From: Zoogloea dura
GTDB lineage: Bacteria; Pseudomonadota; Gammaproteobacteria; Burkholderiales; Rhodocyclaceae
Length of the DNA stretch: 64,000 bases
Direction of reading: 5' to 3'
NCBI RefSeq assembly: GCF_012927165.1
Contig: NZ_JABBGA010000001.1
Location: 124,001-188,000 of the forward strand
Shown piece after piece: positions 1-64,000 of the stretch. The notes under the pieces were generated by a model, which was not told the origin of the DNA, ran no database searches, and was given only the letters and a program-made list of their open reading frames with translations. Made by a program: the position numbers and the translations under genes. The stretch's first letter is position 1. Every line of letters begins with the position of its first letter.

Positions 1-50
1 CCGGCGGGAAACAGGGCGGCAAGGGCCAGGCAGAGGGGGGTGATCTTCAT
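1..50 (-). CDS. N-terminus of an exported protein (cut by window edge)
   Basis: Only the first 16 codons are inside the window. They read as the start of a signal peptide: a lysine at residue 2 followed by a run of Leu, Ala and Phe. The gene begins 43 bases after the stop of the upstream di-heme cytochrome gene on the same strand, so the two may be co-transcribed. The function cannot be told from this fragment. Confidence 0.6.
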   Translation of the reverse strand, partial: MKITPLCLALAALFPA

Positions 51-93
51 TGGGGCGACTCCGGAAGGTGAAATTCGGTGGAGGAGAGAAGGC

Positions 94-1275
94 TCAGGGG
101 GTGTAGCCGTCGGTCAGCGTGCCGAGGAAGCTCACCAGGTCGGCAATCTCCGTCTCGTTGAGGGCCGGTGTCTCGCCCCGGCTGCGGTTGTAGGGGGCCT
201 CGGTGGTATTCACATTGCGCTGGTAGGCGAGGGGCAGGTCGTTGAACTTCTGCACCAGGCCGTTGCTGTCTGTGGGGTACCACTCTTCCGGGTTGGTGTC
301 CCGCCGGACGTAGAAGCGCACGGCGTCGGTAAGGTTCTTGATGGCGCCGTTGTGGAAGTAGGGGGCGGTTTTGGCTACGTTGCGCAGGCTGGGAACCCGG
401 AATGCACCGCACAGATCGCCCCGCGAGGCCAGGTCGGTCCGGGTTGGTCCACACAGGCCCAGGTCGTAGTAGGCGGGGTCGGCATTGGCGGCGATCTCCA
501 TGTTGCGGGGTACGCCCAGCACGTCGTAGGTGTTGTCGGTGAACAGCGCGGGATTGCCATTGACGCCGCTGCTGACGTGACAGGCGGCGCAATTGCCCTT
601 GTTGGGGTCGTTGAACAGGGACCAGCCCCGCAGTTCGGCGGCGTTGAGCTGGGTCTTGCCGGCTTGCCAGAGGTCGAACTTGCTGCTGAAAGGCGCGAAG
701 TCGGGGTCTTCCTGCTGGTATTGCTGCAGCGCGTATTGCAGGCGGGCAAAGGCGTCGGCGGGACGATCCAGGATGTCATCGCCGAACACCCGGCGGAACT
801 CGGCGGCGTGGCTGGAGCGCTTGAGCTTGGAGACCACGTCCTCGACGCTGAGGTTGGCCATCTCGTTGGGGTTGAGCAGGGGGCCGGCGGCCTGTTCGGC
901 GAAGCTGGCAGCGCGTCCATCCCAGGTGAAGCCACCGGTCGGCGTCCCATCCTTGTCAAAGAAGAAGGCGGTATTGAACTTCAGGTACTGCAGGGAAGGT
1001 GCCTGGCGGCCGGCTTCGTGGCCGGGACTGGCACCAGCGGGGACGGAACGGGTGTCCGGTGCGGCGTGGTGGTTGTTCTTGTCGTGGCAGCTGGAGCAGG
1101 ACTGGCTGCCGGTGCTGGACAAGAGGGGCTCGTTGAAGAGCTTCTCGCCTATCTGCGCGGCGGCAGACAGGGTGGAGGGGGTGGTCCCCGTTCCTGATCC
1201 TCCACCTCCGCCGCCTCCGCAGGCGGCAAGGGTGAGCACCAGCAGGGTACAGGCGGCACGGGCAAGGCTGCGCAT
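94..1275 (-). CDS. Di-heme cytochrome c peroxidase-family lipoprotein (CcpA/MauG type)
   Basis: The 393-residue product has a lipoprotein signal with lipobox LAAC (Cys19) and then a glycine-rich linker. Two c-type heme motifs are present: CSSCH at residues 60-64 and CAACH at 229-233. This spacing of about 170 residues and the overall length fit the bacterial di-heme cytochrome c peroxidase/MauG superfamily. The C-terminal part carries the family-typical RVPSLRNVAKTAPYFHNG segment. Members either reduce H2O2 with electrons from small cytochromes or oxidise other substrates. I chose the ATG at 1275 because it starts directly at the lipoprotein signal; the frame stays open further upstream but without signal-like sequence. 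The protein should be anchored facing the periplasm. Whether it is a true peroxidase or a MauG-like oxidase is not decided by sequence alone. Confidence 0.85.
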   Translation of the reverse strand: MRSLARAACTLLVLTLAACGGGGGGGSGTGTTPSTLSAAAQIGEKLFNEPLLSSTGSQSCSSCHDKNNHHAAPDTRSVPAGASPGHEAGRQAPSLQYLKFNTAFFFDKDGTPTGGFTWDGRAASFAEQAAGPLLNPNEMANLSVEDVVSKLKRSSHAAEFRRVFGDDILDRPADAFARLQYALQQYQQEDPDFAPFSSKFDLWQAGKTQLNAAELRGWSLFNDPNKGNCAACHVSSGVNGNPALFTDNTYDVLGVPRNMEIAANADPAYYDLGLCGPTRTDLASRGDLCGAFRVPSLRNVAKTAPYFHNGAIKNLTDAVRFYVRRDTNPEEWYPTDSNGLVQKFNDLPLAYQRNVNTTEAPYNRSRGETPALNETEIADLVSFLGTLTDGYTP

Positions 1276-1515
1276 CGAATGGCTCCAGTCGTTCGGCGGA
1301 AAAGTCCGCGGGCGGCGACACAACGCGAGGCGTTGTCGTGATTTCTCGTCGCTGGCTGGCTGGGCTGGTCGAGGCCTGACGTGGCTGGCTTGCGCAGGCA
1401 AGAGGCTTGCAGTGCAGCCTTCTTGCAAATAAGAATTGTTCGCATGTTAAGGCTGGTTAAGAAATTGAGCAATACCCATTTCAATGAAAGGGTCTTGTCA
1501 GGATTCAGTCAGGAA

Positions 1516-2154
1516 TCAGCGGATGGGCAGGAGGCCCTCGTCCCTCAACTTGCCGCCAACCAGTTTGATGAGCTCCTCGATGACCTGGGCCGAAGAGCGT
1601 GGATTGAGTGTTTCGCTGACCGCGGTCCACACCGGCTTGCCTTCGGGTAGACGGTAGAGCAGGGTTTCGACGACAACAGTAGTGTTGTTCACGGTGTAGC
1701 CGGGGGTGGTGTAGACATAGGGATAGAAGGTGTAAAAGCTGCTGTAGCGTGGCCCGAAGCGCCGGAACATGAGATCGGGGCCGACTTGGGTCTGGGGCGG
1801 AACGACTGTCTGCGAGGTGTCCACGGACACCAGGCGGGCGACCAGCGCGGCGTCGTAGCCCCCAGCGGTGAGACGTTCGCGCACGCTTGCGGATTCGAGT
1901 AAGGGATCAACGTCGAGCGTGTGTCCGGCGCTGGCGCCATAGCCGGCGGGGAGGGACTGGACGACCCTGTTTTCGGCCATGCGGCGCAGGTTGTCGTCCT
2001 TTGCCGCGACAAAGACGACAAGCTTGCGGGGGGTGATGCCATTGTCCTGATTGTCCCGCCATACCGACTTGAGGGTCGAGTTGCTGCAGCCTGTCAGGAG
2101 CAGGAGGGCGGCGATCAGGCCGGTGACGAGTCTGAGGGGGCTGAGCGCTTGCAT
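1516..2154 (-). CDS. Hypothetical lipoprotein (DUF4136-like)
   Basis: The 212-residue protein starts with a hydrophobic signal ending in a lipobox (LLTGC), so it is probably a lipoprotein. After it come a SxLKSVW-type start and a mixed alpha/beta body, then a central segment rich in Tyr, Phe and Pro (about residues 135-160). It ends with an AQVIEELIKLVGGKLRDEGLL helix. The layout resembles small DUF4136-type lipoproteins of unknown function, but this is a loose match. The start at 2154 is preceded by GGAG at good spacing. It lies upstream of the di-heme cytochrome gene with a 240-base gap, so co-transcription is uncertain. Confidence 0.6.
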   Translation of the reverse strand: MQALSPLRLVTGLIAALLLLTGCSNSTLKSVWRDNQDNGITPRKLVVFVAAKDDNLRRMAENRVVQSLPAGYGASAGHTLDVDPLLESASVRERLTAGGYDAALVARLVSVDTSQTVVPPQTQVGPDLMFRRFGPRYSSFYTFYPYVYTTPGYTVNNTTVVVETLLYRLPEGKPVWTAVSETLNPRSSAQVIEELIKLVGGKLRDEGLLPIR

Positions 2155-2211
2155 TGAAAGCTCCGGAATAGGCAGGTTGTGCACGCGCAGACCACGGCCC
2201 TGGCGCAGGGT

Positions 2212-5200
2212 TCAATGAAAGTCCCGGCTGCGGGGGCTCAGGCGTCCAAGCTGGGCCGAGCGGTCAACCACCCGCTTGGCGTGCAGGTGCACGATGTCGC
2301 CCTGGCGGCTGATCTGCCCATACACACCGAGCAGGGTGGCGCCCAGCAGGATACGGCGTTCGGCCTCAAGCAGCTCGGGGCGGACGATCACGTTGATCCA
2401 CCCGGTTTCGTCTTCGAGGGTGACGAACATCGTGCCCTTGGCCGTCCCCGGCCGTTGCCGGCAGGTGACGACGCCGGCGGCCCGGGCCAGCTTGCGGTCG
2501 GGGCAGCTGGCGATTTCAGCGGCGCTCAGAAAGCGCTCGGCGCTGAGCAGGCCGCGCAGGAAGCTGAGAGGGTGCCGGCCCAGGCTGAAGCCCAGGCGAG
2601 CATAGTCGGCGATGATGTCCTGGGTTTCCGCGGGGGCTGGCAGGGTGGCGGTGGCATCGGCCGGGTCGGTCACGGGGGAGGCGTGGAGCAGGCCCGGTGG
2701 CGCCTGGCTGCCGGCCGCAGCCCACCTGGCCTGGTGGCGGTGGCCGGCCAGCCGGGCGAGGGCGCCTGCGCTGGCCAGGCATTCCGTCTCGGCCGGGACG
2801 AGCGCAGCCCGCAGGACGAGGTCGGACACTGAAGCAAAGGGGCGGATCCGGCGTGCCGCGCTGATTCTTGCGGCGGCGGCCGCATGGAGGCCCTTGACCA
2901 GGCGGAGGCCGAGGCGTGCTGCCGGCGTCGCCGGGGATGTGGCGGACGGCTCAAGGGTGCACTCCCAGTCGCTGGCGGTGACATCCACGGGGCGCACCTC
3001 CACCTGGTGCCGGCGGGCGTCCTGGATCAATTGGGACGGGCCGTAGAAGCCCATGGGCTGGCTGTTGAGCAGGCCGCACAGGAAAGCCGCCGGGTGAAAG
3101 CATTTGATCCAGGCCGATACATAGACCAGGTGGGCGAAGCTGGCGGCGTGGGATTCGGGAAAGCCATAGCTGCCGAAGCCCTGGATCTGCCTGCACAGGG
3201 CATCGGCAAAATCCTTGCGATAGCCGCGTTGCAGCATGCCGTCGGTGAGCTTCTGCTGGTAGCGGGTGAGTTCGCCCTGGCGCCCCCAGGCCCCCATGGC
3301 GCGTCGCAGCTGGTCGGCTTCGCCGGGGGTGAAGCCGGCGGCAACCATGGCCAGCTGCATGACCTGCTCCTGGAAGATGGGCACGCCATGGGTGCGGGCC
3401 AGCACGGGCTCGAGCTCGGGGTGGGGGTAGTCGATATCCTCATGGTGGGCCAGCCTGTCGCGGGCCGTGAGGTAGGGATGCACCATGCCCCCCTGGATGG
3501 GGCCGGGACGGACGATGGCGACCTCGACCACCAGGTCGTAGTAGCGCCTTGGGCGCAGGCGCGGCAGCATGCTCATCTGGGCGCGGGACTCCACCTGGAA
3601 CACACCCATGGCATCGGCCTGGCACAGCATGTCGTAGACGGCTGCCTGCTCGCGCGGCACCCTGGACATCTCGAAGGAGGCTTCGCCCTGCCAGGCGGCG
3701 ATCAATTCGAAGCTGCGACGGATGGCTGACAGCATGCCCAGGGCCAGCACATCGACCTTCATCAGGCCGAGGGTTTCCAGGTCTTCCTTGTCCCACTGGA
3801 TGATCGTGCGGTTTTCCATCGCGGCGTTTTCGACCGGGGCCAGCTCCACCAGGGGGCCGCGGGAGATGACGAAGCCGCCCACGTGCTGGGACAGGTGGCG
3901 GGGGAAGCCGATGAGTTCGTTGGCCAGCTCCAGCAACAGGCTCACCCGAGGGCTGTCCGGGTCGAGCCCGGCTTCCCGGATCCGCTCGGGCGCCACCTGG
4001 CGGCCGTCCCACCAGGCCAGGCGGCGGGTCAGCTGGTCCAGCTGGCCGGGATCGAAGCCGAGGGCGCGGCCCACATCGCGCAGCGCGCTGCGGGGCCGGT
4101 AGCGGATCACCGTAGCGGCCAGCGCGGCCCGGTCGCGGCCGTACTTGGCGTAGATGTACTGAATGACATCCTCCCGCCTGTCGTGCTCGAAATCCACGTC
4201 GATATCGGGAGGTTCGTCCCGTTCCCGGGAGATGAAGCGCTCGAAGAGCAGGGTGGCTTCCTCGGGGGCCACCTCGGTGATGCCCAGGGCGTAGCACACC
4301 ACCGAATTGGCCGCCGAACCCCGCCCCTGGCACAGGATGCCCTGGCTGCGTGCAAAGCGGACGATGTCCTCGACGGTGAGGAAGAAGGCTTCGTAACGCA
4401 GCTCCGTGATCAGGGCGAGCTCCTGCTCGACCCGGGCCCGGATGTCGCCGGGGATGCGGCTTTCTCCGTCCGGACCAGGAGGGTAGCGGCGGCTCAGCCC
4501 GTGGGCGACCAGTGCCGTCAGGTGGCTGCTGGCGGTGAGGCCTGGCGGGATGATCTCCTCGGGATACTCGTAGCGCAGTTCGCCCGGCGAGAAGCTGCAC
4601 TGCCCGGCGATCTTGAGGCTTTCGGCGATCCATTCGGGCGGATGGCGCCGGGCCAGCACCGCGGGAGCCTGGAGATGGCCTTCCGCGTTGGCCTCCAGGC
4701 GATAGCCTGCCTGGTCCAGGCTGGTCCGGTGGCGCAGGGCCGCGAGCACATCGGCCAGGCGCTGCCTGTCGGCACAGTGCATCCGTGGCGCCCCGGTACT
4801 GACCACCGGGATGCCGGCCTGCCGCGCCGCGTGGGCTATCAGGCTCTGCCGCCGGGCGTCGTCGGGCCCCAGCGGAAGCAGGGCCGCGATCCATGCCCGG
4901 TCGGGGAAGGCATCTGCCAGCCATAGGGCGTCGGCAGCCAGCAGGGAAAGCGCCGCGCTGCCGTCATCCGGAGGCAGCAGCAGGGCCAGGCAGCCGTCGA
5001 GCCCGCTTTCCAGATCGCCGCGCCGCAGGCAGTACTGGCCCTTGGGGGCGGCCTGGCGTCCCAGGCTGATCAGCCGGACCAGGCGTCCGTAAGAGTGGCG
5101 GTTCGTGGCCAGCAGGACGACCCGGGGGCCGTCGGCCAGCTGGATCACCGTTCCGACGATGAACTTGAGGGTGGGCTGCCGCTGCCACTGGGCATAGCCA

Positions 5201-5379
5201 CGGACCATGCCAGCCAGGGAGCACTCATCCGTCAGGGCCAGTGCGGCATAGCCCAGCTCTGCCGCCTGCGCGACCAGTTCCTCAGGGTGGGATGCGCCGG
5301 TCAGGAAGCTGAAGTTGCTGCGGCAGTAAAGCTCGGCAAAAGCGGTGGGAGAAAAGGGGGATGCATTGGCGCTGGACAT
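2212..5379 (-). CDS. dnaE2: Error-prone DNA polymerase III alpha subunit DnaE2
   Basis: The 1,055-residue product has the DnaE2 layout: an N-terminal PHP domain (about 1-250), the polymerase core with the acidic PDIDVDFEHD motif at 391-400, the GRGSAANSVVCYALGI segment just before it, and a C-terminal OB-fold region (about 950-1020). The length fits DnaE2 (about 1,030-1,080) and not the replicative DnaE (about 1,160). In the ImuA-ImuB-DnaE2 mutasome it performs damage-induced mutagenic translesion synthesis. Its partners imuA and imuB are about 22 kb away on the same strand, next to lexA. A perfect LexA box lies 8 bases before the ATG, leaving no room for a normal leader, and no clear ribosome-binding site is seen. 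SOS control is therefore direct. Confidence 0.96.
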   Translation of the reverse strand: MSSANASPFSPTAFAELYCRSNFSFLTGASHPEELVAQAAELGYAALALTDECSLAGMVRGYAQWQRQPTLKFIVGTVIQLADGPRVVLLATNRHSYGRLVRLISLGRQAAPKGQYCLRRGDLESGLDGCLALLLPPDDGSAALSLLAADALWLADAFPDRAWIAALLPLGPDDARRQSLIAHAARQAGIPVVSTGAPRMHCADRQRLADVLAALRHRTSLDQAGYRLEANAEGHLQAPAVLARRHPPEWIAESLKIAGQCSFSPGELRYEYPEEIIPPGLTASSHLTALVAHGLSRRYPPGPDGESRIPGDIRARVEQELALITELRYEAFFLTVEDIVRFARSQGILCQGRGSAANSVVCYALGITEVAPEEATLLFERFISRERDEPPDIDVDFEHDRREDVIQYIYAKYGRDRAALAATVIRYRPRSALRDVGRALGFDPGQLDQLTRRLAWWDGRQVAPERIREAGLDPDSPRVSLLLELANELIGFPRHLSQHVGGFVISRGPLVELAPVENAAMENRTIIQWDKEDLETLGLMKVDVLALGMLSAIRRSFELIAAWQGEASFEMSRVPREQAAVYDMLCQADAMGVFQVESRAQMSMLPRLRPRRYYDLVVEVAIVRPGPIQGGMVHPYLTARDRLAHHEDIDYPHPELEPVLARTHGVPIFQEQVMQLAMVAAGFTPGEADQLRRAMGAWGRQGELTRYQQKLTDGMLQRGYRKDFADALCRQIQGFGSYGFPESHAASFAHLVYVSAWIKCFHPAAFLCGLLNSQPMGFYGPSQLIQDARRHQVEVRPVDVTASDWECTLEPSATSPATPAARLGLRLVKGLHAAAAARISAARRIRPFASVSDLVLRAALVPAETECLASAGALARLAGHRHQARWAAAGSQAPPGLLHASPVTDPADATATLPAPAETQDIIADYARLGFSLGRHPLSFLRGLLSAERFLSAAEIASCPDRKLARAAGVVTCRQRPGTAKGTMFVTLEDETGWINVIVRPELLEAERRILLGATLLGVYGQISRQGDIVHLHAKRVVDRSAQLGRLSPRSRDFH

Positions 5380-5386
5380 GAGTTGA

Positions 5387-5402
5387 CTGTATAAATAAAC
5401 AG
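5387..5402. promoter_or_regulatory. LexA box upstream of dnaE2
   Basis: The sequence CTGTATAAATAAACAG is a full CTG-N10-CAG SOS box with an AT-rich core, as for LexA of the E. coli/betaproteobacterial type. It ends 8 bases before the dnaE2 ATG. This puts the operator at or inside the transcription start region. Confidence 0.85.
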
Positions 5403-5456
5403 TTATTCATGCAAGCGCCAGCGGGGAAGGGCCTGCCGTTCGGGCAGACCGGGGGG

Positions 5457-7331
5457 TCAGGACCTCGATGTCACGCTGCCATGGCGCAGCAGGGAGGCCA
5501 GGGCCGCCAGCAGCCCGAGGAAGGCAAGGCTGGCGAGATCCAGGGCACCTCCGCCGCCGCCGCCGGAAGACTTGGCCGGCGCGGCCTGCACGTCGATGCT
5601 GGCCTGGCTGCTGCCTTGCCGCCCAGCCTCCGTGGTGACGGTGAGGGAGACAACATAGGTTCCGGCCGCCGGTACGGTAAAGCTGGGACTGGCCACGTTG
5701 TCGGCACTGAAGCTGCCGGCCTGGGGACCGCTGACCTGGACCCACTTCCAGGCCACGATGCGGCTGCCGTCGGCGCTCGTGCTGGTGGAGGCGTCCAGGG
5801 TCAGGGCAGCCTGGGCGGTGGGGGTGCCGCTGAACGTGATGTGAGCCACCGGTGCGATTGCGGCAGTGGCCAGTGCGGCAGCCACCGCGCTGTGGGTGTT
5901 CAGCATGCCGGCACCGCAGGTGGTTGTGGTGCAGTTGCATTGTCCGTCGGAGGTGACCACCGGGCAGGTGGGCAGGCTGGCATCGGTGGGGAAGGATGTG
6001 GCGCTCTGCTTGATGAGCCGGGTGATCTCGCTGCCGCTCAGGGCCGGGTTGGCTGCCAGCATCAGGGCCGCGGTGCCGGCGACAAGGGGCGTCGCGAAGC
6101 TGGTGCCGACGGTGACATCGTTGATGCCGGTATAGCCATTGCCGGCAGGCACCGTGCTGCCCAGGTCGATGGTGTTGATCAGGGGGAACAGGCAGGGCTG
6201 CCCCGCCACCACGTTGACGCAGTTGCCGGCCGGCGCACTGACGCCGACCTGCGCGCCGTAGCTCGAATAGCCCACCTTCGTTCCGACATGGCGGATCCCC
6301 GCCACGGCCAGGACCCCGGCGCAGTTTGCCGGCTCCAGGACAGGGCCGGTCTCGTTGCCGGCGGCGGCGACGACCAGGGCACCCGCCGTCTGGATCTCGG
6401 CGATGGCCGCGGCGAAGGCGGCGCTGCAGCTGCCCTCTCCACCCAGGCTGACGTTGATGACCCGCGCCGGGTTGGGGTTGGCGGGGACGCCGGGAACGCT
6501 CAGGCCGGCCGCCCAGCGCATGCCGGCAATGATGTCCGAGTCGAAACCGCCGCACTTGCCCAGCACGCGCACGGGCAGGATGCGGCTGGCGCCCGCCATC
6601 CCGGCGATCCCGCGGGAGTTGTTGGTTTCCGCTGCCACGATGCCCGCCACCTGCGTGCCATGCCAGCTGCTGGTGGTGGGCAGGGTGGTGCTGCAGAGGT
6701 TGCGCAGGGTGGCGTTGGCCAGGTCGGCGCTGGAAAGGTAGTCCCCCGGATCGGACGGATCCGGGTCCCGCCCGTTTTGACCGTCGCCGGACAGCAGGTC
6801 GTCCGAGATGAAGTCGTAGCCGGGCAGCAGGCGCGGGGCCAGGTCTTCGTGGTCGGTGCGCACGCCGGTGTCCACCACCGCGACGATCACGCCGGCGCTG
6901 CCGCCGGTCAGATCCCAGGCGGCCTGGGCGTTGGTGGCCGCGGGCTGGGTGGCGCTGGGAGCGTGCAGGTACCACTGGAAGCCGAAGAGAGGGTCGTTCG
7001 GCACGGCCAGGGCCTTCTTCAGGCGGTCGGGGACGGCATATTCGACATCCGCATCCCTCGACAGCCGGCGCGCCAGGGCCTCCGAACTGAGGCCGTTGGC
7101 ACGGATCACATGGATGTCCTGGCCGGGTTGGCCTGCCAGGCGGGTGGCGAGCCCCAGGCGCTGACCCAGCGTTTCGACCCGGCCGGCGGCCTGGATCTGC
7201 TTGAGGGGCGAAGCGGCCTTGAGCTTGACGATGACCCGGGCTTCAAGGGTGTCCGCTGCCATTGCCGTGGCGGCATGCAGGGTGGGGAGGAGGGTGGCCA
7301 GTGCCAGGCACAGGCGTGGGAGGAGGCTCAT
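5457..7331 (-). CDS. Secreted S8 subtilisin-like serine protease with PKD domain and GlyGly-CTERM-like tail
   Basis: The 624-residue preproprotein has a signal peptide (about 1-26), an I9-like propeptide (about 28-105) and an S8 catalytic domain. The triad is Asp154 (AVVDTGV), His224 (SWHGTQVAGI) and Ser411 (GTSFATPLVAG), with the oxyanion Asn326 (AAAGNE). A PKD/Ig-like domain follows (about 490-585). The tail is a run of six glycines, a hydrophobic helix (LDLASLAFLGLLAALASLL) and a basic end. That pattern is typical of GlyGly-CTERM proteins, which are processed by a rhombosortase after type II secretion. The start overlaps the stop of the upstream small gene by ATGA, so the pair is translationally coupled. 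No rhombosortase gene is in the window. Confidence 0.93.
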   Translation of the reverse strand: MSLLPRLCLALATLLPTLHAATAMAADTLEARVIVKLKAASPLKQIQAAGRVETLGQRLGLATRLAGQPGQDIHVIRANGLSSEALARRLSRDADVEYAVPDRLKKALAVPNDPLFGFQWYLHAPSATQPAATNAQAAWDLTGGSAGVIVAVVDTGVRTDHEDLAPRLLPGYDFISDDLLSGDGQNGRDPDPSDPGDYLSSADLANATLRNLCSTTLPTTSSWHGTQVAGIVAAETNNSRGIAGMAGASRILPVRVLGKCGGFDSDIIAGMRWAAGLSVPGVPANPNPARVINVSLGGEGSCSAAFAAAIAEIQTAGALVVAAAGNETGPVLEPANCAGVLAVAGIRHVGTKVGYSSYGAQVGVSAPAGNCVNVVAGQPCLFPLINTIDLGSTVPAGNGYTGINDVTVGTSFATPLVAGTAALMLAANPALSGSEITRLIKQSATSFPTDASLPTCPVVTSDGQCNCTTTTCGAGMLNTHSAVAAALATAAIAPVAHITFSGTPTAQAALTLDASTSTSADGSRIVAWKWVQVSGPQAGSFSADNVASPSFTVPAAGTYVVSLTVTTEAGRQGSSQASIDVQAAPAKSSGGGGGGALDLASLAFLGLLAALASLLRHGSVTSRS

Positions 7332-7648
7332 CGGGGGTCCTTGATGTGGTCGGTTTGCACGTGGGTGATGCCGGCTTGTGCCCGCAAGGCTTCCATGGCC
7401 TCTTCGCAGCCGCTGGTGTGCGGGCAGCTCAGGCGGTAGGCGTGGCTCTGGGCGGAGAGGCTGGCTGCAAAGCGCAGCCTGGCTCCTGCCTTGGCCAGCC
7501 GTGCCAGGAGCTGCGGGTCGTCACCACGGACAGGATCGGCAAAACCGATGATGATCCGGTACTCCACCACATCATCGGGGTGTGCCACCGCACAGGCGGA
7601 TGCGCCGCACAGTAGGGCAAGGAGGGTGATCAGGTGGCGGACAGGCAT
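7328..7648 (-). CDS. Small secreted I9 propeptide-like protein, coupled to the subtilase
   Basis: The 106-residue product has a signal peptide (MPVRHLITLLALLCGASACA) and a mature part of about 80 residues. The mature part follows the order of the subtilase's own propeptide: a strand (VEYRIIIGF), a helix (LLARLAKAGARL), a strand (SHAYRLSCP), a helix (EEAMEALRAQAG) and a last strand (ITHVQTD). Two cysteines (SCP and SGC) could form a disulfide. The gene ends in an ATGA overlap with the protease start. By position and fold I infer a stand-alone inhibitor or folding helper of the protease. The start at 7648 was chosen for the signal peptide; no strong ribosome-binding site is seen. Confidence 0.6.
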   Translation of the reverse strand: MPVRHLITLLALLCGASACAVAHPDDVVEYRIIIGFADPVRGDDPQLLARLAKAGARLRFAASLSAQSHAYRLSCPHTSGCEEAMEALRAQAGITHVQTDHIKDPR

Positions 7649-7720
7649 GCCGGGAGTCTTGCGGAGAACGCGCGAACCCGGTTTATGCCATAACCGTATT
7701 GCTGCTGTCATCCCTTGATG

Positions 7721-7972
7721 TCATTTCCGCGGACGTCCGCGGGTCGGTCCGCCCGGCGCCGGAGTTGCAGCGGGCTTGCCGTATTCCTTGAAGACACGCT
7801 TGGCATCCTGTTCGGCGCGCAGCTGGGTGCAGATCGACGGATCATCATCGTGGCCGCTGAAATAGCCGGCCGCCTGGGCCTTCATGACGAGCTGGATTGC
7901 CGCATGCTCGGTCAGGCCGAAGCGTTCGAAAAGGAGGGTGGCGACTTCATCCAGGTGTTCTTCGTAGGTCAT
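7721..7972 (-). CDS. Small conserved-type hypothetical protein
   Basis: An 83-residue soluble protein with an acidic, helical N-terminal half (MTYEEHLDEVATLLFERFGL) and a basic Pro/Gly-rich end (TRGRPRK). The helix-turn-helix-like spacing (LTEHAAIQLVMKAQAAGYF) suggests a compact helical fold, but I do not recognise a family. No convincing ribosome-binding site precedes the chosen ATG. It is divergent from the MOSC-domain gene. Confidence that it is a real gene is moderate. Confidence 0.5.
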   Translation of the reverse strand: MTYEEHLDEVATLLFERFGLTEHAAIQLVMKAQAAGYFSGHDDDPSICTQLRAEQDAKRVFKEYGKPAATPAPGGPTRGRPRK

Positions 7973-8128
7973 GGCGTGGTGAGGGTGCTTGCAAAGACGG
8001 CATTGTAGCGCGCCCCTCCGGCCGGGCTTTCCGGAGACGAAGGTCATTTCCGCCAGAGGATGCACGCAGCGATAATCCTGCGGGCGGCTCCAACCGGACC
8101 CGCCAGACATGCGATTGGACCAATTCCC

Positions 8129-8953
8129 ATGCCCACTTCCCAGCCTGTGCTTGATGCCCTCTATCACTACCCGGTCAAGTCGATGGCCGGTCTGCGCCTC
8201 GACAAGGCCGTGCTGTCGCAGCAAGGTCTTCCCTTCGACCGTTGCTGGATGGTTGCGGATGCCCGCGGCCGTTTCGTCACGGGGCGCGAGTATCCGGAGC
8301 TGGTCCTGGTCGGCGCCAGCCCGGCCGCCGACGGGGTGACCCTCTCCGCAGCCGGCCGTCAGGCCTTGTTCGTGCCGAACACCGCCTTCGACAAGCCGAT
8401 CGATGCCACGGTGTGGGGCGATGCCTTCCAGGCCTGGGAAGGGGCTCGCGAAGCGGATGCCTGGATCTCGGGCTTCATCGGGGCGCCGCTCAAGTTGCTG
8501 TGGACCGGTGCCCGTACTGCCCGGCGGGTCCGGACCGAGAGCCAGGTGCCGCTGTCCTTCGCCGATGGCTTTCCATTGCTGCTGATCGGTCAGGCTTCGC
8601 TGGACGATCTGTGTGCCCGGATCGGCCGTCCTCTGGCCATGACGCGCTTCCGGCCCAATCTGGTGGTGAGCGGCGCGCCGCCCTACGCGGAGGACAGCTG
8701 GAAGCGGATCCGCATCGGGGACGCCGTGCTGCGTATCGTCAAGCCGTGCGAGCGCTGCGTGTTCACCACGGTGGATCCGGATACCGGCACCCGTGGGCTC
8801 GACCAGGAGCCGCTGCGCACCCTGGCGGGCTACCGCCGCACACCGGCTGGCGTGATCTTCGGGCAGAACGTCGTGGCCGACAGCGAAGCTGAGATCATCC
8901 CCGGGATGCCGGTCGAGGTTCTTGAATGCGTGAGCCAGGGCCCGGCTGCCTGA
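8129..8953 (+). CDS. MOSC domain-containing protein (YcbX/mARC-like)
   Basis: The 274-residue protein begins with the MOSC N-terminal beta-barrel signature (LYHYPVKSMAGLRLDKAVL). Its C-terminal MOSC domain holds the motif IVKPCERCVFTTVDPDTG, in which the first Cys is the expected molybdenum ligand. Proteins of this type bind the molybdenum cofactor and reduce N-hydroxylated compounds such as N-hydroxylaminopurine, using a flavin/ferredoxin partner. No [2Fe-2S] domain is fused here, unlike E. coli YcbX, so a separate redox partner would be needed. The start at 8129 matches the family N-terminus. The gene stands alone. Confidence 0.85.
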   Translation: MPTSQPVLDALYHYPVKSMAGLRLDKAVLSQQGLPFDRCWMVADARGRFVTGREYPELVLVGASPAADGVTLSAAGRQALFVPNTAFDKPIDATVWGDAFQAWEGAREADAWISGFIGAPLKLLWTGARTARRVRTESQVPLSFADGFPLLLIGQASLDDLCARIGRPLAMTRFRPNLVVSGAPPYAEDSWKRIRIGDAVLRIVKPCERCVFTTVDPDTGTRGLDQEPLRTLAGYRRTPAGVIFGQNVVADSEAEIIPGMPVEVLECVSQGPAA

Positions 8954-9084
8954 GGGCTTTGGCTAGGGGTTTTCCCTCGTTTGGGTAGAAAAGTATGTAA
9001 TAAAGTTTGAATCAGCAAACGCTGATGAATATGCTGTCTGATGTACCGGGTACCCGGATCTGCTGCCGGGAGGGGCTTCCAGCC

Positions 9085-9098
9085 TTGATTTCCATCAA
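9085..9098. promoter_or_regulatory. FNR/ANR box upstream of the multiheme cytochrome operon
   Basis: TTGATTTCCATCAA is a perfect TTGAT-N4-ATCAA CRP/FNR-family site. It lies about 85 bases before the first cytochrome gene, a distance compatible with class II activation from a start around 9130-9145. It implies induction of the operon under low oxygen. Two more palindromes lie just upstream: ATCAGC-N4-GCTGAT at 9011-9026 and CCGGGTACCCGG at 9046-9057. Their role is unknown. Confidence 0.8.
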
Positions 9099-9183
9099 GT
9101 CATGGTCAATTAGCTGCATCGTTTCATCCTGTAAAAATGAGTTAAGAAGATAATTTCCAGCATTCGAAAACTGAGGAAGTCAC

Positions 9184-10152
9184 GTGATCGGTCATATCAG
9201 GAAAACCCTGTGGCGCCTCCTCGCGCTACTGGCCGTGCTGGCGGCGGTTCCGGCGCTGGCTGACGATCCGCCCAGCCCCGCTGAGCTGGCAAAGATACGG
9301 ACGGGCAATGCAGCCTGTCTGGCCTGTCACTCCGAGGCGGGGCTCAAGAAGCCGCCCAAGGATGGGATGGACCTCAAGGCCCTGCGCAAGTACCTGGTGC
9401 ATGCGGATACCTACGCGGCATCCGATCACGGCCAGATGGCCTGCACCAAGTGCCATGGCGACGGTTACGACGACCACCCCCATGCCGCCAAAGCCCGCGA
9501 GGAGCTGTCCGAATGCCAGGACTGCCACGCTCGCAAGGCGATGCGCATCGAACGCCAGTTCGACAAGTCGGTACACGCAGAGAACCTGAGCGACAGCTTT
9601 ACCTGCGCCACCTGCCACGACGCCCACACCATGGCCCTGGCGAGCAAGCTCCGCGATCCGCACAAGATCGTCGCCCAGGACAACAAGATCTGCCTCGACT
9701 GCCACGATTCCGACCTGGCCTTCGCCCGCATCGCCCCCGAGAAGAAGAAGCGTCCGCCCATCGACGACATCCATGACTGGCTGCCCAACACCCGCCTGCA
9801 CTGGAAGGCCGTGCGCTGCATCGAGTGCCACACCCCCGCGGAAGACAAGCTGTCCCTGTCCCATGAGATCCAGAACAAGGACAAGGCGGAGAAGAAGTGC
9901 GCCACCTGCCATAGCGCCAACACCTCGCTGAACGCCCGGCTGTATCGCCACCTGGCCACCGAAGAGCAGCACAAGTACGGTTTCATCAACAGCGTGATCC
10001 TGGGCACTTCTTATGTGGTCGGTGCCACCCGCAACCCCACCCTGGACTTCGGCCTGATCATCCTGTTTGCCGCCACCGTTGTCGGCGTGCTCGGGCATGG
10101 CCTGGTCCGGATCATCACCACGCGTCTGCGCAGGAGCAAGAAAAATGACTAA
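9184..10152 (+). CDS. Heptaheme c-type cytochrome with C-terminal membrane anchor (CbcA-like)
   Basis: The 322-residue product has a signal peptide (about 1-26) and seven CxxCH heme motifs starting at Cys45, 87, 111, 141, 170, 212 and 239. One C-terminal transmembrane helix (about 288-308) is followed by a basic tail. The start is GTG, supported by GAGGAA just upstream. The next gene, a membrane cytochrome b, overlaps it by 8 bases, so the two almost certainly form a complex. A heptaheme cytochrome plus a di-heme b-type subunit is the composition known for Geobacter CbcBA-type quinol oxidoreductases. The inferred role is to take electrons from (or give them to) the quinone pool and pass them to periplasmic cytochromes. 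NapC/CymA-type tetraheme proteins are excluded by heme count and anchor position. Confidence 0.85.
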   Translation: MIGHIRKTLWRLLALLAVLAAVPALADDPPSPAELAKIRTGNAACLACHSEAGLKKPPKDGMDLKALRKYLVHADTYAASDHGQMACTKCHGDGYDDHPHAAKAREELSECQDCHARKAMRIERQFDKSVHAENLSDSFTCATCHDAHTMALASKLRDPHKIVAQDNKICLDCHDSDLAFARIAPEKKKRPPIDDIHDWLPNTRLHWKAVRCIECHTPAEDKLSLSHEIQNKDKAEKKCATCHSANTSLNARLYRHLATEEQHKYGFINSVILGTSYVVGATRNPTLDFGLIILFAATVVGVLGHGLVRIITTRLRRSKKND

Positions 10153-10759
10153 GCGCGTCTTCATGCTGCCCCTGTGGATCCGCCTGTGGCACTGGAGCAA
10201 TGCCCTCGCTATCACCGTGCTGGCGGTCACCGGGATCAGCCTGCATTTCTCCGACCCGGCCCTGCCGCTGGTGGAGTTTTCCCTGGCGGCCCGCATCCAC
10301 AACGTGACGGGGGTGATCCTGGTCGGGCTCTACGCCGTCTTCGTGATCGGCAACATCGTCACCGGCAACTGGTGGCAGTACGTGCCCAAGCCGCCCGGCA
10401 TCATCCAGCGCTGCTTGCGGCAGATGCAGTACTACGGCTCCGGCATCTTCAAGGGCGAGCCCGAACCCTTCCCGCCTACACCCGAGACCAACTTCAATGC
10501 CCTTCAGGCGGTGACCTACTGGTCGATCATGTACCTGGTGCTGCCGGCGGTGATCGTCAGCGGCCTGATCTTCCTGTACCCGCAGTTCTCCCCGGACACC
10601 CTTTTCGGCCTCGACGGCTTGCTGCCGATTGCCCTGGTCCACTACCTGGGGGCGGCGGTGATCATCCTGTTCGCGGTCAGCCACATCTACCTGGGGACCA
10701 TGGGCCCCAAGGTGTCCAGCCTGTTCAAGATGATGTTCACCGGCTGGTACGAGCACTGA
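10145..10759 (+). CDS. Membrane cytochrome b subunit (cytochrome b561/FdnI-like, CbcB-like)
   Basis: The 204-residue protein has four predicted membrane helices. Histidines sit in the positions of a di-heme b-type subunit: LWHWSNA near the N-terminus, RIHNVTG in the second helix, and LVHYLGA and VSHIYLG in the last helix. It belongs to the family of Ni/Fe-hydrogenase and formate dehydrogenase b subunits. It overlaps the heptaheme cytochrome gene, so it is probably the quinone-reactive part of that complex. The ATG at 10145 is the family-like start; the frame is open further upstream only inside the preceding gene. Confidence 0.87.
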   Translation: MTKRVFMLPLWIRLWHWSNALAITVLAVTGISLHFSDPALPLVEFSLAARIHNVTGVILVGLYAVFVIGNIVTGNWWQYVPKPPGIIQRCLRQMQYYGSGIFKGEPEPFPPTPETNFNALQAVTYWSIMYLVLPAVIVSGLIFLYPQFSPDTLFGLDGLLPIALVHYLGAAVIILFAVSHIYLGTMGPKVSSLFKMMFTGWYEH

Positions 10760-10807
10760 ATTCTCAAGCGCATAGCCACACACGACAGACCCCTCAAGGA
10801 GAGACCC

Positions 10808-11158
10808 ATGAAAGTGAAACCGAGCATCGCCCTGATCGGCGGCCTTTGGGCCTGCTGCCTGTTCGCCTCGTCCTCAACCTTTGCCATGGATGCTGATGAG
10901 GCCCAGGCGCTGGCCAAGAAGGAGGGCTGCCTGAAGTGCCACGCGGTGGACAAGAAGAAGGAAGCCAAATCCCTCAGCGAGATCGGCAAGTCCCTCAAGG
11001 GCAAGCCGGACGCCAACGCCAAGCTCATCCACCATTTCACCTCGGGCGAAAAGGTCAAGTTCGAGGACGGCAAGGAAGAGGAGCACAAAGTCATGAAGAC
11101 GAAGGACAAGGCGGCCATGCAGAACCTGGCCGAGTGGATCCTTTCCCTCGCCAAGTAA
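10808..11158 (+). CDS. Periplasmic monoheme cytochrome c (class I)
   Basis: The 116-residue precursor has a signal peptide (cleavage near residue 26), one heme motif CLKCH (41-45) and a distal Met96 (HKVMKTKD) as the likely sixth ligand. The mature part is very rich in lysine and glutamate. An AGGAGAG ribosome-binding site precedes the ATG. It lies between the cytochrome b gene and the decaheme gene. This position matches the small shuttle cytochrome (MtoD-like) that links inner- and outer-membrane modules in iron-oxidiser or reducer clusters. That role is inferred from context. Confidence 0.88.
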   Translation: MKVKPSIALIGGLWACCLFASSSTFAMDADEAQALAKKEGCLKCHAVDKKKEAKSLSEIGKSLKGKPDANAKLIHHFTSGEKVKFEDGKEEEHKVMKTKDKAAMQNLAEWILSLAK

Positions 11159-11225
11159 GCTGCAGATGCAGAGCGGGGCTTGCGACCCGCTTCAAGAAAC
11201 CGATAGCAGGACCAGGGAGAAAGAC

Positions 11226-12206
11226 ATGAAATTCTTGCGACAGTTGTTCGCCTCGTGCCTCGTGCTCGGGGCCCTGGCCGGCGCTTCAGTGGCCCCGGCC
11301 GCCGACGCTCCAGCCGGTGCCAAACCGGCGGCCAAGGATCTCGTCCTCAAGGGCGACGCCAAGTGCACCAGTTGCCACGATGAATCGGACGAACCCAAGC
11401 TCCTGCATATCGGCAAGACCAAGCATGGCACCGTCGCCGATGGCCGCACGCCCAGCTGTACCAGCTGCCACGGTGAGAGCGACCTGCACACCAACAATCC
11501 ACAAAAGCTCAAGGACCGCCCCGCAACGGACCGCAACTTCAGCAAGAGCTCGAAGCTGACCGCCGAGGAAAAGAGCGCTGCCTGTACCACCTGTCACCAG
11601 GGGGGCAAGCACATGAACTGGAACACCAGCGCCCACGCCAACCGGGATGTCGGTTGTACGTCCTGCCACCAGGTGCACGTCGAGAAGGACAAGGTCCGCG
11701 ACAAGCGCGCCCAGGCTGAGGTCTGCTACACCTGCCACAAGCAGCAGCGCTCCGAACTGAACCGGCCGTCGCACCACCCGATCCCGGAAGGCAAGATGAG
11801 CTGCTCGGACTGCCACAATGCCCATGGCTCGGCCGGCCCGAAGATGCTGGTCAAGGACACCACCAACGCCACCTGCTACACCTGCCACGCCGAGAAGCGC
11901 GGCCCCTTCGTGCACAACCACCAGCCGGTGGTCGAGGATTGCGGCAACTGCCACAACCCCCACGGCACCACCGCTGAGGCCATGCTCAAGGCCCGTCAGC
12001 CCTTCCTGTGCCAGCAGTGCCATGCCGATGCCGCCCACCCGGGCAACGTGCCGGCCATCCGCGCCAACATGCCCAATGCCGTCAGCAGCAACATCGGCCC
12101 GGGCTATGCCCAGGCCCGGGGCTGTTCCAACTGCCATACCAACATCCACGGCAGTAACAGCCCGAGCAATGCGACGTCGAGCGGACCCTTCCGCTTCTTC
12201 CGCTGA
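11226..12206 (+). CDS. Periplasmic decaheme cytochrome c (MtrA/MtoA/PioA/DmsE family)
   Basis: The 326-residue precursor has a signal peptide (about 1-26) and ten CxxCH motifs beginning at Cys47, 78, 120, 144, 167, 193, 217, 239, 262 and 300. Number and length match MtrA/MtoA-type decaheme cytochromes, which insert into an MtrB-type porin and carry electrons across the outer membrane. The next gene encodes that porin, 15 bases downstream. The N-terminal region lacks the long extension of PioA. Direction of flow (Fe(II) or humic oxidation versus metal reduction) cannot be told from sequence. The ATG at 11226 is preceded by AGGGAGA. Confidence 0.92.
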   Translation: MKFLRQLFASCLVLGALAGASVAPAADAPAGAKPAAKDLVLKGDAKCTSCHDESDEPKLLHIGKTKHGTVADGRTPSCTSCHGESDLHTNNPQKLKDRPATDRNFSKSSKLTAEEKSAACTTCHQGGKHMNWNTSAHANRDVGCTSCHQVHVEKDKVRDKRAQAEVCYTCHKQQRSELNRPSHHPIPEGKMSCSDCHNAHGSAGPKMLVKDTTNATCYTCHAEKRGPFVHNHQPVVEDCGNCHNPHGTTAEAMLKARQPFLCQQCHADAAHPGNVPAIRANMPNAVSSNIGPGYAQARGCSNCHTNIHGSNSPSNATSSGPFRFFR

Positions 12207-12221
12207 TCGAGGAGAGGGATC

Positions 12222-14357
12222 ATGAAAACGCATTCCATTTTCCGGCCGACCCTCCTGGTGATCGCCCTGGCGGCAGCCTTTCCGATGGCCCCCGCGTGGG
12301 CCGAAGACGATGTGGCTGAACTGACCTCGCCCAACACCACCGAAGCGGCGCTCAACCTGCCCTATACCGACAAGGCCAACCCCCTGTACCGCCAGTACAA
12401 CGGTGTGACCAAGGAGGGGGTGAGCACCAATGTGGACGTGGACATCGTCCGGCGCCGGGACGCCGACTGGTTCCGCGTCAATGCACGCAACCTGGGGTTG
12501 CGCACCCAGGAGGCCGGCATCTCCTACGAACGGCAGGGCGACTGGTCGATCAGCCTGGACTATGACCAGATCCCACGCTTCAGCCCCTACGAGGTGAGCA
12601 CCGCGGTGAGCGGGGTGGGCTCCACCCGAATCGTGCAGCCGAACATCGCCAATACCGCGGCGGCGGCCAACAACCCCAACCTGTACGACGTGACCCTCAA
12701 GACCGAGAGGGAGATCACCACCCTGGCAGCCAGCAAGTTCCTGCTGCCCGGCCTCAAGCTGGGCTTCTCGGTGAAGAACGAGGACAAGGTGGGAAGCCGC
12801 ATGAGCGGCGTGCGCGGCGTGACTGGAACGGGGGCCAATCCGGCCAACATCTACAGCGCCTTCCTGTTTGCGCCGGAGCCGATCAACCAGAACCACAAGC
12901 AGATGGAAGCCACGGTGGAATACACCACCGAGAAGTACCAGATCGCCGCGGGCTTCTACGGCAGCTTCCTGGGTACCAAGCAGAACGCCCTGAATGTGAT
13001 CCCGGGTACCAACACGGCACTGGTGGCGGCCAACCTGTCGCCCATCGCCCTGGCGCCGGACAACTCGGTGCAGCAGTTCTATGCATCGGGTGCCTACAAC
13101 TTCTCGAAGGACACCCGGGCCAATCTCAAGGTGGCGTGGTCGGAAGGGCGCCAGGACGACAACTTCCTGACCGGCCAGCCGACCCTCGCCGGCATCGGCG
13201 GCAGCCTCAATGCCAAGGTGCAGACCACCGAGGTCTATTCGTCCCTCACCTCGCGCCTGAGCAAGGACCTCAAAGTGCTGGCCTCCTGGCGCTACGAGGA
13301 CCGCCAGGACAAGACCCCGATCCGCATCTTCGGCACCACCACCAGCGCCGGGGTGACCACCAACTACCTGAACAACCCCGAGTCCCATACCGCCAACTGG
13401 GGCAAGCTCGAGGCCAACTACCGCCTGGGTGCCGGCTTCAACCTGACCGGCGGTTTCGACTACAGCAACAAGAGCAGCAAGGAATGGGAGCGCCACGATG
13501 TGTCCGAGCTCACCAGCCGTCTGGCGGTGTCCAGGACCATGGGCGACAGCGTGAATGGCACTCTGAGCTTTGCCCACTCCGAGCGCAAGGGCTCCGAGTG
13601 GAACAACGGCACCACGCCGCCCATCCTGCCGGTCTACCTGGCCGACCGGAACCGCGACCGCGTCCGCGGCATGCTCGATGTCGCCGCAAGCGAAGCCCTC
13701 AATGTCCAGTTCGCCTTCGAAGCCTTCGTCGACGACTACAACAAGAGCACCTATGGCCTGGACAAGGGGCAGGGGCAGATCTTCTCGGTGGACGGCAGCT
13801 ACGCGCTCAGCGATGTCTGGAAGTTAAATGCCTGGTACACCAAGCAGACCGGAGAGACCCGCCAGTATGCCCAGGGCGCGGTGTGCACCACCGGCAATGG
13901 CAGCAACTGCACCGTCAATACCTTCCGCACCGGCACGCTGGTGCAGTGGGATGCCAACCTCAAGCAGGACTCCGACCAGTTCGGCATCGGCCTCAACGGG
14001 CGGGTTGCCAAGGTGGATCTGGGTGCCCAGCTGCTGATCTTCCAGGACAAGAACAAGCAGGAACTCAGCAACATGCCGGCCACTACCTGCACCAATGCCA
14101 GCTGCTCGACCACCGGCGCGGTGGCGGCCGGCATGGGCGTGCTGCCGGACACCAAGTACACCCAGAACACCGTCAAGCTGTTCGGCATGTACCCGGTGAG
14201 CAAGGCCACCCGGGTGCGCCTCGACTACATCTACGACCTGCGCAAGATGGACGACTACACCTGGAGCAACTGGGTGTATGCGGACGGCACCCGGGTCTAC
14301 GTGAAGCCTGAGCAGACAACCCAGGTGATCGGCCTGTCGCTGCTGCATTCGTTCTGA
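12222..14357 (+). CDS. MtrB/PioB-family outer-membrane porin
   Basis: The 711-residue protein has a signal peptide (about 1-27, AWA-E) and a series of alternating amphipathic strands ending in a C-terminal phenylalanine (LSLLHSF), as for outer-membrane barrels. Its length, its position after the decaheme gene and the N-terminal segment NPLYRQYNGVTKEG fit the MtrB/PioB family, whose barrel sheathes the decaheme protein. No CxxC motif is present near the mature N-terminus, unlike Shewanella MtrB. No outer-surface decaheme cytochrome (MtrC/OmcA type) follows; the operon ends at a strong terminator. GGAGAGG precedes the ATG. Confidence 0.9.
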   Translation: MKTHSIFRPTLLVIALAAAFPMAPAWAEDDVAELTSPNTTEAALNLPYTDKANPLYRQYNGVTKEGVSTNVDVDIVRRRDADWFRVNARNLGLRTQEAGISYERQGDWSISLDYDQIPRFSPYEVSTAVSGVGSTRIVQPNIANTAAAANNPNLYDVTLKTEREITTLAASKFLLPGLKLGFSVKNEDKVGSRMSGVRGVTGTGANPANIYSAFLFAPEPINQNHKQMEATVEYTTEKYQIAAGFYGSFLGTKQNALNVIPGTNTALVAANLSPIALAPDNSVQQFYASGAYNFSKDTRANLKVAWSEGRQDDNFLTGQPTLAGIGGSLNAKVQTTEVYSSLTSRLSKDLKVLASWRYEDRQDKTPIRIFGTTTSAGVTTNYLNNPESHTANWGKLEANYRLGAGFNLTGGFDYSNKSSKEWERHDVSELTSRLAVSRTMGDSVNGTLSFAHSERKGSEWNNGTTPPILPVYLADRNRDRVRGMLDVAASEALNVQFAFEAFVDDYNKSTYGLDKGQGQIFSVDGSYALSDVWKLNAWYTKQTGETRQYAQGAVCTTGNGSNCTVNTFRTGTLVQWDANLKQDSDQFGIGLNGRVAKVDLGAQLLIFQDKNKQELSNMPATTCTNASCSTTGAVAAGMGVLPDTKYTQNTVKLFGMYPVSKATRVRLDYIYDLRKMDDYTWSNWVYADGTRVYVKPEQTTQVIGLSLLHSF

Positions 14358-14416
14358 GGGCTACGGGCCGGGCGTCTTCTGTCGCCCGGTCTCGTGCACG
14401 CCCCCCGCCAAATAAA

Positions 14417-14442
14417 AAAGCCCCGGCCTGAACCGGGGCTTT
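14417..14442. terminator. Bidirectional Rho-independent terminator
   Basis: A perfect 10-bp stem AAAGCCCCGG / CCGGGGCTTT with a 6-base loop lies between the convergent porin gene and ettA. An A-run on the left and Ts on the right let it serve both strands. Confidence 0.9.
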
Positions 14443-14490
14443 CTGCTGGCCTCAAACCGGTCGAAACCGGCCTGAGAGCGCTTCAGGCGC

Positions 14491-16155
<1,665 letters not shown>

Positions 16156-16244
16156 GGGAGATATCCGGTAACGCGAAAAAACAAAGGCGAGACTTTACCC
16201 GAGTTGCCCTGACCTTGCGGGGAGTTTGTCGAGTCCGGCAGTGC

Positions 16245-16967
16245 TCAGCCGCAGGCGCTCAGCACGTCTTCCTGCTCATCGCTGGACAGGAAGTAGGTGT
16301 AGAGGGAGCGGGCCTCGCAGGAAGGGGTGACTTCCAGCAGGGCAATCTGCCGGTCCACATGGCTGAGGTCCAGGTGTAGCAGCACGGCGGGGGCGTTGCC
16401 CACCCGCGGGCATGGCTTCTCTTCGCCCAGCTGCACGAAGCCCAGCATGCGCCGGTAGAAGCCGACGTGGCGCGGGTGTACCTCGATCACCAGGTCGGTC
16501 GCGCCGCGGATCAGGCGTCCATGGATGTAGATGAGGTTGAACAGGCTGCCCAGCACTTCCAGGGTGTTGTGGGGGGTATCGAGGGCCAGCCGGGTGATCT
16601 CGCACAGACGCACTCCGGGGCCGCGGAGAAGGGCCAGTTCATGGCTGTAGAGCTGGTCGGCGTGCAACCCTCCCGGGCCGTCGAGGCCGAGGGTGGCGGT
16701 ACCGAAGACTTCTTCCCCGCAGGACGCCGCCAGGGTAATGCTGTTGGCCGGGCTGCAGGATTCCGGATGGGCGGGCAGGCCACGCCAGGCGTAGCGCCTT
16801 TCGATCAGCTGGCGCACTCCGCGCTCGTGCTGTTTCGGGTCGGCGCAATGGACTTCGTAAGCGCGCGAAAACGTGCGTGGCTTGCCGGTCTGGAGTGACG
16901 ACCCGCGATGATGCGTCTGCCGGGCAGGCTGCAGGACGATCTGGGAATCCGCTGAAAGAATAGTCAC
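16245..16967 (-). CDS. FeeM-like N-acyl amino acid synthase / GNAT-fold protein
   Basis: The 240-residue protein has no signal peptide. Its central region (about 60-190) shows the order seen in the FeeM catalytic core/acyl-homoserine-lactone-synthase-like GNAT proteins: RRYAWRG, GTATLGLDGPGGLHADQLY, CEITRLALD and EVHPRHVGFYRRMLGF. FeeM-type enzymes join acyl-ACP to an amino acid; related proteins occur with exosortase systems. No acyl carrier protein, ligase or exosortase gene is nearby, so the substrate is unknown. A 120-base AT-rich stretch upstream could hold its promoter. Family assignment is moderate, function tentative. Confidence 0.65.
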   Translation of the reverse strand: MTILSADSQIVLQPARQTHHRGSSLQTGKPRTFSRAYEVHCADPKQHERGVRQLIERRYAWRGLPAHPESCSPANSITLAASCGEEVFGTATLGLDGPGGLHADQLYSHELALLRGPGVRLCEITRLALDTPHNTLEVLGSLFNLIYIHGRLIRGATDLVIEVHPRHVGFYRRMLGFVQLGEEKPCPRVGNAPAVLLHLDLSHVDRQIALLEVTPSCEARSLYTYFLSSDEQEDVLSACG

Positions 16968-17090
16968 AAAAACGTAAAAATCGAAAATATCAGGTCAGCG
17001 GACTTTTTACAGACGGGGCTCCGCCTTGTCACGACCCGCCCTGTAACAAAACGTCTCCCATGTGTCAAAAGGTCAAGCCGGGCAAGGCCT

Positions 17091-18827
17091 TCAGGCCGTG
17101 AACTGGAGCCGTGCGAGACGGGCGTACAGGCCGTCGCTGGCGATCAGCTCGGCGTGGGTTCCCTGCTGCACGACGTGTCCGGCTTCCATCACGATGATGC
17201 GATCGGCCTTTTGTACCGTGGCCAGACGATGGGCGATGGCCAGGGTGGTGCGCTGGCGCATCAATCCGTCGAGGGCTTGCTGGACCATGCGCTCACTTTC
17301 TGCATCCAGGGCGGAGGTGGCTTCGTCGAGGAGCAGGATCGGGCGGTCGGCCAGGATGGCGCGGGCGATCGCAATGCGCTGGCGCTGGCCGCCCGACAGG
17401 CGAACACCGCGCTCGCCCAGGTCGGTGTCGTAGCCCTCCGGCAGGCCGGTGATGAACTCATCGGCAAAGGCCGCGGCGCAGGCGGCCTTCACCTCGTCCA
17501 GGCTGGCCTCCGGGCGGGCGTAGCGCACGTTGTCGGTGACGCTGGCGGCAAAGATCACCGCCTCCTGGGAGACCAGGGCGATGCGGCTGCGCAGCGCGGC
17601 CGGATCCGCATCGGCAAGGGGCACGCCGTCAATCCGCACTTTGCCGAGTTCCGGGTCATAGAAACGCAGCAGGAGCTGGAACACCGTGCTCTTGCCAGAG
17701 CCCGAAGGGCCGACCAGCGCGACGGTCTCGCCAGCCCCGACCTTCAGGCTGAAGCCGTCCAGGGCGGGGGTGTCCGGGCGCGTCGGGTAGCTGAAGCGCA
17801 CCGTCTCCAGTTCGATCTCGCCGCGCGCCGGCAGCGGGAAGGCGCGGGGTGCAGCGGGGGCCTGGATGGCCGGCTGGGTGGAGAGGATCTCGGTCAGCCT
17901 CTCGGTGGCGCCTGCCGCCCGCTGCAGTTCGCCCCACACTTCCGACAGGGCGCCCACACTGCCGGCGACGATGGCCGCGTAGAAGACGAAGGCCGACAGC
18001 TCGCCCGCACTGAGGCGGCCGGCCAGCACGTCGTGGCCGCCAATCCACAAAATGAAGGCAATCGCACCGAACACCAGCACCATCACTGCCGCCACCAGGC
18101 GCGCCCGGTTGGCGACCCGCTCGCGTGCCGTGGCGAAGCTGTTCTCCACCAGCTGACCGAAATCCCGGCGGTCGGCGGCTTCGTGGCCGTAGGCCTGCAC
18201 GATGCGGATCTCGTGGATGGTCTCGTCGATACGGTTACCCAGTTCGGCGACCCGGTCCTGGCTCTCCCGCGCCAGTTTGCGCACCCGCCGGCCGAACAGC
18301 ACGATGGGGGTCACCACCAACGGCACCCCGGCGAGGGTGAGCAAGGTCAGCTTGAGGCTGGTGGTGAACAGCATGACCAGGCCCCCGATCAGCAGCAGGG
18401 CGTTGCGCAGCGCGATCGACAGGCTCGAGCCCACCACGTTCTCGATCTGGGTGGTGTCGGAGGTGAGGCGGGAGATGACCTCTCCGGTGCGCCCGGCTTC
18501 GAACCAGGAAGGCGGCAGGCTCAGCAGATGGTCGAACACCTTGCGGCGCAGGTCGGCGGTGATCCGCTCGCCCAGCCAGGACACGTTGTAGAAACGCAGG
18601 TAGGTGGCGGCCGCCAGCAGGGCGATGACCCCGAACATGGCGGCCAGGCTGCGGTCGAGCCAGTCCGGGTTGCCTGCCGAGAAGCCCTGGTCGATGACCA
18701 TGCGCAACCCCTGGCCCACCGCCAGCATGGCGCCCGCGGCGGTGACCAGGGCCAGTGCGGCGATGAGCACGCGGCGGCGATAGGGGGCAAGGAGGAAGAG
18801 CAGGGCGCGGGCGGGATGGCTGGGCAT
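17091..18827 (-). CDS. ABC exporter, fused permease/ATPase (MsbA/ABCB-type)
   Basis: The 578-residue half-transporter has six membrane helices (about 20-300) and a C-terminal nucleotide-binding domain with [24 protein letters not shown] and [15 protein letters not shown]. It is closest in style to bacterial ABCB-type exporters that move lipids or drugs as homodimers. I prefer the ATG at 18827, where the family-like N-terminus ([21 protein letters not shown]) begins; an in-frame ATG at 18872 is also possible. Neither has a clear ribosome-binding site. It is divergent from the MAPEG gene. The substrate is not known. Confidence 0.88.
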
Positions 18828-18946
18828 GGCGGGCTGGGAAGGAATGAAGGGCGGCGCGTGACGGGAGAGCATTGTAGGTGCGATGCACAAACATGCGGCG
18901 AGGGCCGGTAAGCTATGGCATCCGAATCCAAGGAATCGTTCCTGCC

Positions 18947-19357
18947 ATGCTGCTTGCCACTTCACCCCTGACCGCCGGTGTCACCCTGCTGATCGTCCTG
19001 CTCCTTTTTGGCACCGCCGCTGCGGTGGGCAAGGGGCGTCACAAGTACGCCATCCAGGCGCCGGCGGTGAGCGGACATCCGGTCTTCGAGCGTCTCTACC
19101 GGGTGCAGATGAACACCCTCGAATGGGCGGTGATGACCTTGCCCTGCCTGTGGTTGTGCGCTGCCTATGTGCGCGACGACGTGGCCGCGGCGCTGGGCGG
19201 CCTGTGGCTGGTCGGCCGGATTGCCTATGCCGTGGGCTATGCCCGGGATCCGGCCCGGCGTGCTGCCGGCTTCACGATCGGGGCGCTGGCCTTCGGGGCC
19301 CTCGGTCTGGCGGCGGGTGGTGGCGTGCTGTGGAAGCTGACCGGAGGTGGATCATGA
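18947..19357 (+). CDS. MAPEG-family membrane protein
   Basis: The 136-residue protein has four predicted membrane helices. The MAPEG signature follows the first helix: GHPVFERLYRVQMNTLEWAV, with the conserved Arg and Asn of the glutathione-binding region. Bacterial members are membrane-bound glutathione transferase/peroxidase-like proteins. Its stop overlaps the next start by ATGA, so it is translationally coupled to the secreted hydrolase gene. The link between the two activities is not obvious. Confidence 0.82.
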   Translation: MLLATSPLTAGVTLLIVLLLFGTAAAVGKGRHKYAIQAPAVSGHPVFERLYRVQMNTLEWAVMTLPCLWLCAAYVRDDVAAALGGLWLVGRIAYAVGYARDPARRAAGFTIGALAFGALGLAAGGGVLWKLTGGGS

Positions 19358-20409
19358 ATGCCTGCATCAAACATGTTGCAGCGGCGCTGCTCGCCGGCCT
19401 GGGAGCCTGGCCCTGCCTCGCCGCGCCAGCCCTTCCGGCCCTCGGGGTGAAGGACGATGCCGTCACGGTGTCGGGCATCTCGTCCGGGGGCTACATGGCG
19501 GTGCAGTACCAGGTGGTCCATTCAAAGCAGGTCAAGGGTGCAGGGATACTGGCGGCGGGCCCTTACGACTGCGCCGAAGGCAGTACCTGGAGGGCCTTGC
19601 TCAATTGCATGGCCCCCACCCGTTGGGCACCTGTGGCGGACCCGGCCGAGATCAAGGCACGGGTGGAGTCCCGGGCCCGGCTGGGGCTCATCGACCCGCC
19701 GGAGGGCCTGGCGGATGACCGGGTCTGGGTGCTGACCGGGGCTGCCGATCATACGGTGGCGCGGCCGGTGGTGGATGCGCTGGTGGCGTTCTACCGCAGC
19801 TGGATGCCCGCCGGGGCGGTGACCTTGGTCACCTTGCCGGAGGCGGGGCACGCGATGATCTCGGTGGCGGATCCTGCGGCCAATGCCTGCGCGACCTCGG
19901 AGCCGCCCTTCATCAACCGTTGCGGCGATTTCGACGCGGCTGGAGAGCTGCTGAAGCACCTGCTGGGGCCGCTCCAGGCGCCTGCTGCCTCTGTCCGTCA
20001 GGGCGGGCTGCAGGCCTTTGACCAGAAGCCCTACATCAGCGGCCTGCCGGCGGATGCCGGGTTGGCCGGGGAGGGCTTCGTGTATGTGCCGGACAGCTGC
20101 CGCGGTGGCGGTTGCCGGATCCACGTGGCCTTTCATGGCTGCCGGCAGGGCGAGGATCAGGTCGGCCGGCGTTTCGTGGAGGGGGCGGGCTATAACCGCT
20201 GGGCCGAGAGCAACCGGCTGGTGGTGCTCTATCCCCAGGTCGCAGCCCGCAACGGCCTGGCGGCGGGGTCGTGGCGCTGGATGGTGAATCCCAAGGGCTG
20301 TTGGGACTGGTGGGGCTACGCCTCGCCGGACTACGCCACGAAGAACGGCCCCCAGGTGGAGGCCGTTCACAAGATGCTGCAGCGCCTGGCGGAGCCGCCG
20401 GGGCGCTGA
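19354..20409 (+). CDS. Secreted PHB depolymerase-like esterase
   Basis: The 351-residue precursor has a signal peptide (about 1-23). A lipase-box-like GISSGG holds the probable nucleophile Ser43 close to the mature N-terminus. Candidate Asp (TGAADHTV) and His (EAGHAM) residues follow, and the C-terminal part has VAFHGCRQG, the oxyanion-type motif of poly(3-hydroxybutyrate) depolymerases. Several Cys residues suggest disulfides and export. The likely role is hydrolysis of extracellular polyester or related esters. No carbohydrate- or polymer-binding domain is attached. Confidence 0.78.
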   Translation: MNACIKHVAAALLAGLGAWPCLAAPALPALGVKDDAVTVSGISSGGYMAVQYQVVHSKQVKGAGILAAGPYDCAEGSTWRALLNCMAPTRWAPVADPAEIKARVESRARLGLIDPPEGLADDRVWVLTGAADHTVARPVVDALVAFYRSWMPAGAVTLVTLPEAGHAMISVADPAANACATSEPPFINRCGDFDAAGELLKHLLGPLQAPAASVRQGGLQAFDQKPYISGLPADAGLAGEGFVYVPDSCRGGGCRIHVAFHGCRQGEDQVGRRFVEGAGYNRWAESNRLVVLYPQVAARNGLAAGSWRWMVNPKGCWDWWGYASPDYATKNGPQVEAVHKMLQRLAEPPGR

Positions 20410-20442
20410 GCGGGAGCGCCGGGCCGGGGAGGCCCGGACGGC

Positions 20443-21219
20443 TTATTTCTCGACGAAGGCGCGCTCGATCACGTAGTCGCCTGGGGCGCCGATGTGGGGG
20501 GAGATCTTGAAGCCCCGCGCGTCGAGCATCTTGCAGCAATCGTCGAGCATGGCCGGGCTGCCGCAGATCATGGCCCGGTCGAGTGCCGGGTCGAGGGGCG
20601 GCAGGCCGGTGTCTTCGAAGAACTTGCCGGTGGTGATCAGGTCCGTGACGCGGCCCTGGTTGCGGAACTCCTCGCGGGTCACCGTGGGGTAGTAGATCAG
20701 CTTGCGGCTCACGTCCTCACCGAAGAATTCGTTCTCCGGCAAGGCCTGCTCGATGAACTCGCTGTAGGCCAGCTCGGACACGTAGCGCACGCCGTGCAGC
20801 AGCACCACCTTCTCGAAGCGCTCATAGGTTTCCGGATCCTGGATCACGCTCATGAAAGGAGCCAGGCCGGTGCCGGTGGAGAACAGGTAGAGGTTGCGGC
20901 CCGGCAGCAGGTCGGACAGCACCAGGGTGCCGGTGGGCTTCTTGCTGACCACGATCGGGTCGCCCGGCCGGAGGTGCTGAAGGCGGGAGGTCAGCGGGCC
21001 GTTGGGGACCTTGATGCTGAAGAACTCCAGGTGCTCCTCGTAGTTGGGGCTGGCGATGCTGTAGGCGCGGGTCAGCGGCCGGCCTTCCACTTCCAGGCCG
21101 ATCATCACGAACTGGCCGTTGTCGAAACGCAGGCCCGCATCACGGGTGACCTTGAAGCTGAACAGGGAGTCATTCCAGTGATGGACGGACAGAACGGTCT
21201 GGGTGCTCAGTTTGCTCAT
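20443..21219 (-). CDS. fpr: Ferredoxin/flavodoxin-NADP+ reductase
   Basis: The 258-residue protein has the FAD-binding motif RAYSIASPNYEEHLEFF and the NADP-binding segment LFSTGTGLAPFMSVI. It ends in VIERAFVEK, as in bacterial Fpr of the short (class I) type. It moves electrons between NADPH and ferredoxin or flavodoxin, supporting Fe-S assembly and oxidative stress defence. The ATG at 21219 begins the family N-terminus (MSKLSTQTVLSVHHWNDSLFSF). It is divergent from a LysR-family gene, with palindromes in the shared region. This is the arrangement of Pseudomonas fpr/finR, and similar redox-responsive control is inferred. Confidence 0.93.
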   Translation of the reverse strand: MSKLSTQTVLSVHHWNDSLFSFKVTRDAGLRFDNGQFVMIGLEVEGRPLTRAYSIASPNYEEHLEFFSIKVPNGPLTSRLQHLRPGDPIVVSKKPTGTLVLSDLLPGRNLYLFSTGTGLAPFMSVIQDPETYERFEKVVLLHGVRYVSELAYSEFIEQALPENEFFGEDVSRKLIYYPTVTREEFRNQGRVTDLITTGKFFEDTGLPPLDPALDRAMICGSPAMLDDCCKMLDARGFKISPHIGAPGDYVIERAFVEK

Positions 21220-21248
21220 GGCGACAGCAGTAAAGGAAGGGGGATGGG

Positions 21249-21265
21249 TGCATTGTTGCAATGCA
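21249..21265. promoter_or_regulatory. Palindrome between fpr and lysR
   Basis: TGCATTG-TTG-CAATGCA has 7-bp perfect arms around a 3-base centre. It lies 30 bases before the fpr start and is a candidate operator. Confidence 0.5.
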
Positions 21266-21271
21266 ATTAAG

Positions 21272-21317
21272 ATCTGTAAAATGGATTGTATTGATATATA
21301 AATTCTATTTTACAGAT
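21272..21317. promoter_or_regulatory. Long inverted repeat abutting the lysR start codon
   Basis: ATCTGTAAAAT at 21272-21282 is repeated in perfect reverse complement (ATTTTACAGAT) at 21307-21317, with 24 bases between. The right arm touches the lysR ATG, replacing any ribosome-binding site. It is a candidate autoregulatory LysR site and may also fold in mRNA. Confidence 0.6.
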
Positions 21318-22244
21318 ATGAGATACACCCTCAGACAGCTGGAGATCTTCCTGGCGGTGGCGCGCCACGAGAGCGTGTCGCGGGCGGCCGACGAGTTGTC
21401 CCTGAGCCAGTCGGCCACCAGCACGGCCCTGGGTGAGCTGGAGCGCCAGTTCGATACCCAGCTTTTCGACAGGATCGGCAAGGCCCTACGCCTGAACGAG
21501 CTGGGCAAGGTGCTGCTGCCCCACGCGGTTCAACTGACCGAACATGCCCGGGAGATCGAGTCCATCCTGGGGCGCCGCACCGACTTCGGCCCCCTGCACA
21601 TCGGCGCCACGTTGACGGTGGGCAATTACCTGGCAACCCTGATCGCTGCCGACTTCCTGCGCCGCCACCCGAGCGCCCAGGTCCGGCTGTCGGTGCATAA
21701 CTCGGCGACCATCATCCATCAGCTGCTCCATTACGAAATGGATCTGGGGCTCATCGAGGGCAGCTGCCGCCATCCGGATCTGCTGGTGGAGCCCTGGGTG
21801 GAGGACGAGCTGGTGGTCTTCTGTGCGCCTTCCCACCCCCTGGCCAAGCGCCAGCAGGCCGCCATGGACGAGCTGGCCGGGCAGGAGTGGATCCTGCGGG
21901 AGAGCGGCTCGGGGACCCGCGAGACCTTCGACCAGGCCATGCGCCATTTCACCGGGGAGCTCAAGCTGCGCCTCGAGCTGGAGCACACCGAGGCCATCAA
22001 GCGGGCGGTGGAGAGCGGGCTGGGGATCGGCTGCATCTCCCGCCTGGCGTTGCGGGAAGCGTTCCGGCGGGGCAGCCTGGTGCCCATCGAGACGCCGGAG
22101 CTGGATCTGCGCCGGCAGTTCCAGTTCGTCACCCACAAACGCAAGTACGTCACCGCGGGGATGCGGGAGTTCATCACCCTGTGCCGCCAGATGACCGCCG
22201 GGGTGACCCGTAGCGATCAGATCGATCTGCCCTTCATTCCCTGA
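21318..22244 (+). CDS. LysR-family transcriptional regulator (FinR-like by context)
   Basis: The 308-residue protein has an N-terminal winged helix (about 1-60, with RQLEIFLAVARHESVSRAAD and SLSQSATSTALGELE) and a LysR substrate-binding domain (about 90-300). It is divergent from fpr, so control of fpr is the simplest role. The chosen ATG gives the canonical LysR N-terminus MRYTLRQLEIF. There is no Shine-Dalgarno sequence because an 11-bp repeat arm lies directly before the ATG. Translation may be leaderless or repressed by structure. Confidence 0.88.
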   Translation: MRYTLRQLEIFLAVARHESVSRAADELSLSQSATSTALGELERQFDTQLFDRIGKALRLNELGKVLLPHAVQLTEHAREIESILGRRTDFGPLHIGATLTVGNYLATLIAADFLRRHPSAQVRLSVHNSATIIHQLLHYEMDLGLIEGSCRHPDLLVEPWVEDELVVFCAPSHPLAKRQQAAMDELAGQEWILRESGSGTRETFDQAMRHFTGELKLRLELEHTEAIKRAVESGLGIGCISRLALREAFRRGSLVPIETPELDLRRQFQFVTHKRKYVTAGMREFITLCRQMTAGVTRSDQIDLPFIP

Positions 22245-22667
22245 GTCATCCCCGAGGTGGATAAGTCGCCCGCTACCCACAGCCGGCGGGGGCAAGCCTG
22301 TGGAAAAGATGTGGGGGGCGCTGTCATGTGACGGACACAAAAGGGTTTTTTGGTACTGCCTAAAAATAGTGCAATGCTGTCATATCGGTTGCTTGAATAG
22401 TTTTTATCTATTCACAAAAATCCGGGGATAAGTTGTGGATAAGCTGTGTGGCGGTGCAGCAGAGCATTGTTTTATTTGAAGAAAGACGCTGTGCAACAAA
22501 ATGGGGCAGGTCGTGTCCAGCTTGGTGCAGCGTGGTTTTCTCCCCACCGGACGTGGGAAAAGGTGTGGAAAAACTGTGGGGGCAGGGTGCAAGGCCTTCT
22601 GCCATAAGGGATTTGTGGCATTGCACAAAAAAGAGGCAAATGGCGCTGGAGCCGCGCTGTGCCCTTC
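22245..22667. other. Non-coding region with three co-oriented DnaA-box-like motifs
   Basis: This 423-base gap holds no supported gene. On the minus strand it contains TTTTCCACA (22299-22307), the perfect DnaA box TTATCCACA (22434-22442) and TTTTCCACA (22564-22572), all in one orientation and 130-135 bases apart. One-mismatch copies are at 22256-22264 and 22408-22416. An AT-rich stretch lies around 22395-22425. The flanking genes are not those usually found at a replication origin. Confidence 0.55.
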
Positions 22668-23438
22668 TCAGTTCTGGGGCGGCGGAGGGGGCTCGGACAG
22701 AAGCTGGAGCAGGAATTTCTCGTAGGGCATCTCGCGCCGCATGGCGCTCAGGGCCTCCTGGTATCTCCGCTTGTAGCGCTTTCCCGCGTCGACGGAGAAC
22801 ACAGTGTAGAGGCCTGTCCTTTCGTCCGGCACGGGTATCAGGACGACGCGCTCACCCAGGCCTGTCTTGCGGATCTCGACGCGGATCGAGTGGGCATCGG
22901 GCGAGAAGAAGGCGTCGATCCTCCCCATCGACAGCATGCGGAGCCCCCGGGAGGCGATGTCATCCCCGGCGATCGGTACAAGGCTGGCGTCCAGGCTGTC
23001 CAGGGTTGGTGACCGGTAGCCCCCCTGCCAGATGCCAATGATGAGCGGCCGGGTTGAACGAAGGCCTTCCAGTGAGGCGAACGCTTTGCCGGTGGTCACC
23101 GCAAAGGCGGGCTGGGTGCTCAGGAAGGGTGTCTCCGGGTAGTCCAGGTAGCGGGCCCTGTCATCGTTGCGGGCCAGGATCAGGGCGGCGTCGATCTGAT
23201 TGTCGCGGAGCAGGTTGAGCAGGCGCGAGAGAGGAAAGTTCTGGTAATCCGCCTGCAGGCCGGCCCGGTCGAGCACCTTGTCCAGATAGGCAATTGCGGG
23301 GCTGTTGCTTGCCGAACCGTTCTCGATGACGTGTGGTGGCAGGCTGAAGTAGCCGACTCTGAGCCGTTCGGCCGCAGCCGCACTGCAGCTGAGGATGCAG
23401 AGCAGGAGGGCCCACGGGAGCATCCTTAATGTCTTCAT
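22668..23438 (-). CDS. Periplasmic substrate-binding-like protein (SBP family 3)
   Basis: The 256-residue precursor has a signal peptide (AAAA-ERLRVGYF, cleavage near 23). The body follows the family 3 solute-binding fold: RVGYFSLPPHVIENG, the segment FPLSRLLNLLRDNQIDAALIL and a C-terminal lobe with GRIDAFFSPDAHSIRVEI. No transporter genes are adjacent. Such orphan proteins often act as sensors or deliver ligands to a distant partner. The C-terminus is unusual in ending with a run of five prolines. Confidence 0.75.
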   Translation of the reverse strand: MKTLRMLPWALLLCILSCSAAAAERLRVGYFSLPPHVIENGSASNSPAIAYLDKVLDRAGLQADYQNFPLSRLLNLLRDNQIDAALILARNDDRARYLDYPETPFLSTQPAFAVTTGKAFASLEGLRSTRPLIIGIWQGGYRSPTLDSLDASLVPIAGDDIASRGLRMLSMGRIDAFFSPDAHSIRVEIRKTGLGERVVLIPVPDERTGLYTVFSVDAGKRYKRRYQEALSAMRREMPYEKFLLQLLSEPPPPPQN

Positions 23439-23568
23439 TGCAGGCTTGAGAGGGCGATGAGGGTCTCATCGGGCGCCGCGTGCAGGGGGCAGGCCGGAGC
23501 GGCATCCCGATGCGGGTGATGGGGCTTTGATAGAATCGTTGTCACTCCAGGTTTCCGCCTTGTTCCCG

Positions 23569-25350
23569 ATGACCACTCCTGTCCGCTACACCATCCAGGC
23601 TGCCCAGCCGGGTGCCCACCTTTTTGAAGTTACGCTGCACATCAACCAGCCCGAACCGGCCGGTCAGGTCTTCAGTTTGCCGGCCTGGATTCCCGGTAGC
23701 TACATGATCCGGGAGTTTGCCCGGAATATCGTCACGCTGTCAGCCGAGTCCAATGGCGAGGTACTGCCGGTCACCCGCAGCGACAAGCACACCTGGCATC
23801 TGCCGGGGGGGCTGAGCGGGCCGGTGACCCTGCGCTACAGCGTGTACGCCTGGGACCTGTCGGTGCGCACGGCGCATCTGGACCAGACCCATGGCTTCTT
23901 CAACGGAACCAGTGTCTTCCTGTGCGCGCATGGCCACGAAGCCCTGCCGCACCTTGTAGACATCCTGCCGCCGCGGGGCCTCGAGGGGGCAGGCTGGCGG
24001 GTGGCCACCAGCCTGCCGGTGGCGGTGGGTGAGCCGGGTGGGGCGGAGCCCTATGGTTTCGGCCTCTACCGCGCGGACGACTACGATGCGCTGATCGATC
24101 ATCCGGTGGAGATGGGGACTTTCTCCCTGGTGGAGTTCGAGGCCTGCGGCGTGCCCCATGCGGTGGCCATCACCGGGCGTCACGATTGCGACCTGGCGCG
24201 CCTGGCGGCCGATCTCAAGCCGGTGTGCGAAGCCCAGATCCGCCTTTTCGGCGAGCCGGCGCCGATGGACCGCTATGTCTTCCTGGTGATGGCCGTGGGT
24301 GATGGCTACGGCGGGCTGGAGCACCGGGCCTCCACGGCCCTGCTGTGCAGCCGGGCCGACCTGCCTTACCCGGGCATGGAGACGGTGTCCGAGGGGTATC
24401 GCCAGTTCCTCGGCCTGTGCAGCCACGAGTATTTCCACACCTGGAACGTCAAGCGGATCAAGCCGGCCGCCTTCGTGCCCTACAGGCTCGCGGTGGAGAA
24501 CTACACCCGCCTGCTGTGGGCCTTCGAAGGTTTCACCTCGTACTACGACGATCTGATGCTGGTGCGCAGCGGGCGCATCACTGTGGCGGACTACCTGAGC
24601 CTGCTGGGCAAGACCGTCAGCCAGGTGCACAAGGGCAGTGGGCGTCGCAAGCAGAGCGTGGCCGAGTCGTCCTTCGAGGCGTGGACCAAGTATTACCGCC
24701 AGGACGAGAACAGCCCCAACGCCATTGTCAGCTACTACACCAAGGGCGCCCTGGTGGGGCTACTGCTGGATCTGCGCCTGCGCAGCGGCAGTGGCGGAGC
24801 GGTGAGCCTGGATGACCTGATGCGGGCCCTGTGGCAGCGTCACGGGCTCACCGGGCGTGGTGTGGCTGAGGACGGGCTGTATGCCCTGGCCGCGGAATTG
24901 GGCGGCCCAGAGGTGGGCGACTGGCTGCGTGAACTTGTCGAGGGCACTGCCGAGCTGCCGCTGGCCGATCATCTCGCCCAGGTCGGGGTCGGGCTGGCCT
25001 GGGAGGCGGGGTCTGCCACGCCGGCCCTGGGGGCACGGACTGCCGCCGAGGGGGACTTCCCGCGCCTGGCCAACGTCTACGAGGGGGGGGCAGCCCAGCT
25101 CGCGGGGCTGTCGGCGGGCGACGTGCTGGTCGCCCTGGACGGTCTCAAACTGACGGCATCCGGCCTCGACAAGCTGCTGGCCCGGCGACGACCCGGCGAG
25201 CGGGTGACGCTGCATGCCTTCCGGCGCGACGAGTTGATGTGCTTCGAGGTCGAGCTGGCCGGAGCGCTCCCGGATACGGCCAGGCTGACCCTGCTGGAAG
25301 ACGCTGAGTCCTCCCGCCAGGCACTGCGCAAGGCCTGGCTGGAAGGCTGA
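23569..25350 (+). CDS. M61-family metallopeptidase with PDZ domain
   Basis: The 593-residue protein has an N-terminal beta domain (about 1-170), a thermolysin-like catalytic domain with zinc motif HEYFH (286-290) and a third ligand Glu320 (AFEGFTSYYDD), and a C-terminal PDZ domain (about 490-570, NVYEGGAAQLAGLSAGDVLVALDG). This is the layout of M61 glycyl aminopeptidases. No signal peptide is evident, so it may be cytosolic. I start at the ATG at 23569, which gives the family N-terminus TTPVRYTIQAAQPGAHLFEV; an in-frame start at 23527 is possible. Confidence 0.9.
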   Translation: MTTPVRYTIQAAQPGAHLFEVTLHINQPEPAGQVFSLPAWIPGSYMIREFARNIVTLSAESNGEVLPVTRSDKHTWHLPGGLSGPVTLRYSVYAWDLSVRTAHLDQTHGFFNGTSVFLCAHGHEALPHLVDILPPRGLEGAGWRVATSLPVAVGEPGGAEPYGFGLYRADDYDALIDHPVEMGTFSLVEFEACGVPHAVAITGRHDCDLARLAADLKPVCEAQIRLFGEPAPMDRYVFLVMAVGDGYGGLEHRASTALLCSRADLPYPGMETVSEGYRQFLGLCSHEYFHTWNVKRIKPAAFVPYRLAVENYTRLLWAFEGFTSYYDDLMLVRSGRITVADYLSLLGKTVSQVHKGSGRRKQSVAESSFEAWTKYYRQDENSPNAIVSYYTKGALVGLLLDLRLRSGSGGAVSLDDLMRALWQRHGLTGRGVAEDGLYALAAELGGPEVGDWLRELVEGTAELPLADHLAQVGVGLAWEAGSATPALGARTAAEGDFPRLANVYEGGAAQLAGLSAGDVLVALDGLKLTASGLDKLLARRRPGERVTLHAFRRDELMCFEVELAGALPDTARLTLLEDAESSRQALRKAWLEG

Positions 25351-25369
25351 ACCGGGCGCTGTCCGGCGC

Positions 25370-26065
25370 TCAGAATAGCCGGTCCGGGGTCAGGCGCAAG
25401 CCGAAGGAAATCCAGCGGCTGCTGGCCGGGCCGCTGAGCTCGCGGCCCAGTGTGGCGTCCAGCTGAACCCGTTCGGGGATGATGGCGAAGCGGGCGCCGG
25501 CCTGCCAGAAAGCGCCGGAGCTGCTGTCCCCGAAGGTCTCGGCAATGCCGGTGAGGCGGTCGTGAAGGCGGAACTCCCCGCCCAGGCCCCAGGTGGCGCG
25601 CTGCTCGCCGCTGGCCTTGTCCTTCAGCCAGCCGAGGTTGGCATGCATGACGATCCGGTCATCGGCAAAAGAAACCGACATTGGTACGTACACGAAGGTG
25701 TTGCCCAGCAGGTTGGGGCCGGGATTGACCTGGGGGTGATGCACCATTCCGCCGGCCAGTCCGAGGCCCCAGCCGTTGGTCTCGAGGGGGCGCAGCAGGG
25801 TCTTGAGCTGAAGGATGAAATCGCCGGTCCCGTGCTGGCCATCGTTTCTGGCCTTGCCGCCGCCGGCCGTGACCTCCAGGTTGCCGAAGGGGTTGCAGGC
25901 GGGCAGGGCCCAGATCTCGCGGCTTTCCGGATAGATGCGCACCCAGCTTTCGAGCTGGCAGCTGCCCGCCGTGGTCAGGCGGGCATCGTCAGTGACGAAG
26001 GGGCGGGCTGCCAGGGCCGGGAGTGTGAGGGCCTGGAGCAGGCAGAAGAGTGCGATTCTGGGCAT
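25370..26065 (-). CDS. Putative outer-membrane beta-barrel protein
   Basis: The 231-residue precursor has a signal peptide (about 1-19, ALA-ARPF). The body alternates short amphipathic strands and ends in a C-terminal phenylalanine (LRLTPDRLF). The segment ARPFVTDDARLTTAGSCQLE at the mature N-terminus resembles the family annotated as 'phenol degradation meta-pathway' transporters, a loosely defined outer-membrane group. It follows the MATE gene by 24 bases on the same strand, so it may be the last gene of the lexA transcript. Confidence 0.65.
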   Translation of the reverse strand: MPRIALFCLLQALTLPALAARPFVTDDARLTTAGSCQLESWVRIYPESREIWALPACNPFGNLEVTAGGGKARNDGQHGTGDFILQLKTLLRPLETNGWGLGLAGGMVHHPQVNPGPNLLGNTFVYVPMSVSFADDRIVMHANLGWLKDKASGEQRATWGLGGEFRLHDRLTGIAETFGDSSSGAFWQAGARFAIIPERVQLDATLGRELSGPASSRWISFGLRLTPDRLF

Positions 26066-26089
26066 GCGCTCCAGCCTACCAAGAATGCG

Positions 26090-27469
26090 TTATCCGGACG
26101 TGACAAGGCCTCTGTCGTCGCGCGAGACGAGATGCAGGTAGGTGCCGAATGCCAGCGCTGCGGCAATGTTGCTGAGCACCGATGACTGCCAGAAGCCGGC
26201 CACCCCCTGCGGCGGCAGCCAGCTGCCGAGGCCGTGGTAGGCGAGCCCGTAACCACCGGCCAGTCCGATGCCCCAGAAACACAGGGTATGGACCAGCATC
26301 GGGCCGAAGGTGATCTTGTAGCCGCGCAGGGCATGGGCGGCGACGGTCTGGATCGCGTCGAAGAACTGGTACAGGCAGATGTAGATGGCCAGGGAGGCGG
26401 CCAGGCCGCTCACCGCCGGGTCTGCGGTGTAGGCCGCCATGATGGGGTCGCGGGCCAGCCAGGCGATCACGCTGATCAGGGTGGACAGCCCGGTGGCCAG
26501 GGCAATGCCGGTCAGCGCGGCATGGCGGGCACCCGGCCGGTTGCCGCCGCCTAGGGCCTGCCCGACCAGGACCAGGGTGGCGATGGCCACCGCCAGGGGC
26601 AGCATGTAGATCAGGGCCGCCAGGTTGCCGACGATGCGGTGGCTGGCCACCACGGTGGCCCCCAGGCGGGCGACCAGCAGGGCGATCAGAGTGAAGGCGG
26701 TGATCTCCACGAAGCTGGAGAAGCCCATGGGCAGGCCCAGGCGCAGGAGTTCGCCGATGGGGCGGGCCCGCGGGCGGGTCCAGCTGGAGAAGATCCGGTA
26801 GGGCGCGTAGGTGCTATTGCCCGCCACGTGAAGGGACGCGGCCAGCAGGGCCAGCCAGCAGATCACCACCGTGGAGACGGCACAGCCCTGGCCCCCCAGG
26901 GGCGGCAGCCCCGGCAGCTTGCCGTTGATCAGGGCCCAGGAAAGCGGGATATGCACGGCGGTGGTGACCAGGCTGATCACCATCAGCACGCGGGTCCGCC
27001 CGAGGGCATTGGTGAAGGCGTAGAAGGTCCGGTATAGCAGCACCGCGGGCAGGCCCCAGGCGATCGTCGCCAGGTAGTGGCGGGCCCCTTCCTCGACGGC
27101 GGGGCTGATCTCCGAGACGCGCAGCAGCCAGTCCGGGTGGCGCAGGAACAGGACCGCCGGGATGGCCAGGCCCAGGGCGAGCCAGAAACCCTGCTGCACG
27201 GCCGGCCCGATCTCGGCCTTGCGGCCGGCGCCGACATGGTGGGCGACGGTGGGTGCGACGGCCTGCAGGATGCCGACCATCAGCATCACGATGGAGATGT
27301 AGATGCCGCTGCCGATGGCCACGGCGGCCAGGTCGGTGGTGCTGTAGCGCCCGGTGAGTACGGTGTCGCTCACCATCTGGGTCATGGAGGAGAGCTGGGC
27401 GATCAGTACCGGCCAGGCCAGATCGATGATGCGGCGGGCGACAGGAAGGCGGGAGGCGTGTGGGGACAT
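26090..27469 (-). CDS. MATE-family efflux transporter
   Basis: The 459-residue protein has 12 predicted membrane helices in two similar halves. The N-terminal half carries the MATE signature AWPVLIAQLSSMTQMVSDTVLTGRYST. Members export cationic drugs and metabolites using Na+ or H+ gradients. It lies 57 bases downstream of imuB on the same strand with no terminator seen between them, so transcription from the LexA-controlled lexA promoter is possible. The substrate is unknown. Confidence 0.9.
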   Translation of the reverse strand: MSPHASRLPVARRIIDLAWPVLIAQLSSMTQMVSDTVLTGRYSTTDLAAVAIGSGIYISIVMLMVGILQAVAPTVAHHVGAGRKAEIGPAVQQGFWLALGLAIPAVLFLRHPDWLLRVSEISPAVEEGARHYLATIAWGLPAVLLYRTFYAFTNALGRTRVLMVISLVTTAVHIPLSWALINGKLPGLPPLGGQGCAVSTVVICWLALLAASLHVAGNSTYAPYRIFSSWTRPRARPIGELLRLGLPMGFSSFVEITAFTLIALLVARLGATVVASHRIVGNLAALIYMLPLAVAIATLVLVGQALGGGNRPGARHAALTGIALATGLSTLISVIAWLARDPIMAAYTADPAVSGLAASLAIYICLYQFFDAIQTVAAHALRGYKITFGPMLVHTLCFWGIGLAGGYGLAYHGLGSWLPPQGVAGFWQSSVLSNIAAALAFGTYLHLVSRDDRGLVTSG

Positions 27470-27526
27470 GGGAGGCGTAGTGTATGCCGGATCGATGAGG
27501 CCTGTTCGTGGACAGGGGCGCGGCGC

Positions 27527-28978
27527 CTACCCGAAATGCCCGTGCAGGAACCAGCCATGGGGGGGCTGACGCTCCTGGAAGATCCAGACCAGGCTGTGGT
27601 CGTGGCGGCGGGCGACAAAATAGTCGCGGCGCACTTCCTCGCCGTCCCACCAGCCCGATTCGATGCGTTCCGGGCCGGCCAGCAGCCTGTCGGGATGGGG
27701 GGCTGCGATGGGGCGGGGGACAGGCAGCAACCACAAGGGGCGGGGCTGTGACTGCGGCTCGCCGGCGTGAGTTCCGGACGGCTCCGGGACCTGTGGATCG
27801 TGCCAGCGCCAGGCCCGCTCCGGGCGATGATCCGGGCAAGGGGCGAGGCAGGCCACCGCGCGCGGGCCGAGCCGGGCGCGCAGGGTGGCCAGCAGCAGGT
27901 CCGGGTCGCCTTGCCGGCCATCGTCTCCCTCGAACAGATCGTGGCGGGGCGGGGCGATGGCGCGTGGCGCATCGGCCTCCAGGCGCAGGGCGTCCACCGC
28001 CGCGGGCAGGACATGGCGGGACAAGTGTTCCCGGGCCAGCATCTGGAAGCGCGCCATGTCCCGCGACAGGCTGCCGGGAATGATCTCGATGCGTGCCTCG
28101 CCGTGATGCTGGTTGCGCTCGTATTCCAGGACCAGGCTGAGCGCCTCGAGCCCGGCCTGGCGGGCATCCAGCCAGCCGGACAGGCCAGCCAGCAGGCGGC
28201 GCAGCCCGAACAGCAGGGTGTCGATCTGGGTGCTGGGGACCGGCAGGGGGAGGCGGGCCTGGTAACGTTCGGGCGGGATGTGCCAGGGGCGTGGGTCGGC
28301 ACGGACCCCGTAGGCCCGGTCGAGCAGGTCGAGCACGGCTCCGCCCTTGCGGCGGGCCAGGCCGCTGCGGGGCAGGCGGCGGACTTCCGCCAGCTGCCGG
28401 AGGCCGATGCCGGCCAGCAGGTCGAGGCTGTCGTGGATGTCGGCGGGGCTGTCGGCGAGGACGCTGAAGGGCAGGGGGTCGAGCGCCGCGGCGAGCTGGC
28501 ATGGTGTGTCGATCCGGCTGCCGGGCGCCAGCCGGGCCAGCCAGCGGGCTGCCAGCGGCGTGGGGGCGACAGCCAGCCGGGCGTTGAAACCGAGTGCATC
28601 GAGCCCTTGCTGCAGGCGTTCGCACAGGTTCTCCATGCCGCCAAACAGGCGCAGGCTGGCCCTGAGCTCGAGCAGCAGGGTGTCCGGCGGATCAATGCTC
28701 AGGGTGGAGGTGAAGGCGCCGGCCCAGTCTGCGATTTCGGCCAGGGCCGTGCCTTCGAGAGCCGGTTCCCGTTCGCGCAGGCACAGGTCGGGGGCTAGGG
28801 CCAGTGCGCTGGCCCGGCGGATCCCTGGTGCCACGCCGCGTGCCATTGCTGCCGGATCCGCCGCCACCACCCGGCGCTGGGGGAGGGGGCCGAGGATGGC
28901 CAGCGGCGGGCCTTCATCGCGTCCCCGCGTGAAGACCTGCAGGGCCAGATCGGGCAGGACGAGGGCGCACCAGAGCAT
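27527..28978 (-). CDS. imuB: ImuB, inactive Y-family polymerase of the mutasome
   Basis: The 483-residue protein has the Y-family fold but its N-terminus (MLWCALVLPDLALQVF) lacks the catalytic acidic residue of active DinB/UmuC enzymes, as expected of ImuB. The palm region includes RLFGGMENLCERLQQGL and the helix-hairpin-helix region follows (LDLLAGIGLRQLAEVRRLPRSGLARRKG). ImuB bridges the sliding clamp, ImuA and DnaE2 during damage-induced mutagenesis. Its start lies 65 bases inside the end of imuA, so the genes are translationally linked. Confidence 0.93.
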   Translation of the reverse strand: MLWCALVLPDLALQVFTRGRDEGPPLAILGPLPQRRVVAADPAAMARGVAPGIRRASALALAPDLCLREREPALEGTALAEIADWAGAFTSTLSIDPPDTLLLELRASLRLFGGMENLCERLQQGLDALGFNARLAVAPTPLAARWLARLAPGSRIDTPCQLAAALDPLPFSVLADSPADIHDSLDLLAGIGLRQLAEVRRLPRSGLARRKGGAVLDLLDRAYGVRADPRPWHIPPERYQARLPLPVPSTQIDTLLFGLRRLLAGLSGWLDARQAGLEALSLVLEYERNQHHGEARIEIIPGSLSRDMARFQMLAREHLSRHVLPAAVDALRLEADAPRAIAPPRHDLFEGDDGRQGDPDLLLATLRARLGPRAVACLAPCPDHRPERAWRWHDPQVPEPSGTHAGEPQSQPRPLWLLPVPRPIAAPHPDRLLAGPERIESGWWDGEEVRRDYFVARRHDHSLVWIFQERQPPHGWFLHGHFG

Positions 28979-29681
28979 GGAGGGCGGTCACGGATGAAGG
29001 GGAGGGCGTGCTTGCGTCCTGGCTGGCCCGGGGCTGATCGGGACGCGCCCCGGGGGCGCCCCACGGGAGGTCGAGGTCCACGGGTGCAGCCAGCAGGGGG
29101 CCCCGGCGTTTCAGCAGGCGTATCTGCAGCCCGCCGGGACGGGCGGCCAGGGCCAGCCGCAGGACGGCAGGAGAGGGCTGGCCGGCGCAGGTTTCGGGGC
29201 GGATCAGGATGACGGGGGTGGCGCTTTCCTCGGCGGCCAGCTGCAGGCGCCGCAGGGCGGCCATGTCGGCGTCGGCCAGCCACAGGATGATCGCCTCGCA
29301 GCTGCGCGAGTCGAGGGCCTGGCGGCAGGCCCAGCGGGCATGGGCGGCACTTTCGGCGCGGACCACCAGGAGGCGTCCGAGGGGCACGCCGGCCCCGGCC
29401 AGGGCGGGGGCGTAGGGCAGGGCCGGCGGGGCGATGCAGACTCCCCAGCGCCCTGCCGGGATCCGTGTGAGGAGGGGCAGCAGCAGGCTGAGCTCGCCGA
29501 CGCCTGCGTGGGGCAGCAGCAGCTCGGTGAGCGCGCCCACCGGCCAGCCGCCACCGGGCAGGACGGCGTCGAGGGCGGCGAAGCCGGTGGGCCGGCCCGG
29601 GCTGGCCGGTGCGGCGAGCCTGTCACCCCGCCAGACGAGTTCCTCGAGGCGGAGGGGCGCGGAAGAAGCCTGGCCTGCCAT
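28914..29681 (-). CDS. imuA: ImuA, RecA-like mutasome protein
   Basis: The 255-residue protein has the ImuA/SulA-like RecA fold: GFAALDAVLPGGGWPVGALTELLLP near the N-terminus, then a degenerate nucleotide-binding core (GRLLVVRAESAAHARWACRQAL) and ILWLADADMAALRRLQLAAEES. ImuA works with ImuB and DnaE2 in SOS mutagenesis. It lies 31 bases downstream of lexA and overlaps imuB, forming the operon lexA-imuA-imuB. dnaE2, normally the last member, is missing here and found at 2.2-5.4 kb. Confidence 0.9.
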   Translation of the reverse strand: MAGQASSAPLRLEELVWRGDRLAAPASPGRPTGFAALDAVLPGGGWPVGALTELLLPHAGVGELSLLLPLLTRIPAGRWGVCIAPPALPYAPALAGAGVPLGRLLVVRAESAAHARWACRQALDSRSCEAIILWLADADMAALRRLQLAAEESATPVILIRPETCAGQPSPAVLRLALAARPGGLQIRLLKRRGPLLAAPVDLDLPWGAPGARPDQPRASQDASTPSPSSVTALHALVRPRPARSGPAGLHAGTR

Positions 29682-29712
29682 GGAAAGTGGACTCTGCAGA
29701 GGGGCCAGGAGG

Positions 29713-30315
29713 TCAGAGGCTGTCGGAGCGGATCAGGCCGACGGCGAGGCCCTCGATTTCGAGGGAGGCATTGCGGGTGTCCACCACGATGGGCTCGAAG
29801 TCGGGGTTGGCGGGCAGCAGCTCGATGATGGGCCCCTTGCGGGCCAGCCGCTTGACAGTGACTTCATCGTCGACCCGGGCCACCACGATCTGGCCGTTGC
29901 GGACCTCGCTGGTGCGGTGCACCGCCAGCAGGTCGCCGTCGAGGATGCCGGCGTCGCGCATGCTCATGCCGCGCACCTTGAGCAGGTAGTCGGCGCGCGG
30001 GGAGAACAGACCCGGATCGACCTGGTAGCGGCCCTGCAGGTGTTCGGCCGCCAGGATGGGGCTGCCGGCGGCAACCCGCCCGACCAGTGGCAGGCCAAGG
30101 GCTTCCATCAGGCGGATGCCGCGCGCCCGGCCCTCCTCGAGGGTGATGGCGCCCTTGGCCGCCAGCGCCCGCAGGTGGGTTTCCGCCGCGTTGGGGGAGC
30201 GGAAGCCGAAGGCGGTGCAGATCTCGGCACGGGTAGGCGGGCGGCCTTCCTGCTCCACGGTGTCACGGATGAGCTGGAGGATCTCCTGCTGGCGGGGGGT
30301 GAGGTTGTCGGACAT
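29713..30315 (-). CDS. lexA: SOS repressor LexA
   Basis: The 200-residue protein has an N-terminal winged helix (about 1-70, with [18 protein letters not shown]) and a C-terminal S24 self-cleavage domain. The cleavage site is Ala83-Gly84 (GRVAAGSP), with catalytic Ser118 (KVRGMSMRD) and Lys155 ([11 protein letters not shown]). It represses DNA damage genes until RecA-stimulated autocleavage. AAGGAG precedes the ATG. A near-consensus LexA site upstream indicates autorepression, and imuA-imuB are in the same operon. Confidence 0.97.
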
Positions 30316-30334
30316 GGGGGCTCCTTGATGTTGT

Positions 30335-30350
30335 GTGTAATTTTATACAG
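30335..30350. promoter_or_regulatory. LexA-type operator upstream of lexA
   Basis: On the minus strand it reads CTGTATAAAATTACAC: a full left half (CTGTATA) with one change from CAG to CAC in the right half. It lies 20 bases upstream of the lexA start and shares the CTGTATAAA half with the dnaE2 box. Confidence 0.7.
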
Positions 30351-30601
30351 GTTTTCGCCGGCTGCAAGTTGTCGCATCCTTGCCGGGGAACGTGGATTTC
30401 CGTGACAAACCTCAAAATTGGATGACAAAGGCCTTGAGCCCGCCGGGGTCATGGGCTATCCATTCAAAAGTACGTCGCAAGAACAGACATGCCGGCCCGA
30501 TGCAGGCCGCAGAAAAAAGAACAGAGAACAGCGCAAGTCGTATCGCCCATACAGCCAGGGTTCAAACCCAGACCGAACCCGCAGCCCCCGAGGAGATCTT
30601 C

Positions 30602-31189
30602 ATGCATTTCACCCCCCAACACGCTTCGGGTAGAGTTATCAAGACGGCTCGGTTAGAATCCCCCGCCGTGCCGGTTGAGCCCCAGGTGGGCGAGCTGGCG
30701 CCGCTCTTTGCCCTGCCCGACGCCGACATGGAAATGTTCGATCTGGCTTCGGTGCTGGGTTCCCATCATGTGGTCCTGTATTTTTATCCCCGTGACAACA
30801 CCCCGGGCTGCATCCGTCAGGCCATCGATTTCAGCGATCACGATGCCGATTTCGAGCAGGAGAAGTGCATCGTGGTGGGTGTGAGCCCCGACGACTGCCT
30901 GACCCATGCCGATTTCCGCGATCAGCACGGCCTGTCCGTGGAATTGCTGTCCGATGAGGAGGGCGAGGCCTGCAGGCTTTACGGGGTGTGGCAGTCGGCG
31001 ATGGTGAATGGGGCCATGAAACGCAGCGTCCGCCGTTCGACCTTCATCATCTCGAGTGACGGGGTCCTGCGGCACGTCATGCACGATATCAATCCGCGCG
31101 GCCATGCCGCCGAAGTCTTTCAGCTGATAAAGCAACTCAACTCAAGGAATCCAAATGCAAATCGCCAAGAACACGGTCGTCACGCTTGA
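30602..31189 (+). CDS. Peroxiredoxin of the Bcp/AhpC-TSA family
   Basis: The 195-residue protein has a thioredoxin-like peroxiredoxin domain (about 35-180). The active-site motif is FYPRDNTPGCIRQAIDF, where the Cys of TPGC is the peroxidatic residue. The usual Bcp resolving Cys five residues later is absent, so it may work as a 1-Cys enzyme or use another Cys (EKCIVVG or DDCLTH). GAGGAG lies 6 bases before the ATG. Its last 35 bases overlap the slyD start, suggesting coupled translation. Confidence 0.88.
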   Translation: MHFTPQHASGRVIKTARLESPAVPVEPQVGELAPLFALPDADMEMFDLASVLGSHHVVLYFYPRDNTPGCIRQAIDFSDHDADFEQEKCIVVGVSPDDCLTHADFRDQHGLSVELLSDEEGEACRLYGVWQSAMVNGAMKRSVRRSTFIISSDGVLRHVMHDINPRGHAAEVFQLIKQLNSRNPNANRQEHGRHA

Positions 31190-31634
31190 CTACAAGGTCA
31201 CCGACCCGGATGGCAACATGATCGACGACGGCCAGCACCCGCTGGTTTACCTGCACGGCGGTTATGACGGCATCTTTGCCGTGATCGAAGAAGCCCTCCA
31301 TGGCAAGGCGGTTGGTGAAAACCTGAAGGTCAAGCTCCTCCCGGAAGATGCCTTCGGCGAATACGACGAAGAGCTGGTCCTGGTTGAGGAAGCCTCCCTG
31401 TTCCCGGACAACATCGAAGTCGGCATGTCTTTCGAGCGTGTCGGTGAAGACGGTGAAGAGGACGTGGTCTACCGCATCACCGACGTTGCCGACGGCAAGG
31501 TCGTGGTGGATGGCAACCATCCCCTCGCCGGTACCGCCCTGATCTTCGACATCACCGTGAAGGAAGTGCGTACCGCCAGCGCCGAGGAAATCGGCCATGG
31601 CCACGTCCATGGTGAAGGCGGTCATCACCACTGA
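31155..31634 (+). CDS. slyD: FKBP-type peptidyl-prolyl isomerase SlyD
   Basis: The 159-residue protein has the FKBP core split by an insert-in-flap chaperone domain, as in SlyD (GNMIDDGQHPLVYLHGGYDGIF then LPEDAFGEYDEELVLVEEASLFP). The C-terminus is histidine-rich (GHGHVHGEGGHHH), a metal-binding tail. SlyD catalyses prolyl isomerisation, assists folding and supplies nickel to metalloenzymes. AAGGAAT precedes the ATG inside the upstream peroxiredoxin gene. Confidence 0.95.
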   Translation: MQIAKNTVVTLDYKVTDPDGNMIDDGQHPLVYLHGGYDGIFAVIEEALHGKAVGENLKVKLLPEDAFGEYDEELVLVEEASLFPDNIEVGMSFERVGEDGEEDVVYRITDVADGKVVVDGNHPLAGTALIFDITVKEVRTASAEEIGHGHVHGEGGHHH

Positions 31635-31644
31635 TACCCCATGA

Positions 31645-31700
31645 CCGGTGCCGCGCCCCCGATGGAGCGTGGCACCGGCCTGTCGGCCGCCTCGGCGGCC
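31645..31700 (+). terminator. Tandem hairpins after slyD
   Basis: Two perfect stems follow the slyD stop: CCGGTGCC/GGCACCGG (31645-31652 with 31671-31678) and GGCCGCC-TC-GGCGGCC (31685-31700). Neither is followed by a long T-run, so this is a probable but atypical terminator. Confidence 0.5.
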
Positions 31701-31739
31701 AACTGATTGAACGGGCCCCTGCGGTCCGTTTTCTTTGCG

Positions 31740-33767
31740 ATGAACACACTGGACAAGGAAGGACAGGCCCTGTTGCGAGTGGACGGGCTTAGGGTCGAAC
31801 TGGGGCCGCGCGGCAAGCCCGTACGGCCGGTGGACGGCGTGAGCTTCCAGGTGCTGCCGGGCCAGACCCTGGCCCTGGTGGGCGAGTCCGGCTGCGGCAA
31901 GTCGATGACCGCCCTGGCCTGCATGCGGCTCCTGCCGGCCGGTGGCCGGATTGCCGGCGGCAGCATCCGCCTGGGTGACGAGGCCCTGGAGGTCCTCCCC
32001 GAGACCCGCATGCGCGACGTCCGGGGCAAGCACCTGGCCATGATCTTCCAGGAGCCGGCCACCAGCCTCAATCCGGTGATGACGGTGGGTGACCAGATCG
32101 GTGAGGTGCTGGTCCGCCATCGCGGCCTGCATGGCCAGCCGGCCTGGGCCGAGGCCGAAAAGCTGCTCGAGGCCGTGGGCATTCCCGACCCGCGCCGGCG
32201 CCTGTCCGAATACCCCTTCCAGCTCTCCGGCGGCATGAAGCAGCGGGTCATGATCGCCATGGCCCTGGCCGGTGATCCGGACGTCCTGATCGCCGACGAG
32301 CCGACCACCGCCCTCGACGTGACCATCCAGGCCCAGGTGCTGGATCTGCTCCGTGATCTGCAAAACCGCCGCGGCATGGGCATGCTCCTGATCACCCATG
32401 ATCTGGGGGTGGTCGCCCGCATGGCCCACCGGATCGGCGTGATGTATGCCGGGGAACTGGTGGAGACCGGCGACCGGGAGGATTTCTTCGGCAAGCCCCT
32501 GCATCCCTATTCCCGCAAGCTCTTTGCCGCCCTGCCGACGCCCGACCTGCGCGGCCGGCCGCTGGAAACCATCGTCGGCCAGGTGCCGCGGCCGGGCGAG
32601 CGCCTGCCCGGCTGCCGCTTCGCCGAACGTTGCCCGCAGGTGCGCGAGGTGTGCCGCAGCACGCTGCCGGGCCTGCACCAGGTCGGGCAACAGGCGGTAC
32701 GCTGCCACCTTTATGACCCTGACCTCGGGCTGAGCTGGATCGACACCCCGCCCCCCGTGGCCAGCGTGGCCGGCGAACAGACCGCATCCCGGGGCAAGGT
32801 CCTCGATGTGGCAGACCTGAAGGTCCATTTCCCGGTGCGCAAGGGAATCTTCCGCCGGGTTGCCGGGCATGTGAAGGCCGTGGACGGCGTGACTCTGCAG
32901 GTGCCTGCAGGCCAGACCCTGGCCCTGGTGGGCGAGTCTGGCTGTGGCAAGACCACCGCCGGCAAGGCCTTGCTGAAGCTGGTGCAGGCCACCGGTGGCG
33001 AGGTCCGCTATGGCGGCCAGGAAGTCCTGTCCCTGCCGGCCAGCCGTTGGCGCCCCCTGCGCCGCGACCTGCAGATGATCTTCCAGGACCCCTTCAGCTC
33101 CCTGGACCCGCGTATGCGGGTCGGCGAGATCCTGGAGGAGGGCATGCAGGCGCTGGGCGTGGAGTCCGACGCCGCTGCCCGTGCCGAGCGCATCGAGGCC
33201 CTGCTGAACCGGGTGGGGCTGGACCCGGCCATGCGCTACCGCTTTCCCCACGAGTTCTCGGGGGGCCAGCGCCAGCGCATCGCCATTGCCCGGGCACTGG
33301 CCGTGTCGCCCAGCCTGATCGTCTGCGACGAGCCCACCAGCGCCCTGGACGTTTCCGTACAGGCCCAGATCCTCAACCTGCTGAGGGAGTTGCAGGCCGA
33401 GTACGGCCTGTCCTACCTCTTCATCACCCATAACCTGGCGGTGGTGGATTACCTGGCGCACCAGGTGGCGGTGATGTACCTCGGCCGCATCGTGGAGCAG
33501 GGAAGCACCGAAGAGGTGCTGCGCGAGCCGCGCCATCCCTACACCCGCATGCTGCTGGCGGCGGTGCCGCGGGTGGATGTGGCCGGAGACGCCTTGCCGG
33601 CCCCGGCCATTCCCCACGGGGACATGCCGTCGGCCCTCAACCCGCCCTCCGGCTGCCACTTCCACCCCCGCTGCGAGCACGCCAGCGACATCTGCCGCAG
33701 CACTTACCCGGCCGAGACCCGTCTCTCCGGCGGCCGCATGGTGCGCTGCTACCTGTACGACACCTAG
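31740..33767 (+). CDS. Fused dual ATPase of a peptide/nickel-type ABC importer (DppD-DppF/YejF-like)
   Basis: The 675-residue protein holds two complete ABC domains. The first Walker A is GESGCGKSM (48-56) and the second GESGCGKTT (about 398-406). Each has an LSGG or FSGG signature and a C-terminal oligopeptide-transport Cys-rich extension (CRFAERCPQVREVC and CHFHPRCEHASDIC). This is the layout of fused oligopeptide transporter ATPases such as YejF and GsiA. No permease or binding protein gene adjoins it, so it serves a transporter encoded elsewhere. The ATG at 31740 is chosen; 31707 is also in frame. Confidence 0.9.
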   Translation: MNTLDKEGQALLRVDGLRVELGPRGKPVRPVDGVSFQVLPGQTLALVGESGCGKSMTALACMRLLPAGGRIAGGSIRLGDEALEVLPETRMRDVRGKHLAMIFQEPATSLNPVMTVGDQIGEVLVRHRGLHGQPAWAEAEKLLEAVGIPDPRRRLSEYPFQLSGGMKQRVMIAMALAGDPDVLIADEPTTALDVTIQAQVLDLLRDLQNRRGMGMLLITHDLGVVARMAHRIGVMYAGELVETGDREDFFGKPLHPYSRKLFAALPTPDLRGRPLETIVGQVPRPGERLPGCRFAERCPQVREVCRSTLPGLHQVGQQAVRCHLYDPDLGLSWIDTPPPVASVAGEQTASRGKVLDVADLKVHFPVRKGIFRRVAGHVKAVDGVTLQVPAGQTLALVGESGCGKTTAGKALLKLVQATGGEVRYGGQEVLSLPASRWRPLRRDLQMIFQDPFSSLDPRMRVGEILEEGMQALGVESDAAARAERIEALLNRVGLDPAMRYRFPHEFSGGQRQRIAIARALAVSPSLIVCDEPTSALDVSVQAQILNLLRELQAEYGLSYLFITHNLAVVDYLAHQVAVMYLGRIVEQGSTEEVLREPRHPYTRMLLAAVPRVDVAGDALPAPAIPHGDMPSALNPPSGCHFHPRCEHASDICRSTYPAETRLSGGRMVRCYLYDT

Positions 33768-33837
33768 CGGGAGGTGCGTGGTTCAAGCCAGCCGCCTTGC
33801 AGCTTGAGTGAACACATCTTTGGGTATACTGCCGCGC

Positions 33838-34194
33838 ATGCGTTTCTGGCTTGCCCTGCTCCTGGCCGTTTTCATGCCGCTCCAGCTCAGCTGGTCGGCG
33901 GTGGGCGTCTATTGCCAGCATGAAACCGGCAAGAAGGCTGGCCATTTCGGGCATCACAGCCACGAGCACAAGGCCTCGGAGGCGGAGACACCCAAGCAGT
34001 CCGATCCCGGCGCCAGCCTGTCCGTCGACGAAGATTGCGGGTTGTGCCACTACAACACCCTCAAACTGCTTGCCCAGGACAGCTTCGGCCTGCCTCAATC
34101 CCTGTTGACTCCGGCACCGGAGTCCCGGTCGCCGCACTTCCGTACCCACATCCCCCCGGGCCCCGAGCGGCCCAACTGGCTCGCCGCGCTCTGA
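33838..34194 (+). CDS. czcI: CzcI-like periplasmic metal-resistance protein
   Basis: The 118-residue precursor has a signal peptide (MRFWLALLLAVFMPLQLSWSAVG). It is followed by the CzcI-type YCQHETGKKAGHFGHHSHEHK segment, rich in His, and then a CGLCHYNTL motif. CzcI proteins are found at the head of czcCBA operons and are thought to modulate metal response. The position directly upstream of czcC fits. A candidate -10 (TATACT) lies about 14 bases before the ATG. Confidence 0.8.
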   Translation: MRFWLALLLAVFMPLQLSWSAVGVYCQHETGKKAGHFGHHSHEHKASEAETPKQSDPGASLSVDEDCGLCHYNTLKLLAQDSFGLPQSLLTPAPESRSPHFRTHIPPGPERPNWLAAL

Positions 34195-34340
34195 TCCGGC
34201 GCGGCGGCCTGCTGTAGTTTTCCCTCAGCTTCCACCCAGGTTCTCCCCGGAGCCCGCGTTCACGCGGTGCCCGCGCCGGATCTCGTTTGTTTCGTCGTCC
34301 TGTCGGCTCGTGCCGGCGACTGCACAACAAGGAGATTTCC

Positions 34341-35639
34341 ATGTGCACTTCCGTGCCATCCAGAACCGCATTCCGAACCCCGCTCGCGCTGCTCGCAATT
34401 CTTTCCGCGGCCGCATCCGCTGCCCACGCCCAGGCACCGTTCTCCGTACCCGCAGGCGTACTTGAGCGCCTGCCCGCCGAAGCCGGCGGCACGCTGACCC
34501 TGGCTGCCGCGCTCGAGCTGGCCTTGCGGGCCAACCCCGACATCAGCGTCGCGCTACGTGAGCGCGAAGCCAGCGAAGGTGCCGTGATCCAGGGGCATGC
34601 CCGCCCCAATCCGTCCGTCGAATACCTCGTGGAGGACCGCCGTGCCGCGACGCGTACCACGACCGTGCAGCTCAACCAGCCCATCGAGATGCCCGGCAAA
34701 CGGGACGCCCGGATCGCCATTGCCGAGCGTGGCCGGGACATTGCCGATATCGAGCTGGCCAGCCGGCGCGCCGAGGTCCGTGCCCTGGTCGTCAGCGCCT
34801 TCTTCGAGGTGCTGTCGGCCCAGGAGCGGACCCGGCTCGCCCGCGACACGGTGAACCTCGCCGAGCGCGCCACGGGGGCCGTTTCGCGGCGGGTCATCGC
34901 CGGCAAGGTCTCGCCTGTCGAGGAGACCCGGGCGCGCGTGGCCGAAGCCGGCGTCCGGGTCGAGCTGGCCCAGGCCCAGGGTGAATTGCGGATCGCACGC
35001 CAGCGCCTGTCAGGGCTCTGGGGCAATCCCCTGCCACGCTTCGAGCGTGCCCAGGGCGACGTCGATGCGCTTCCGCCGGTGCCGTCCGTCGATCTGCTCA
35101 GGCAGCGCATCGAGGCCTCTCCCGTGCTGCACAAGGCCTCGCTCGAGATCACCCGGCGTGCCTCCATCACGGCGCTCGAGCGTGCCCGGCGCATTCCCGA
35201 CCCCAGCATCACGCTGGGGGTGAAGCGCGCCGAGGAGCTTGGCCGCGACCAGGTGCTGCTGGGCGTGTCGATCCCGATACCCGTCCTCGACAGCAATCGC
35301 GGCAACCTGCTTGAAGCCCTCAAGCGAGAGGACAAGGCCCGGGATGAGCTCGGTGCGCTGAAGGTCCGGCTCACCGGCGATGTCCTGCAGGCCCGCGAGC
35401 GCCTGAGCAACAGCCGGCTCGAGCTTGAGTCCCTGCAGCGGGACGTGCTGCCCGGGGCGGAGCTGGCCTACGACAAGGCCGGTAAGGGCTTCGAGCTGGG
35501 CAAGTTCGGCTTTCTCGATGTCCTGGATGCCCAGCGGACGCTGTTCCAGGCACGCAGGCAATACCTCCGCGCCCTGAGCGACACCCATGGCGCCGCGGCC
35601 GAGATCGATCGCCTGCTGGCTGATCGCACTTCTGAATGA
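34341..35639 (+). CDS. czcC: CzcC-like outer-membrane factor (TolC family)
   Basis: The 432-residue precursor has a signal peptide (AHA-QAPF) and the outer-membrane efflux protein repeat, with long helices such as the REREASEGAVIQ and RDTVNLAERATGAVSRRVI regions. It forms the outer-membrane channel of the heavy-metal RND pump with CzcB and CzcA. AAGGAG lies 7 bases before the ATG. The order czcI-czcC-czcB-czcA matches Cupriavidus czc operons. Confidence 0.9.
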   Translation: MCTSVPSRTAFRTPLALLAILSAAASAAHAQAPFSVPAGVLERLPAEAGGTLTLAAALELALRANPDISVALREREASEGAVIQGHARPNPSVEYLVEDRRAATRTTTVQLNQPIEMPGKRDARIAIAERGRDIADIELASRRAEVRALVVSAFFEVLSAQERTRLARDTVNLAERATGAVSRRVIAGKVSPVEETRARVAEAGVRVELAQAQGELRIARQRLSGLWGNPLPRFERAQGDVDALPPVPSVDLLRQRIEASPVLHKASLEITRRASITALERARRIPDPSITLGVKRAEELGRDQVLLGVSIPIPVLDSNRGNLLEALKREDKARDELGALKVRLTGDVLQARERLSNSRLELESLQRDVLPGAELAYDKAGKGFELGKFGFLDVLDAQRTLFQARRQYLRALSDTHGAAAEIDRLLADRTSE

Positions 35640-35654
35640 ATGAAAGAGGATTCC

Positions 35655-36896
35655 ATGATGAATCTGAACAACATCACGACCCGGATCAGCCGGAAGCACC
35701 TGCTTGCCGTGGCCCTCATCCTCGTCCTTGGCGGGGTGGCCGGTGGCTTCATCCTGCACGGAGGGCATGAGGCCGGTGCAGGCCGCGCACACGCGGACTC
35801 TGATTCCCATGACGACGCCGAGCACCATGCCAAAACCCCGGCCGGGGCGCCGGCGGAAGGGGAGGAGGGCAAGCTCTCGCTCAGCGACGAGCAGATCAGG
35901 GCCGCCGGCATCGAAGTCCACCAGGCCGGCGTGGCGCGGATCCGATCGTCGCTGCAATTGCCCGGGGAGATCCGCTTCAACGAGGACAGGACCGCGCACG
36001 TCGTTCCCCGGGTTACCGGGGTGGTCGAGAACGTCCCGGCCAATCTCGGGCAGCTCGTCAGAAAGGGGCAGGTGCTGGCCGTGCTGGCCAGCCCGGCGCT
36101 GTCCGAGCAGCGCAGCGAGCTGCTGGCGGCCCGCAAGCGCCTGAGCCTCGCCGCGACGACCTATGAGCGGGAGAAGAAGCTGTGGGAGGAGCGGATCTCC
36201 GCCGAACAGGACTACCTGCAGGCCCGGCAAGTGCTGCGCGAGGCGGAGATCGCCCTTGCCAACGTCCAGCAGAAGCTGAGCGCCATCGGGGCCGGTGCGG
36301 AGGCGGAGGGCGGCCTCAACCGCTACGTACTCCGCGCCCCCTTCGACGGCATGGTCGTCGAGAAGCACATCGCCCTGGGTGAAGCGGTCAAGGAAGACAG
36401 CCAGGTGTTCACCCTCTCCGACCTGAGCACCGTGTGGGCGGAGATCAGTGTGCCGGCCACGGATCTGGCGCGGGTCCGGGTTGGCGGAAAGGTTGCCATC
36501 CGGGCCTCGTCCTTCGACTCCACGGCGACCGGCACGGTGGCCTACGTGGGCGCGCTCATCGGCGAGCAGACCCGTACGGCGCGCGCCCGGGTGCTCCTGT
36601 CGAATCCCCAGGGAAGCTGGCGTCCCGGCCTCTTCGTGAATGTGGAGGTGGTCTCGGACGAAACCGAAGTGCCGCTTGCCGTGCTCTCCGACGCCATCCA
36701 GATCGTCGAAGGCAGGACGGTGGTGTTCGTCCGGACCGGCGACGGCTTTGCCGCCCAGTCCGTGCAGACCGGGCGCAGTGATGGGACGCGCACCGAGATC
36801 CTGTCCGGCCTCAAGGCCGGCACGCCCTACGCCGCGGCCGGCAGCTTCGTGCTGAAGGCGGAAATCGGCAAGGGTTCCGCCGAGCATGCGCACTGA
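35655..36896 (+). CDS. czcB: CzcB-like membrane fusion protein
   Basis: The 413-residue protein has one N-terminal membrane helix (about 14-34). A His/Asp-rich periplasmic stretch follows (HGGHEAG...DSHDDAEHHAK), probably metal-binding. The RND adaptor domains come next: barrel-sandwich (VPRVTGVVENVPANLGQLV), a helical hairpin (about 150-210) and a beta barrel. It links CzcA to CzcC and may pass metal ions to CzcA. The ATG at 35655 is better placed than 35640 relative to GAGG. Confidence 0.92.
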   Translation: MMNLNNITTRISRKHLLAVALILVLGGVAGGFILHGGHEAGAGRAHADSDSHDDAEHHAKTPAGAPAEGEEGKLSLSDEQIRAAGIEVHQAGVARIRSSLQLPGEIRFNEDRTAHVVPRVTGVVENVPANLGQLVRKGQVLAVLASPALSEQRSELLAARKRLSLAATTYEREKKLWEERISAEQDYLQARQVLREAEIALANVQQKLSAIGAGAEAEGGLNRYVLRAPFDGMVVEKHIALGEAVKEDSQVFTLSDLSTVWAEISVPATDLARVRVGGKVAIRASSFDSTATGTVAYVGALIGEQTRTARARVLLSNPQGSWRPGLFVNVEVVSDETEVPLAVLSDAIQIVEGRTVVFVRTGDGFAAQSVQTGRSDGTRTEILSGLKAGTPYAAAGSFVLKAEIGKGSAEHAH

Positions 36897-36913
36897 ACGA
36901 AAGGGGAACGATC

Positions 36914-39900
36914 ATGTTTGAACGCATCATCCGCTTCTCCATCGAGCAGCGCTGGCTGGTCCTGCTGGCCGTTTTCGGAATGGCTGCGCTGGGCGCCTTC
37001 AGCTATCAGAAGCTGCCCATCGATGCCGTGCCCGACATCACCAATGTCCAGGTCCAGATCAACACCGAGGCGCCTGGCTACTCCCCGCTGGAAGCCGAGC
37101 AGCGCGTGACCTATCCCATCGAGACGGTGATGGCCGGCCTGCCCAACCTGGTCCAGACGCGCTCCCTGTCGCGCTACGGCCTGTCCCAGGTGACGGTGAT
37201 CTTCAAGGATGGGACCGACATCTACTTCGCCCGCCAGCTGGTCAACGAGCGGATCCAGGGGGCGCGGGACAAGCTGCCTGCCGGCATCTCGCCGGCTCTC
37301 GGGCCGATCTCGACCGGGCTCGGCGAGATCTACCTATGGACGGTGGAGGCCCGGGAGGGCGCCAGAAAGGCCGACGGCAGCCCCTATAGCCCTACCGACC
37401 TGCGCGAGATCCAGGACTGGATCATCAAGCCCCAGCTGCGCAACGTGCCGGGCGTGACGGAGATCAACTCGATCGGCGGATTCGCCAAGGAGTACCAGGT
37501 GGCGCCGCTACCGGAGCGACTGGCCGCCTACGGCATGACACTGCAGGAGATCGTCATGGCGCTGGAGCGCAACAACGGCAACGTCGGGGCCGGCTACATC
37601 GAAAGGCGCGGGGAGCAATACCTGGTGCGCGCACCCGGCCAGGTGAAGACCGAAGAGGACATCCGCAATATCATCGTCGGTACCGCCCAGGGCCTGCCGA
37701 TCCGCATCCGCGACGTGGCTGAGGTGGGGATAGGCCGCGAGCTGCGCACCGGGGCCGCCACCGACAACGGCCGGGAGGTGGTGCTCGGCACGGTCTTCAT
37801 GTTGATCGGCCAGAACAGCCGGACAGTCTCCCAGGCGGTGGACAGGAAAATCGAGGAAATCAACCGCAACCTGCCGGCCGGGGTGGAGGCGGTCACCGTC
37901 TATGACCGCAGCGCCCTGGTGGACAAGGCCGTTGCCACGGTCAAGAAGAACCTCCTGGAAGGCGCCATCCTGGTCGTCGCCATCCTGTTCCTGTTCCTTG
38001 GCAACATCCGGGCGGCGCTGATCACCGCCTGCATCATCCCGCTGGCGATGCTGTTCACCTTCTCGGGCATGGTCGCCAATAAGGTGAGCGCCAACCTGAT
38101 GAGCCTGGGCGCGCTCGATTTCGGCATCATCATTGACGGCGCGGTGGTGATCGTCGAGAACTGCGTCCGCCGGCTCGCCCACGCCCGCGCAGCCCTCGGC
38201 CGCCCCCTCGACCGCAAGGAGCGCTTTCACGAGGTCTTCAAGGCCTCGCGCGAGTCGCGGCGGGCGCTGCTGTTCGGGCAGCTGATCATCATGGTGGTGT
38301 ATCTGCCGATCTTTGCCCTGACCGGCGTCGAGGGCAAGATGTTCCACCCGATGGCCTTCACCGTCGTCATCGCCCTGCTAGGGGCGATGATCCTGTCGGT
38401 GACCTTCATCCCGGCCGCGGTGGCCCTCTTCATCGGCGACAAGGTCTCCGAGAAGGAGAACCGCCTGATGCAGCTGGCCAGGGAGGCCTACGCACCTGCG
38501 CTCCAGTGGGCCATGGGGGCGCGGCCCGTGGTGCTGACTTTCGCCCTCGTGACGGTGATCCTCAGTGGCCTGATCACCACGCGGATGGGGAGCGAGTTCA
38601 TCCCGAACCTCAATGAAGGGGATTTCGCCATCCAGGCCCTGCGCATCCCGGGCACCAGCCTGACCCAGTCGGTGGCCATGCAGCGGCAGCTGGAGAGCCG
38701 GCTGAAGGAGAAGTTTCCGGAGATAGAGCGCGTCTTTGCGCGGACGGGTACGGCGGAGATCGCTTCGGACCCGATGCCGCCCAACATCTCGGATGGCTAC
38801 ATCATGCTCAGGCCCGAGCAGGACTGGCCCGCGCCCCGGCGCAGCCGCGAGGCCCTGCTTGCCGCGATCCAGGCCGAGGTGGCCAGCCTGCCCGGCAACA
38901 GCTACGAGTTCTCGCAGCCCATCCAGCTACGTTTCAACGAGCTGATCTCCGGTGTCCGCAGCGACGTGGCGATCAAGATCTTTGGCGACGACATGGAGGT
39001 GCTGAACGGAAGCGCCGCGGAGATCGCCGCCATGCTGCAGAAGATCGCTGGGGCCTCGGAAGTGAAGGTCGAGCAGACCACCGGCCTGCCGGTGCTGACT
39101 GTTCAGATCGACCGGGAGAAGAGTTCCCGCTACGGGCTGAATGTGGGCGATGTGCAGGATGCCGTCGCCACCGCGATCGGCGGACGCGGGGCCGGGACCG
39201 TCTTCGAGGGCGATCGCCGTTTCGACATCCAGGTCCGGCTCCCCGACAGCCTGAGAAGCGATCCGGAGGCGATCAAGCGCTTGCCGATCCCGCTGCCACG
39301 CGGCGCTGCTGCGGGAGATGGCCGGGCGAACTTCATCCCGCTGGCCGAGATCGCCAGCCTGGACCTGGCCCCCGGCCCCAACCAGGTGAGCCGCGAGAAC
39401 GGCAAGCGTCGGATCGTGGTGAGCGCGAATGTGCGCGGGCGGGACATCGGCTCCTTTGTAGCAGAGGCGGAACAGGGTCTGGCGCGGATCAGGGTGCCGG
39501 CGGGCTACTGGACGAGCTGGGGCGGGACCTTCGAGAACCTGCAGTCGGCCGCTGAGCGCCTGCAGATCGTGGTGCCCGTCGCGCTACTCCTCGTCTTCGT
39601 GCTGCTGTTTGCGATGTTCGGCAACATCAAGGATGGGCTGCTGGTGTTCTCGGGCATTCCGTTCGCGCTGACCGGGGGCATTATCGCCCTGTGGCTGCGT
39701 GACATTCCGCTGTCGATCTCGGCCGCGGTGGGCTTCATCGCCCTGTGCGGCGTCGCGGTGCTCAATGGCCTGGTGATGATCGCCTGTATCCGTAGCCTGC
39801 GCGAGGAGGGCCAGGCGCTCGATCGGGCGATTCAAGAGGGAGCCCTGACCCGCTTGCGCCCCGTGCTCATGACGGCCTTGGTGGCCTCCCTGGGCTTCGT

Positions 39901-40090
39901 CCCGATGGCGATCGCGACGGGGACGGGGGCCGAGGTCCAGCGCCCCCTGGCCACCGTCGTGATCGGCGGCATCCTCTCGTCGACCCTGCTCACCCTGCTG
40001 GTGCTGCCGCTGCTCTACCGGCTGGCCCATGGCGCGGATGAGGACACCGGAAAGGACGGGGCGACGGAAAGGCAGGTGAGACACCCGTAA
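36914..40090 (+). CDS. czcA: CzcA-like heavy-metal RND efflux pump
   Basis: The 1,058-residue protein has the 12-helix RND layout with two large periplasmic loops. Helix IV carries DFGIIIDGAVVIVEN, placing Asp402, Asp408 and Glu415 exactly as in Cupriavidus CzcA, where they carry protons. This is the HME1 signature for Co/Zn/Cd export. It is driven by proton motive force and works with CzcB and CzcC. The operon ends at a strong hairpin terminator. No two-component or other regulator is adjacent. Confidence 0.95.
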   Translation: MFERIIRFSIEQRWLVLLAVFGMAALGAFSYQKLPIDAVPDITNVQVQINTEAPGYSPLEAEQRVTYPIETVMAGLPNLVQTRSLSRYGLSQVTVIFKDGTDIYFARQLVNERIQGARDKLPAGISPALGPISTGLGEIYLWTVEAREGARKADGSPYSPTDLREIQDWIIKPQLRNVPGVTEINSIGGFAKEYQVAPLPERLAAYGMTLQEIVMALERNNGNVGAGYIERRGEQYLVRAPGQVKTEEDIRNIIVGTAQGLPIRIRDVAEVGIGRELRTGAATDNGREVVLGTVFMLIGQNSRTVSQAVDRKIEEINRNLPAGVEAVTVYDRSALVDKAVATVKKNLLEGAILVVAILFLFLGNIRAALITACIIPLAMLFTFSGMVANKVSANLMSLGALDFGIIIDGAVVIVENCVRRLAHARAALGRPLDRKERFHEVFKASRESRRALLFGQLIIMVVYLPIFALTGVEGKMFHPMAFTVVIALLGAMILSVTFIPAAVALFIGDKVSEKENRLMQLAREAYAPALQWAMGARPVVLTFALVTVILSGLITTRMGSEFIPNLNEGDFAIQALRIPGTSLTQSVAMQRQLESRLKEKFPEIERVFARTGTAEIASDPMPPNISDGYIMLRPEQDWPAPRRSREALLAAIQAEVASLPGNSYEFSQPIQLRFNELISGVRSDVAIKIFGDDMEVLNGSAAEIAAMLQKIAGASEVKVEQTTGLPVLTVQIDREKSSRYGLNVGDVQDAVATAIGGRGAGTVFEGDRRFDIQVRLPDSLRSDPEAIKRLPIPLPRGAAAGDGRANFIPLAEIASLDLAPGPNQVSRENGKRRIVVSANVRGRDIGSFVAEAEQGLARIRVPAGYWTSWGGTFENLQSAAERLQIVVPVALLLVFVLLFAMFGNIKDGLLVFSGIPFALTGGIIALWLRDIPLSISAAVGFIALCGVAVLNGLVMIACIRSLREEGQALDRAIQEGALTRLRPVLMTALVASLGFVPMAIATGTGAEVQRPLATVVIGGILSSTLLTLLVLPLLYRLAHGADEDTGKDGATERQVRHP

Positions 40091-40092
40091 AA

Positions 40093-40127
40093 AAGCCGGG
40101 ACGGAGGGAAACCCCTCGTCCCGGCTT
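40093..40127. terminator. Bidirectional terminator between czcA and livF
   Basis: A 10-bp perfect stem AAGCCGGGAC/GTCCCGGCTT encloses a 15-base loop between two convergent genes. An A-run lies before the left arm, giving a T-run on the minus-strand transcript. Confidence 0.85.
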
Positions 40128-40149
40128 GGTCCCGCCCGGTGCGGCTGTC

Positions 40150-41460
40150 TTACATGCCCAGGTAGGCGGCACGCACCTGTTCGTTCTCGATCAGCTCGCG
40201 GCCGCTGCCGGTCAGGGTGATGTTGCCGGTCTCCAGCACATAGCCGCGATCGGCGATGGCCAGTGCCGAGAAGGCGTTCTGCTCGGCCAGCACGATGCTC
40301 ATGCCCTGGGCCTTGAGGGTCTTCACCACGTTGAAGACTTCCTCCACCAGCAGCGGGGCGAGGCCCATCGAGGGCTCGTCCAGCAGCAGCAGCTTGGGCC
40401 GGCCCATCAGGGCCCGGCCGATGGCCAGCATCTGCTGCTGGCCGCCGGACAGGGTGCCGGCCGGCAGCTTCCGCTTCTCCTTGAGGATGGGGAACATGGC
40501 GTAGATCTTTTCCAGGTCGCCCTCCACCTGCTGCTTGGGCTGGGTGTAGGCGCCCAGCCGCAGGTTGTCCTCGATGGACAGCGGGCCGAACACCTGGCGG
40601 CCTTCCGGCGACTGGCAGATGCCCCGGCGCATGCGCATGTCGGAGCGCAGCTTCGAGATGTCCTCGCCATCGAAGACGATGTGTCCGGCACTCATCGGCT
40701 GCACGCCGGACAGGCTGCGCAGGAAGGTGGTCTTGCCGGCGCCGTTGGCACCCACCAGGGCCACTGTCTCACCGCGCCGCACCTCCATGGAGATGCCCTT
40801 GAGGGCCTTGATGCGGCCGTAGCAGCTTTCCAGGGCGTCGACCTTGAGCAGCACTTCGGATGAGGCCGTGGAGGACTGCAGTTCTCCGGCGCTGCTGCCG
40901 CCCAGGCCCACCGACACGGGCGCCAGGCTGGCCACCTTGTGGAACAGCTCGCGGAATTCCGCCCTCGCGGTGCTGCCGAACACCGGGTCGTCGTTGTCCA
41001 GGAAGGCCTTGTCGATCTCCTGCCAGTCCTCGGCGGTGAGCACCTCGGAGGCCAGCGGGTAGATGTCCTTCTCCTCGCTGCGGATGTGCGCCTTCTGGTC
41101 TTCGAGATACAGCCTGAGGGCTTCGACCAGGCCGCTCACGCTGCCCCGCCCGGCCACCGTGTCGGCCAGTTGCTGGCGCAGGGCGGCGAGGTTCTTGGGG
41201 GCATTGCGATGCTCGGCCTGCAGCCGGTCGAGCAGGGGGCCGGCGACGTCGCTGCGCAGGCGCAGTACGCGGAACAGGTGCTCGTCCTCCTTGCGGTGGT
41301 GGCAGCCGTCCATGAAATGCTCGAAATAGTCGAACACCGAGCCGAGGAAGGCCGGGTCGGCCTTCTGTTCGCGTTCCATTTCGGCAGCCACCTGTTCCAG
41401 GGTGATGGCCAGGCGCCACAGGTTGCGGTGCTCGTCCTTGATGATGCGGAGTGCTTCCAT
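40150..41460 (-). CDS. Hemerythrin domain fused to LivF-type ABC ATPase
   Basis: The 436-residue protein joins two domains in one uninterrupted frame. Residues 1-165 form a hemerythrin/HHE domain with candidate iron ligands His11, His54, Glu58, His84, His125 and Glu129. After a Ser/Gly-rich linker (about 182-202), residues 203-436 are a LivF ATPase with GANGAGKTT (237-245), LSGGQQQMLAIGRALM and LLLDEPSMGLAP. Normal LivF is about 235 residues and has no such extension. It is the last gene of livH-M-G-F, a branched-chain amino acid-type importer beside the paa genes. I infer oxygen- or redox-responsive uptake of an aromatic acid such as phenylacetate. Confidence 0.93.
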   Translation of the reverse strand: MEALRIIKDEHRNLWRLAITLEQVAAEMEREQKADPAFLGSVFDYFEHFMDGCHHRKEDEHLFRVLRLRSDVAGPLLDRLQAEHRNAPKNLAALRQQLADTVAGRGSVSGLVEALRLYLEDQKAHIRSEEKDIYPLASEVLTAEDWQEIDKAFLDNDDPVFGSTARAEFRELFHKVASLAPVSVGLGGSSAGELQSSTASSEVLLKVDALESCYGRIKALKGISMEVRRGETVALVGANGAGKTTFLRSLSGVQPMSAGHIVFDGEDISKLRSDMRMRRGICQSPEGRQVFGPLSIEDNLRLGAYTQPKQQVEGDLEKIYAMFPILKEKRKLPAGTLSGGQQQMLAIGRALMGRPKLLLLDEPSMGLAPLLVEEVFNVVKTLKAQGMSIVLAEQNAFSALAIADRGYVLETGNITLTGSGRELIENEQVRAAYLGM

Positions 41461-41477
41461 CTTGGTCTTCCTCGTTC

Positions 41478-42239
41478 TCAGGCGTGGGCGCCCAGGTAGG
41501 CGGCGATCACGTCCGGGTTCTTGCGCACTTCCTCGCCGCTGCCTTCGGCCAGCTTCTTGCCGTAGTCGAGCACCAGGATGCGGTCGGACAGGTTCATGAC
41601 CATCTTCATGTCGTGCTCGACGAGGACCACGGTGATGCCGGAGTCGGCCACCTTGCGGATCAGCTCGTCCACCTCGATGGTCTCCTTGGGGTTGAGACCG
41701 GCGGCGGGTTCGTCGAGGAAGATCAGGCGCGGCTTCATGGCCAGCGCGCGGGCGATCTCCAGGCGCTTGAGGGCGCCGTAGGGCATGGAGTCGGCGCGGG
41801 CGTTGATGTACTTGTCGAGGCCGACGAAGCGCATCAGCTCGGCGGCCTCGCCGCGTAGCTCGGCGTCACGGCGGGTCAGGCCGGGCAGGCGCAGGGCGGC
41901 CTTGATGAGATTGCGGTCGAGACGCAGGTGGGCCCCCACCATCACGTTCTCGATGGCGCTCATGTTCATGCAGATCTGCAGGTTCTGGAAGGTGCGCGCC
42001 ACGCCGCGGCGGGCCAGCTCGTCCGGCGACTTGCCACCGATGGACTCGCCATCGAGGCGGATCTCGCCGGAGGTGGGCTTGTACACCCCGGTGATCAGGT
42101 TGAACAGGGTGGTCTTGCCGGCGCCGTTGGGGCCGATCACCGAATAGACGATGCCCGCGTCGATGGTGAAGCTGACGTTCTGGACGGCTTTCACGCCACC
42201 GAAGTGGATGGACAGGTCCTTGACTTCGAGGAGGCTCAT
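41478..42239 (-). CDS. ABC importer ATPase LivG-type
   Basis: The 253-residue protein has Walker A GPNGAGKTT (37-45), the LivG-specific ARTFQNLQICMNMSAIENVMVGAH segment and Walker B LIFLDEPAAGLNP. It pairs with the LivF-type ATPase to drive the importer. Its ATG overlaps the livM stop by ATGA. The HAAT-family importer here probably carries an aromatic acid, because its binding-protein gene sits inside the paa operon. Confidence 0.93.
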   Translation of the reverse strand: MSLLEVKDLSIHFGGVKAVQNVSFTIDAGIVYSVIGPNGAGKTTLFNLITGVYKPTSGEIRLDGESIGGKSPDELARRGVARTFQNLQICMNMSAIENVMVGAHLRLDRNLIKAALRLPGLTRRDAELRGEAAELMRFVGLDKYINARADSMPYGALKRLEIARALAMKPRLIFLDEPAAGLNPKETIEVDELIRKVADSGITVVLVEHDMKMVMNLSDRILVLDYGKKLAEGSGEEVRKNPDVIAAYLGAHA

Positions 42240-43174
42240 GCTTGATCCCCTTTGTCGAACTTCGCCGCCAGCGTCGGGACGAGGCCCTTGGGCAGGAAGA
42301 TCATGCAGATCATCAGGATGGCGCCGAAGACCACGGTCTCCCAGCCTTCAAAGGTGGCCAGGGCCTGGGGCAGGGCGGTGAGCAGCACGGCGCCGACCAG
42401 GGAGCCATACACCGAGGCCATGCCGCCGATCACCACCATGGTGACCAGCTCGATGGAGTGGAAGAAGTCGGCCAGGTTGGGCGTCACGAAGCCCACGTAA
42501 TGGGCGGTGACGCTGCCCATCAGGCTGGCGAAGACGGCCGACAGTACGAAGATGGCGACCTTGTAGCGGACCACGTCCACCCCCACCACCCGGGACGCCA
42601 CCTCCGAGCCATGCAGGGCCCGCAGGGCGCGGCCGAAGGGCGAGTCGATCAGGTTGAGGGAGGCCCACACACTGACCGTCAGCAGGATGGCGACCACCCA
42701 GTACCACTGCTTGTCGTTCGACAGCTCGAAACCGAACAGGCCGAAGGCCGGTACCGGCATGCCGTCGGGGCCGCCGGTCCAGGTGGCCTCGTTGCGCAGC
42801 GCGATGTTGAGGATGATCCCGAGGCCCAGGGTGGCCATGGCGAGGTAATTGCCCTTGAGCTTGAAGATCGGCCGGGCCACCAGCGCGGCCAGCAGTCCGG
42901 TGGCGACGGCGCCGGCCACCATGGCCAGCAGCGGATGCCAGCCGAAGTGGGTCGGCAACACCGCCGAGGCGTAGGCACCGATGCCGAGGAAGCCGGCATG
43001 GCCCAGGCTGATCTGGCCGGCGAAGCCGATCAGCAGGTTGAGGCCGAGGACGATCACCGCATTGATGGCCATGCGGATCGCCAGGTCGAGATAGAAGCTG
43101 TTGGGCAGCACCATCGGCAGCACGGCAAGTATCGCGATGACGATGTAAAGCCCGTAATAGGCGCGTTTCTGCAT
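42236..43174 (-). CDS. ABC importer permease LivM-type
   Basis: The 312-residue protein has about eight to nine membrane helices. The family motif of LivM permeases is present (LIGFAGQISLGHAGFLGIGAY, and ALHGSEVASRVVGVDVVRYK as the ATPase coupling loop). It forms the membrane channel with LivH. Three bases separate it from the livH stop. AAACATG-type spacing gives a weak ribosome-binding site, so coupling to livH translation is likely. Confidence 0.92.
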   Translation of the reverse strand: MQKRAYYGLYIVIAILAVLPMVLPNSFYLDLAIRMAINAVIVLGLNLLIGFAGQISLGHAGFLGIGAYASAVLPTHFGWHPLLAMVAGAVATGLLAALVARPIFKLKGNYLAMATLGLGIILNIALRNEATWTGGPDGMPVPAFGLFGFELSNDKQWYWVVAILLTVSVWASLNLIDSPFGRALRALHGSEVASRVVGVDVVRYKVAIFVLSAVFASLMGSVTAHYVGFVTPNLADFFHSIELVTMVVIGGMASVYGSLVGAVLLTALPQALATFEGWETVVFGAILMICMIFLPKGLVPTLAAKFDKGDQA

Positions 43175-43177
43175 GTT

Positions 43178-44056
43178 TTACACCCGGTCGGTGACCCGGG
43201 CGCCGAAGAGGCCGCGGGGCATGAAGAAGAGGATGAAGAGGATCAGCACGAAGGGGATCGCGTCCTTGTAGGCCGACGACAGGTAGCCCGCGCCGAGGGA
43301 TTCCAGCAGGCCCACCAGCAGACCGCCGACCACCGCACCGAGGCCGTTGCCCAGGCCACCGAGCACCGCCGCGACGAAGCCCTTGAGGCCGAGCATGATG
43401 CCGGCGTCGTAGGAGGTGAGGGTGATCGGGGTGACCAGGATGCCGCCCAGCGCCCCCAGGGCCGCCGACATGGCGAAGCTCATGAAGAGCACCCCGTTGG
43501 TGTTGATCCCCACCAGCTCGGCGGCGAGCCGGTTGTAGGAGGTGGCCAGCATGGCCTTGCCGGTGAGGGTGCGGGTGAAGAAGTACCACAGCACCACCAC
43601 CACCACCGCCGTGACGCCCAGCACCCACAGGCTCTGGGGCATCAGTGTGGCGCCGAGGATCTGGATCGGCTCGTCGCCCGAAAAGGCCGGCAGGCTGTGG
43701 GTGCCCTTGCCGAAGATCACCGCGACGAGACCGCGGATCACCAGCGAAGCGCCGATGGTAATGATGATCAGGGTCACCGTCTCGGCGCCCTTGACCGGCT
43801 CGATGGCCAGCTTCTCGATGAGCACGCCGACCACCGCAGGCACCAGGATGGCCAGCAGCAGTGCCACCGGCAGGGGCAGGCCGGCCTGGGTGAAGAACAC
43901 CGCGAGCATGCCGCCGAGCATGATGAATTCGCCCTGGGCGAAGTTGATCACGTTGCTGGCGTTGTAGATGAGGGTGAAGCCGAGGGCGGCCAGCGCGTAG
44001 GTGGCACCAACGGTGATGCCGGAGAAGAAGAACTGCAGGAACTGGGCGAGCATCAT
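43178..44056 (-). CDS. ABC importer permease LivH-type
   Basis: The 292-residue protein has eight to nine membrane helices and the LivH motif GATYALAALGFTLIYNASNVINFAQGEF. It is the first gene of livH-M-G-F. AGGAGG precedes two adjacent ATG codons; the second (44053) has the better spacing. The promoter region carries a TGATACA-N24-TGTATCA operator that is shared with the paa promoters. Confidence 0.93.
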   Translation of the reverse strand: MMLAQFLQFFFSGITVGATYALAALGFTLIYNASNVINFAQGEFIMLGGMLAVFFTQAGLPLPVALLLAILVPAVVGVLIEKLAIEPVKGAETVTLIIITIGASLVIRGLVAVIFGKGTHSLPAFSGDEPIQILGATLMPQSLWVLGVTAVVVVVLWYFFTRTLTGKAMLATSYNRLAAELVGINTNGVLFMSFAMSAALGALGGILVTPITLTSYDAGIMLGLKGFVAAVLGGLGNGLGAVVGGLLVGLLESLGAGYLSSAYKDAIPFVLILFILFFMPRGLFGARVTDRV

Positions 44057-44177
44057 GCGCCTCCTGAGGACATGGGCTCGGGGGTATGCGGATTCATCGT
44101 GCCTCCTGTGGTGTTGTGCCGAGGTGAGTCGGTCGGTGTTTGTTCTGTATTTTGTAATCGTTTCCGTCTATTAGAAG

Positions 44178-44215
44178 TGATACAATAAATTCAGTCAACA
44201 GGAAAATATGTATCA
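44178..44215. promoter_or_regulatory. paa-type operator in front of livH (copy 1)
   Basis: TGATACA (44178-44184) and its exact inverse TGTATCA (44209-44215) are 24 bases apart. On the minus strand a TTGACT -35 element (44193-44198) lies between them, with TCTAAT 17 bases further on. The same half-sites recur at three more places in this region. Confidence 0.7.
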
Positions 44216-44304
44216 AATAGATTGATGGCTGCTGCAGCCCCGGCCGTTGCGGTCGGGGGTCTGGTGGGAGCAGTCATGCCAGCGTCCCCGGGATGAGGAC
44301 GCAG

Positions 44305-44325
44305 AAAAAAGCCGGCTTAGCCGGC
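44305..44325 (-). terminator. Terminator of the iclR-type gene
   Basis: On the minus strand the stem GCCGGC-TAA-GCCGGC is followed by six Ts. The three-base loop is the iclR stop codon itself, so coding and termination signals overlap. Confidence 0.88.
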
Positions 44326-45111
44326 AGATTCGGAAGGGGCGCCGAGGCGGGCCGAGAGGGCCGCGGCGGCCTGGCGGAGCTCTGTGAGCGTGGGGCCGTC
44401 GTCACGCATGTCCATCGAGCCCTCGACCCCGACCAGTACGATCACCAGGGTGATCTCATTCTTGAAGTTGAATACGGGGGCAGCCACCGCCTCTACGCCG
44501 CGGATCACGTAGTCGCCCGAGATGACGGACACCCCGCGCGCCTTGACCCCCGCCAGCAGGGAGCGGGCGTCTTCCATTGTATGGACCCCGAGTGGCGCCT
44601 TGCCCGATTCGAGCTCGCGGCGGATCAGCGCTTCGGTCTGGCGCTCCGGCAGCCAGGCGGCGAAGACCCGGCCGATGGCCGAGCCGAGCACGCCGAGGGT
44701 GGTGCCGGTGACCACGTTGACGGTGATTGGGCGGCGCGGCCGTTCCCAGCGCACGATGACCGGGCCGTTGTCGCTCCACACGGCCAGCGCCGTGGTTTCA
44801 TTGACCGCGTCGCGCAGGTCGGTGATGGCGCTGAGCCCCAGGCGGATGCGGTCGAGGCGATCGAGGGCGACCAGGCCCAGATTGAGGGCGAAGGGCCCCA
44901 GGTTGTAGCGGGAGGTGAGCGGGTCCTGTTCCACCAGGCCGCTGCGGATCAGGCTCACCAGGTAGCGGTGGGCCTTGGAGGGAGGCATCTCGGCAGACGC
45001 TGCGATGTCCTTCAGCATCATCGAGCGCTTGCCGGTGGCCATGGCCTTGAGGATGCCCATGCCCACTTCCAGGGACTGGACGCCGTGTTTTCCTTCCAGT
45101 TCTTCACTCAT
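44317..45111 (-). CDS. IclR-family transcriptional regulator
   Basis: The 264-residue protein has an N-terminal winged helix (about 10-75, VQSLEVGMGILKAMATGKRSMMLKD region) and an IclR effector-binding domain (about 85-255). It lies between the liv operon and paaY. IclR regulators often control aromatic acid catabolism and transport; control of the liv and/or paa genes is inferred from position only. Its start region shares an inverted repeat with the divergent paaY promoter. Confidence 0.88.
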   Translation of the reverse strand: MSEELEGKHGVQSLEVGMGILKAMATGKRSMMLKDIAASAEMPPSKAHRYLVSLIRSGLVEQDPLTSRYNLGPFALNLGLVALDRLDRIRLGLSAITDLRDAVNETTALAVWSDNGPVIVRWERPRRPITVNVVTGTTLGVLGSAIGRVFAAWLPERQTEALIRRELESGKAPLGVHTMEDARSLLAGVKARGVSVISGDYVIRGVEAVAAPVFNFKNEITLVIVLVGVEGSMDMRDDGPTLTELRQAAAALSARLGAPSESAG

Positions 45112-45127
45112 GATGTGCTCGTGTTTA

Positions 45128-45165
45128 TGTTACGAATTCCAGAATTGGTTTTAATATTAGTAACA
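45128..45165. promoter_or_regulatory. paa-type operator between iclR and paaY (copy 2)
   Basis: TGTTACG (45128-45134) and AGTAACA (45159-45165) are inverted half-sites 24 bases apart, matching TGWTAC as in the other copies. They lie in the 80-base gap between the divergent genes. No TTGAC element lies between these arms, unlike at the other three sites. Confidence 0.5.
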
Positions 45166-45191
45166 CAACAACAGGTGAAGGAGAACCCAGC

Positions 45192-45809
45192 ATGACGAGT
45201 CTCAAGGTTTACGCCATCGACGGCATCGTGCCCGTCGTCGATCCCACGGCCTACGTCCACCCCTCGGCGGTATTGATAGGCGATGTCATCGTCGGCCCCG
45301 GCTGCTATGTGGGCCCCTGCGCCAGCCTGCGCGGCGATTTCGGCCGGCTGATCCTCGAGAAGGGCGCCAATCTCCAGGATACCTGCGTGATGCACGGCTT
45401 CCCGGGCACCGACACGGTGGTGGAGGAAGACGGCCACATCGGCCACGGCGCCGTGCTGCATGGTTGCCGGGTCGGCCGCAACGCATTGGTCGGGATGAAC
45501 GCGGTGATCATGGACAACGCGGTGATCGGCGAGGCCTCCATCGTGGCCGCCTCGGCCTTCGTCAAGGCCGGCATGGAGATCCCGCCCCGGGTGCTGGTGG
45601 CCGGCATGCCCGCCAAGGTGATCCGGGAACTCTCCGATGAGGAGATCCGCTGGAAAGGGGAGGGCACCGCCACCTACCAGGACCTCACCCGCCGCTGCCT
45701 GGCCACGATGGTGGAGACGACGCCCCTCACCGAGGTCGAACCCGACCGGCCGCGCATCCACATGCCCGACGTGGTGCCCCTGGTGGCGCTGCGCAGGAAG
45801 GACGGCTGA
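45192..45809 (+). CDS. paaY: PaaY-type thioesterase (gamma-carbonic anhydrase fold)
   Basis: The 205-residue protein shows the left-handed beta-helix repeats of the gamma-carbonic anhydrase/PaaY family ([20 protein letters not shown]). Histidine ligands are in CVMHGFPG and [11 protein letters not shown]. PaaY hydrolyses toxic CoA thioesters that arise when the phenylacetate pathway stalls. A GAAGGAGA ribosome-binding site precedes the ATG. It stands alone, divergent from iclR, and 4.6 kb from the main paa operon. Confidence 0.9.
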
Positions 45810-45834
45810 GGGTTCCTCCCGCTGTCGCGTGACG

Positions 45835-46299
45835 TCAGCGCGCGATGCGGCGGTTGTAGGCGAGAAACACGGTGTCCAGCTGCCAGCCAAGAGACTCATA
45901 CAAGGCCTGGGCCTGGAGATTGCTGCGGGCGGTGGTGAGGTCCATCCGGGCCTTGCCACGTGCCCGGGCGAGATCTTCGGCCGCCAGCAAGAGGGCCCGG
46001 CCGACGCCCGAGCGGCGATGGGCGGGCTGCACGAAGAGATCGTAAAGACTGAAGATCGGCTTTGCCTCCACCGAGCAGAAGGTCGGAAAGAGCTGGCAGA
46101 AGCCCAGGATCCAGCCTTTTTGATCGCAGGCCATCAGGATTTCCGACTCCTGGCGGGCGAGGCGCTCGGTCAGGAAACGCGTCGCCGTCTCCAGGTCGGT
46201 GTCCTGCTCGTAGAAGCATCGATAGGCGTCGAAGAGCGGTGCGATGGCGGGGGCGTCGTCGGCACCGGCCAGGCGGATGGAAATGCCCGGGGCGGTCAC
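45835..46299 (-). CDS. GNAT-family N-acetyltransferase
   Basis: The 154-residue protein follows the GNAT fold: ISIRLAGADDAPAIAPLF at the N-terminus and the acetyl-CoA-binding motif VQPAHRRSGVGRALLLAAE (Q/RxxGxG/A). The start is GTG, overlapping the upstream gene's stop (GTGA), so translation is coupled. The substrate is unknown. It lies with the ABM-domain gene between paaY and paaX, but no link to phenylacetate is visible. Confidence 0.82.
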   Translation of the reverse strand: MTAPGISIRLAGADDAPAIAPLFDAYRCFYEQDTDLETATRFLTERLARQESEILMACDQKGWILGFCQLFPTFCSVEAKPIFSLYDLFVQPAHRRSGVGRALLLAAEDLARARGKARMDLTTARSNLQAQALYESLGWQLDTVFLAYNRRIAR

Positions 46300-46637
46300 G
46301 GCTGTGCGTCCCGCGGTGCTGGGCCTGGAGGGAGGCCACCCAGGCCGCCGTCGCCATAGGTGCGCAGAACCTCGGAGATGATGACCTGGTAGCCATCCAG
46401 CCAGTTGGACTGGTGCTCCTTGGCCTCGAGGTGCTGCGGATGCTTCACCAGCGCCTGCAGGGCTTCCAGGCTGTCCCAGTAGTACACGTTGGCCACCAGG
46501 CCGGTTTGCGGATTTTCCCAGGAGGTCTCGCCGAGATAGCCCGGGATGTCACGGGCGGCCGCGGCGATCGCCGCGTCGAGGCGATGGAATTCCGCATCGA
46601 ATTCCTTCGACGCAAAGATGAAAGTCGAGGAGTACAT
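46296..46637 (-). CDS. Antibiotic biosynthesis monooxygenase (ABM)-fold protein
   Basis: The 113-residue protein has the dimeric ferredoxin-like ABM layout: YSSTFIFASKEFDAEFHRLDA, then the motif NVYYWDSLEALQALVKHPQHLEAK. Members bind heme or act as small cofactor-free oxygenases; many have no known role. The ATG at 46637 gives the family N-terminus. Its stop overlaps the GNAT start. Confidence 0.72.
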   Translation of the reverse strand: MYSSTFIFASKEFDAEFHRLDAAIAAAARDIPGYLGETSWENPQTGLVANVYYWDSLEALQALVKHPQHLEAKEHQSNWLDGYQVIISEVLRTYGDGGLGGLPPGPAPRDAQP

Positions 46638-46718
46638 CGCGTGGCGTCCCGTCAAAAAGCGCGGTATTAGACGCGCTGCGGTCGCCCATGACAAGCGGAA
46701 ACTGCAAGGGGGAGGGCT

Positions 46719-47669
46719 TCAGGCCACCTGGGCCAGGGGGTCGGCTTCGCGGAAGCGTTCGAGCAGGAAGGGTGCGGCTTCGGGGGTTTGTCCGCTGGCC
46801 AGCTGCAGGTGGCTGTCGAGGTGGCGCTCGGAAGGCGCCAGCAGGCGCCGGTAGAGCTCCTTGCACAGCACCCGCGCCTGCTGGCCCGGCCAGTCGGCGG
46901 AGAGCAGCACGTCGGGGAGCTCCGGATCGCGCAGCAGCAGGCGGCGATAGTCGTGGATCAGCAGGATGCGCAGCAGGAAGGTGCTCTCGTCGTCGATCTG
47001 GTCCTGGCCGTCGCGCAGCTGGTCCAGAACCGGCTGGTAGCGATCGACGAATTCCGAATACACCCCGGCCAGACGTTCCAGGTTCCAGGCCCCGTGCACC
47101 ATCTCGATGTCGCTGGCGGCGCCGCCTAGCTGCGCGTCGGCGGCCATCAGGGGCTTGAGCTTGCCCAGCACTTCGGCCAGGCCTTCGGCGATCAGGGCGT
47201 CGAAGGCCGCCCGCAGGTCGGCGCTGGGATGCACGAAGCAGTCACCGCCGAGGCTGCCGAAGCCCTGCCAGAACAGTGCCCGGCGCAGGGCGTCACGCTG
47301 TTTCGCGGTGAGCTCGCCGGCTGCGATGATGAGGCGCCAGCGGCGGTCCCACTGGGGCGCAGTGGAGGCATAGATGTGGCGGGAGGCTTCCTCGAAGCGG
47401 CGCTGGCCGGCAGGGGTGAGCAGGTAGTCGGTGCGCCGGCCGGATGGCTCGGAACGCAGCCACTCTTCCTTGGCCAGGCGGAACACGGAAGTACGGATCA
47501 GGCGCTCGTTGAGCTCCAGGGGTTCGAGCAGGCGGATCAGGCTGCCGAGCCAGATGCGGCTGCCCCGCGGCATGATGGCATCGCCGAAAACGGAGATGAT
47601 CAGGGAGCCGGCCTGGACACGGCCCTGCTGGCGGAACTCGTCGAGGCGTTTCTGGAGGGGCGGAAGCAC
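46719..47669 (-). CDS. paaX: Phenylacetate operon repressor PaaX
   Basis: The 316-residue protein equals E. coli PaaX in length. It has an N-terminal winged helix (SLIISVFGDAIMPRGSRIWLGSLI, then ERLIRTSVFRLAKEEWL), a central Cas2-like domain and a C-terminal domain (DYRRLLLRDPELPDVLLSADWPG). PaaX represses paa genes until phenylacetyl-CoA binds. No ATG is available in the right place; GTG at 47669 gives the family start LPPLQKRLDEF. The frame is open far upstream but that part is not PaaX-like. It is the candidate regulator for the repeated operators here. Confidence 0.92.
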   Translation of the reverse strand: MLPPLQKRLDEFRQQGRVQAGSLIISVFGDAIMPRGSRIWLGSLIRLLEPLELNERLIRTSVFRLAKEEWLRSEPSGRRTDYLLTPAGQRRFEEASRHIYASTAPQWDRRWRLIIAAGELTAKQRDALRRALFWQGFGSLGGDCFVHPSADLRAAFDALIAEGLAEVLGKLKPLMAADAQLGGAASDIEMVHGAWNLERLAGVYSEFVDRYQPVLDQLRDGQDQIDDESTFLLRILLIHDYRRLLLRDPELPDVLLSADWPGQQARVLCKELYRRLLAPSERHLDSHLQLASGQTPEAAPFLLERFREADPLAQVA

Positions 47670-47947
47670 TTGCGGGGCCGTATGGCTGCAACAAAGCCTG
47701 GATTTTAGCGGCTCGCCATCAGTTTTGGGGATTTCGGGCTTCGGCGGGAATTGGAGGCGCCATGCAGGGGCGGCTTCAGAGCGGCGCAAAATCTGCCGGT
47801 TCAAGCTTTTTGGGGGGGGGGCTGTCAGCTCTTTGTGTTCGAAGCTGGGGGGGCCTTTACTGGTTGGCTTTCCGTTCAACGCAAAACAAAGGAAGGCCGA
47901 CCAGATAAAGGCACGAGCAGGCGGCTGAAGCAGCCCCTGCACGAGCA
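47670..47947. other. Non-coding gap upstream of paaX with a G10 tract
   Basis: This 278-base gap contains no supported gene. It holds a T5-G10 homopolymer (47807-47821) and a second G7 run near 47847. No copy of the TGWTAC operator was found here, so paaX may not be controlled by it. Confidence 0.6.
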
Positions 47948-48997
47948 TTACAGCGTGAGCAGGTGCGCCGCATCCGGCACCACGGGCTGCTGCTGGGCGA
48001 AGAAGCCTTCGGTGTGGATCAGCTCTGGCCGGGCGCCCAGGGAGTTGACGGTGGCGACGCAGCTGTCCACGAAGGCTGGGCTGCCGGCGGCGAAGATGGT
48101 GTGCTTCGACACATCGGGAAAGAGCCCGGGCAATACCGCATCGACGCGTCCACCAAGATAGCCATCGCGTTCTTCGCGGGTCAGGGTGATCTTGTAGTCG
48201 AAGTTGCGATGCTTGGTCCGCCACCAGGCGAGCAGGCCGCGGCCATATACATCGGCCTCGCTGCGTGCCGAGATCAGGATGGTGACCGGCTTGCGGAAGC
48301 CGCGCCGCAGCGCCGCCTCGGTGAGGGCCAGGATGGGGGCCAGGCCGGTGCCGGCGGCGAGGCACAGGACCGGGGTGTCCACGCCGGGATCGCCGATGAA
48401 GGTGCCGTAGGCGCCGGAGACCTTGACGCTCTCGCCGATCGCCAGGCTGTCATGGACCCAGGCGCTGGTCACGCCGTCGTCGGCGCGGGCCACCTGCAGC
48501 ACCAGCTCGCCGTCAGGCCGGGGGGCGTTGGAGATGGAATAGGCGCGGGCCGGGATGCCGGCGCGGGGATTGCCGATGGTCACATACTGGCCGGGCCAGT
48601 AGCGGATCGGCTGGCCGACCGGGCGCAGGCGCAGCTCGACCACCCGCTCGGCGACGCTGCGCTTGTCTGTGACCACGAAGAGGGCGTCCTCCCGCGGCGG
48701 GAAGAGCTTGGGCCTGGCGTCCTCGGTGCCCCATTCGATGCTCAGTTCGTCGGAGATCGGCTTGGCCATGCACATCAGGCCGTAGCCCTGGCGGCGTTCG
48801 TCCTGGGACAAGGCCATGTCGAGGACCATGCCCTGGTCGAACTGGCCGGCGGTGACCTTGACCTTGCATTCGCCACAGGCGCCGGCGCGGCAGTTGTTGG
48901 GCAGCGCGTAGCCTGCCTTTTCGAGGGCCATCAGCACGGTGTCGCCATAGGCGCACTCCACCGACTTGCCCGAGGGTTGCATGATGATGCGGGCCAT
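47948..48997 (-). CDS. Ferredoxin-FAD-NAD(P)H reductase of an oxygenase system
   Basis: The 349-residue protein begins with a plant-type [2Fe-2S] domain (Cys36, Cys41, Cys44 and Cys76). An FAD-binding domain (RAYSISNAPR) and an NAD-binding domain (LAAGTGLAPILALTEAAL) follow. This N-terminal ferredoxin order is that of phenol hydroxylase- and BoxA/DmpP-like reductases, whereas PaaE has its ferredoxin domain at the C-terminus. It lies 68 bases downstream of the di-iron protein gene on the same strand and is its likely electron donor. AGGAAT precedes the ATG. Confidence 0.88.
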   Translation of the reverse strand: MARIIMQPSGKSVECAYGDTVLMALEKAGYALPNNCRAGACGECKVKVTAGQFDQGMVLDMALSQDERRQGYGLMCMAKPISDELSIEWGTEDARPKLFPPREDALFVVTDKRSVAERVVELRLRPVGQPIRYWPGQYVTIGNPRAGIPARAYSISNAPRPDGELVLQVARADDGVTSAWVHDSLAIGESVKVSGAYGTFIGDPGVDTPVLCLAAGTGLAPILALTEAALRRGFRKPVTILISARSEADVYGRGLLAWWRTKHRNFDYKITLTREERDGYLGGRVDAVLPGLFPDVSKHTIFAAGSPAFVDSCVATVNSLGARPELIHTEGFFAQQQPVVPDAAHLLTL

Positions 48998-49065
48998 TGA
49001 AGATTCCTGTCAGGTTGGGGTCGTTTTCAGCGGGGCAGGGGCGGGCACGCCCCTGCGGTCCTGCG

Positions 49066-50094
49066 TCAGAACACCGGGATGATGTCTTCCATGTCCAGGT
49101 CGCTGACTTCCTGGCCGGTGATGCCCACTTCAGGGATGGCGGGGAAGGGGATGTTGTAGCGGTCGAGGACGCCCTTCAGGTTGATCATGGCGTTCTTCCA
49201 GTTCTGCAGCTTGGCCTCGTAGGTGGGGATGCCGAAGCCGGCGCCGCGGGCCACTTCCTCGGCCTCACGCTGGTTGCCGATGAAGTCTTCCGGCAGGTCC
49301 CAGAACTCCATCGGCGGCTCGAACAGCACGGCGGACAGGAACAGGTAGCCGGCGCGGATCTGCTTGGTGACGATGGCCTTGGTTTCTTCCTTGAGGCCCG
49401 GGTAGTCGCGCTCCATCACCGCCATGCAGATCGCCATGTGGCGGCCTTCGTCGCGGCCGATGTTCTTGAAGCCTTCCTTGAACACCGCTTCGCGGGAGTT
49501 CTCGTACATCTGCTTGAAGATGGTGGCGGCGGCGATCTCGCCCATCAGGAAGGAGCTGAACAGCACGGCCAGGTCGTACTTGGGCACGGCCTGCTTGTAG
49601 CCGGTCCAATAGCGGCCGCCATTGAAATACAGCCAGCGCACGTTCTTCTGCAGGCGCTTGCCGAGCTCGGTCTTGGGCTCGTAGGTCAGCGGGTCCGGGT
49701 GGCCGAGCAGCCTGGTGATGGCCAGGCCGCACATGATTTCGTGGTTCTGTTCGTCGCGGGTCACCGAGAAGAAGCACTTGCGTACCGGATCTTCCTCGTG
49801 GACCTCATAGGTCTTGATCAGGGCTTCGGCAAACACCGGGGGGGCGGAGGCGTCGAAGACCGACAGCAGGCTCCACCAGTAGGCGATGGATTCGCGCTCT
49901 TCCCAGGTGTAGCTGTCCAGGTCCAGGGTGTCCCAGGGCAGCTTTTCAGGGTCCCAGTTCTCGCGCAGGGAGGCTTCCCAGACTTCCTGCAGCTTCTTCG
50001 TCTTGCTGTTCCAGGACAGGGGATAGATGTTGGGCTGCGGGGTTTCCGGCGGGAACTCCATCTTGTCGGCAAAACGTTCCTTGTGGCTGGCCAT
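49066..50094 (-). CDS. Ferritin-fold di-iron protein, putative oxygenase component
   Basis: The 342-residue protein looks like an R2/ferritin-fold di-iron carrier. Candidate ligands are Glu115 and His118 (RDEQNHE), Glu186 (LMGEIAAA), Glu216 and His219 (GRDEGRHM), plus an acidic residue around 81-90. It differs from PaaA, PaaC and BoxB elsewhere in sequence and I cannot assign a named family. The next gene encodes a matching reductase, so the pair looks like a two-component oxygenase. AAAGGAGG lies before the ATG. It is divergent from paaN, and the shared region contains two copies of the paa-type operator, so co-regulation with phenylacetate use is likely. The substrate is unknown. Confidence 0.8.
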   Translation of the reverse strand: MASHKERFADKMEFPPETPQPNIYPLSWNSKTKKLQEVWEASLRENWDPEKLPWDTLDLDSYTWEERESIAYWWSLLSVFDASAPPVFAEALIKTYEVHEEDPVRKCFFSVTRDEQNHEIMCGLAITRLLGHPDPLTYEPKTELGKRLQKNVRWLYFNGGRYWTGYKQAVPKYDLAVLFSSFLMGEIAAATIFKQMYENSREAVFKEGFKNIGRDEGRHMAICMAVMERDYPGLKEETKAIVTKQIRAGYLFLSAVLFEPPMEFWDLPEDFIGNQREAEEVARGAGFGIPTYEAKLQNWKNAMINLKGVLDRYNIPFPAIPEVGITGQEVSDLDMEDIIPVF

Positions 50095-50166
50095 GTGACT
50101 CCTCCTTTGGTTGATCCGTCTGAATGCGGCTGGCGTGCAAACCCATACGGTTTGTGTGGTCAATCA

Positions 50167-50205
50167 TGATACAAAATAAACGTTGTGGTCAACAATTTTG
50201 TATCG
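50167..50205. promoter_or_regulatory. paa-type operator for the di-iron gene (copy 3)
   Basis: TGATACA (50167-50173) and TGTATCG (50199-50205) are inverted and 25 bases apart; inside them GATACAAAAT/ATTTTGTATC forms perfect 10-bp arms. On the minus strand TTGACC (50187-50192) lies between the arms as a -35 element. Confidence 0.72.
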
Positions 50206-50362
50206 TTTGTGTTTTTGAGAGGTGTGCGGATTTTCCGCTGTGCACCATGAGTTTTTCTCTAAAACAGCCAATAAAATTATTTAACTTGTTGTTTTTATTG
50301 GTTTTGAAAATGGTAAACAAATTCCTCATAAAGAAATTTTCTGCAAACCTAGCAGAAATATT

Positions 50363-50402
50363 TGATACCAAGCATTGACATAGATCAGATGAATTTGTAA
50401 CG
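50363..50402. promoter_or_regulatory. paa-type operator and promoter of paaN (copy 4)
   Basis: TGATACC (50363-50369) and TGTAACG (50396-50402) are 26 bases apart. TTGACA (50375-50380) lies between them as the -35, and the right arm overlaps the likely -10. The right flank TTTGTAACGTTTG differs by one base from TTTGTATCGTTTG of copy 3. TTGACATAGATCAG (50375-50388) is also an imperfect FNR-like site. Confidence 0.7.
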
Positions 50403-50440
50403 TTTGCTCCAGTAGAACAAACCCAACCGGAGACAGACGC

Positions 50441-52108
50441 ATGACGCATCCCCTGTTCGAAAAGCACCGTGCAACCCTGGAAGGCGCCCTGGGTGCCATC
50501 GCTACCCGCTCCTACTGGTCGGCCTTCCCGGAAATGCCCAGTCCCAAGCTCTATGGCGAGACCGCGCCGGACGACGGCAAGCGCGCCTTCGAGGCGCACC
50601 TGGGCAAGCAGTTCGAACTGGGTCAGCCGGGGCAGAGCGGCTGGCATGGCGGCGAAGCCTCGCCCTATGGCATCGAACTGGGCGTGAGCTACCCCGTGTG
50701 TGATCCGGAAGTCCTGATCGCTGCCGGCCTCGAGGCCATGAAGGGCTGGCAGGCTGTGGGGGCCGATGGCCGCACCGGTATCTGCCTCGAGATCCTCGAC
50801 CGCCTCAACAAGCAGAGCTTCGAGCTGGCCCACTCGGTGATGATGACCACCGGTCAGGGCTGGATGATGGCCTTCCAGGCCGGCGCCCCCCACGCCCAGG
50901 ACCGCGGCCTCGAGGCCGTCGCCTATGCCTGGCGCGAGCAGAGCTTCGTGCCCGCCGAGACCGTCTGGGAGAAGCCCCAGGGCAAGAACCCGCCGCTGGT
51001 CATGAAGAAGCACTTCCAGATCGTCGGGCGCGGCATCGGCCTGGTGATCGGCTGCGGCACCTTCCCGACCTGGAACACCTATCCGGGCCTCTTCGCGGCG
51101 CTGTCCACCGGCAACGCAGTGATCGTCAAGCCCCACAGCAACGCCATCCTGCCGGCTGCCATCACCGTGCGCACCATCCGCGCCGTGCTGGCCGAGAACG
51201 GCATCGACCCCAACCTGGTCAGCCTGTGCGTCACCGACAAGCGCGCCACCACCCAGGCCCTGGCCACCCACCCGGCGGTCAAGTCGGTGGATTTCACCGG
51301 TGGCAACGTGTTCGGCCAGTGGCTGATCGACAACAGCCGCCAGGCCCAGGTGTATGCCGAGCTGGCCGGCGTGAACAACATCGTCATCGACTCCACCGAC
51401 AGCTACAAGGCGATGCTGGGCAACCTGGCCTTCACCCTGTCCCTGTACTCGGGCCAGATGTGCACCACCTCCCAGGCCCTCTTCGTGCCGGCGGGCGGCA
51501 TCCAGACCGAGGACGGTCCGAAGAGCTATGACGAGTTCTGCGCCGACTTGGCCAAGGCCATCGAGCGCTTCCTGTCCAAGCCCGAAGTGGCCCATGCCGT
51601 GCTGGGGGCGATCCAGTCCGCCGATACTGCAGAGCGCATTGAGCTGGCCAACAGTGGCACCCTGGGCAAGGTCGTGCTGGCCTCCACGGCCCTCGACAAC
51701 CCCGAGTTCCCGGCCGCCAAGGTGCGCACTCCGGTGCTGCTGGCCTGCGATGCCACCGACGAGAAGGCCTACATGGAAGAGCGCTTCGGCCCGATCAGCT
51801 TCATCGTCAAGGTGGCCGACACCGCCGCCGGCATCGCCCTGTCCGAGCGCGTGGTGAGCACTCACGGTGCCCTGACCGCCGGCGTCTATTCCACCAGGCA
51901 GGACGTCATCGACGCGATGACCGAAGCCACCTGGCGAAGCAAGGTCGCCCTGTCGATCAACCTGACCAGCGGCGTCTTCGTCAATCAGTCGGCGGCCTTC
52001 TCCGACTACCACGGCACCGGCGGCAACCCGGCGGCCAACGCGTCCTACGCCGACTCGGCCTTCGTCGCCAACCGTTTCCGCGTCATCCAGCGCCGTTACC
52101 ACGCCTGA
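50441..52108 (+). CDS. paaN: PaaN, aldehyde dehydrogenase of the phenylacetate pathway
   Basis: The 555-residue protein is an aldehyde dehydrogenase with catalytic Cys341 (SGQMCTTSQALF). It has an N-terminal extension of about 60 residues and the PaaN-specific GGEASPYGIELGVSYP region. PaaN replaces the dehydrogenase half of PaaZ, oxidising the open-chain aldehyde CoA ester to 3-oxo-5,6-dehydrosuberyl-CoA. The MaoC-type hydrolase domain of PaaZ is absent. It is the first gene of the main paa operon, with GGAGACAGACGC before the ATG. Confidence 0.92.
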   Translation: MTHPLFEKHRATLEGALGAIATRSYWSAFPEMPSPKLYGETAPDDGKRAFEAHLGKQFELGQPGQSGWHGGEASPYGIELGVSYPVCDPEVLIAAGLEAMKGWQAVGADGRTGICLEILDRLNKQSFELAHSVMMTTGQGWMMAFQAGAPHAQDRGLEAVAYAWREQSFVPAETVWEKPQGKNPPLVMKKHFQIVGRGIGLVIGCGTFPTWNTYPGLFAALSTGNAVIVKPHSNAILPAAITVRTIRAVLAENGIDPNLVSLCVTDKRATTQALATHPAVKSVDFTGGNVFGQWLIDNSRQAQVYAELAGVNNIVIDSTDSYKAMLGNLAFTLSLYSGQMCTTSQALFVPAGGIQTEDGPKSYDEFCADLAKAIERFLSKPEVAHAVLGAIQSADTAERIELANSGTLGKVVLASTALDNPEFPAAKVRTPVLLACDATDEKAYMEERFGPISFIVKVADTAAGIALSERVVSTHGALTAGVYSTRQDVIDAMTEATWRSKVALSINLTSGVFVNQSAAFSDYHGTGGNPAANASYADSAFVANRFRVIQRRYHA

Positions 52109-52117
52109 GGACCCGCC

Positions 52118-52915
52118 ATGAACTACAAGAACATCCTCTTCACGGTGGAGGCGGGCGTCGCTCGCCTGACCCTCAACCGCCCCGACAAGCTCAACAGCTT
52201 CACCGGCGAGATGCACGCCGAGCTGCGTGAGGCCCTCGACACCGTCCAGGCCGACACTTCGATCCGCGTGCTGGTCCTCACCGGCGCCGGTCGTGCCTTC
52301 TGTGCTGGCCAGGATCTGGCCGACCCGGACATGGCCCGCACGCCCAGCGGCGGCATGCCGGACATCGGCAACGTGGTCGAGAAGAACTACAAGCCGTTGG
52401 TGCTGCGCCTGCAGAACCTGCGGGTCCCCACCATCGCCGCGGTGAACGGCATTGCCGCCGGTGCGGGGGCCAGCGTGGCCCTGGCCTGCGACCTGGTGGT
52501 GGCCAGCAAGTCCGCCTCCTTCCTGCAGGCCTTCAGCAAGATCGGCCTGGTGCCCGACACCGGCGGCACCTGGTTCCTGCCCCAGCGCGTCGGCATGGCC
52601 CGCGCCATGGGTCTGGCCCTGCTGGCTGACAAGCTGCCCGCCGAGAAGGCCGCCGACTGGGGCCTGATCTGGGCCGCCTACGACGATGCCGAATTTGCCG
52701 CCAAGGTCGACGCCATGGCCACCCAGCTGGCCAGCATGCCCACCAAGGCCCTGGTGCGGACCCGCCAGGCCATGCACGCCGCGCCGGGCCACACCCTGGA
52801 GCAGCAGCTCTCCTTCGAAGGCGGCTTCATGCGCGAACTGGGCTGGAGCCCGGATTACGCCGAAGGCGTGGCGGCCTTCATGGAAAAGCGCGCGCCGAAG
52901 TTCACCGGGGAATGA
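52118..52915 (+). CDS. paaG: PaaG, ring 1,2-epoxyphenylacetyl-CoA isomerase
   Basis: The 265-residue crotonase-fold protein has an acidic residue in GLVPDTGGTWFLP, the PaaG catalytic Asp. It lacks the two Glu residues of classical hydratases (GAGASVALACD). PaaG converts the ring epoxide to oxepin-CoA and can also act as a later double-bond isomerase. Its stop overlaps the paaH start by ATGA. Confidence 0.93.
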   Translation: MNYKNILFTVEAGVARLTLNRPDKLNSFTGEMHAELREALDTVQADTSIRVLVLTGAGRAFCAGQDLADPDMARTPSGGMPDIGNVVEKNYKPLVLRLQNLRVPTIAAVNGIAAGAGASVALACDLVVASKSASFLQAFSKIGLVPDTGGTWFLPQRVGMARAMGLALLADKLPAEKAADWGLIWAAYDDAEFAAKVDAMATQLASMPTKALVRTRQAMHAAPGHTLEQQLSFEGGFMRELGWSPDYAEGVAAFMEKRAPKFTGE

Positions 52916-54447
52916 ACGTGAGCCAGGCCCTTTCTACCCAATCCGTCATCGCCGTGGTCGGCACCGGGGCCATGGGCGCCGGTATCGCCCAGGTGGCCGC
53001 TGCTGCCGGGCACGTGGTCAAGCTCCTCGACAACCGTCCGGAAGCCGCAGCCAAGGCGGTTGCCGGCATCCAGGCCCAGTTCGCCAAGCTCGCCGACAAG
53101 GGCAAGATGAGCCAGGAGGCCGCTCAGGCCGCCGGTGCCCGCCTGGTCGCCGTCGAGCAGCTCGCCGACCTGGCCGATGCCGCCCTGGTGGTCGAAGCCA
53201 TCGTCGAGAACCTCGAGGCCAAGCAGAAGCTCTACCGCGACCTGGAAGACATCGTCGCGGCCGATTGCATCTTCGGCACCAACACCTCGTCCATCTCCGT
53301 CACCGCCATCGGTGCCGCACTGAAGCGCCCGGAGCGCCTGGCCGGCCTGCACTTCTTCAACCCGGCGCCGCTGATGGCCCTGGTGGAGATCGTCTCCGGT
53401 CTGGCCACCGACAAGGCGGTCGCCGACACCCTGTTCGCCAGTGCGGCGGCCTGGGGCAAGACGCCGGTGCACACCCGCTCCACGCCGGGCTTCATCGTCA
53501 ACCGGGTGGCCCGGCCGTATTACGCCGAGGCCCTGCGCATCCTCAATGAGGGCGGCGCCGACTGCGCCACCCTCGACGCGGTGATGCGCGAGGCCGGCGG
53601 CTTCCGCATGGGGCCCTTCGAGCTGATGGACATGATCGGCCACGACGTGAACTTCGCCGTGACACGCTCGGTGTGGAACGCCTTCTTCAACGACCAGCGC
53701 TTCACCCCGTCGCTGATCCAGCAGGAGCTGGTGGATGCCGGCTTCTTCGGCCGCAAGAGCGGCCGCGGTTTCTACGACTACCGGGAAGGGGCCGAGAAGC
53801 CCCAGCCGAAGAGCGTGGTGGCCCAGACCGCACCGCTCGGCATCCTGCTCTTCGGTGAATCCGCCGCCGCGCTGGCCATCGCCGATCGTCTGCACGAGCG
53901 TGGTGTCGCTTATACCTGGGGCGATACCGGTGATGAGCGCATCGCCCAGGCCGGGGAGGCGGTGATCTACCTGACCGACGGGCGTACCGCCACCCAGCGG
54001 GCGGCGGAGAGCGGTGTGGCCAACACGGTGCTGATCGACCTGGCCCTCGACTACGCCACCGCCACGCGCATTGCCATCAGTGCCGCCCAGGGCTGCTTTG
54101 CACCGGCCATGGGGGCTGCCGTGGGCTTGCTGCAGGCGGCCGGCTTCACCGTCTCGCGCCTGGGTGATGTGCCCGGCCTGGCCGTGATGCGCACCGTTGC
54201 CATGCTCGCCAACGAAGCCGCCGACGCGGTGAACCAGGGGGTCTGCGATGCCCCGGGTGCCGACTCGGCGATGCGCCTTGGTGTCAATTACCCCCGTGGC
54301 CCGCTGGCCTGGGCCGACCTGGCCGGGCTGCCGCGGATCTGCCGGGTGCTGGCCAACCTCGCCCAGTATTACGGCGAGGACCGCTACCGGGTGTCGCCGC
54401 TGATCCAGCAGCAGGTTTTCGCAGGAAAGAAGATCCATGACCGCTGA
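52912..54447 (+). CDS. paaH: PaaH, 3-hydroxyadipyl-CoA dehydrogenase
   Basis: The 511-residue protein has an N-terminal NAD-binding Rossmann fold (VVGTGAMGAGIAQVAAAAGH) and the HAD signature LHFFNPAPLMALVEI. A tandem C-terminal helical domain makes it longer than ordinary 280-residue dehydrogenases, as in PaaH. It oxidises 3-hydroxyadipyl-CoA with NAD+. It overlaps paaG by 4 and paaI by 11 bases. Confidence 0.94.
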   Translation: MNVSQALSTQSVIAVVGTGAMGAGIAQVAAAAGHVVKLLDNRPEAAAKAVAGIQAQFAKLADKGKMSQEAAQAAGARLVAVEQLADLADAALVVEAIVENLEAKQKLYRDLEDIVAADCIFGTNTSSISVTAIGAALKRPERLAGLHFFNPAPLMALVEIVSGLATDKAVADTLFASAAAWGKTPVHTRSTPGFIVNRVARPYYAEALRILNEGGADCATLDAVMREAGGFRMGPFELMDMIGHDVNFAVTRSVWNAFFNDQRFTPSLIQQELVDAGFFGRKSGRGFYDYREGAEKPQPKSVVAQTAPLGILLFGESAAALAIADRLHERGVAYTWGDTGDERIAQAGEAVIYLTDGRTATQRAAESGVANTVLIDLALDYATATRIAISAAQGCFAPAMGAAVGLLQAAGFTVSRLGDVPGLAVMRTVAMLANEAADAVNQGVCDAPGADSAMRLGVNYPRGPLAWADLAGLPRICRVLANLAQYYGEDRYRVSPLIQQQVFAGKKIHDR

Positions 54448-54898
54448 TACCGCCATCCCCACCGATCCCCAGGCCCTGGCCGAGGCCGTGGCCGAAACCA
54501 TGTGGGCCCGCGACCGGGCCGCCAACGCACTGGGCATGCGCATCGACGAGGTGCGCCAGGGCTATGCCCGCCTGTCCATGCCGGTACGCGGCGATATGGT
54601 CAATGGCCATCACATCTGCCACGGCGGCCTGATCTTCTCGCTGGCCGACACGGCCTTTGCCTACGCCTGCAACAGCTACAACAAGAATACGGTGGCCTCC
54701 GCCTGCAACATCGACTTCCTGGCCCCGGGCCGGGAAGGCGACACCCTCAGCGCCGAAGCCATCGAAATGTCCGCCTCCGGCCGCACCGGTGTCTATGACG
54801 TCACCGTGCGCGACAGCGCCGGCAAGGCCATCGCCCTGTTCCGGGGCAAGAGCTACCGAATCTCCGGCGAAGTGATCGCCGGTCTGGCTGCCGCCTGA
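54437..54898 (+). CDS. paaI: PaaI, hotdog-fold acyl-CoA thioesterase
   Basis: The 153-residue hotdog-fold protein has the PaaI motif NGHHICHGGLIFSLADTAFAYACN, with the catalytic Asp in the central helix. It hydrolyses hydroxyphenylacetyl-CoA side products and frees CoA. The start lies within the end of paaH, so the genes are translationally coupled. Confidence 0.93.
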   Translation: MTADTAIPTDPQALAEAVAETMWARDRAANALGMRIDEVRQGYARLSMPVRGDMVNGHHICHGGLIFSLADTAFAYACNSYNKNTVASACNIDFLAPGREGDTLSAEAIEMSASGRTGVYDVTVRDSAGKAIALFRGKSYRISGEVIAGLAAA

Positions 54899-54942
54899 GC
54901 GCCCGGCAGCCTTCATCGAACAACACGGAGAGGAGACCCCAC

Positions 54943-64000: not shown

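Follow-up and report, generated by a model that had tools for sequence, protein, structure and literature searches.

Composition of the FerO–Red locus

The window analysed here, a 64,000-nucleotide stretch of the Zoogloea dura genome, contains a minus-strand gene pair, hereafter FerO (342 aa) and Red (349 aa), located between paaX and paaN. The initial annotation had given this position, together with coordinates, strand and lengths, correctly; paaX passes TIGR02277 and paaN passes TIGR02288. The features of the region are as follows.

46719..47699, minus strand: paaX, repressor of the paa genes (TIGR02277, 279.1 bits, cut-off 264.55; match begins at residue 32 of the stretch, start position provisional)
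47948..48997, minus strand: Red, 349-aa reductase, N-terminal Fer2 followed by FAD and NAD domains, proposed electron donor of FerO (domain matches and place directly downstream of FerO)
49066..50094, minus strand: FerO, 342-aa R2-like di-iron oxygenase component, proposed phenylacetyl-CoA 1,2-epoxidase (fold prediction and conserved ligand motifs)
50168..50204: predicted PaaX-type operator before FerO, GATAC-N27-GTATC, enclosing a TTGACC hexamer (pattern match)
50364..50401: predicted PaaX-type operator GATAC-N28-GTAAC, one mismatch, around TTGACA, before paaN (pattern match)
50441..52108, plus strand: paaN, aldehyde dehydrogenase of the ring-opening step (TIGR02288, 912 bits, above cut-off)
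52118..52915, plus strand: paaG, 1,2-epoxyphenylacetyl-CoA isomerase (TIGR02280, 379.5 bits, cut-off 345.15)
52912..54447, plus strand: paaH (TIGR02279, above curated cut-off)
54943..56268, plus strand: paaK, phenylacetate-CoA ligase (TIGR02155, above curated cut-off)
56291..57496, plus strand: paaJ/pcaF thiolase (TIGR02430, NF006551)
60367..61374, plus strand: paaA of the ordinary multicomponent epoxidase (TIGR02156, above curated cut-off)
61667..62449, plus strand: paaC of the ordinary multicomponent epoxidase (TIGR02158, above curated cut-off)
63116..64000, plus strand: paaE, cut by the right window edge (named by translation and place)

A complete paaABCDE set, separate from the pair, had also been claimed; paaA and paaC are indeed present and separate, but paaE (start 63116) runs off the right edge, and the set is therefore incomplete within the window.

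FerO is predicted to be an R2-like di-iron protein

FerO falls below every Pfam and NCBIfam cut-off, and sequence searches of the PDB returned nothing significant, either with FerO itself (best E 1.2) or with a profile of alignment A2, comprising FerO and relatives (best E 0.17). The AlphaFold model (pLDDT 81.8, pTM 0.85) predicts an R2-like fold, and comparison by VIA places it among the ferritin-like helix bundles of the R2-like/ferritin-like di-iron oxygenase superfamily, the 50 matches listed (Z 14.8–17.2) all being R2lox, ADO, R2, sMMO, VlmB or PaaAC chains. Helical bundles can reach VIA Z values of up to ~13 from their common arrangement alone, and values of 15–17, though high for such a bundle, are common to many ferritin-like families, so we use these scores as fold evidence only; a Foldseek search of the model against the PDB gave zero matches at E ≤ 1e-3.

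The ligand pattern sought was a carboxylate followed by ExxH, E and a second ExxH. Residues E115/H118, E186 and E216/H219, already picked out as candidate ligands of a ferritin-fold protein when the sequence was first read, would supply all but the first element, and are unchanged across 51 aligned sequences (window protein counted) and again in 15 sequences with identities down to 49%. The candidate for the first carboxylate, on the first helix, is the invariant D81, an uncertain assignment that lies in a region of the model with pLDDT <60.

Red carries its [2Fe-2S] domain at the N-terminus (residues 7–80), as originally described, with FAD and then NAD domains after it—the same order as in the BenC and MmoC models, which are its best matches. 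Among the best 80 of 183 FerO loci, Red lies directly downstream of FerO in 79, the 80th stopping at a contig end, and dN/dS is 0.035–0.14 in all eight comparisons made; together, adjacency and dN/dS argue that the pairing is more than chance. In Nonomuraea, the locus of a FerO homologue contains no homologue of Red, and the flanks give no functional clue. The initial view of the pair as a two-component oxygenase that carries di-iron motifs and belongs to the paa regulon is supported.

Predicted PaaX-type operators at the divergent promoters

Predicted PaaX-type operators sit at both divergent promoters, FerO and paaN. The site before FerO (50168–50204) has the inverted half-site spacing of 27 expected of the PaaX regulon; the published E. 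coli PaaX site is TGATTC(N27)GAATCA (PMC9493321), such that the spacing agrees and the half-site letters differ. In 49 of the 80 loci (best 80 of 183), the 350 nt upstream of FerO contain an exact GATAC-N27/28-GTATC match, against a mean of 0.07 and a maximum of 1 in 200 mononucleotide shuffles.

The operator had been described as common to the pair and paaN. The predicted site before FerO is exact; the paaN-side copy carries one mismatch and, judged alone, could be chance (at least one such match arises in 18/100 window shuffles). It is backed by its position and by the presence of at least two exact sites in 25 of 54 divergent loci. A genome-wide search for the operator pattern found two further places, on contigs C5 and C35. 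The promoter-like site seen before FerO is at chance level (1 found, 0.8 expected), and scanning the palindrome arm by 9-mers gave no significant signal (14/100 shuffles).

FerO persists in many genomes that lack PaaA

We surveyed a further 345 genomes of the Rhodocyclaceae, the family of the window, all at least 90% complete, counting as FerO-positive the split or truncated matches of four genomes (G006, G021, G008, G568) and the fragments of two more (G650, G736), and taking PaaN as strong at E ≤ 1e-255, a cut chosen post hoc with the scores already seen. Strong PaaN accompanies FerO in 78 of 80 carriers, the remaining two being fragments. The 135 strong-PaaN genomes divide into 46 with both PaaA and FerO, 51 with PaaA only, 32 with FerO only and six with neither; FerO is thus absent from 51 of the 97 that have PaaA, and present in 32 of the 38 that lack it. 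Across all 238 PaaA-negative genomes, 32 have FerO and strong PaaN, six PaaN only, two FerO only (the fragments) and 198 neither (Fisher p 3e-31, kinship not corrected for).

PaaC was found in none of the 34 FerO-positive, PaaA-negative genomes at E ≤ 1e-3, and seven of these 34 are single contigs with 99–100% completeness. The six strong-PaaN genomes lacking both PaaA and FerO show weak PaaC-like matches below the cut-off in four cases and none in two. When all PaaN matches (E ≤ 1e-120) are admitted, 58 genomes lack PaaA, 33 with FerO and 25 without.

A second set comprised the 80 genomes that contributed the FerO loci (best 80 of 183; no completeness values, many MAGs), with PaaA scored absent when no match reached E ≤ 1e-20. 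By this measure PaaA is missing from 35 of 80 (24/50 plus 11/30); one genome with only a sub-cut-off PaaA match (G847, 85 bits) was counted as positive. Among the 24 tallied of these 35, the records not titled as MAGs are Dechloromonas, Azonexus, Brachymonas, Castellaniella, Insolitispirillum and two less classified. The 24 loci retain other paa genes close to the pair: paaG in 24/24 (at least 66% identical to that of the window), a PaaK homologue in 23/24 (at least 72% identical) and, within the stretch examined, paaN in 23, paaZ in one and paaX in 16. PaaG scores above its curated cut-off in all ten PaaA-negative isolates given, out of 11 such isolates—equivalog grade, which indicates that the product-side partner is retained. 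The other 11 PaaA-negative loci are mostly on short contigs; L027 among them has no paa gene in reach, and paaX alone is seen in three.

A paa gene at ≥50% identity is in reach in 72 of the 80 loci (74 if one 28% and one 46% match are admitted), and chance clustering of the pair with paa genes was rejected on this count. Eight loci have no such gene (L027, L062, L064, L067, L069, L075, L078 and L080); PaaA is encoded elsewhere in the genome for seven of them, and the L027 genome is without PaaA. Identity over these loci is higher for FerO than for PaaN or PaaG; we give this no weight, since the loci were selected by FerO and the comparison is biased. Overall, the co-occurrence across genomes that the initial annotation had advised checking proved very strong, for paaN and paaA in whole genomes and for paaX and others in the neighbourhood. 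Among the papers listed, a literature search found no published growth tests on phenylacetate for the PaaA-lacking isolates.

Proposed function of FerO–Red

The pair and further paa genes are retained in many genomes that have no PaaA and, where tested, no PaaC. This points to the core reaction itself, phenylacetyl-CoA epoxidation, with FerO–Red probably substituting for the five-part oxygenase that is key to ring opening. From this replacement pattern we propose, with a probability of about 0.8, that FerO–Red is a two-component phenylacetyl-CoA 1,2-epoxidase, non-orthologous to PaaABCE. The best reading of the genomic data is that it takes the place of PaaABCE in many Proteobacteria and would act as a second isozyme in the window genome.

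The enzyme would be NAD(P)H- and O2-dependent, converting phenylacetyl-CoA to ring-1,2-epoxyphenylacetyl-CoA, the step usually carried out by PaaABC(D)E. Electrons would pass from NAD(P)H through FAD and the [2Fe-2S] centre of Red to the di-iron site, which once reduced would activate O2 and place oxygen on ring C1–C2; PaaG would then convert the epoxide to the oxepin, with PaaN-type enzymes acting once the ring is opened. FerO–Red would be the epoxidase of PaaA-lacking genomes, and in the window genome a second isozyme that may suit another oxygen tension.

Alternatively, the pair might oxygenate a related CoA ester (e.g. hydroxy-, amino- or halo-phenylacetyl-CoA) that feeds the paa pathway, PaaA-lacking genomes using their paa genes solely for that compound. 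A second substrate would explain why PaaA and FerO coexist in the window genome and 46 others; moreover, Variovorax homologues (~52% identity) reside in a different cluster, with CoA-ligase, thiolase, hydratase and indolepyruvate ferredoxin oxidoreductase genes, making more than one substrate probable across the wider family. We nonetheless consider this reading unlikely: PaaK stays near the pair in nearly all tallied PaaA-lacking loci and PaaG remains of equivalog grade in the isolates given. The persistence of these two enzymes also demotes hydroxylation of a related aromatic, the lead idea among the functions first suggested, in favour of the epoxidase that had been listed beside it.

A helper role in the epoxidase reaction, such as clearing surplus toxic epoxide by reductive deoxygenation, has a precedent in that PaaAC is itself reported to take the epoxide oxygen off again (PMC5489048), but it is most improbable, leaving unexplained the 32 strong-PaaN genomes that have FerO without PaaA, none of them with PaaC.

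Comparison with known oxygenase systems

FerO–Red would share with PaaABC(D)E its regulon, its proposed substrate and product, and the combination of a ferritin-fold oxygenase with a flavin/[2Fe-2S] reductase. The components are nevertheless distinct. NCBIfam matches to FerO up to E 1 include neither PaaA (TIGR02156) nor PaaC (TIGR02158), although both models are in the library, and BLASTP of FerO gives E 7 against the window PaaA and no match at E 10 against the window PaaC. PaaA works in a heteromer with PaaC/PaaB; of the PaaA-negative genomes that carry FerO, 0/34 have PaaC at E ≤ 1e-3. PaaE-type reductases have the domain order FAD-NAD-Fer2, whereas Red is Fer2-FAD-NAD and scores 113.7 bits against the TIGR02160 cut-off of 420.8; Red aligns to the (cut) window PaaE across the FAD/NAD part.

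BoxB/BoxA offers the same two-component plan—one di-iron polypeptide, one reductase and epoxidation of a CoA ester, the last being proposed for FerO–Red. The BoxB ligands are given as E120, E150/H153, D211 and E240/H243 in a 2015 paper that lists just BoxB and PaaAC as epoxidases of this kind (PMC5489048). No BoxB model appears among the NCBIfam matches of FerO up to E 1, and Red reaches only 24 bits against the BoxA cut-off of 459.

If FerO–Red catalyses the same step, it would be a third such epoxidase beside BoxB and PaaAC. We regard it as probable, with less confidence than the activity itself, that aromatic-CoA ring epoxidases comprise, next to PaaABCE and BoxBA, a third class founded by this pair, with a separate origin in the R2-like superfamily; that in many Beta-, Alpha- and Gammaproteobacterial lineages, many of which denitrify, the pair has displaced the five-gene PaaABCDE; and that a Variovorax-type sister branch (~52% identical) serves another aryl-CoA ring-opening pathway. 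Our literature search, with subscription journals mostly beyond its reach, found among the papers listed no published description of the pair or of an alternative epoxidase. PaaA and PaaC have been proposed as genomic markers for aerobic phenylacetate degradation; were FerO–Red to act as proposed, this marker would overlook whole genera, annotation tools would see an incomplete pathway, and a two-polypeptide enzyme would offer a much simpler system for di-iron epoxidation of an aromatic ring.

By predicted fold, FerO resembles R2-like ligand-binding oxidases and aldehyde-deformylating-oxygenase-like proteins (VlmB, ‘protein 60’): VIA gives 6d9f (Z 17.2, rmsd 3.6 over 254), 8wvr (Z 17.2, 3.5 over 250) and 7qbp (Z 16.4, 3.6 over 244), although all three are only 14–15% identical to FerO and have other substrates. 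FerO residues 95–270 also show weak profile similarity to the AurF family (PF11583), at 19.3 bits for the window protein against a curated cut-off of 29.6. An AurF-type N-oxygenase or other ferritin-fold oxidase of unrelated role, hitch-hiking in the cluster, would fit the ADO-like and R2lox folds at the top of the structural ranking, the AurF matches of all 15 alignment A2 members at E ≤ 0.01 (best 4.5e-6) and the R2 family matches of 3/15, but is highly unlikely: the context of FerO is CoA-ester catabolism rather than N-oxygenation, and hitch-hiking fails to explain the predicted PaaX-type operator, the constant reductase pairing and a distribution complementary to that of PaaA.

Position and conservation of the FerO-Red gene pair

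Within the window, the genes for FerO (a ferritin-fold protein with di-iron ligand motifs) and its reductase Red are flanked by paaX (TIGR02277, above cut-off) and paaN (TIGR02288, above the curated cut-off):

49066-50094, minus strand, FerO, 342 aa
47948-48997, minus strand, Red, 349 aa

The same window carries paaA, paaC, a paaJ/pcaF thiolase gene, paaG, paaH and paaK, each above its curated cut-off, and a paaE that starts at 63116 and is interrupted by the window edge. FerO is single-copy in the genome and stays below every curated cut-off of Pfam and NCBIfam, its best Pfam matches being AurF (19.3 bits, cut-off 29.6) and Rubrerythrin (17, cut-off 22.8). Red has the domain order Fer2-FAD-NAD, its best models (BenC, PRK10684 and MmoC) scoring far under their cut-offs. 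Runs of ten (47812-47821) and seven (47847-47853) G between the Red gene and paaX might reflect either a tract prone to slippage or a weak spot in the assembly.

Of 183 related stretches that the genome collection contains, the best 80 show 83-98% identity, and their record titles span Beta- and Gammaproteobacteria together with Insolitispirillum, which we take to be alphaproteobacterial; in a phylum-wide sample, FerO occurs in 3/397 genomes, the window's own counted. Red directly follows FerO in 79 of the 80 loci (the 80th meets a contig end), at least one paa gene (≥50% identity) is within reach in 72, and the eight loci compared with the window gene all give FerO dN/dS values of 0.035-0.14. 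Three Azoarcus-like loci (L075, L078, L080) have FerO-Red alone, with no paa gene in reach, between frames that we take, from their N-termini, to be pilin-like and argG-like; PaaA is present elsewhere in these genomes.

PaaX-type operators upstream of FerO

The divergent FerO/paaN promoter region contains two inverted repeats:

50168-50204, GATAC-N27-GTATC, surrounding a TTGACC hexamer that faces FerO
50364-50401, GATAC-N28-GTAAC, surrounding TTGACA before paaN

Taken alone, the paaN-side site could arise by chance (18/100 shuffles), and the promoter-like site before FerO is no commoner than expected. Across 5.8 Mb of genome the exact operator pattern has three occurrences, the FerO-side site and two more (backwards control, 0). 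In the 350 nt upstream of FerO, the pattern appears, at spacing 27 or 28, in 49/80 loci, as against a mean of 0.07 and a maximum of 1 in 200 mononucleotide shuffles; all other spacings from 15 to 40 give 4 occurrences in total in this region. Where paaN and FerO are divergent (n = 54), 40 loci carry one or more exact sites, and 25 of these carry two or more. The E. coli PaaX site, TGATTC(N27)GAATCA in the available text of a review (PMC9493321), has equal spacing and a half-site that differs by one letter. Together, the operator counts and this match in spacing make it likely, at the level of sequence, that FerO-Red is under PaaX control.

FerO-Red in genomes that lack PaaA

PaaA is absent (at E ≤ 1e-20) from 24/50 and 11/30 of the genomes behind the 80 FerO loci. 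Eleven of the 24 records are not titled as MAGs: Dechloromonas hortensis, D. denitrificans, two Azonexus hydrophilus, Brachymonas denitrificans, Comamonadaceae CD01, Castellaniella sp. S9, C. caeni, C. defragrans, Insolitispirillum peregrinum and Alcaligenaceae CGII-56. A paaG homologue lies near the pair in 24/24 loci (lowest identity to that of the window about 67%), accompanied by paaN in 23 (paaZ in the 24th), paaK in 23 and paaX in 16; PaaG exceeds its equivalog cut-off in 10/10 of these isolates, C. caeni being left out. The other 11 loci, mostly short MAG contigs, hold paaN, paaZ or paaG in seven cases and paaX alone in three, with no paa gene at L027.

A sample picked without regard to FerO comprises 345 further genomes from the window's family, all ≥90% complete; FerO is present in 80 of them, PaaA in 107 and PaaN in 156. 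Among the 135 with strong PaaN (E ≤ 1e-255, a cut that we set after the scores were seen), 46 have both PaaA and FerO, 51 PaaA only, 32 FerO only and six neither; for all 156 the corresponding counts are 46, 52, 33 and 25. Strong PaaN is found in 78 of the 80 FerO genomes, the remaining two (G650, G736) holding FerO gene fragments. PaaC is missing, even at E ≤ 1e-3, from 34/34 genomes with FerO and without PaaA (G650 and G736 counted), seven of which (G504, G549, G552, G555, G583, G693, G717) are single contigs of 99-100% completeness. The six strong-PaaN genomes with neither protein are exceptions to the pattern; four (G030, G752, G762, G763) have a weak PaaC-like match (21-28 bits, cut-off 133) within 2 kb of paaN, each with one TGA inside, possibly representing another divergent epoxidase, and the other two have no PaaC-like match.

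Where the ligase, epoxide isomerase and ring-opening dehydrogenase of the aerobic pathway are kept but its known epoxidase is missing, FerO-Red is in most cases encoded next to them, often with an operator of the same type. The simplest explanation is that FerO-Red is the epoxidase in these genomes; its product would most likely be that of PaaABCE, because PaaG is, by family name, the isomerase of the 1,2-epoxide.

Both enzymes are present in the window's genome, and likewise in 46/97 other strong-PaaN genomes with PaaA. Within the window's genus, two genomes that retain PaaA have a disrupted FerO (G006:C7:309635-310661 and G021:C15:87859-88507): one copy is split and the other is missing roughly the middle third. 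This fits redundancy where PaaABCE is present, although the split could also stem from a sequencing error. Denitrifiers among the carriers, as judged from organism names, suggest that FerO-Red may serve at low oxygen.

Predicted fold and metal site of FerO

Sequence searches for solved structures, with the FerO protein and with a profile of its family, found none. An AlphaFold model (51-sequence alignment; pLDDT 81.8, pTM 0.85) is a long-helix bundle. VIA-align gives the top ranks to VlmB, an azoxy synthase, and an ADO-like chain (both Z 17.2) and to R2lox (Z 16.4), and the 50 matches listed also include R2 chains and a PaaAC chain (Z 15.0, 204 residues); Foldseek places R2lox at E 5.5e-3, with no match at E 1e-3. 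On this ranking the predicted fold is R2-like, and kinship to PaaA and PaaC is at superfamily level only. E115xxH118, E186 and E216xxH219 are invariant in the 51 sequences, and likewise in a set of 15 that reaches down to 49% identity. As for the usual first carboxylate, E90 is substituted in distant members. The invariant D81 is a candidate, at a plausible distance along the sequence, 34 residues before E115 (30 residues ahead of ExxH in BoxB, by the residue numbers in the accessible part of PMC5489048), though in a part of the model with pLDDT < 60.

Relation to described epoxidases

In the accessible part of that 2015 paper, two characterized epoxidases of this kind are named, BoxB and PaaAC (PMC5489048). 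By role, we infer that FerO-Red is a di-iron aryl-CoA epoxidase, whereas by sequence, partners and reductase type it falls outside PaaABCE. In the GapMind paper an alternative oxepin-CoA hydrolase is put forward, the word "epoxidase" appearing nowhere in its main text as available (PMC9007349). A 2026 survey, in the portion available, retained a ligase only if PaaABCDE was co-located and afterwards reports both PaaA and PaaC from every one of 825 proteomes (PMC13186573); such a filter would leave out genomes with FerO-Red only. The survey records paralogous clusters without core epoxidase subunits, and that portion offers no substitute for them. The pair goes unmentioned in the accessible text of work on D. 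aromatica, Betaproteobacteria regulons, Aromatoleum, paa clusters and Castellaniella, and the literature matches listed contain no announcement of the pair or of an alternative epoxidase.

More distant homologues

In Vitreoscilla, a 78% FerO homologue lies near paaZ and paaABCDE. Two Variovorax plasmid clusters (L096:2725-20975, L097:3574-16993) encode a FerO homologue of ~52% identity followed by a 2Fe-2S protein, and both have genes for an AMP-binding protein, a thiolase-type enzyme, an enoyl-CoA hydratase and a dehydratase or MaoC-type protein; an ABC transporter and an indolepyruvate ferredoxin oxidoreductase also feature, one cluster has a gene annotated paaN, and neither annotated stretch contains a paaABCDE gene. 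From gene content, these clusters seem to encode a second pathway of aryl-CoA ring opening based on the same type of oxygenase, possibly an undescribed aerobic one, perhaps from aromatic amino acids. A Nonomuraea replicon (L098:9959-13226) carries a 50% FerO homologue; its locus yielded no Red homologue, and a presumed transposase gene lies downstream.
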